34,050 nt of DNA from positions 1 through 34,050 of the forward strand of contig QMYR01000004.1 of the NCBI GenBank assembly GCA_003662765.1, read 5' to 3'. This document shows, piece by piece, positions 1-34,050 of the stretch. The notes under the pieces are model-generated. The model ran no database searches and was not told where the DNA came from. It saw only the letters and a list, made by a program, of their open reading frames with translations. Position 1 is the first letter of the stretch; each line of letters begins with the position of its first letter. A program made the position numbers and the translations under genes. Source of the stretch: Candidatus Thorarchaeota archaeon (GTDB taxonomy: Archaea; Asgardarchaeota; Thorarchaeia; Thorarchaeales; Thorarchaeaceae).

Positions 1-249
1 GGCATCGAGGACACTCTCATCACGAATGCTGTCGCTCAGACCCTGAAGGGCACGACCCCGGTGATTCTGTTACCAGTCGACCAGCACGAGGGTACGGTAG
101 AAACCGTTGCGCCGGATGGCACTCGTTTCAAGATTCGGACAAGAAGGGTGGACCTTGAGAATGTGGCCCGGCTTCGCGAGATGGAGGGAGTCACGGTAGT
201 CTCCTCGGTGAAGGAGATGGTCGAGCGGCTCGGGGCTCTCATGGACTGA
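1..249 (+). CDS. C-terminal fragment of an unidentified protein (5' truncated by window edge)
   Basis: Open in frame from base 1 (GIEDTLITNAVAQTLKGTTPVILLPVDQHEG...) to TGA at 247-249; family not recognised. Confidence 0.6.
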   Translation, partial: GIEDTLITNAVAQTLKGTTPVILLPVDQHEGTVETVAPDGTRFKIRTRRVDLENVARLREMEGVTVVSSVKEMVERLGALMD

Positions 250-266
250 TCCAGAGTTGATCTGCA

Positions 267-938
267 ATGGCTTCGCATGGGGTCGAGTCCGATGTGCTTC
301 GTTGGGTCCGAAAGAGAATCATCTCTTGGTATCGACGCCGCGGGTCCCGCTACAGCTGGAGGACCACGAAAGACCCGTACAAGGTGTTTATTGCTGAGAT
401 ACTTCTCCGTCGCACGACTGCGACCGCAGTTTCTCGTGTGTTTGATCAATTCATTAGTCGATTCCCCACGGTCCAGACATTGGCTGCAGCAGAAGAATGC
501 GACATCACTGAGATTGTGTCTAGCTTGGGCCTGCAGAACACCCGCGCCAAGCATCTCCGTGAGGCCGCACAGATCATTGTCCAACAGTTCGACGGCATGA
601 TTCCAGACACCGAGACCGCCCTGAAACAACTACCCGGGCTTGGCCGCTATGGTGTGGCCGCAGTTCTAAACTTTGCATTCTCCATCCCTAGGCCAATGGT
701 TGATGGCAACATTCTCCACCTGTTCCGGAGAGTCTTCGGGTTGTCGTTCAGGAGTGTTGATGACGAAGAGGCATGGCTCCTTGCGGAGCGCTTGGGTGGT
801 CGTCGTCAGCCACCCGAGTTGTACTGGGGAATGATTGACCTGGTCGCACAAGTGTGTCTTAGGCGCCGGCCTCGCTGCGAACAGTGTCCCCTTAGTTCTC
901 GCTGCAAGTATCGTCAACGTGGCTCTGCTACATCGTAA
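267..938 (+). CDS. HhH-GPD DNA glycosylase of the MutY/Mig (T/G or A/G mismatch) type with 4Fe-4S cluster
   Basis: ILLRRTTA, LPGLGRYGVAAV helix-hairpin-helix, MVDGN, and C-X6-C-X2-C-X5-C at the C-terminus. Confidence 0.9.
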   Translation: MASHGVESDVLRWVRKRIISWYRRRGSRYSWRTTKDPYKVFIAEILLRRTTATAVSRVFDQFISRFPTVQTLAAAEECDITEIVSSLGLQNTRAKHLREAAQIIVQQFDGMIPDTETALKQLPGLGRYGVAAVLNFAFSIPRPMVDGNILHLFRRVFGLSFRSVDDEEAWLLAERLGGRRQPPELYWGMIDLVAQVCLRRRPRCEQCPLSSRCKYRQRGSATS

Positions 939-974
939 CGATGATATTGCGCCGGACCTGCTCAGAGGCAGGTC

Positions 975-1751
975 GTGACCATGAAACGGAGAGTCCAGCC
1001 TCACCTGCGAGTTGGCGAGGGTGATGTAGAAGAGGTGGCAATAATCACTGGCAACCCAGATCGTGTGCCAGTGATTGCTAAACGTATGCGCGACGTCGAG
1101 GAGGTTGCGCGGTATCGCGGGTTTGTCACATACCGGGCCTACACACCACAGGGTGGAGTACCCGTGACCATCTCAGGCACCGGGATAGGTACACCTTCAA
1201 CACACATCTGCATCGAAGAACTCGTAAGGTTGGGTGCGAAGGTGATAATCCGGCTTGGATCATGCGGGGGGATTGATCCGTCTGTGCGAACTGGTCATGT
1301 GGTGGTGCCCACAGGGTGCATCCGCGACGAGCGCACGAGCCTCAACTATGCTCCTGTGGAGTATCCTGCGGTAGCGTCTGTACGTTGGTCGTCTGAGTTG
1401 TACTCGGCAGCTCTGAAAGTATTGCCTCACGAGAGGGTGCACCGGGGAATCTGCTGGACGAGCGACGTATACTACACAAATCCCGACCTTGATCCGCTGG
1501 ACATGTGGACGCGTATTGGTGTCAAATGTGTCGAGATGGAGAGTTCACTCCTATTCGTGTTTGCGAGCACACATGGCATAGAGGCTGCGTCCATTCTCGC
1601 AGTCGATGGTAACCTTCATGGTGAACAGAAGGGTGAGCAAGAGGACGAGAGCGAGCAGACTGGCGAGCAGCATCCTCTCCTGAAAGATGCGGTTTCACGA
1701 ATAATCGTCGCCACAATAGAAACGATTGACAAGATAGTGGCCAGCATGTGA
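975..1751 (+). CDS. Nucleoside phosphorylase (uridine/purine nucleoside phosphorylase family)
   Basis: ITGNPDRVPVIA, RLGSCGGIDPSVRTGHVVVP, VKCVEMESSLLFVFA motifs. Confidence 0.9.
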   Translation: MTMKRRVQPHLRVGEGDVEEVAIITGNPDRVPVIAKRMRDVEEVARYRGFVTYRAYTPQGGVPVTISGTGIGTPSTHICIEELVRLGAKVIIRLGSCGGIDPSVRTGHVVVPTGCIRDERTSLNYAPVEYPAVASVRWSSELYSAALKVLPHERVHRGICWTSDVYYTNPDLDPLDMWTRIGVKCVEMESSLLFVFASTHGIEAASILAVDGNLHGEQKGEQEDESEQTGEQHPLLKDAVSRIIVATIETIDKIVASM

Positions 1752-1796
1752 GTCAATACATTGTTAACGTACGGTTGTCTAATGTGACTGAGCACA

Positions 1797-2438
1797 ATGG
1801 CTTCAGCTGAAACTCAGCCGCAGCATCGTGGAAAGTCACGTGCCTATCTTGTCATGAGGGCCGAGGCCGAAGAGGCCCTTCGACTCGCCCGTGAGTGGTG
1901 GGAGCACAAGACAGTGCCTCCATACGTGAAGGTACGGCAGCTGAGAAAGGACGAGCTCGAAGAGTTTGTGAGGCTCTACAACCGATGCTTCATTGCCTCC
2001 CCGGACCCGTTCTGTCCTATCTCGCTAGAGGATGCTCAGAAACTCGACACTGATGGGATCTTCGTCGCAGAGATGTGGGGCACGATTGTTGGTTTCATTG
2101 CGTGTTTTGTGGAACGCGATAAGGACCCCATCTATGGTGAGATCACTGGCCTCGGGGTTCTCCCATCTCGTCGGAGGAGAGGTGTGGCCACAGCGCTGAT
2201 ACAGAGGGCTGTAGAGTACTTTCTTGAGGCTGGTGTCAAGGAGGTCTATTGCGAGGTCTATGAGGAGAACACGCCCTCAAAGATGCTGGTAATGGGCTAC
2301 GGCTTCAAGCAGGTGGGTCGTCGAGAGATTCCGTGGGAGGCACCGCCTGAGGCTCCGGACGAAGCACCGGGTGGAAAGATCATGCGCAAGTTCGGTCTCA
2401 GACCACGCCCCGGATGCAGGAACTGCAGGGACATCTGA
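1797..2438 (+). CDS. GNAT family N-acetyltransferase
   Basis: LGVLPSRRRRGVATALIQRAVEYFLEAGVKEVYCEVYEENTPSKMLVMGYGF acetyl-CoA binding signature. Confidence 0.88.
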   Translation: MASAETQPQHRGKSRAYLVMRAEAEEALRLAREWWEHKTVPPYVKVRQLRKDELEEFVRLYNRCFIASPDPFCPISLEDAQKLDTDGIFVAEMWGTIVGFIACFVERDKDPIYGEITGLGVLPSRRRRGVATALIQRAVEYFLEAGVKEVYCEVYEENTPSKMLVMGYGFKQVGRREIPWEAPPEAPDEAPGGKIMRKFGLRPRPGCRNCRDI

Positions 2439-2521
2439 GGGGATGACTAGTACGGTAGTCTCAAATACGTTTAGGTCCTCTTCAGACTCGTTACGTACTA
2501 CTGCGCGATGGAGGAGGACTG

Positions 2522-3736
2522 TTGGGAAAGTACGATGTCGTCGTAGTAGGTGCGGGCCCGGCCGGTTCCTGTGCTGCATACGAACTTGCACAGGCTGGTC
2601 TTGACACAGTCCTGCTAGAGAAGGCGCAGCTTCCTCGGGACAAACCATGCGGCGGTGCGGTCATGTACCGTGGTCTGAGGTTGCTGGGGCGTCTGCCACG
2701 ACGGCTCGCCGAACGGGAGATCTATGGCCTGCGCTTCATTCTGCCTGACGGTCTCGATGTGCAGTTCAAGTCCAAGCGTCTGCTCGGAGTCACCACCAAC
2801 CGGTCGCTCTTCGATGAGTTTCTCGCCCGGCGTGCTGAGAGTGCGGGTGTTGAACTATTTGAGCTTGCAAGAGTGGCTCGAGTAGAGGTCGGTCGTGACG
2901 GGGTGACCACAGCTCTTAGTGACGGTCGTGAGTTCAGATCCCATTTTGTTGTTGGGGCTGACGGGGTCAACACCGTTGTGGGTCGATTTCTCGGGTTACG
3001 ACCGCCTAGGAAGGACCTGCACCGTGTGGGTCTGGGGATGGAGTCCGACTTTCGAGTGGGTGCTAGACGGGTCGTAGAGGCCTGTGATGGCGATCCCACC
3101 GTCCTTCAGATACTCCCTGTGGAGGGGCGTGTGAGCTATGGTTGGGTCTTCCCAAAGCGTGAGCATCTTGCTATCGGAATCGCAGGGGCCGGTGTCCACA
3201 TGCATCCACTTCGCCCCATCTTTGACGGCTTTGTTCGCCAGTTAGAGAAACGGTTTGGATTCGAGCTTGTGCCTGAGAAGCGCCGGGTATCGTTTCTTGG
3301 TGCAGATGGGGTCAATAATGTGAACGTGACCGACCGCGTGGTTCTAGTGGGTGATGCTGCAGGATACGTGGACCCAATGATGGGTGAGGGGATTGCATAT
3401 GCCATGTGGTCTGGGGTCTATGCAGCTTTTGTCATTGCGGAGGCCATGAATCGGGGGCGTTATGATGCTGCCTTCCTTGCCAAGTACGAAGACATGTGTC
3501 GTAAGGCGTTCGGTGCCAATTTTGCCATGGCCGAGTGGGCAGGCACACGGGGTACCTCTTTCGCCCACGCCGTCCTCTCGAGAGCATCTCATCTGAACCT
3601 ATCTGGAGAGATACTGTGCATGCTGGCCCGCGGGGAGATTGGGTACTCTCATATCCCGTCAGTGGTTCTTCGCAAACTGCCCTTTGAGATTCCCCACATT
3701 CTTCGTGACATGATTCAATCACGTTTTGCTGCGTGA
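2522..3736 (+). CDS. Geranylgeranyl reductase family FAD-dependent oxidoreductase (TTG start)
   Basis: N-terminal VVVGAGPAGSCAAYELAQAG, LPRDKPCGGAV, LVGDAAGYVDPMMGEGI. Confidence 0.9.
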   Translation: MGKYDVVVVGAGPAGSCAAYELAQAGLDTVLLEKAQLPRDKPCGGAVMYRGLRLLGRLPRRLAEREIYGLRFILPDGLDVQFKSKRLLGVTTNRSLFDEFLARRAESAGVELFELARVARVEVGRDGVTTALSDGREFRSHFVVGADGVNTVVGRFLGLRPPRKDLHRVGLGMESDFRVGARRVVEACDGDPTVLQILPVEGRVSYGWVFPKREHLAIGIAGAGVHMHPLRPIFDGFVRQLEKRFGFELVPEKRRVSFLGADGVNNVNVTDRVVLVGDAAGYVDPMMGEGIAYAMWSGVYAAFVIAEAMNRGRYDAAFLAKYEDMCRKAFGANFAMAEWAGTRGTSFAHAVLSRASHLNLSGEILCMLARGEIGYSHIPSVVLRKLPFEIPHILRDMIQSRFAA

Positions 3737-4796
3737 CAAGAGATATAGGCTCTCAAGTCTTGGGACTGATGCCGTGACCAGCTTGCGCTTGACCACTCTC
3801 GTGATTGTCGTTCTCATTATGTTACCCAGCATTCCGTTGTTCGTCCCCCCCGTGCGTTCCTCCTCGCTACTGTTTGATGGCGACTCCGCCTTTGAGTACC
3901 TCGACAAGCAGTGTGCCTTTGGTCCTCGTCCCCCGGGCTCCACAAACCTCTCTGAGTGCAGGTCATTCATTGTCAGTACGCTGCGAGAGTCTGGCTGGTC
4001 AGTTCACCTTCAGAACTTCACATATCGCGGCACCAACTGTGCGAACATCATCGCCACGTACGGGAGTGAGAATGCAACCACGATTCTTGGTGCGCACTAT
4101 GATACACGTCCGGTTGCAGACCGGGATTCTGACCCCGCGAATCGCACCCGGCCGATTCTTGGGGCAAACGATGGTGCCAGTGGTTCCGCAGTTCTGCTTG
4201 AGCTGGCCCGCGTGCTTCCCGCCGAGACCCGCACGGATATCGAACTCGTCTTTTTTGATGCCGAGGATAGCGGTGGAGTCGATGGATGGGACTGGATTGT
4301 TGGGTCTGACTACTATGTCACCACGCTTGATAATCAACGCCGCCAGTCCGTGCGTGCGATGATACTACTAGACATGGTCGGTGACGCATCACTGATTCTC
4401 CGACGTGAGCAGCGATCAACGGTTGCACTTCAGAACATGGTGTGGTCCATTGCATCCGACTTGGGCTACGGCCATATATTCGTAAATGAAACCGGGGCTG
4501 CTATCATCGATGACCACAACCCGTTCATCGACGCAGGTGTTCCGGCCCTAGACATAATACACCACGCACCATTCCCCTGGTACTGGCACACACTGGAGGA
4601 CACTCCGGACAAGTGTAGCGCTTCAAGCCTTGAGGTCGTGGGCCGGGTCTTGGAGGAATTCCTGTTACAGTTCTCTGGCTCGTCTATTACGTTCACACAG
4701 GGGTCGCCGACTCTGAGTTCACTAGTCGTGTTTCTCCTTCCCCCCATCCTGATTGTGGTCGTGGTGTCCATGTGGTGGCTACGCCGGGAACACTGA
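3726..4796 (+). CDS. Membrane-anchored M28-family peptidase / glutaminyl-peptide cyclotransferase-like protein
   Basis: LGAHYDTRPVADRD, GANDGASGSAVLLELAR, VFFDAEDSGG, IDDHNPFIDAGVPALDIIHHAPFPWYWHTLEDT; N-terminal signal/TM and C-terminal TM segments. Confidence 0.85.
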   Translation: MLRDKRYRLSSLGTDAVTSLRLTTLVIVVLIMLPSIPLFVPPVRSSSLLFDGDSAFEYLDKQCAFGPRPPGSTNLSECRSFIVSTLRESGWSVHLQNFTYRGTNCANIIATYGSENATTILGAHYDTRPVADRDSDPANRTRPILGANDGASGSAVLLELARVLPAETRTDIELVFFDAEDSGGVDGWDWIVGSDYYVTTLDNQRRQSVRAMILLDMVGDASLILRREQRSTVALQNMVWSIASDLGYGHIFVNETGAAIIDDHNPFIDAGVPALDIIHHAPFPWYWHTLEDTPDKCSASSLEVVGRVLEEFLLQFSGSSITFTQGSPTLSSLVVFLLPPILIVVVVSMWWLRREH

Positions 4797-4814
4797 TGCT
4801 GCACACATTTATTC

Positions 4815-5774
4815 GTGCACGCTGCATACTCTCACAGCCGGCTTGTCTTCCGGTTGGCGGTGACCGTATTGCACTCGACCCTCCTGTATCGTCCCACAGG
4901 TGCTAATCCTCCGCCACTCACTTGTGTGACCATTGATGCATCACGACGATCACTTGCTTGTGGCACTGCCGACTCGCGTGTCCTGCTTCTTGATGCAAAG
5001 ACCGGACGCCCTCGCAGGGCTCTCATTGGTCATGAGGACATGGTGGCCTCGGTGGCCTTCGGGGGGAAGAGTTCCATTGTCTTCTCTGCCAGCTGGGATG
5101 GCACTGTTCGACGATGGAGCACTGGACGAAGTACCCAAAACACGCATACATTGTCGCATACTTCAGGAGCAAAGTCGTTGGCTGTGGATGTGGAGGCCGG
5201 CAAGGGTGTGGCTGGTTTTCAGGATGGCATGGTGAAGGTCTTCACTACGAGTACTCTAAAGTGTCTTCGGAACATCCCTACACACAGCCGTGACGTTTCC
5301 TCGGTGGCTCTTCTGTCGGGTGGCGAAAATCTGCTCACGGCATCATGGGACGGGACATGCAGGCTCTGGGATCTGCGAAGGTACAAGCTGGTACGTACTG
5401 TTGCTGAGTTCAACCAGCGTATTCACAGCATGGCGGTGCTCGAGGACGGCTCGTCTGTCCTGCTCGGGCTCTACAATGGCGAGGTTATTGGTATTAGCAT
5501 CGACACGAACAGAGGGGCGGCCATCGAGGCGCACCAAGATGTCGTAGGGGCGCTCACATTCCTGCCTCATACCGAAGCGTTCGCGTCTGGCGGCTGGGAT
5601 TGTATGGTTCGTGTGTGGGGGCCATCACACGAACAGGTGGATTCGCATAGACTCCCCACAGGTGTGACGGGGATGTGCTTCTCTGAGCATGAGGGTCGTC
5701 TCTACGTGAGCAGCTTCTCAGGGGCTGTGACGGCTCTGGACCTTGATGAGGCTCTCTCATCTGCGGGTCATTGA
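4815..5774 (+). CDS. WD40-repeat beta-propeller protein
   Basis: Seven WD-like repeats readable (SWDGTVRRWS, SWDGTCRLWD, GWDCMVRVWG etc.). Confidence 0.88.
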   Translation: MHAAYSHSRLVFRLAVTVLHSTLLYRPTGANPPPLTCVTIDASRRSLACGTADSRVLLLDAKTGRPRRALIGHEDMVASVAFGGKSSIVFSASWDGTVRRWSTGRSTQNTHTLSHTSGAKSLAVDVEAGKGVAGFQDGMVKVFTTSTLKCLRNIPTHSRDVSSVALLSGGENLLTASWDGTCRLWDLRRYKLVRTVAEFNQRIHSMAVLEDGSSVLLGLYNGEVIGISIDTNRGAAIEAHQDVVGALTFLPHTEAFASGGWDCMVRVWGPSHEQVDSHRLPTGVTGMCFSEHEGRLYVSSFSGAVTALDLDEALSSAGH

Positions 5775-6325
5775 CTCGATTGAAACGGTATGCGAATGTC
5801 TATCTCAACGAAGCCCTCTCTTCTCCATGTTAGGCGAATCCTATCGTACTGCCTGTTTCCGGCAGCCAAATCTCTGAGGGTATCCAATGACCGGTTCCGA
5901 CTTCTCTTGTCAAAGGGGATTGGCAGTACATCTCTGTCCGGTAGTGTCAGGAGAAGAGCCTTCTCTGTCACTCTGACGATGGGTGCCGACAGGATCAGCC
6001 TTCCCTCCTTGAACTTTGGTTTCTTCTCCCGTGCAGAACGCAGGACCCTGGCAAGTTTCCTGTGTTCGCCAATCTTCACCCGTGCAGTCTTGACAACATC
6101 TGCGAGATACTCGGGTCGCCGATCGAATCTCTGCACAAACTCATCTTCTACCTCTTCGATTGTCTTGGCGGCTGAGGTGAGGTGCTTCTGGAGAATCGTG
6201 CGAATCACGAAGTTTGTGGCCTCTGCATACTTCTCGAACTCCCTCTTCATAACAACCTGCTTCTCCCTTGAGAGGATGACACTATCTAGACGGAGTATCT
6301 CAACGCCTACAGTCATTGGCACCAC
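5768..6325 (-). CDS. TnpB/OrfB N-terminal-domain-like protein lacking the RuvC nuclease domain
   Basis: Layout resembles the TnpB N-terminal half (ATNFVIRTILQKHLTSAAKTIEE..., APIVRVTEKALLLTLPDR..., WRREGFVEIDIRIPF), then stop where RuvC-I (GxDxG) would begin. Confidence 0.6.
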   Translation of the reverse strand: MVPMTVGVEILRLDSVILSREKQVVMKREFEKYAEATNFVIRTILQKHLTSAAKTIEEVEDEFVQRFDRRPEYLADVVKTARVKIGEHRKLARVLRSAREKKPKFKEGRLILSAPIVRVTEKALLLTLPDRDVLPIPFDKRSRNRSLDTLRDLAAGNRQYDRIRLTWRREGFVEIDIRIPFQSSQ

Positions 6326-6399
6326 TCTGGAACTGGCCTGAATGGAACGGACCTAATCAATATGACTACTGTGACGCCAGTCTGGAGCCATTCCGCCGC

Positions 6400-7425
6400 C
6401 TATAGTCTCTGGGCAATGAATCGCGCCTCTCCAATGCTCCGCGTGATGCCTTTTATCTGAAAGTCGAAGGCACCGTACTCCTCGAAGATCTCGGCGTAGT
6501 AGTCCGACTCATTCTCTCGCAGGTCATCCACTAGATGTGCAAGATTGTGAGATATTATCCCATCCATGGCAAGAAGCGCTCTACCGAGGGTGTGTATAGC
6601 CCTCCGCATCTCAAGTACTGCCAGCTCGTAATCGCCCTCAATCGTGAGCTCGTTTACTGTGTGATAGCTGCGCTGAGCAGATGCGAGAAACTCAACAGCT
6701 GCGAGCGGCGCGTCCTCTCTCTCTGCCAGCCTCTCCTCAGCAATCTCCAGCCAATGTCTGAGGTCCTCCAGCACATCCATGATCTCTTCCTCTTCGAGTC
6801 CTCGCAGCTTGAACGTTCGGAGAAAGAGCTGATACGCTATCGGATCGAGTAGTCTGACCTCACTCAACACTTCAGCGGGCCTAATAATCTCAAACTGGTT
6901 GTTGCGCATCACAATGACTCTTCCCAGATCGAAGAGCGCATTGCGCACAAGCTCAACGGCACTGACAACATCCTCGTCATCGGCCGCCTCGGAGGCGTTA
7001 TCGAGCAGTTCAAGCGCTCGCTGCTTCATGCTCTCGATGACCTTCTCGGGCCATGTGAACTCGGCAGCTCTCTTGTGCCATTCCTCAAGATCGCCGTCCC
7101 TGTCGTAGACGATCTTGGCCTCCTTGAGCCTTCTGATGACCTCGGCGATCTTAAATGAGTCTTTGACCTCGCCATCGAGAACCTCTTCGATGTCACTTGG
7201 AGTGAGAAACGACATATCGACCCGGATATTCTGATGTTCTGCCATTAGTTGAACCGGTGCCTCTTGTTCGTCCCATATCACACACAAATCGAGCACGGAG
7301 TTTGCCGTGATGGTCCCGCGGGCGAAGGCACCATATACGTAGACTCCCTTGACGGTGTCTTTCTCTTTCCAGTCGTTGACTATCTCGTCGAGGACCTCGC
7401 GGAATCTCTTGTGGATGTTCATCAT
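6400..7425 (-). CDS. MNT-like nucleotidyltransferase fused to HEPN-like helical domain(s)
   Basis: VYVYGAFARGTITANSVLDLCVIW (degenerate GSxxRG..SDID), NIRVDMSFL; helical C-terminal part with EGDYELAVLEMRRAIHTLGRALLAMDGIISHNLAHLVDDL resembling HEPN. Confidence 0.65.
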   Translation of the reverse strand: MMNIHKRFREVLDEIVNDWKEKDTVKGVYVYGAFARGTITANSVLDLCVIWDEQEAPVQLMAEHQNIRVDMSFLTPSDIEEVLDGEVKDSFKIAEVIRRLKEAKIVYDRDGDLEEWHKRAAEFTWPEKVIESMKQRALELLDNASEAADDEDVVSAVELVRNALFDLGRVIVMRNNQFEIIRPAEVLSEVRLLDPIAYQLFLRTFKLRGLEEEEIMDVLEDLRHWLEIAEERLAEREDAPLAAVEFLASAQRSYHTVNELTIEGDYELAVLEMRRAIHTLGRALLAMDGIISHNLAHLVDDLRENESDYYAEIFEEYGAFDFQIKGITRSIGEARFIAQRL

Positions 7426-7524
7426 TGCTGGGGCCCCTCTCAGTGGCAGCAGTGCGTGCAGGGACTATGCACGCGTTGCCATAAGGTTATCTGTGACCGA
7501 CTAGCCGCGACAAGCAGTTAAATC

Positions 7525-8301
7525 TTGGATTGTTCCGGAATGAGTCCATCTTACGGAGATGTCCTCAACGTGACGCGTGAAGATGGCCGGTCCAATGATG
7601 AGCTCAGACCTGTCGAGATAATTCGTGGGTTTCTAAAGCACCCTGCCGGTTCAGTCCTGATCAAGACTGGTGACACGCAGGTGATCTGTACTGCCACGGT
7701 CGAGGAGGGCGTTCCGGGGTGGCTGAATGGTGAGGGCCAAGGATGGATCACCGCTGAGTACGGGATGCTTCCTGCAGCCACGTCGGAGAGGAATAGCCGC
7801 TACCGTGTCAGCGGGCGCACCTACGAGATTCAACGACTGATTGGGCGTTCTCTACGGGCTGCTGTTGACCTTAGTATGATGGACGGCTACACAATCAGGA
7901 TAGACTGCGATGTGATCCAGGCTGATGGGGGCACGCGGACGGCATCCATCACAGGGGGCTATGTGGCACTGTATGATGCCCTCAGTCATCTTGTTCAGGA
8001 TGAGAAGCTCTACAAGATGCCAGTGAAGGGAATAGTCGCCGCTGTGAGCGTGGGAATCGTGGAGGGGTCGGTGCTCCTCGACCTCTGCTATGAGGAGGAC
8101 TCGGTCGCTGATGTCGACATGAACATAGTGATGCTGGATGGCTCCTTTGTTGAGGTTCAGGGGACTGGTGAGGGCGGCATTTTCACCAGAGAACAGCTGA
8201 GCGAGATGCTGTCGTTGGCCGAAAGAGGAATCCGCGAACTCATGATGATTCAACGGGATGTCCTTGGACTGGAGAATGATCACGTCGACACCGGCGAGTG
8301 A
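7525..8301 (+). CDS. rph: RNase PH, bacterial type
   Basis: [61 protein letters not shown]...[21 protein letters not shown]...[24 protein letters not shown]. Confidence 0.92.
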
Positions 8302-8475
8302 CCTGTGATTGGCGCCTTTCGCAGCACTACCGGTCTGTCGTTGGGAGGCGGCTCTTGCGTAAGCTTTATCTTCAAACTCCGGGCAGTTATGTTGCATTCG
8401 TCGAGTAGAGACGGTGTTGTTCAGCGGCTTCAGGAGGTCGCTGTGGAGCCGATCTGGCAAACCTCGACGGATAGT

Positions 8476-8487
8476 AATCTTTAAAAC
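8476..8487 (+). promoter_or_regulatory. Candidate TATA box (taatctttaaaa) for the 23S rRNA leader transcript
   Basis: A/T block between the rph stop and the hairpin-rich leader; no gene between it and the 23S. Confidence 0.45.
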
Positions 8488-8509
8488 CGGCGCCCAGTTG
8501 GCAGCCGGG

Positions 8510-8838
8510 GCGCGCACCCACTACAATCAGGGTTGTGCCTCGTCCACAAGACCTCCGGGCGGAGGCTCCCCACAATTGCCCCGTGGGGACTCATCGGGAC
8601 CAGACAGAGCGTCAGCACACAGGAGATGGGCACCTGTGGGAGTTGATTGCTCGGCAGCACGGAGTCATTCCCGATGGGGGACGGTCTGAGGGATACGGCT
8701 CGAGGCGGTGCTGTGCACCAAGAGTCGTGTGCCTAGACTGCAGAGGATGAAGATTGGACCGTGTAGAGAATAGTATGACTAGCACATACACAGACAGTCC
8801 TTGGTAACATGTTCAGCCATGTTACGTGGCATCATGCC
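8510..8838 (+). other. Structured leader / possible ncRNA upstream of 23S rRNA
   Basis: Run of local hairpins: CCTCC-GGGC-GGAGG, CCCCAC-N9-GTGGGG, CACAGG-N9-CCTGTG, GGTGC-TGT-GCACC, TAACATG-TTCAGC-CATGTTA, GTGGCA-TCA-TGCCAC; no convincing ORF. Confidence 0.45.
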
Positions 8839-8839
8839 A

Positions 8840-8868
8840 CACAACAGGTAATACTGTGCCGGTCACAT
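8840..8868 (+). other. 5' half of pre-23S bulge-helix-bulge processing stem
   Basis: CACAAC-AGGT-AAT-ACTGTGC pairs with GCACAGT-ACCT-AGA-GTTGTG at 11976-11995 (4-bp helix between two 3-nt bulges). Confidence 0.75.
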
Positions 8869-8884
8869 GAGTAGATCTGCGATT

Positions 8885-11800
8885 CGCTGTACGGCTGCTG
8901 GTGGATGACTTGGTTGGCTAGCCGATGAAGGGCGTGACGAGCAGCGATATGCCACGGGTAGACGCATGAAGTCGTTGATCCGTGGATTCCCGAATGGGAC
9001 TTCCTCATGAGGGCTAATACCCCTCATGGATCCGGGGTCGCTCCCGGATTGGGAACGGGCCGAACTGAAGCATCTTAGTAGGCCCAGGAAAAGAAAACAA
9101 CAGTGATTCCCTGAGTAACAGCGAGCGAAAAGGGAACAGGCCAAACCGAATCCCTGCGCGAAGAGTGCAGGGAGATGTGGTGTTTAGGGCCCGGACAATT
9201 GCCGACGTGCCTAAGCCGAAGTCGTCTGGAACGACGTGGCATAGAGGGTGACACCCCCGTAGGCGTAAAGCACGGGCATGTCTGGAGTCCCAGAGTAGCG
9301 CGGGTTGGTCTTCTCGCGTGAAGATCGCAGGCGCAACCTGCGAAGCCTAAATACTCAGCCAAACCGATAGCGTACTACGTAGCGCGAGCGAAAGTTGAAA
9401 AGCGCCGCGGGAGCGGGGTGAAAAGCACCTGAAACCAGCAGTCTACTCAAAGGATGCCGACTACAAGAGGAGATACTCGGGGAACGAACGGGAAGCGATT
9501 CCCTAGTAGGACCTGAGTGGATCGAGCCGGCATCATCCGTCTTGAAACACGGGCCAGGGAGTTCATGGGCGTGGCGAGGATAAGGCGTCGAGCCGCAAAC
9601 GTAGGGAAACCAACAAGCCCGCAGCCGGTTCGTCCGGTGAGGGGCGGCGTGTGAATAGCGCGCGAAGTCACTCCCATGACACGAGAAACCAGTCGATCTA
9701 GGCCTGGCCAGGGTGAAGCCGGGCGAAAGCTCGGTGGAGGCCCGAAAGGGTTCTGACGTGCAACTCGTTCCGTTGAGCTGGGCCTAGGGGTAAAAGGCTT
9801 ATCTAGACTGGTGATTGCTCGTTCTCCGCGAAGTTGGTCGCAGCCAAGCCCTGCCTGAGGTATCACGTGGTGTAGAGCACTTTCGGATCGGACCGGGGGG
9901 CGTAAAGCCCTTCACCATCCTGAAAACTCCGAAGCTGCGTGAACCGTAGACGGCAGGAGACGGGTGCCCGGGGTAAGCCCGGCAGGCCGAGATGGGGAGA
10001 ACCGAGAGTACGGTTAAGGTCCCTAAGTGCCAGATAAGTGCGGTGAAGAAGGGCGTCGAGAGCCCAAGACAGTCTGGGGGTGAGCTTAGAGGCAGCTATC
10101 CCCGAACGAAAGCGTAACAGCTCACAGACCGAGGCTCTCGGCCTTGAAAATGGACGGGGCTAAATCTGGCCACCGAGACCGTACGGCACGCGAGTAACAT
10201 CGCGTGATCCGGTAGCGGAGCGACCCGGTTGGGTAGAAGCAGGGGCGTGAGCTCCTGTGGACCGTCCGGGTTTGATGATCCTGGCAGTAGTAACAGCGAA
10301 GCATGGTGAGAATCCATGTCGCCGGAAGGGAAAGGGTTCTTCGGCGATGCGTCATCAGCCGAAGCTTAGTCGGTCCTAAGGGGCACCGCAACTCGAGTGT
10401 CCCGAAAGGGAATCAGGTTAATATTCCTGAACCTCGGAAGTACGTTTCGCGGCGACGCAAAGCCGGACTTGTGACTCATCTGGATAGGCCAGGCACCGTC
10501 CTCGCGGTGTTTAACACTATAAGCCTGCTGAGAACCGTAACGGTGAGAGGCAGGTGAAAGGTGGAATAGCGGGTGGTCGGACACCCGTCTGGCTGATTCC
10601 TGGTGACCTTGAAAAGCGAGTCCGGAAGGATCTTCCGAGTCCGTACCCAGAACTGACACAGGTTCCCTGGCTGAGAAGGCCAAGGCGTATCCGGGTCAAT
10701 CCTGCCTGAGGGAAATCGGCCAATTAGCGGCGTAACTTCGGGATATGCCGTGCCTGGGTTGGTGCAAGCCTTCCCAGGTCTTAGTGACTAGGGGGTCCCA
10801 ACTGTTTAATACAAACATAGCTGACTGCGAGCGCGAAAGCGTTAGTACAGTCAGTGAATCCTGGTCTGTGCCTGTCTGTTAAACCTCAGAAATGGGGCGA
10901 AGCACAGGTTAACGCCGGGACTAACTATGAGTCTCTTAAGGTAGCCAAATGCCTTGTCGGTTAAATGCCGACGTGCATGAAGGGAGCAATGAGGTCCCCA
11001 CTGTCCCCAGGAGGAACCGGGTGAACCTACACCATACCGAACAGTGTATGTAGCGCCAATGGGAAGAGAAGTCCCTGCGGAGGTTTACTACGCAGTCTGT
11101 CGTTGCCATCTCTGTTGTCATACAGAGCGTAGTCAGGAGCGTTGAAGCAGGCTCTCCGGGGCCTGTGGATGCGACCATGGAACACTGACTATGGCAATGG
11201 GGGTGGCTAACCTAGGCCAAGCGAGTCTAGGGACACCGGCAGATAGGCAGTTGGGCTGGGGCGGCACACGGCTGACAAGAGATCAGCCGTGACCAATGCT
11301 GAGCTCAGAGGCGACGGAAACGTCTCGTTGAGATCAAGGGCATAAGCTCGGCTGACGGGATCCCGCAAAGCAACGGATCCCGGGCGGAAACGCTGGCCTA
11401 GCGAACCTTCACCGGCCAGTTGCGAGCGGTGGAGATGACAGAAAACTTACCCCAGGGGTAACAGAGTTGTCGCGGGCAAGAGTCCATATCGACCCCGCGG
11501 CTTGCTTCCTCGATGTCGGCTCTTGGTATCCTCGGGTTGCATAAGGCCCGAAGGGTGCGGGTGCTCACCGATTAAAACCGAACGTGAGCTGGGTTTAGAC
11601 CGTTGCGAGACAGGTTGGTTTCTATCTATTGGCGCTGTTGGGTGTCTGAGGGCAAGATGATGCCGGTACGAGAGGAACGCATCGTCGCGGCCTATGGTGT
11701 ACCGATTGTCCGAGAGGGCACTGTCGGGTAGCTAAGCCGTAACGGATAAGCGCTGAATGCATCTAAGCGCGAAGCCGGACCCGAAAATAGACACCCACTT

Positions 11801-11965
11801 TGCGGACGCCGGTGAGAACCGCTGCGGGGCTGGCGACAGCAACGTAGAGTCCGTGAACGAGGGATCTGGTAGAAGACCAGGTAAATAGGGCGGGGGTGTA
11901 AGCACCAAGCCTTCGGGCGAGGTGTTCAGCCTACCGCTACTAATTCCCGAGGCGTGCGGATCAAA
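8885..11965 (+). rRNA. rrl: 23S ribosomal RNA (ends approximate)
   Basis: Archaeal 23S landmarks: GGTGGATG...CCGATGAAGGGCGTG near 5' end, GTAACTATGA-like CTAACTATGAGTCTCTTAAGGTAGCCAAATGCCTTGTCGG, CAGGGGTAACAGAGTTGTCGCGGGC, sarcin-ricin TACGAGAGGAAC. Confidence 0.97.
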
Positions 11966-11966
11966 A

Positions 11967-11995
11967 GTGTGGCTCGCACAGTACCTAGAGTTGTG
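11967..11995 (+). other. 3' half of pre-23S bulge-helix-bulge processing stem
   Basis: GTGTG-GCTC-GCACAGT-ACCT-AGA-GTTGTG complementary to 8840-8868. Confidence 0.75.
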
Positions 11996-12599
11996 CAAGG
12001 ACGTTTGTGTGAACGACCAATCTTCATCCTCTGCAGGCTATGTTCTGTTGTTTCGTCTGAAACCGTTGCTGCATCTGTGTCTGTTCTTCGTCCTTTGTAG
12101 TAGTAGACAGTTGTATGACTTTGCTTACAACCTACCTGACTTGCCGAGCAGGGGCCATTCGCTGGGAGTCGTACAAGTTGGCGTCGTGCACAGAGTAAAA
12201 AGTATGCAATCCGTGCCCAACATTGCCAACGATATTAGTTGTAGCGCGTAATCTGGGCTTATGATGGGCGTTTCATGACATCTTATGCATTTCCGTTTCG
12301 GGGGGTGATCATGTGGGCCCATAGACTGTGATCAAAGACGGGCGTGAGACTTGCTGATGTTCGCTGGGAATAGATACCTGCAGTGTCAGTCGAGTCAGAG
12401 GGGAACTGGACGGAATGGCACGTGGCCCACTGAAGACCCATTCATCATCGAGTTTCCTTCTGTGGGGCCTTGTCATGTCAGGTCGGCCTCTGCCAAGATG
12501 ACGCTGAGAGGGGATGATCCGTTGTTGATACGAAACAATGTTGTGTTGCTGAAGAGGTGTAGGCGGTCACCAGTCTGTCTGTCGGTAGGTCGTGGCAGG

Positions 12600-13583
12600 A
12601 TGGGGCTTAAGACCTGCTCCTTGCTGCTTGTGGTGGTCGTGCTGTCACCACTGTGGATGATGCCACTGTCGGTACCTGCTTTCTCGGATGTGGTCGTGGT
12701 CATGCACCACGATAGTGCCGTGAACACTGCTGTTCGCACCATCACGGAGAACGTGCCGGACATAAGGGTGGTGGAGTATGGATCGTTGGAGTATGCCATG
12801 ATCATTCATCGGACTGCGGGACGAGTTGTGTGGGTGTCGCATGGCTCAGAGGACGGAATTCTTGCAGGTTCGCGGGTGCTCAGTTGGCGAGCATTCAGCA
12901 GTCGAACCCAGATGACTCCCGGCAAAGATCTCGTGTTGGCCTGTGATTCAAGTGAGGTTAACAAGTATGTCCCCCAAAATTCAGTTGTGGGCCTTACGGG
13001 GCCGGTAGATGCCACGTTGGGTGGATTGGTGGTCGCCTACTTGCTTGCTCCTCGAAGCATAGTCCTGGAGATGGCACACGAACATGTGGTTGAGATTGCA
13101 GAGGGGGCGGTCACCCTCGAATTCCTTGATCTCTCTCTTGCGGAGATTACCTACTGGACGGCCATGTTCCTTCTTTCGATTCTTGCATACTACTCGAGCA
13201 ATCCTCTTGCAGTTTCCAATCCAACATGGACACAGCTTGTAGTGCACTTCCTGTCGGAGAATCTGATTACCAACTCGCCCTCTATCGTTCTGACATTGGT
13301 CTATCTTTTGCTGGGGCAGATAGATGTGTGGGTTGCAGTGTGGCAGATCATAGCTTTTGTTGTATGTGATGCGCCCGCTGCATTTGCTCAGATGATTCTT
13401 GATCCACAAATCAGAAACGATTGTCTTTTTGTCACTGTGACATTGCTATCCTTGGGATTAATCCTCTTACACCATGTTTGGGGCACGCTAACTCTGGATC
13501 TTGTATTTCTGTTGGGCGGAATGATTTTCATAGCAGCTGGGCTCTTGACGGACTATTATGATGATACTGATTGGGTCGGGTGA
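12600..13583 (+). CDS. Membrane-anchored caspase-like (clan CD) putative peptidase domain protein
   Basis: Signal peptide from internal ATG (MGLKTCSLLLVVVVLSPLW); VVWVSHGSEDGI ... KDLVLACDSSEV His-Gly/Cys pair spaced as in clan CD; multi-TM C-terminal half. Confidence 0.5.
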   Translation: MGLKTCSLLLVVVVLSPLWMMPLSVPAFSDVVVVMHHDSAVNTAVRTITENVPDIRVVEYGSLEYAMIIHRTAGRVVWVSHGSEDGILAGSRVLSWRAFSSRTQMTPGKDLVLACDSSEVNKYVPQNSVVGLTGPVDATLGGLVVAYLLAPRSIVLEMAHEHVVEIAEGAVTLEFLDLSLAEITYWTAMFLLSILAYYSSNPLAVSNPTWTQLVVHFLSENLITNSPSIVLTLVYLLLGQIDVWVAVWQIIAFVVCDAPAAFAQMILDPQIRNDCLFVTVTLLSLGLILLHHVWGTLTLDLVFLLGGMIFIAAGLLTDYYDDTDWVG

Positions 13584-13666
13584 AATGACCATGTTACGAA
13601 AACAAGTTCTTGCCAATTGGCTCCTCCCCGCATTGAACAACGACACGGACACTACAAAAAGCAGGG

Positions 13667-14428
13667 GTGCAGACATTGGGCATCAGACGCTTCCTTGAGC
13701 CCGCGATCAGCAGATTTCAGGCAGATGAGAGAGAGAACAAGTTCAACTCTATCTCACTCGTCATTGTCATATCGTTTGTCCTCGTGGTCGCAGAGAGCTC
13801 TCTTGCTCTTGGGCTGGGCCAGTGGAATCCCTTTCATGTGGTCTATCTATTGCTCGGTCTGTCATTCTTGCCTGTTGTGATCTCCTGCAGCAGCGTAATG
13901 CAAACTTCGAAGAATGATCTACTGACACGCGAGCAGCACCAGGCATTGAGGAACTCCTCAATTCGACTCGGCTTCCTCTGGAATGTGCTCCTGTATCTTG
14001 GCGTGATCGCCATTGGATTGAACGACCTCCGGCAGATTCAACAGGGAGTTGAAGTACCAGTCAGTCACTATCAACCTGACTTGCTCATGGGCTTGCTTAT
14101 TGGAGCGCTGTGTATCTCACTCATTTTCCTGACCATCGCCGCCAGTTTCTGGCAATGGGACTGCTTCAAGATCGTAGAGGGCACGCAAGAACTCACACTG
14201 GATGAGGACACATATCGGAAACGGACCAGTGTTGTCCTCCTTGTGTTGTCGCTCGTATTTGTTCTTCTTCTTGTCTTCAAGAGCGTGCTCGAACAGGAGT
14301 TCGCCATCTTGCGCTGGATGTCTTCTCTTCCATTTGGCATCACTCTTCTTCTAACGGTAATTCTGCTCGGTGTTCTCTTCCACAAGAACCGTGGAACATT
14401 GCGTCCACTGCGACAGATACAGTTGTGA
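13667..14428 (+). CDS. Multi-pass membrane protein, unknown function (GTG start)
   Basis: Several hydrophobic segments (LVIVISFVLVVAESSLAL, VVYLLLGLSFLPVVI, LLVLSLVFVLLLVF). Confidence 0.7.
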   Translation: MQTLGIRRFLEPAISRFQADERENKFNSISLVIVISFVLVVAESSLALGLGQWNPFHVVYLLLGLSFLPVVISCSSVMQTSKNDLLTREQHQALRNSSIRLGFLWNVLLYLGVIAIGLNDLRQIQQGVEVPVSHYQPDLLMGLLIGALCISLIFLTIAASFWQWDCFKIVEGTQELTLDEDTYRKRTSVVLLVLSLVFVLLLVFKSVLEQEFAILRWMSSLPFGITLLLTVILLGVLFHKNRGTLRPLRQIQL

Positions 14429-14453
14429 GGCGTAACAGATGGAATGAGGTGCA

Positions 14454-15473
14454 ATGTCAGTATCCGAGAAACTCAAGGAGAAGATACACAAGAAGATCGA
14501 AACTTGGAAAGCCAAGATGTTGAATGGGTACTCTTTAAGGGGACATAGTGATACGCACGTTGCATTGGGGCGATTGCAGTCGACAATCGATTCAATTGCG
14601 CGTCCTGATGCCACCTTCAAGATTCGAGAGAAGATGCAGGGGGCCGCATATCTTGTGATTATGGCCGAGCTTCTCTTCATCTTGGCACTGAAGCTAGCAG
14701 CCAATGGAATAGGGGTGCCTGAATCTTCCCAAGGCTACATCCTGACAATTGGTGCAGGTGTGACTGCAATACTGGTCGGTGGTGTCCTCGTGTCGCTGAG
14801 CGTATTGAAGTGTGCCGAGGCCTTGTTATCTGCTATGTCAGCCAACGCCGACAGGCTGGATGCAGATTTTCTCTTTGCAAACTCGCTGATCCTCTCGCCC
14901 TCGAGAGAAACGGAGGCCCGATATCGCGACTACAATGTCAGAGTGTTTCGCGCCATGAGTCCTGGTTCAATGCTCGTTTATGCATCGGCTCTCGGATTGG
15001 CGGCCCTCGTACTATTGATTGAATCATCAGTTCGCGTGGATACGTCCACCAACCAGTTCTTGGCCGACGGCCTGCTCATGCCAAGAATAGGAGGTTTCGA
15101 TCTCGTGGTGCTGCTGTGTATTCTGCCGTCTGTCTATGTCAGCATCTCTGGAATCTTCTTGTACATTGTTTCAGATTATGGTGCCAGAAAATGGAGTCGT
15201 CTGTCATCTGACGACCTTCGTAGGATAGCAGAACGCATGAGAGCAGAGAAGATAGCCTCTCTGAGAGGCGATCTCCGTTATCCTGACCTGACCTACGAAG
15301 ACGCACTTGAGTTGTTGGGAGCACCTCAAGGGGACAGACTCAGAACAGATGCGATATTGGAGGCCTCCCGAGGGATTGATGCTGAGATTACCAGGTTCAA
15401 CAGAGTTCGTAGATACTATCTTCTTGCCATAGTGGTCATTGTGGTCATCGATGCTATCATTCAGCTCTTGTGA
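14454..15473 (+). CDS. Multi-pass membrane protein with cytoplasmic helical tails, unknown function
   Basis: Charged N-terminus, TM segments (YLVIMAELLFILALKLA, ILTIGAGVTAILVGGVLVSL), C-terminal TM YYLLAIVVIVVIDAIIQLL. Confidence 0.7.
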   Translation: MSVSEKLKEKIHKKIETWKAKMLNGYSLRGHSDTHVALGRLQSTIDSIARPDATFKIREKMQGAAYLVIMAELLFILALKLAANGIGVPESSQGYILTIGAGVTAILVGGVLVSLSVLKCAEALLSAMSANADRLDADFLFANSLILSPSRETEARYRDYNVRVFRAMSPGSMLVYASALGLAALVLLIESSVRVDTSTNQFLADGLLMPRIGGFDLVVLLCILPSVYVSISGIFLYIVSDYGARKWSRLSSDDLRRIAERMRAEKIASLRGDLRYPDLTYEDALELLGAPQGDRLRTDAILEASRGIDAEITRFNRVRRYYLLAIVVIVVIDAIIQLL

Positions 15474-15489
15474 TACTCCGCTGGTAGTC

Positions 15490-15597
15490 ACGAAGGAGGG
15501 ATTCTGAACAGCGATTGAGAGAAATCGATGATGCTAATGATATTCGAATCGTTGAAACCGAAAAGATCGTGCAGACATACGAATTACTTGTTGCATA
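15490..15597 (+). pseudogene. Remnant of a TumA/TumE-like antitoxin-toxin junction (paralog of 18.3 kb locus)
   Basis: 15509-15554 matches 18298-18343 at 42 of 46 positions by hand count; encodes RDSEQRLREIDDANDIRIVETEKIVQTYELL versus RDLEQRLREIDDAKDIRIV + RIVQRYEIL. Confidence 0.75.
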
Positions 15598-15692
15598 ATG
15601 GCTACTTCCCGAAATCACGAGTTGACCCTTCTTGCTGCGGGCGTAGAAATGGTGTTCGAGAAACTCAGAAGCGCATTCATGAAGGCCTTTCG

Positions 15693-16436
15693 TCATTCGA
15701 ATGCTCTGTCCTCGACATGGTCCCGCAGCCTCTCGACAACATCTTTGTCAGCAATGAGTCTTGCAGCGCGGAAGTATGTTCCAATCGTCCGAAGTTCTGT
15801 CCCGAACCGGCTCCAGCGGATGGGTCGGCCTCGAGAGTCCCTCAGCCGACACTTCTCTATTAGTTTCCTATTGAACGGGACCGCTATCTCGTATCTTGTT
15901 GATTTCTGTGATCCTTTGACGACCCAAAAACCATCATACTGTGATCTGTCGCACTCTCCCCGGATAATATGCATGTTTCTTCTTATCCTTCGAAGAACTG
16001 AGGCTGGGGGACGCTCCTTGATTGGGCCGTATATCCGGTCCACCATGAAGCGACCAACAAAATAGAAACCCGCTCTTCTCGTGAAGCCATTCTTCCACTC
16101 CACAAGTCTTGCGTAGAACAGTAGCATGTCCCCTCTGGTCAAGCGAGCTATGTTTGCAGCGCGCGGCCTCCTTAGGTAGTCTCCGTATGTAAATGTGCTG
16201 AACTCTGGATCATTGTGCATGAGTTGTGAGAGGCGAGTCCTAGGAATGAATGCCTCAACAGGTAGGTCTGTCACTGGATGTAGATCCCTGTATCTCGGGG
16301 CCCTTGGGCACTCCACTCTGTTGAGGACCTCTTCGGGGATAGGTACAAACTCAAATCGACCATCGGGTAACCGTGGGCTTCTTAGCGGCTCATGCTTTGT
16401 ATTCACGCCTACATTCACAATACATATTCTTGTCAT
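15693..16436 (-). CDS. Nmad3-like (nucleotide modification-associated domain) protein
   Basis: MTRICIVNVGVNTKHEPLRSPRLPDGRFEFVPIPE, HNDPEFSTFTYGDYLRRPRAANIARLTRGDMLLFYARL, FYFVGRF. Confidence 0.55.
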   Translation of the reverse strand: MTRICIVNVGVNTKHEPLRSPRLPDGRFEFVPIPEEVLNRVECPRAPRYRDLHPVTDLPVEAFIPRTRLSQLMHNDPEFSTFTYGDYLRRPRAANIARLTRGDMLLFYARLVEWKNGFTRRAGFYFVGRFMVDRIYGPIKERPPASVLRRIRRNMHIIRGECDRSQYDGFWVVKGSQKSTRYEIAVPFNRKLIEKCRLRDSRGRPIRWSRFGTELRTIGTYFRAARLIADKDVVERLRDHVEDRAFE

Positions 16437-16705
16437 CCAATTCCTTCCTCGACGGCTTGTTCCTTTTGCCTATGGCTGATTTCTATGGCTATTGCCCTCT
16501 TCGCTACAACATGCCAGTGTTTCTGAATTCTCGATATTATTCTCTGCTCGCCTCCGCTGTCGAGAAGACTCACCCCCCAGAGCGAGTTCTCGGCCACACG
16601 ACCTACGTTTCTGGACGGGTTGCGAACAGTAGCTGCCTTTGTTGTCATCGTGTTTTTGCGCTTAGCACATATACTATGTACTGTACAGATAAGAGATGAT
16701 GGTAC

Positions 16706-17178
16706 ATGACTAAGGCGCGCCAACGGGCACATGGAGCACTGTATTGGGGTGGAATCTCTGTCTTGCTGCCCGCCTTTCTCTTTGTCGTGGTCGGAATGGT
16801 GCTCACGTTCTGATTCTGACCTTAGGCGAACTTGCGGGCGGAATGGTGGTGTTCCTAGTCATTGCAGTAGTCTTACAGAACTATGGGTTCTACATGACCA
16901 TAGCAATCCTCTTGATCGAGAAACACACACGACATGTACTGAAGGAACGTTCGCAGTGGGACTCTATGTGCTGTTCTCGTTATGCCATGATTGGAACTCC
17001 ATCACTCTTGTTTTCCTTTGTCTGGAGTCTTATCCTCCTCATGATTGCCGGGGGCTGGATGAATTGGAACTTGTCTTGGCATGCACTCTCTCTTGGAATT
17101 CCAGTCATCGTGCAAGCCCATTTGGCAACAGAACTGGCTAACTGTATTGTTTCCCAACAAGAGTCAGCAGCCGCGTGA
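16706..17178 (+). pseudogene. Small membrane protein, apparently frameshifted near 16805-16820
   Basis: ATG 16706 reads MTKARQRAHGALYWGGISVLLPAFLFVVVGMVLTF then TGA at 16811; the adjacent frame continues ILTLGELAGGMVVFLVIAVVLQNYGFYMTIAILLIEKH to 17178. Confidence 0.5.
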
Positions 17179-17258
17179 TCGTACAACTAACAACAGAAGC
17201 TAAAGGTTCATCTACATACAGTGGACTTTCGGTATTGGTGGGAAACGTGGTAAGGTGA

Positions 17259-17990
17259 ATGAGGTTGGGAGTGGGCAGCATTCCGTCGTTCAGGCTCTCT
17301 CGGTCCGGTACTGTTGTGGGGGTCGTCATGTTTGTGCTTATTATCACGTCGCCCCTCACCACCGAGCACACGTACAGCACAGCAGTTTCTAACTATGGTG
17401 GCCATGTGTCTTCTGACGGAGGCACCACTATCTTTGCAAACGCTACCTGCAGGGGCCTGAGGGGGCCTCCTCCTTACAACTATGGTCCATGGGCAAATCT
17501 CAGTCCCGATGAGTGTCCAGGTACAGCGGCTGACGGTTTGGGCGCCACTTATGGTGTTCAGGTACTGGTAGATGTCTGCAATCCGGACGGGATAGATTCG
17601 GTCTGGTTTGTGAGTGAGCGGCAGTCTGATGGACTGACCGTGAACGGTTCTATGTGCTGGATGTTTGAAGTGGAGAAGAACGAGTCCTTCCCGTATCCTC
17701 CGCCAGTAAACAACAACACATACCTTGGTGGTTTCAGTGCTCTCAGAGAGAACGACTATGAGTACTGGGATATCCGCTTCTACGCGAACGACACCACTGG
17801 CGAGGTCTATGTATCCGAGGAGTATCACTTCTACGTCAGAGTCTACGGTCCGGACCTGACTCCGACAACGACGGCCTCTGACACACTCCTCTCCCCCGCG
17901 GCCATGAGTTGGGTAGCGGTTGGTGCTGTCGGTGTTGGGGTCGTGGCTCTGGTGATTGTGTTCCTGCGAAGAAGAGGACTAGTTCTGTAA
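17259..17990 (+). CDS. Secreted/cell-surface protein with C-terminal TM anchor
   Basis: N-terminal hydrophobic segment, Thr-rich spacer PTTTASDT then AVGAVGVGVVALVIVFLRRRGLVL. Confidence 0.7.
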   Translation: MRLGVGSIPSFRLSRSGTVVGVVMFVLIITSPLTTEHTYSTAVSNYGGHVSSDGGTTIFANATCRGLRGPPPYNYGPWANLSPDECPGTAADGLGATYGVQVLVDVCNPDGIDSVWFVSERQSDGLTVNGSMCWMFEVEKNESFPYPPPVNNNTYLGGFSALRENDYEYWDIRFYANDTTGEVYVSEEYHFYVRVYGPDLTPTTTASDTLLSPAAMSWVAVGAVGVGVVALVIVFLRRRGLVL

Positions 17991-18041
17991 TCAGTGGATG
18001 GAATCAGATGGTTAAGTGATTCGGCGGCATTGCATCCACGT

Positions 18042-18050
18042 CTTTATATC
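18042..18050 (+). promoter_or_regulatory. TATA box of the TumA/TumE-type operon
   Basis: ctttatatc about 30-37 nt upstream of ATG at 18079. Confidence 0.5.
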
Positions 18051-18078
18051 ATCTTGGGCATGGCATCTAGCGATAGGT

Positions 18079-18354
18079 ATGAGTATCATAGTAGATGGTG
18101 AAGAGATCAAGACGTATGAGCGGCTCAAGGTGATCTCTCAGCTTCTGCCTATACGAGAAAAGATCAAGCAGTTCGAGAAGTACGGCTGTTCCTTGAGCGA
18201 CTTCAAGAAGCGACTTGAGGGTTCTGAGGAGAGATTCAGCCTGTGGGACGAGTATATTGAGTGGAAAGCATACGTCGCAAAAGAGAGGGATCTTGAACAG
18301 CGCTTGAGAGAAATCGATGATGCCAAAGATATTCGAATTGTTGGACACCAGTAG
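18079..18354 (+). CDS. TumA-like antitoxin (putative)
   Basis: Small charged protein (MSIIVDGEEIKTYERLKVISQLLPIREKIKQFEKYGCSLSDFKKRLEG...) overlapping the TumE-like ORF by 38 nt. Confidence 0.6.
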   Translation: MSIIVDGEEIKTYERLKVISQLLPIREKIKQFEKYGCSLSDFKKRLEGSEERFSLWDEYIEWKAYVAKERDLEQRLREIDDAKDIRIVGHQ

Positions 18355-18670
18355 GATTGTCCAGAGATACGAGATACTTGATTTCAAGCAGGGCCTCGAT
18401 TTCCATTTTCTGAAATTGAAGGTCGAGTTTGTCGACGATAGTGTCCTTTACGTTCGTGAATTCGTGTCAGAGAACGAGTTCGACTATTCGTGTCACTGGC
18501 AGGACAAGACTGGTGATTTCCCAATCCGTTGGGACAACTCACCGCATCACCCTCAAGTAGCGACTTTTCCGCATCATGAGCACACGCCCAATGTGGAGGA
18601 ATCTCACGAGATTGGTCTTCAGGATGTACTTGCGCTAGTCCAGCAACAGATGGAGAACACGCGGTTGTGA
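18317..18670 (+). CDS. TumE family (DUF6516-like) toxin
   Basis: LKVEFVDDSVLYVREFVSENEFDYSCHWQDKTGDFPIRWDNSPHHPQVATFPHHEH motif set. Confidence 0.75.
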   Translation: MMPKIFELLDTSRIVQRYEILDFKQGLDFHFLKLKVEFVDDSVLYVREFVSENEFDYSCHWQDKTGDFPIRWDNSPHHPQVATFPHHEHTPNVEESHEIGLQDVLALVQQQMENTRL

Positions 18671-18747
18671 ATTCTACTGATATGAAACATATGCCACGAC
18701 CTTGATTCCTTTCGTGTCCTGCGCACAGCACCAGATGCTTACTCCAG

Positions 18748-19572
18748 TCAGTAAGAATTGGCGCGCTCAATTTGTGAGAGAAATGTCCGGACTCTCTCCG
18801 AGGCATCAACGGAAACATCCTCTTCTATGAAGTGCGAAACGGCAAGCGGACCATAGCTGTTGGGCGATTCGAATGCATCACTGATTTTCTGGAGAGCTTG
18901 TTGTGTATAGTCAGGCATAATTCCATCATTGACCGTGTCAACTCGCTGGTTGAATCGTGCTGCAGCTCTGTCAGGACTGCCCATATGGAAACCAGCCAGC
19001 AGATAGATATCATAGGCGTCTTTCTCAATCTTGGTGGCTCTGCCCAATGCAAGACCTTTCATCGTCAAGGCTCCCACAATGTCCGCCATCCGCATCTTGG
19101 CCGTTCCCTCCCCTCCTGCTGGCATCACACCTCTTACAGATCTTTCTTGGTTGAACCTGAACACGATGTTGCACCCGGGAATGAAGACCGCTTCAAGGCT
19201 CTCCTGTACTTTGAGAAGAGAAGTCACATGTTTCTCGCCTTCTGGCTCGGTGAGGAAGTCCAAGTGGATTGCGAACGGTGTTCCATCAAGCGCCCTGATT
19301 ATACGTTCGAAACGGAATGCGTTTGTCGTTGAGTGATATCCAAGACTATGAATCAGCCTGCGGATGGACTCGTAACGTGTCATCACATTTGTGCGAAGTA
19401 CTAGATCTATGTCAATTGAGCCACAGTGGCTTGCAAAGCCTTGCGTCAAGAAGTAAGGCACCCAACCCCCAACTAGAACGTAATCATCACTGTACGACTC
19501 CATCGCAAGCGCAAGTTCAACAATAGCGCCCTTTGACGCCTCAGTCTGATTCCTGTCATACATATCCATCAT
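18748..19572 (-). CDS. AbiEii-like nucleotidyltransferase (type IV TA toxin family)
   Basis: YVLVGGWVPYFL...CGSIDIDLVL, KIEKDAYDIYLLAGF. Confidence 0.65.
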   Translation of the reverse strand: MMDMYDRNQTEASKGAIVELALAMESYSDDYVLVGGWVPYFLTQGFASHCGSIDIDLVLRTNVMTRYESIRRLIHSLGYHSTTNAFRFERIIRALDGTPFAIHLDFLTEPEGEKHVTSLLKVQESLEAVFIPGCNIVFRFNQERSVRGVMPAGGEGTAKMRMADIVGALTMKGLALGRATKIEKDAYDIYLLAGFHMGSPDRAAARFNQRVDTVNDGIMPDYTQQALQKISDAFESPNSYGPLAVSHFIEEDVSVDASERVRTFLSQIERANSY

Positions 19573-19785
19573 TTATCCTGCCGTTATAGGCGGCATGCCA
19601 TGTTGAGTGTGAAGCCCTCTGACCGTTCCGACACTCTTGAGGGCATATCGCTCTTACTATCTTATAGTCCCTCACATGCTCTGCCTCTTGAGGTCCTACT
19701 GAACATTCCTTTGGTTCTATGTGCTTTTCTTCGGTAATTCCGCTGCCGTGCTGACACATCGTCGCCGAGCGAGGCCCTCGCGCCG

Positions 19786-19828
19786 GTGTTTCGCTAATTG
19801 CGAAACTATATAAACATGGGCGAAACAC
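19786..19828 (+). promoter_or_regulatory. Operator-like triple half-site array overlapping a TATA box
   Basis: GTGTTTCGC (19786-19794), GCGAAAC (19800-19806), tatataaa TATA (19807-19814), GCGAAACAC (19820-19828). Confidence 0.65.
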
Positions 19829-19836
19829 TCTGGTAC

Positions 19837-20502
19837 ATGAGACAGGTCCGAAACCTCTTCTCGCGGACGGCATCTCGCGTTCTGAGAGTCTTGTTGGCAC
19901 ATCCCATGCGAGAATGGACCATCAAGGGACTGTCTCAGGAGGCCAATGTGTCACTTGGCTACACACATGCAGTGATTACGTCTTTGATTAGTGCTGGCTA
20001 CGCAACGAGAGGCAGTTCCTACAGGATTCGCGTGGTGGATCCCATACGACTCATTCGGAGATGGGCCGCATACCACGATTACGCTGCGATCAACACGTTT
20101 CTCAGGTACCACACATTCGAGAGAGATGTCGACACATTCCTCTCAAGGTTGTCCAGACTTGACGAGGCCGAGTACGCGCTCACTGTTCTGTCGGGGGCCC
20201 ACCTGATTGCTCCATACGTTCGACCTACGACGATTCACTTCTACATCTCAGACCAGACCGACCCCAAGACTGTGGCTGAATTACTTGACCTGCGTCCAGT
20301 TGAGTCCGGCGGAAACGTGTCGGTTGTGCGACCGTATGATGCAGGAGTGTTCTACGCGAGGCAGACAGTCGATGGTCTGAGTGTGGTCAACTCCGTTCAG
20401 CTCTATGTCGATCTCTTCAATTATCCTGCACGTGGTAGTGAGGCTGCTGAGAAGATCCTAGAGACCCTGGCAAATCAGTGGTACAGTGCTACTAGAGTCT
20501 GA
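19837..20502 (+). CDS. AbiEi/COG4861-like winged-helix regulator (putative type IV antitoxin)
   Basis: wHTH RVLRVLLAHPMREWTIKGLSQEANVSLGYTHAVITSLISAGYATR; TVLSGAHLIAPYVRPTTIHFYI; VQLYVDLFNYPARGSEAAEKILETL. Start 19837 chosen from TATA spacing. Confidence 0.65.
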   Translation: MRQVRNLFSRTASRVLRVLLAHPMREWTIKGLSQEANVSLGYTHAVITSLISAGYATRGSSYRIRVVDPIRLIRRWAAYHDYAAINTFLRYHTFERDVDTFLSRLSRLDEAEYALTVLSGAHLIAPYVRPTTIHFYISDQTDPKTVAELLDLRPVESGGNVSVVRPYDAGVFYARQTVDGLSVVNSVQLYVDLFNYPARGSEAAEKILETLANQWYSATRV

Positions 20503-20559
20503 ATTGTCCTGTGGGAGCCCATGTGAGAAACTTGGTTGCGAACAGCGGCTGAAAATCTC

Positions 20560-20700
20560 GACGATCTTCTCCCCGCTGTGGTAACGAGTTCCACACAGCT
20601 GTCAACGCAACGAGGAGCATCATTGAGGCTCAATGGCCCAGTACCCTTGCTGGGCGGACAAGGGCCTTGTGACTAGGATTGTCCGAATCACAATCAACGG
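20560..20700 (+). pseudogene. TnpB (IS200/IS605 OrfB) 3'-end remnant
   Basis: In frame SPRCGNEFHTAVNATRSIIEAQWPSTLAGRTRAL*; aligns without gaps to remnant at 26069-26283 (78 of 99 nt identical by hand count). Confidence 0.7.
20677..20695 (+). repeat. Hairpin GATTG-tccgaatca-CAATC at TnpB remnant 3' side
   Basis: 5-bp stem also present in the 26106-26124 copy. Confidence 0.5.
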
Positions 20701-20782
20701 TTTGGTGACCGTGTTTCTGTGAAGAGAGCAGTCGTGTAAACAGCTTAATCGTTTGTATACACATGGTATTCCGTGAGCAGCA

Positions 20783-20932
20783 TTGACAGTTGCATCTGTG
20801 CGCCTCACTGATGAGGAGCGTGCGTTCTTGGAGCGTCTAGTCGCGGAGGGGCGATTCTCGTCCATAAGCGAGGCGCTGAAGGCTGGTGCGCATGAGTTGA
20901 TGGCCGAAGAGAGGCTCAAGTCGTTGCGATAG
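20783..20932 (+). pseudogene. RHH-type (VapB/ParD-like) antitoxin interrupted by in-frame TAG
   Basis: MTVASVRLTDEERAFLERLVAEGRFSSISEALKAGAHELMAEERLKSLR*QSHEEARRFFAGRKRRSRNLEADYFEEDE; TAG at 20930-20932. Confidence 0.6.
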
Positions 20933-21014
20933 CAATCACATGAAGAGGCTCGTAGGTTCTTCGCTGGTAGGAAACGACGCTCAAGAAACCTAGAGGCGGA
21001 CTATTTTGAAGAGG

Positions 21015-21524
21015 ATGAGAGTATACCTTGTGGCATCCGCGCTCTGAGATCTGTTCTACGGAGAACCGGGTGAGAATCTAGTTGAGTTCTGTTTGGCATC
21101 TGATGAGATGGAATGCATCACGTCCGCTTGGAGCCGACTGGAGATAACACATGCAGTCAGAAAGCGGTTGAATCAAGGAGAACTCTCGCAGGATGAGAGT
21201 CGTGATCTGTTGGAATTCATCGACACTCAGCTCGACCGCCTCGCTCGACGGAAGCACCTACTAGAGTGCCCGGTCACTAAGAGCCTAGTTGGCCGAGCCT
21301 GTGAGCTGGTAATGACGCATAATCTGTGTGCGTCAGATGCTGTCCACCTTGCCACTGCTGTTGCATACGAATGCAGGGGAGTCTTTGTTGATGACTATCA
21401 CTTCAATCGGTTAGGCCTTCTCTTCAGTGGTCATCTGTGTATCTGTTCTATTTCACTCCGAGCCGATGAACTCATGAGGAAGTTGAAACAAGTATCTATG
21501 GGCTCTGCAGAGTTGCAGGAATAG
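21015..21524 (+). pseudogene. PIN-domain (VapC-like) toxin with in-frame TGA and lost first catalytic Asp
   Basis: MRVYLVASAL*DLFYGEPGENLVEFCLASDEMECITSAWSRLEITHAVRKR...CASDAVHLATAVAYECRGVFVDDYHFNRL; TGA at 21045-21047. Confidence 0.75.
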
Positions 21525-21547
21525 GCACTAAAACGGAACTGCTGTTC

Positions 21548-22225
21548 GTGTGGAGATTCACTTGGTGCGAGGTGGCAAAGCGGGACGAGTCGATGAGTGC
21601 CATCGATCTAAGCCCTCTTGCCTCATGCGCGCGTTTGGAATGTCTGCATCTGAATGACAATGGGTTTGTGGACGAATACCTCGGTACTTTTCCAGCTCTC
21701 CCACGTCTGAGAGAGCTGTCCATCAGTGGAGGGGAGATGGTCAGTCTTGACATGCGTCCTATCAAGTCGTGCTGTGCCTCACTTGAATGGCTCAGTATTG
21801 ATGGACGCCAACTCACTTCCCTCGACCTGATGCCTCTCGCCAGTTGTAGCAGGCTCCGGGTGATCAGGCTAAGGAACCTCCCACTCACAACAATCAACCT
21901 CACGCCGTTGGCCAACTGTTCTCTGGAGGACTTCAGCATGTCTGATTGCCAGTTCGAAACCGTTGACCTCTCGCCCCTAGCGAAGCATGATAGACTCAAC
22001 ATACTCGCCATCGACAACACTGGATTGGAAGAACTGGACATTACTCCGCTCTTCATATGTGAGAATCTTGAACACCTTGAGAGTGATGACGATGTCTTGG
22101 TGACTGCTACGCTGCATGAGATTTTGCCGAGCGTCGACAAGCAGAGGACTCCAGATATTGCTCTGCTAGAGCGCAGATGTCCAAAGGGACTGGAACAATA
22201 CCTATCCAGCATCGACTGGATGTAG
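21548..22225 (+). CDS. Leucine-rich-repeat-like protein
   Basis: Repeated L-x-x-L...LDLxPLAxC units (IDLSPLASCARLECLHL, LDLMPLASCSRLRVIRL, INLTPLANCSLEDFSM, VDLSPLAKHDRLNILAI, LDITPLFICENLEHL). Confidence 0.7.
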   Translation: MWRFTWCEVAKRDESMSAIDLSPLASCARLECLHLNDNGFVDEYLGTFPALPRLRELSISGGEMVSLDMRPIKSCCASLEWLSIDGRQLTSLDLMPLASCSRLRVIRLRNLPLTTINLTPLANCSLEDFSMSDCQFETVDLSPLAKHDRLNILAIDNTGLEELDITPLFICENLEHLESDDDVLVTATLHEILPSVDKQRTPDIALLERRCPKGLEQYLSSIDWM

Positions 22226-22351
22226 TCGTACGGCCCGCCGCCATAGCGAAACGACTCCTACTTGACACGGCTGCGGGCATACTCCTGCATAACATTCGGT
22301 ACTGCTCAAGACTCGACAACACTATTGAGTAGGTATTGTACTGCCCTATTC

Positions 22352-23320
22352 ATGGCCCGGCAAAGCAAGAGAGCGGCTCTATTGTTGCTGTTCCTCTCAC
22401 CAATCACGGCAGAGCTTGTGACCGGTAGCTCTCCGCCTCTCATCTTCTTCAATCCAATCGTACTGTTGCTGTTTCTGGGATTCTACGGCACTGGGGCGCT
22501 GATGATGCGCGAGCTGATGATTCGCTGGCAGAAAGGATATGCCTCACTGTTGGTGCTGGGTGTGGCCTACGGAATCATCGAGGAGGGCCTCGTAGTCAAG
22601 AGTTTCTTCAATCCCAGCTGGCCTGACCTATCCATAATGGCAACGTACGGGCGCTGGCTCGGAGTGAACTGGGTGTGGTCCTTTGATCTTGCGGTGTACC
22701 ACGCAGTAGTGAGCATTGTCATCCCAGTGATTCTCGTCGAGCTAGTATATCCAGAGGCGAGGGGCCAGAGCCTGTTGGGGAACACAGCAATGGTGTTTGC
22801 AGGAATAGTGTTCGCTCTGGACAGTGCTCTATTCTATTTCGTGCTCACTCCCTATGTTCCCCCTCTCGTGCCATACGTTGGAACGCTGGCACTTGTTCTT
22901 GTCCTCTTCATTGTCGCATGCAGGTTTCCGGAGAAGTGGGACTTTCATGGTACGCGCCCATGTCCGAGTAGGCGGCGGCTCTGGGCCATTGGTCTGATGT
23001 GGATGGTCCTCAATTGGCTGATTTACTTTCACTTGCCGCGTACAGGAGTACATCCCATTGTGACAATCGCCCTTGGCATTGGCATGGCGCTGCTACTCTA
23101 CAGGTATTTCCGAACGCTGATTTGGGACAACGATCTCGACAGACTGTCGGTTGTCGCTGGCGTGATGACATTCTCCATTATCATGGCACCAGTGTTCGAG
23201 ATGGTGGCTGTGACCGCAGAGCCTATGACTGGCATGACATTGACAGGCGCGGCCTATGCGCTCTTTCTTCTATACGTGCGTCACAGAATCAAGTCTTCAA
23301 GTGTTTCACCAGCAGCATAG
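22352..23320 (+). CDS. Multi-pass membrane protein with EExxx motif, unknown
   Basis: Eight or more hydrophobic segments; ITAELVTGSSPPLIFFNP and YGIIEEGLVVKSFFNPSW. Confidence 0.65.
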   Translation: MARQSKRAALLLLFLSPITAELVTGSSPPLIFFNPIVLLLFLGFYGTGALMMRELMIRWQKGYASLLVLGVAYGIIEEGLVVKSFFNPSWPDLSIMATYGRWLGVNWVWSFDLAVYHAVVSIVIPVILVELVYPEARGQSLLGNTAMVFAGIVFALDSALFYFVLTPYVPPLVPYVGTLALVLVLFIVACRFPEKWDFHGTRPCPSRRRLWAIGLMWMVLNWLIYFHLPRTGVHPIVTIALGIGMALLLYRYFRTLIWDNDLDRLSVVAGVMTFSIIMAPVFEMVAVTAEPMTGMTLTGAAYALFLLYVRHRIKSSSVSPAA

Positions 23321-23471
23321 TGCTAATCAGGGGCCGAGTCGAGCCGCGTATTGGTCTCATGTTCGACCAACTGGTTTGTGACATCACGTCCTGTGAAGAT
23401 TCTCACAGACGGCTACAGCGATATTGCCACCCCTACATATGAGCGGTCTGAAGACCTACGTCCTGTGCTCT

Positions 23472-23951
23472 CTACTCAAATCCCTGAGGAAACCAGTCCA
23501 GCATCTCGAGCCCACGTGTGAGGTACTCTCTACTTGTGACCGAGTAGACACGGTATGAAGGAATCGACTGGACGACTGCAAACAGCGGAATCAGGAGTGT
23601 GAAGATGGCCGCCTCAATGGCCTTTCCGCCAATAATGAAGAGCGCCGCAACCGTTGCTATGAACACCACAGATGACAGTCCAATGTATCCTTTCAGATAG
23701 TTGTTGTACCTCAAGTACGCGGGCTCAACCTCCATTGGAATGCGTCTTTCTGTCCCCATGTCAGAGTAGTGGAAGATACCGGCCTCCTCCATGGCCCATG
23801 ATGTGGCCCAGAAACCAATGGCGACCGGGATCAAGAGGCCTGACAGAGTGATGGTCACCAGAGGCGCAAGACACGGGAAGTCCATCTCGACCACGAACCT
23901 GTCATACTCCTCTTGAGTCATGAAGAGCAGGGGTGGAATTGCCGCTCTGGT
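23472..23951 (-). CDS. Small membrane protein, unknown (start uncertain)
   Basis: Two to four TM segments (LVTITLSGLLIPVAIGFW, VVFIATVAALFIIGG). Confidence 0.5.
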   Translation of the reverse strand, partial: TRAAIPPLLFMTQEEYDRFVVEMDFPCLAPLVTITLSGLLIPVAIGFWATSWAMEEAGIFHYSDMGTERRIPMEVEPAYLRYNNYLKGYIGLSSVVFIATVAALFIIGGKAIEAAIFTLLIPLFAVVQSIPSYRVYSVTSREYLTRGLEMLDWFPQGFE

Positions 23952-24479
23952 CATCATGCCACGAGTGAAAGCTCCGGCATATCTGAGATACAAGAACACG
24001 CTACTCAACGGCTACAAGGATGTGCGTGTGAGAGTAGATGCACAACCGCTGAACATCGACAGGTGCTTCAGACGCATGACGCTCGTGGCTCTGTTTGTCC
24101 TGAGTGTATTGTCAACAGTGGCACACTATGTCGGTCCTCCATTCACGCCGGGTGACGGGGCGACCTTGGCACATCCCCCCTGATTAAGATTCAGGGGCCA
24201 GCGATAACATGACTTGCGATTTCCGTCAACTGTTCTTTTCCAGAACCTAACTATTATTGTCGATGGTCTCTTGGTACGCCATGGGCATCGATAGCCTGAG
24301 TGTATTGGAGCACTCTCAGGTCTTAGCATGCCGCTGTCTGAGAATCCGACAGTGAACGTAAGAGGAGCGAACAGTGCATTCCGAACGGGGTGATTCCATA
24401 TGACCTACAAATGACGTCGATCTGCATTGGCTATACGTGTGTTCTTCTTCCAGCCATCTCGATATGTCTATAATTAGCA

Positions 24480-24535
24480 TATTTCTTTTTTTCAATTATT
24501 AAATCATTAATTTGGGAATCCTTATATATTCTTGC
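24480..24535 (+). promoter_or_regulatory. Strongly AT-rich promoter with TATA element (ccttatatattc) for radical SAM gene
   Basis: tttctttttttcaattattaaatcattaatttgggaatccttatatattcttgc. Confidence 0.6.
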
Positions 24536-24591
24536 TGACCCACTCCTTAATTAAAGAGCAATGTCAACCGGAGAGAACCAGGGCGATTTGC

Positions 24592-26064
24592 ATGGATGAC
24601 AAGAATGGAAGTAGTGCTACTGTATCTGAGGACGATACCAATATCGAAGTCACGAGCTTGATGGCATCCCTTCAGAAGATTTTCAATAGTAGGTTGTTTA
24701 GATTCGCTATGAAACGTGTTGAAACCCCAAGAAAACTTGAGCACATAGTTGGGGTGTACGCAGGCATTCTTGAAGCAAGAGGAATACGAGAGAAAACGAT
24801 ATCCTATCTCTTGCAAAAAGCTATGTCTAAATCTGCGTCTAGATTCGGGTTTGCTGAGGAAAGCTTGAAAGAGGCACTAAAGGATCCGTATACGAGAAAA
24901 GCCATTGCCAATATTCTAATGGGAATTGCGAAATTCGGCATTACACGGCCACAGAAACTATGTGCCCCATTCATGATTGTATGGAATTTCACAAAACAGT
25001 GCAACCTTAGATGTAGGCATTGTTACGCAAATGCGGGTCCTCATCCAGCACCTGACGAGCTGACATTGAGCGAAAAACTTGAAGTGTTAAGGCAACTCGA
25101 TGAGGCAGGAGTTGCCGCCATATCTTTCTCTGGAGGGGAACCATTAGTAAACAAGGATTTTTGGAATGTTGCTAAGAGGGCAGCAGAAATGGGGTTCTAT
25201 ATCAGTGTTGCTACGAATGGTACTTTGATAACAAGAGATGTAGCAAAGCGGTTGAAAGAAACAGGCGTTCGGTATGTTGAGGTAAGCATTGACTCACCCA
25301 ATCCAGAAGAGCATGATGAATTCAGAGGAATTCCTAGAGCTTGGAAAAGATCAATAGAAGGCATTCGGAATGCAAAGAAAGAAGGATTGAGCGTAGGCAT
25401 TGCAATGACAGTGACCAGAGCGAATCATAGACAACTTCCAGAAATGATGGAACTTGCTAGAAACCTTAATGCTGACCGACTTATTGCATTCAACTTTGTA
25501 CCGACTGGACGTGGGAAAGAAATCATAGAAATGGATCTTTCACCTGATGAACGAGAGGCCGTCCTCAGTTATCTGTATGAAGAATTGACTGCGGGCAAGA
25601 TGCAAGTGTTTTCGACTGCACCCATGTATGCCATTGTTTCTTTGAAGAATATTGACAAAGGAGGTAAGTTGACTCCGACCCACTTTGCCGAACTTTCAGT
25701 TCCTGATGAGTATCTTTCTGCAGGATTTGCGTTGGGTGAGTTTTTGGGTGGTTGCGGTGCTGGGAGAATCTACTGTTCAATTGAACATAATGGCGACATT
25801 CAACCATGTGTATTTCTCCCAATAAAGGTGGGGAACGTTCTGAGAGATGGTTTTCTGAACGTGTGGTACAATAATGAAATTCTGCATGAGTTAAGAGACC
25901 GAGATCACTATGCATGCAGTCACTGTGAATACAGATACATATGTGGCGGTTGCAGAGCAAGAGCGTATGCGTACTACGGGAATGTATCCGCACCTGACCC
26001 AAGTTGCGTATTCAATAGAGATCTGTGGAATGAACTTACCGAGGAAGTCGAAGCCAGTGAATAG
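24592..26064 (+). CDS. Radical SAM / SPASM domain protein
   Basis: CNLRCRHCYAN (CX3CX2C), SFSGGEPL, SPASM cysteines CGAGRIYCSIEHNGDIQPCVFLP...CSHCEYRYICGGCRARA. Confidence 0.93.
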   Translation: MDDKNGSSATVSEDDTNIEVTSLMASLQKIFNSRLFRFAMKRVETPRKLEHIVGVYAGILEARGIREKTISYLLQKAMSKSASRFGFAEESLKEALKDPYTRKAIANILMGIAKFGITRPQKLCAPFMIVWNFTKQCNLRCRHCYANAGPHPAPDELTLSEKLEVLRQLDEAGVAAISFSGGEPLVNKDFWNVAKRAAEMGFYISVATNGTLITRDVAKRLKETGVRYVEVSIDSPNPEEHDEFRGIPRAWKRSIEGIRNAKKEGLSVGIAMTVTRANHRQLPEMMELARNLNADRLIAFNFVPTGRGKEIIEMDLSPDEREAVLSYLYEELTAGKMQVFSTAPMYAIVSLKNIDKGGKLTPTHFAELSVPDEYLSAGFALGEFLGGCGAGRIYCSIEHNGDIQPCVFLPIKVGNVLRDGFLNVWYNNEILHELRDRDHYACSHCEYRYICGGCRARAYAYYGNVSAPDPSCVFNRDLWNELTEEVEASE

Positions 26065-26068
26065 GGAA

Positions 26069-26283
26069 TCACAGCATTTCCAGTAAAGCACACACGAAAA
26101 CGGTTGATTGCAATTTGGACAATCTTGGACACTGGGTCCCTGTCCTCCCAGCAACGGCACTGGGCTGTTGAGCCTCAATGATGTTGCTCGCGGTGTTGAC
26201 ATCTGCGTGGAGTTCGCTACCGCAGTGAGGACAATATCTCTCTGATCATCTGTTCCCACCCACACCATTAGAACTCCACACAT
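26069..26283 (-). pseudogene. TnpB (IS200/IS605 OrfB) C-terminal Zn-finger/RuvC-III remnant
   Basis: Minus-strand frame reads R-YCPHCGSELHADVNTASNIIEAQQPSAVAGRTGTQCPRLSKLQST...*; preceded by in-frame stop. Confidence 0.8.
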
Positions 26284-26495
26284 TCCCGTACGAAGGTAAT
26301 GAAGTTGGCCTCCAGCGTCTCAGCGGCGGATGGTCTTCGCACACACACCAAGTCGACGAGCAGCAGAGATACTGATAACATCATGGGGCGAGATTATGGC
26401 GACGACAACGGTGAGCTGGTCGAGGAGGAGGTATGTATAATGATAGAGGATTGAAGGACGTTGGTGATGTCATGTTCGTGGGATGTCTTGGTCGT

Positions 26496-26514
26496 CAGTG
26501 TCCAAGATTGTCCA
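26496..26514 (+). repeat. 19-bp perfect inverted copy of 26116-26134
   Basis: cagtgtccaagattgtcca is the exact reverse complement of tggacaatcttggacactg. Confidence 0.8.
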
Positions 26515-26838
26515 GATCATCCGGCGCTGCTTGTGACCCAACGCTGGTATGACCTAGACCACGAACAGGACTTGATACCGAGTCTGAAGTCCGAACAGTG
26601 GGATTGGCACACTCCAATCGGGATTCTGCAATGCATACAGCGCGCTCAATGTAATGCTTACCACGTAGAGCACAGCAAGAGTGAATGCAGCATGTCTGTC
26701 CTGTGCGTTCGAAGCTAGGCACACTCCCGTGGCACGGTTCGCGCCTCAAGAAAAGGACTTCTTTCGATGGCGTTGGGCGCTTCTGACTACTGCTACCTCC
26801 CCTGGACTACTTCACACTCTTGCAATGAGCGCTGCTTC

Positions 26839-28053
26839 TCATCGCACGAGTGAGATTGCGTCACGTGGTCGCTTTCTGAGCATTCTAAGAGTGAGCTTTC
26901 TCTTCACAGTGCCCATTGGAAGGAGCCCGCCAATGGATGCAGCGATCAGATATGATGCATACGAATCGTCGCGGAAGAAGCGGCACAAAGTCTCCATGTT
27001 CTTGGTGCTCTTGTAGAACATCTTTGCCATCGAGTCCGAAACCTTGAGATCCTTGAGAATGTTCTTCTTGCACAGTTCGACATATCGTTGGAGGCCTCTT
27101 GTGTCATTCTTCTCTACTGCCCTCGTGAGGGCCTCCGCAGCTGCAATCCCCGATCTGATCGCATACGGAATCCCCTCCCCCGTGAACGAGTCGACAAACC
27201 CTGCTGCATCGCCAACCAGAAGGGTCCGGCCCCTCATGAGGGTGGGGCTTGGTCTGACGGGAAACCGTGCCGCAGAGTCCGACACTATCTTGGGCTCAAT
27301 CTGATGCTCGTCTGCGAAACGCTCGTACCATCTCTGGTATGCCGCACGAATGTTCTTGGCTTTGTCTTGGCGACAACAGATGCCAAGACTCAGATGCATC
27401 TTCTTGGGGAAGCACCATGTGTAGCCGTGGGGCACGTCGCCAAAGTAAAGGAAGAAGATGTCTGCGTCGTAGCCGGTAGGATCTCTGCAGATCTCGTGTA
27501 CCTTTTCGGCTCCGACCTCTGCCTCAATCTCAATGGCGACCATTGCCGAGTCGCTGCTCCACCTCTCATAGAACCCCAACTGCTTCGCGACTATGCTGTT
27601 GATGCCATCTGCTCCCACAAGGAATCGGCCTCGAATCTCCCGCCCATCCTCGGTCTTGACCGTCACACCGGCCGAGTCCTGCGACACTTCGACAACCTTA
27701 CATTGCTCTTGGACTACTGCCCCGGCCTCCTCTGCCTTCTTCAGTAACAGATGATCGAAGTCTTCGCGCATGATCGTGTGCCCCGGCTTTGATCTGTCCT
27801 CGGGAATACAATCCACTCGAATTCCTGATGGAGATACTATTGCAAGACCAGAGATCTTTCGTTGAATCACACCCGATATATCGAAATCGAGAGCCGCGCT
27901 GACCTCGTTTCTAATCGCACCTGCACAGGGCTTCTGCCTAGGAAATACAGCCTTGTCCAGTAGTGTGACACTGATTCCGGCCTGAGCCAGTCGCCGTGCA
28001 GCAGTCGAGCCACTTGGGCCTCCACCAACTATTATCACGTCCGTGTCCGTCAA
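26839..28053 (-). CDS. Geranylgeranyl reductase family FAD-dependent oxidoreductase (second paralog)
   Basis: DVIIVGGGPSGSTAARRLAQAG, FPRQKPCAGAI, LLVGDAAGFVDSFTGEGIPYAIRSG; TTG start at 28053 proposed. Confidence 0.9.
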   Translation of the reverse strand: MTDTDVIIVGGGPSGSTAARRLAQAGISVTLLDKAVFPRQKPCAGAIRNEVSAALDFDISGVIQRKISGLAIVSPSGIRVDCIPEDRSKPGHTIMREDFDHLLLKKAEEAGAVVQEQCKVVEVSQDSAGVTVKTEDGREIRGRFLVGADGINSIVAKQLGFYERWSSDSAMVAIEIEAEVGAEKVHEICRDPTGYDADIFFLYFGDVPHGYTWCFPKKMHLSLGICCRQDKAKNIRAAYQRWYERFADEHQIEPKIVSDSAARFPVRPSPTLMRGRTLLVGDAAGFVDSFTGEGIPYAIRSGIAAAEALTRAVEKNDTRGLQRYVELCKKNILKDLKVSDSMAKMFYKSTKNMETLCRFFRDDSYASYLIAASIGGLLPMGTVKRKLTLRMLRKRPRDAISLVR

Positions 28054-28152
28054 CTTTCCTCTCCACGAGAGTGAATGGCATTGTGTGATAAATATCGTCT
28101 GCCGTGGGAAGGCACGCACACACAAACGTTGTCGAGGCACAGGTCGTTCGTT

Positions 28153-29127
28153 CTAACGCTTGTAGTATGGAGATGCCGCTAGCAGTCTGCGCCGGATATA
28201 CCACCTCACCAGTGGCATGACTCTTCTTCGCCAGCCAAGCTCCTTGCGCAAGTCGTCGAGGTAGTCGTCTAGTGTCCTCGTCTGAAAGTGGAGGAGCGTC
28301 TCTGCCTCAGAGGTGTCCATGAAGTCGGTGTGATAGTAATCTTCGTCCGATTTCGGCACTATGAATGCGGAGTCTGGAAGCATCCCAATGCCAAGCGTTT
28401 CGAGAGTTCTCTTCATGAACTCGCGGTAGGTCATCCTGCAGCGTTCGCCACCAGCTATGAGTAGTATCTTTCCGACCGTGTCTGCAGAGAGGGCATTTGT
28501 GATTGCTAGCCCCACATCTTTAGGGTGCACGAACTCGATGCGCTGCTCACGTGGAATATGGAACATCTCGCCACTCATTGATTGTCCTAACCACTCAAGA
28601 TCAACAGATATCCCCGCCCCTAGGCGAAGAACAGTCCAGGGCAGACTACTCTCTCTCATTCTTTTCTCTGCCTCAATCTTGCTCTTCGGATACGCATCAA
28701 TGGCAACCTGCGGGTCACTGGCTGTCTTGGGCGGCCCTCGGCCTGTAGAGTGGCCATACGTGGCAATCGAGCTCGTGTAGATGAACTTTGACAGACTCCC
28801 CATTTCCTCTGCAACGCTGACAATATTGTCGGTTCCTCCAAAGTTCACCTCCCATGTCAGGTCAGGATTCTGTTCCGACATCGGAGGCAGTATTGCGGCC
28901 ATGTGGACGATATAGTCGATGTCACGCACTGCTCTCCGAACGTCATCTTCTGAACGAATGTCGCCCCATATGATCTCGACTGTATACCGCCTGGCAATCT
29001 TGTGGGCAGTCTTCTCGTTTCTCTTTGTTTGGAGGTCGAAACATCTGACCTGATAGCCTCTCTCGGTCAACTGGGGAATTGTGTTTGATCCTATGTTGCC
29101 GAATGCACCGGTGACTAGTACTCTCAT
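28153..29127 (-). CDS. NAD-dependent epimerase/dehydratase (extended SDR)
   Basis: MRVLVTGAFGNIGSNTIPQL (GxxGxxG), YTSSIATYGHS, YPKSKIEAE. Confidence 0.9.
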   Translation of the reverse strand: MRVLVTGAFGNIGSNTIPQLTERGYQVRCFDLQTKRNEKTAHKIARRYTVEIIWGDIRSEDDVRRAVRDIDYIVHMAAILPPMSEQNPDLTWEVNFGGTDNIVSVAEEMGSLSKFIYTSSIATYGHSTGRGPPKTASDPQVAIDAYPKSKIEAEKRMRESSLPWTVLRLGAGISVDLEWLGQSMSGEMFHIPREQRIEFVHPKDVGLAITNALSADTVGKILLIAGGERCRMTYREFMKRTLETLGIGMLPDSAFIVPKSDEDYYHTDFMDTSEAETLLHFQTRTLDDYLDDLRKELGWRRRVMPLVRWYIRRRLLAASPYYKR

Positions 29128-29155
29128 GGCAGGCACTGCCAGGCACACCGTCATA

Positions 29156-29177
29156 AATATTTCAACGACGAAATATT
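29156..29177. promoter_or_regulatory. Perfect palindrome AATATTTC-N6-GAAATATT, candidate MarR operator
   Basis: 8-bp arms, overlaps TATA-like AAATATTTAT of the minus-strand epimerase promoter about 28 nt from its ATG. Confidence 0.65.
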
Positions 29178-29271
29178 CGAGCATGAAAGGAGAGGAGATG
29201 TTATTTGGAGAACAGTCTCACCACAAGTGGCATCTTTTCGAGTGGATGATAGAGCGACGTGAGGACCAACG

Positions 29272-29703
29272 ATGGATCACGAGCGTGAGGAGCTGCTGTA
29301 CGACTTCGTAGAGACACTTAGGCGATTAAGTCGAATGAAGTCCTTCTTTGCAAGCGAAGACCTCTCGTTGGAAGAGTTCATGGTCTTGGACCTAATCCTA
29401 GAGTCTGATGGCTGCAGTATGAAGGACATAGTCAATGGCCTCACAATTGCGGCGAGTACTGCCACTGGGGTGGTTGACCGGCTTGTGAGTCGCGGCCTCG
29501 TCGAACGGCATCATTCTGAGAGGGACCGGCGGAAAGTCATAATCGAGCTGACCCGGGCTGGACGGCAGGCTCATGAGAAGTTTAGAAGCGAGGCCTTAGC
29601 ATCCGTGGAGGACTCTGTCCGGCATCTGAGTGATGATGACATAAGATTCCTCATCAGAATCATGAAGAAGGTCATTGAACACTCGCTGAATGGCCGCAAG
29701 TGA
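29272..29703 (+). CDS. MarR family transcriptional regulator
   Basis: VLDLILESDGCSMKDIVNGLTIAASTATGVVDRLVSRGLVERHHSERDRRKVIIELTRAG. Confidence 0.93.
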   Translation: MDHEREELLYDFVETLRRLSRMKSFFASEDLSLEEFMVLDLILESDGCSMKDIVNGLTIAASTATGVVDRLVSRGLVERHHSERDRRKVIIELTRAGRQAHEKFRSEALASVEDSVRHLSDDDIRFLIRIMKKVIEHSLNGRK

Positions 29704-29705
29704 AC

Positions 29706-31385
29706 TCATGCCGCAGGCACGTTACTCACATCTTGTTCGTGACCTGTGGGCCCTTTCCATCTCCTGATATCGACATGGAATTTTACTCTGAGAATCACAA
29801 TTGCCACTACAATCGTGAGCGTTAGAGCGACTCCCACGACTATTGTGATTGCATCATAACGAATCATTTCCTCCGCAGGAACGACCGAACTGCTGGCGTT
29901 GTAGCCCCATCGATACTCCCATGAATCAGGCATGCCATCATTGTCCGTGTCGGCACATACTTGGTCGGTTCCAAGTGCCCCCTCCAGACAATCTGGCAGA
30001 CCATCGAAATCCGAGTCGATATCGCCAACAGCGAACGTGTTATGAAAGTCCGAGGCACCACCACGAGGCTGCCAGCACACGACATGGCCAGTTTCCTTTG
30101 GTGATATCGCATAGATGTTGGCACCCGGAAAGCACGGCACTATCACGTCCAGCCGACCGTCCTCGTTGACGTTTCCGACGGCCGGGGCGTACTGACCATA
30201 GATGTTCATGTCCGTGATCATATGGACCCACTGAACAGAGGCGTCCTCTCCATTGAGGCACATGACTCCGCTAGTGAGGGTGGATATGGCCACCTCCATT
30301 CCTCTGTCGTCATCGAGGTCGGCGGCTAGGACATGATAGACAAAACCAAATGATGAATACACATCAAACGTCCATAGCAGAGAACCATCCAGTCCGTTGA
30401 CGGCTCGGACGTACATGAAGTCAATCGTGAACACAATGTCAAGTTGGCCATCACCGTTCACATCTGCAACGGCAGGAGGTACCGAGGGGTTGATGTGATT
30501 TCCTCCGCGCGGGATCACCCAATGCTTTGAACCATCATCGCCGTTCAGCTCTACCACTGTTGTCCGTGATGTCACTATCACCTCTTGCGTCCCGTCGCGG
30601 TCCACGTCCGCGATCACAGGCATGGATAAGGTGCTATCATTCTCATCAGCGTCCCATACTACTTGCCAGACAACTGTGCCATCCACGGAATTCAAGACCG
30701 ACACGTATCGGGTCCAGTTCTCCCAACTGGTCACCACAATCTCTCTTCGGTCGTCCCCATCGAGATCCGCGACAGCCGCTGGTCGTTCAATGGTGTTTCC
30801 AACGACCGAAGACCACACAACGTCCCCATTCGTCCCGGACAGGAGATACACGGTACCATTCGCTGTGGGAAGCACGATGCTCGGCTCGTCACCCGACTTG
30901 AGTTCGGCCACACTTGGTGCCAAGCTTGGCTCCATCTCCGTGGCCAGAGTATGCATCCACATCACGGTTCCGTTTCCGAAGAGGGCGACAACACCAATTC
31001 CATCGAGTCCCATGACCATCTCTGGGGTCCCATCCTTGTTGAGATCACCCAATGCTATGTCAGTTGGAAACGCTGTTGCAAACTCCCTCGACCACTCCAC
31101 GACACCTGTGGGCCCGTCCCGAACAGTGATTCGCGAAAGATCTGAGGTGGCCTGTGACTCGGAGCAGATTACCTCTGGCCTATCGTCACCATCTACATCT
31201 TCAATCACGGCGGTATAGCAGAAACTGTCATTGATGACATTCTTGACACGCCAGAGATACTCGGGGGGATTTATGATTCTGCGGTTCCACGTTGCCGGCC
31301 GTCCAGCCATGCTGACATAGACGCTCACTCCTAGTAGGACAAGGAGAACAATGACTATGGCCTCTCTCCGCCTCAATGCACACAA
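29706..31385 (-). CDS. Membrane-anchored FG-GAP/VCBS or PQQ-like beta-propeller surface protein
   Basis: Repeated DxDxDGxxE units (DVDGDDRPEVI, DLNKDGTPEMV, DVDRDGTQEVI, DVNGDGQLDIV), Ca-binding DTDNDGMPDSWEY, N- and C-terminal TMs. Confidence 0.85.
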   Translation of the reverse strand: MCALRRREAIVIVLLVLLGVSVYVSMAGRPATWNRRIINPPEYLWRVKNVINDSFCYTAVIEDVDGDDRPEVICSESQATSDLSRITVRDGPTGVVEWSREFATAFPTDIALGDLNKDGTPEMVMGLDGIGVVALFGNGTVMWMHTLATEMEPSLAPSVAELKSGDEPSIVLPTANGTVYLLSGTNGDVVWSSVVGNTIERPAAVADLDGDDRREIVVTSWENWTRYVSVLNSVDGTVVWQVVWDADENDSTLSMPVIADVDRDGTQEVIVTSRTTVVELNGDDGSKHWVIPRGGNHINPSVPPAVADVNGDGQLDIVFTIDFMYVRAVNGLDGSLLWTFDVYSSFGFVYHVLAADLDDDRGMEVAISTLTSGVMCLNGEDASVQWVHMITDMNIYGQYAPAVGNVNEDGRLDVIVPCFPGANIYAISPKETGHVVCWQPRGGASDFHNTFAVGDIDSDFDGLPDCLEGALGTDQVCADTDNDGMPDSWEYRWGYNASSSVVPAEEMIRYDAITIVVGVALTLTIVVAIVILRVKFHVDIRRWKGPTGHEQDVSNVPAA

Positions 31386-31468
31386 CCTCTCAGTACAGAA
31401 CTCTCAAGTCACTGGCCTTGAGCCTGGTCACCCGGCTGGGTGCAGCCCAAATAGGTATTTAGAAGAAA

Positions 31469-32584
31469 TCAACTACGTCCGAGAACCGCGTCCAGCACAT
31501 CGTCTATCATGAATCTCCTGTCGGTGCGCCACTTGTGTGCATCCTCGTCGAGTGTCTCTGGCCAGATGTAGTAGATAAGACTGTGAGAATAGTCGACCAA
31601 GAATACCGACATCTCATTGAGCTGCGAGTACAGGCTGGCCAGAAGAGGGGATAGATGTGTGGGCTGAAGCCTCAAGAACCAGAAGATCTCGTCCTCGGAC
31701 ACTCGCATTGTCGACTCGAATGGGATTGGACGATTTTGAAGACGTGCCCTGAGCCTGTGTAGCGTGTCCCGTTCTCCCCTCCCAAAGATAATCACGTTGC
31801 TATATATGTCAAAGGCACTGGGATCGAAAGTGACTCGGTACCCCTCTATGCACTGTTCTCTGAGCATCTTGAACCGACGGCTGAAGGTCTGGGGCGTAAA
31901 CTTGATGCCCGCCTTTGCCAGCGCCCTGATTATCTCTATGTTCTTCCTTCTTGCCCCCTTCATGAGTTCGTACAGTATGCTCAGGTCTCTTCGTGTCAGC
32001 CACTGCAGAGCCCCACCAGCGGGACCGTTTCTCCCCTGTGACTTGATTCGTCCTACAGGTTTCTTGAACCACCTGTCCCAGCTGAAGTTCCAGCTCAGAG
32101 TCTTCGGGTCCCACCCATCGATTCTCAGTGAGGTATAGACTGTGGGTTCGTTTGCGGTGGTGAGGAACCGATACCGGTTCACCACACCCTCCCTCTTGAG
32201 AGTACGGACCAGTTCTCTTATTCGGGAGGAGGTCTTCATTGGTGTTCTGAATTGCATGAATACACCATTCATGGCGCCATAGCAGCGGCACCTGTAGGCA
32301 GTATATGGATGGTACTTAGCAACCCGCTCAAGCGTTTCTATCCCATCAAGGTTGTGAGTTTCCAAGAGCACATCTACCGACTCGAGCCCCATGTTGCGAC
32401 AATCAAGCAATGGGTTCACAACGAAGTATCTCTTGCCGTCAAGTCCGTCCTGCAGGAGTTTCAACCGCTTTGTGGCAGTGGGTTTCGATATACCCGCCCG
32501 TCTTGCGAGCTCCTCGACGGTTCCGAATGGGTTCTCTTGTATCGCTATGAGCAGCGAGAGATACTGTCCCGTCAGACTTGCCAG
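31469..32584 (-). CDS. Lrp/AsnC-like winged-helix regulator (start unresolved)
   Basis: Frame continues upstream of the listed ORF: LTGQYLSLLIAIQENPFGTVEELARRAGISKPTATKRLKLLQDGLDGKRYF (HTH). No ATG/GTG/TTG between upstream TGA and this HTH. Confidence 0.6.
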   Translation of the reverse strand: MASLTGQYLSLLIAIQENPFGTVEELARRAGISKPTATKRLKLLQDGLDGKRYFVVNPLLDCRNMGLESVDVLLETHNLDGIETLERVAKYHPYTAYRCRCYGAMNGVFMQFRTPMKTSSRIRELVRTLKREGVVNRYRFLTTANEPTVYTSLRIDGWDPKTLSWNFSWDRWFKKPVGRIKSQGRNGPAGGALQWLTRRDLSILYELMKGARRKNIEIIRALAKAGIKFTPQTFSRRFKMLREQCIEGYRVTFDPSAFDIYSNVIIFGRGERDTLHRLRARLQNRPIPFESTMRVSEDEIFWFLRLQPTHLSPLLASLYSQLNEMSVFLVDYSHSLIYYIWPETLDEDAHKWRTDRRFMIDDVLDAVLGRS

Positions 32585-32620
32585 AGTCCCACCCCCTCTC
32601 TCCCTCTGGAGCGAAGGCCC

Positions 32621-33121
32621 TCACCCTGAGGCCGTGACGGACAGAATCGAAACAAGAGGCGGCCCTGGGTTGCCGTCGGTCGGAGGATCAAATGTCACGT
32701 CGTCGTGCGTTGCCAATGTGAAGTGATAGTATGGTATCTCGGCGTATACGATGAACCTGTACCATCCGCTCTCAGTCACCATGTTGTACCAAGCTAGGTC
32801 AACACTTAGAGAAGAGTATCTGCCAATGACTGTGAGTCTGACGTAATAGACATCACCGGATGGCAGTACAAGAAAGCAGTAGATGTATGTCAACTGGAAG
32901 TCCAAGGTACTATCATAGACGTTGATCGTGAAACTCGTGTGAATGTCGTCGCAGTCGCAGTCACCGTCCAAGTCTGCGTATCCTGCACCTGTGACATTCA
33001 CCTCCACAATTGACGGGTTATCTGCAGCTGGGGTTCCCACCACCGTGGCCCTTGCCGGCGTGACCATTAGGAACGCAATCATGGCAAGAGTCAGGATAGC
33101 GATTCGCAGAGCTCTCTTCAT
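32621..33121 (-). CDS. Small secreted protein with Asp/Cys-rich Ca-binding-like loop
   Basis: Signal peptide MKRALRIAILTLAMIAFLMVTPARA; DLDGDCDCDDIH. Confidence 0.65.
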   Translation of the reverse strand: MKRALRIAILTLAMIAFLMVTPARATVVGTPAADNPSIVEVNVTGAGYADLDGDCDCDDIHTSFTINVYDSTLDFQLTYIYCFLVLPSGDVYYVRLTVIGRYSSLSVDLAWYNMVTESGWYRFIVYAEIPYYHFTLATHDDVTFDPPTDGNPGPPLVSILSVTASG

Positions 33122-33253
33122 GTCAATCGCACTCCTGCACCGTTAGTGAAACGCCCTTATTATTTGTATTGACTTTTCTCCCAAGAGGCCCCCTGGGCAA
33201 AATGACAATCCTATTATACTATTCTTGCCAAACGTAGCATCACCGGTGATTCT

Positions 33254-33481
33254 ATGCAGAGGATGCGTCGGGGCCGGATTCTATTGGATGGTGATGTCAC
33301 CATTCCCTCCGTCTACGTAGGGCCAGATGGCACCCGAAATGACGAAGACTCACCGGAAGAGAAGATTACTCGCGAGCAAGTAAGCGCTTACAAATCACAG
33401 AAACGGCAGGCTCGCCCTAGGCGTTATGGTCGCCGTCCCAATGAGCCCTCGAAGAAACAAGAGTTGTATTATCCAGCGTAA
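33254..33481 (+). CDS. Small basic hypothetical protein
   Basis: 75 aa open frame with ATG, charged composition, no overlap with other genes. Confidence 0.4.
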   Translation: MQRMRRGRILLDGDVTIPSVYVGPDGTRNDEDSPEEKITREQVSAYKSQKRQARPRRYGRRPNEPSKKQELYYPA

Positions 33482-33568
33482 TGGTCGACTGGTGTCACAC
33501 TCTGGAACGGTAGAGTGATTTCGCCTAGGTACAAGAGAGGAGCGACGGCACTGTGGCCGTCAAAGACT

Positions 33569-34050
33569 CTACTCTCGGTTCTCTGAAACAACTCTCCTGA
33601 GGAGATCTCTGATCTCCCTGAGCACCGTCAGGATTTCATCTTCAAGCGAGTCGTCAATCCTAGGAACCGGCTCTTCTCTGCTGACAACCTCGGTCCCTGT
33701 GACATAGGATCCCCTCAGTCTTCGGAGTTCTTGCAGGATGAAGTTTCTCAGCTCTTCATAGAAGACAATTCCCTCGAGCTTCTCCTCGGGCCCCATCTGA
33801 GAGGTTCCCGAACAACCTGCAGTTTCAATCTCGACATTTCCGATTCCCAGTAACCTGTCAAACGGTCCCGCGCGGCTCGAGATGTTTGTGATGGTTCTGA
33901 AGGGAACGTGCTTACGTGTGACATTGATTGTCCCCTTCTTGACATAGACCTCTGGCATCGCTTGCCCAGACTCCGAGATGACCGAGTACTCGATGAATCT
34001 CACGTACAGCGGTATCAACACGGCAGCTGGCACCACCCAGAATGCCGTTA
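33569..34050 (-). CDS. bPH2/DUF304-like PH-domain membrane protein (N-terminus beyond window)
   Basis: VYVKKGTINVTRKHVPFRTITNISSRAGPFDRLLGIGNVEIETAG; hydrophobic N-terminal part runs to the window edge. Confidence 0.7.
   Translation of the reverse strand, partial: TAFWVVPAAVLIPLYVRFIEYSVISESGQAMPEVYVKKGTINVTRKHVPFRTITNISSRAGPFDRLLGIGNVEIETAGCSGTSQMGPEEKLEGIVFYEELRNFILQELRRLRGSYVTGTEVVSREEPVPRIDDSLEDEILTVLREIRDLLRRVVSENRE

What the first reader, a model, noticed from the sequence alone, without database searches (positions are those of the whole stretch)
12351..15473. Membrane-anchored caspase-like protein in a three-gene membrane-protein cluster
The first gene combines a signal peptide, a domain with VVWVSHG ... 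LVLACDSS (His-Gly then Cys after a hydrophobic strand, as in clan CD caspase/gingipain/CHAT proteases) and a multi-TM half. It is followed on the same strand by two multi-TM proteins of unknown function, at the edge of a TA-rich island. A transmembrane caspase-like effector with membrane partners would be a plausible new defence or stress system. The motif is seen; the fold and function are inferred.
Basis: partly seen in the sequence, partly recalled or inferred. Interest (0 to 1): 0.72.

Follow-up and report, generated by a model that had tools for sequence, protein, structure and literature searches.

The report
Swappable caspase-like membrane gene pairs
Asgard archaea (relatives of the ancestor of complex cells) carry many copies of a two-gene membrane cassette: a constant, caspase-like outer domain joined to an interchangeable membrane part, plus a matching partner gene, an arrangement that looks like weapons or recognition systems that diversify by swapping parts.

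Summary
The motif is real and much better supported than one sequence suggested. His81 and Cys115 are each kept in 86 of 87 aligned homologs, many only about 20% identical. No known family or solved structure matches clearly, but the weak signals are clan CD (C25, C80, C14), with His and Cys in register. My structure models were too poor to show the fold.

The larger finding is the family's organisation. Gene A (12600-13583) has a constant 5' end (signal-like segment plus a domain of about 130 aa) and a C-terminal membrane module of many unrelated types. The module type predicts which partner gene B follows: 46 of 48 similar B pairs also had similar A modules, against at most 14 in 10,000 shuffles. 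Orphan modules, orphan partners, broken copies, different cassettes at one chromosomal site, and a cassette shared across species with too little silent divergence all point to cassette exchange. In relatives, GTCG repeats sit only at the 5' end of these units, possibly a translation switch.

The window holds A, its cognate B (13667-14428) and an orphan B (14454-15473). Best reading: an archaeal polymorphic conflict cassette, perhaps toxin and immunity, with a protease-like domain. Activity and function are untested.

The parts
12573..12592 (+). Degenerate tetranucleotide tract GTCT GTCT GTCG GTAG GTCG just before the start codon; counterpart of the perfect (GTCG)n tracts of 3-7 units in relatives
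   Evidence: sequence; tracts in relatives
12600..13583 (+). Gene A: signal-like segment, caspase-like domain, membrane module of type I (327 aa)
12675..13058 (+). Constant caspase-like domain, residues 26-153
   Evidence: alignments
12840..12842 (+). His81 codon (putative catalytic His of the HG motif)
   Evidence: H in 86 of 87 homologs
12942..12944 (+). Cys115 codon (putative catalytic Cys)
   Evidence: C in 86 of 87 homologs
13008..13010 (+). Asp137 codon, conserved Asp of the G-x-[VI]-D-A motif after the last strand
   Evidence: D in 79 of 87 homologs
13059..13580 (+). Variable C-terminal membrane module, type I; shared with G000:C134, G018 and G019
13667..14428 (+). Gene B1: cognate multi-TM partner of the type I module (6 hydrophobic segments)
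   Evidence: follows A in G018 and G000:C134; on a contig edge in G019
14454..15473 (+). Gene B2: orphan partner (5 hydrophobic segments); its relative in G001 follows a broken A gene
7525..8301 (+). RNase PH gene; flank of the site that carries a different A/B array in relative G002
8877..11962 (+). Archaeal 23S rRNA gene between RNase PH and gene A (not there in G002)

Best explanation
This is one member of a polymorphic two-gene membrane cassette of Asgard archaea. Gene A makes a protein exported through a signal-like segment. Its constant domain lies outside the cell, has a caspase/gingipain-like (clan CD) His-Cys dyad and probably acts as a thiol peptidase that processes or activates its own C-terminal half or its partner. 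The C-terminal half is an exchangeable membrane module, probably the effector. Gene B is a cognate membrane partner that probably restrains or neutralises that module, as an immunity protein would, or completes a complex with it. Cassettes are exchanged and lost while the promoter, leader, signal and peptidase part stays common within a genome. Shown here: dyad conservation, modular architecture, matching of module and partner, orphans and broken copies, site polymorphism, and signs of lateral movement of one cassette. Inferred: clan CD fold, peptidase activity, outside location, effector and immunity roles.
For: Dyad in 86/87 homologs. Weak but consistent clan CD signals: Peptidase_C25 and Peptidase_C80 are the two Pfam families that most members hit; profile alignment to Asgard C25 (E 8e-4) and C14 (E 0.02) puts His-Gly and Cys in register, while reversed controls give E >= 0.12. 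71 of 231 Asgard genomes have the family, up to 15 matches in one genome. 47 of 66 A genes are followed within 300 bp by a gene with >= 2 hydrophobic segments, background 45 of 502, Fisher p 8e-28. Of 48 similar B pairs 46 are also similar A-module pairs; shuffles reach at most 14. C modules: 52% identity for the same type across genomes, 25% for different types within a genome. In G002, DNA from about -220 to +280 is 75-85% identical between copies with unrelated C-termini and then similarity stops. Type II A and B in G000 and G002 have pS 0.46-0.48, against 0.74-0.76 for three chromosomal genes; a neighbour gene on that contig is absent from G002. One site in G002, G001 and G013 holds different cassettes between the same flanks. 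Orphan modules and partners. Distant members are secreted-looking proteins, some with TSP3 repeats.
Against: The fold is not shown: models had pLDDT 45-49 and fold search failed. No C module or B protein has a recognised toxin or immunity domain. Type VI partners have no hydrophobic segments. In several non-Thorarchaeal genomes partners are short and module and partner types are mostly singletons, so pairing there is untested. Related genomes are not independent, so the shuffle test overstates significance. No expression or activity data. dN/dS is low (at most 0.26 in the pairs where it could be measured), so there is no sign of an arms race at the level of point changes.
Confidence: 0.45

Rival explanations
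1. A surface maturation system: the outer caspase-like domain is a processing or transpeptidase enzyme (in the manner of GPI transamidase or clostripain), the membrane module is its membrane platform and B a subunit or substrate. Variation reflects different substrates.
For: Signal segment, likely outer location and membrane anchoring; purifying selection on both halves; dyad nearly always intact.
Against: Up to 15 matches in one genome with unrelated modules, orphan partners, broken copies, lateral movement and site polymorphism are unusual for a maturation enzyme.
Confidence: 0.2
2. An antiviral or stress-sensing effector: the domain senses or is activated by infection and the membrane module depolarises the cell, with B as regulator.
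For: Clan CD domains and membrane effectors are common in abortive-infection systems (general knowledge); toxin-antitoxin-like and nucleotide-modification genes lie nearby.
Against: No PADLOC model matches; the domain appears to lie outside the cell, where viral replication is not sensed; the matched diversification of module and partner fits self/non-self conflict at least as well.
Confidence: 0.15
3. A recognition or adhesion system of the cell surface in which the domain is a structural or peptide-binding module and the variable parts give kin or strain identity.
For: Diversification, candidate repeat-mediated switching, fusion of the domain to long surface proteins with TSP3 repeats.
Against: Near-invariant His and Cys argue for catalysis; the variable part is mostly membrane-embedded rather than exposed.
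Confidence: 0.12
4. The domain is not clan CD but another alpha/beta enzyme with a conserved His and Cys.
For: Scores to clan CD are weak; the one PDB hit of the broad profile was a putative thioesterase at E 0.07.
Against: Order of strands and helices in both weak models, HG after one strand and C after the next, and alignment of both residues with C25 and C14.
Confidence: 0.2

Closest known systems
Clan CD cysteine peptidases, above all C25 (gingipain) and C80 (autoprocessing domain)
   Same: His-Gly after one strand and Cys after the next; both residues align with Asgard C25 and C14 profiles
   Different: Only about 130 aa; no member passes a Pfam cut-off; embedded in a signal-domain-membrane-module protein; activity untested
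Bacterial polymorphic toxin-immunity systems (Zhang et al. 2012, PMC3482391)
   Same: Constant N-terminal part, exchangeable C-terminal part, matching gene directly downstream, orphan modules and partners, caspase-like domain just before the variable part (described there for bacterial toxins)
   Different: Archaeal; variable parts are membrane modules without known toxin domains; no known secretion apparatus seen; that paper describes classical systems as scarce in archaea
Contingency loci with tetranucleotide repeats (phase variation, known from pathogenic bacteria)
   Same: Short repeats of 3-7 units at the 5' end of genes for surface-type proteins; reading frame from the upstream ATG depends on the unit number
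   Different: No data on variation within a population; translation start not established; only one relative (G002) has many tracts, the window copy is degenerate
GPI transamidase (C13) and clostripain (C11)
   Same: Outer or luminal clan CD domain with membrane anchoring, or secretion with processing of surface proteins (general knowledge)
   Different: Those are single conserved enzymes, not diversified cassettes; not compared by profile here

Membership tests
Clan CD cysteine peptidases | Catalytic His (followed by Gly) and Cys at the ends of neighbouring strands, conserved | tested here: met
   H 86/87, G 73/87 (S in 14), C 86/87; strand positions only from weak models
Clan CD cysteine peptidases | Caspase-like alpha/beta/alpha fold | tested here: inconclusive
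   AlphaFold models pLDDT 45-49, no fold match; strand and helix order compatible
Clan CD cysteine peptidases | Detectable sequence relation to a known family | tested here: inconclusive
   C25 best E 0.0013 and C80 0.085 among 69 members; profile E 8e-4 at only 24% probability
Clan CD cysteine peptidases | Thiol-dependent peptidase activity | not testable with these tools
   needs biochemistry
Peptidase C25 (gingipains) | Match to PF01364 above its cut-off | tested here: not met
   14-16 bits against a cut-off of 23 in two members; the window protein has no match
Polymorphic toxin-immunity systems | Constant N-terminal part with export signal, variable C-terminal part | tested here: met
Polymorphic toxin-immunity systems | Cognate partner gene directly downstream, matching the variable part | tested here: met
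   46 of 48 similar B pairs have similar A modules; shuffle maximum 14
Polymorphic toxin-immunity systems | Orphan modules and orphan immunity genes | tested here: met
   L024 1935-2579 and 3414-3974; of 9 strong type II partner hits, 4 follow an intact A, 1 follows an orphan module, 4 are orphans
Polymorphic toxin-immunity systems | C-terminal module is a recognised toxin domain | tested here: not met
   No convincing Pfam match in any module scanned
Polymorphic toxin-immunity systems | Toxicity of the module and protection by the partner | not testable with these tools
   needs expression tests
Phase-variable contingency loci | Simple repeats confined to these genes, with unit number setting the frame | tested here: met
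   All 12 tract sites in G001, G002 and G012 lie at the 5' end of this unit; in G002 the ATGGGG is in frame with 4 or 7 units, out of frame with 3 or 6
Phase-variable contingency loci | Unit number varies within a population | not tested
   no reads or strain sets available
Known antiviral defence systems | Match to PADLOC models | tested here: not met
   none for genes 1-3

The most novel reading that the evidence does not exclude
Asgard archaea have their own class of conflict or recognition system, unlike described bacterial ones: a caspase-like outer peptidase domain fused to exchangeable membrane modules, each with a dedicated partner, moved as cassettes behind a common promoter-leader-signal unit and switched by tetranucleotide repeats.
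Probability: 0.3. Interest if true: 0.9.

Novelty: new variant of a known kind. Interest (0 to 1): 0.72.

Why it matters
Polymorphic weapon or recognition systems are described as scarce in archaea (PMC3482391). A family found in 71 of 231 Asgard genomes, built on a caspase-like domain, would be a native archaeal example in the lineage closest to eukaryotes. It would make testable how caspase-type proteases were used before eukaryotes and whether Asgard cells compete with or recognise their neighbours.

Tried and rejected
Pfam, NCBIfam, PHROGs, PADLOC and PDB sequence searches with the window proteins gave no useful hit. Weak single hits such as IncE for gene 3 (E 0.0015, below cut-off) and CcmD for gene 2 were taken as membrane-composition matches. 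Two AlphaFold jobs, limited to 9-10 sequences, gave pLDDT 45-49; Foldseek on the domain model found only unrelated matches with E >= 0.37, not used as evidence for or against. MARTX/C80 hits at E about 1 were noted but not relied on. Viral contigs, phages and plasmids gave no homolog, so a phage or plasmid gene is not indicated. I considered that contig G000:C176 might be contamination from a G002-like organism; a neighbour gene on that contig is absent from G002 and 78% identical to one in G001, which makes this less likely but does not exclude it. The window's long upstream ORF from TTG 12351 was rejected as the start for lack of conservation. A leader hairpin CGTGYAC...GTGCACG was seen by eye in the G002 copies; it was not tested statistically.

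Full report
1. What is there. The window is archaeal: a complete archaeal 23S rRNA gene lies at 8877-11962, and the closest named records of the gene family are mostly Candidatus Thorarchaeota genomes. Gene 1 most likely starts at ATG 12600 and encodes 327 aa with a signal-like segment, VVWVSHG (His81), LVLACDSS (Cys115) and a hydrophobic C-terminal half; genes 2 and 3 are multi-TM proteins by hydropathy. None has a family match above a cut-off.

2. The motif is conserved. A search of 99 related genomes found the gene in 27, with several copies in some: 6 matches in the window's own genome and 14 in G002. A profile search over 231 Asgard genomes found 71 with matches, up to 15 in one genome. 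In 87 aligned domain sequences, many about 20% identical to the window, His81 is kept in 86, Cys115 in 86, Ser117 in 83, Trp96 in 82 and Asp137 in 79. One copy (L033) has Tyr for Cys and one (L142) Arg for His, so rare inactive copies exist. Fourteen have Ser for the Gly after His.

3. Is it caspase-like? Evidence is consistent but weak. When 69 members were scanned, the two Pfam families hit by most members were Peptidase_C25 (3 members, best E 0.0013) and Peptidase_C80 (2 members, best 0.085), both clan CD. A full-length member, L140, hits C25 at E 0.009. Profile-profile alignment to C25 and C14 proteins taken from Asgard genomes gave E 8e-4 (probability 24%) and 0.02, with His-Gly and Cys in register; reversed controls gave 0.12-0.28. 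The two structure models had strand-helix order compatible with clan CD but pLDDT of only 45 and 49, and a fold search found nothing. The fold therefore remains inferred.

4. Where the domain sits. Distant members carry the domain near the N-terminus of proteins of about 500-1800 aa, most with an N-terminal hydrophobic segment and several with a C-terminal one; some have TSP3 repeats, an alpha/beta hydrolase region or a weak reprolysin match. This suggests an extracytoplasmic domain. It is inference from architecture.

5. Polymorphic architecture. The N-terminal part is shared, the C-terminal part is not. Among Thorarchaeota copies, modules of the same type in different genomes average 52% identity and modules of different type in one genome 25%. 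In G002, DNA from about 220 bp before to about 280 bp after the start of the domain is 75-85% identical between copies with unrelated C-termini, and similarity then ends. One further unit in G002 (L188, 6350-6650) joins the same promoter, leader, repeat tract and signal peptide to an unrelated secreted-looking protein. On a tree of the domain, module type needs 15 changes and genome 9; the two strongly supported pairs join different types of one genome (the tree is otherwise poorly resolved).

6. Cognate partner. Of 66 A genes with sequence downstream, 56 have the next gene on the same strand within 300 bp, and in 47 this gene has two or more hydrophobic segments, against 45 of 502 background genes. 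The ORF calls are mechanical. Of 48 pairs of similar B proteins, 46 are also pairs with similar A modules; 10,000 label shuffles gave at most 14. Related genomes are not independent, so the number is a guide, but only two similar B pairs lacked similar A modules. None of the ten B proteins scanned has a Pfam match beyond chance level.

7. Orphans, broken copies and exchange. The array in G002 (L024) holds two intact A-B pairs plus two A modules without the constant domain. Of nine strong type II partner hits, four follow an intact type II A, one follows an orphan module and four are orphans. Broken A genes are found in G000:C134 (internal TGA), G000:C137, G001:C16 and G015. In G002, G001 and G013 the same flanking genes enclose different cassettes (L027, L030, L195). 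The window's own site, next to RNase PH and a nucleotidyltransferase gene, holds type I here and types II and VI in G002. The type II pair of G000 and G002 has pS 0.46-0.48, against 0.74-0.76 for three chromosomal genes of the same two genomes, consistent with transfer between species; a neighbour gene on that G000 contig is absent from G002. Where measurable, selection is purifying (dN/dS 0.09-0.26).

8. In the window. Gene 2 is the cognate B of the type I module: its relatives follow type I A genes in G018 and G000:C134, and lie at contig edges in G019. Gene 3 is a B of another type: its relative in G001 follows a broken A (L028 5132-5887). It is best read as an orphan partner. So the 'three-gene cluster' is a cassette plus an orphan.

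9. Repeat tract. The 12-mer GTCGGTCGGTCG occurs in G002 at nine places, in G001 at two and in G012 at one; every place is at the 5' end of this unit (one of the nine is the L188 unit). The reversed control pattern occurs 0-2 times per genome. In G002 the ATGGGG upstream is in frame with the signal peptide in copies with 4 or 7 units and out of frame with 3 or 6. This is what a translational phase switch would look like, but a TTG or GTG downstream of the tract, present in most copies, may be the true start, and variation within a population was not tested. The window copy has a degenerate tract at 12573-12592.

10. Interpretation. The set of features matches polymorphic toxin-immunity systems, in which caspase-like domains are known as processing peptidases placed just before the variable toxin part, and which are described as scarce in archaea (PMC3482391). 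I therefore propose an archaeal conflict cassette with a processing peptidase, membrane effector module and neutralising partner. Recognised toxin domains are absent, so I do not file it as a member of that class; I say it is organised like one. I found no paper in the held library, by searches combining Thorarchaeota or Asgard with caspase-like, gingipain, toxin or defence terms, that describes it; only titles and abstracts of those hits were read.

Noticed in passing
window 18748-20502: Divergent pair: AbiEii-like nucleotidyltransferase (weak, - strand) and AbiEi-like antitoxin regulator (+ strand, E 8.6e-13), an unusual divergent layout for a type IV toxin-antitoxin pair.
   Followed up: no
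window 15693-16436: Gene with the nucleotide-modification-associated domain Nmad3 (E 3.9e-20) next to the orphan partner gene.
   Followed up: no
window 8877-11962: 23S rRNA gene stands alone: no 16S rRNA or tRNA gene in the window, and in relative G002 no 23S gene lies between RNase PH and the cassette array.
   Followed up: partly
window 24532-26064: Radical SAM/SPASM protein in the lowest-G+C stretch of the window (0.44-0.45).
   Followed up: no
L188 6350-8278 (G002:C1): The shared promoter, leader, GTCG tract and signal peptide stand before an unrelated secreted-looking protein of about 568 aa that lacks the caspase-like domain, followed by a 202 aa protein with two hydrophobic segments.
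   Followed up: partly
5' leaders of G002 copies (L004, L022, L023, L024, L027, L031, L032, L034): Inverted repeat CGTGYAC...GTGCACG between the upstream ATG and the repeat tract, with at least one pair that appears as C-G, T-A and T-G in different copies.
   Followed up: no
G128, G122, G064 (L114-L131): Many members in these Asgard genomes have His-Ser in place of His-Gly in the motif and short downstream partners; a distinct branch that may differ in activity.
   Followed up: no
L169-L187, L149-L168: Asgard genomes, the window's own included (C14 at G000:C20), also carry ordinary C14 caspase-like and C25 gingipain-like genes, some C25 proteins in frames over 2000 aa.
   Followed up: no
window 4815-5774: WD40-repeat beta-propeller protein with strong similarity to eukaryotic WD40 families.
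   Followed up: no
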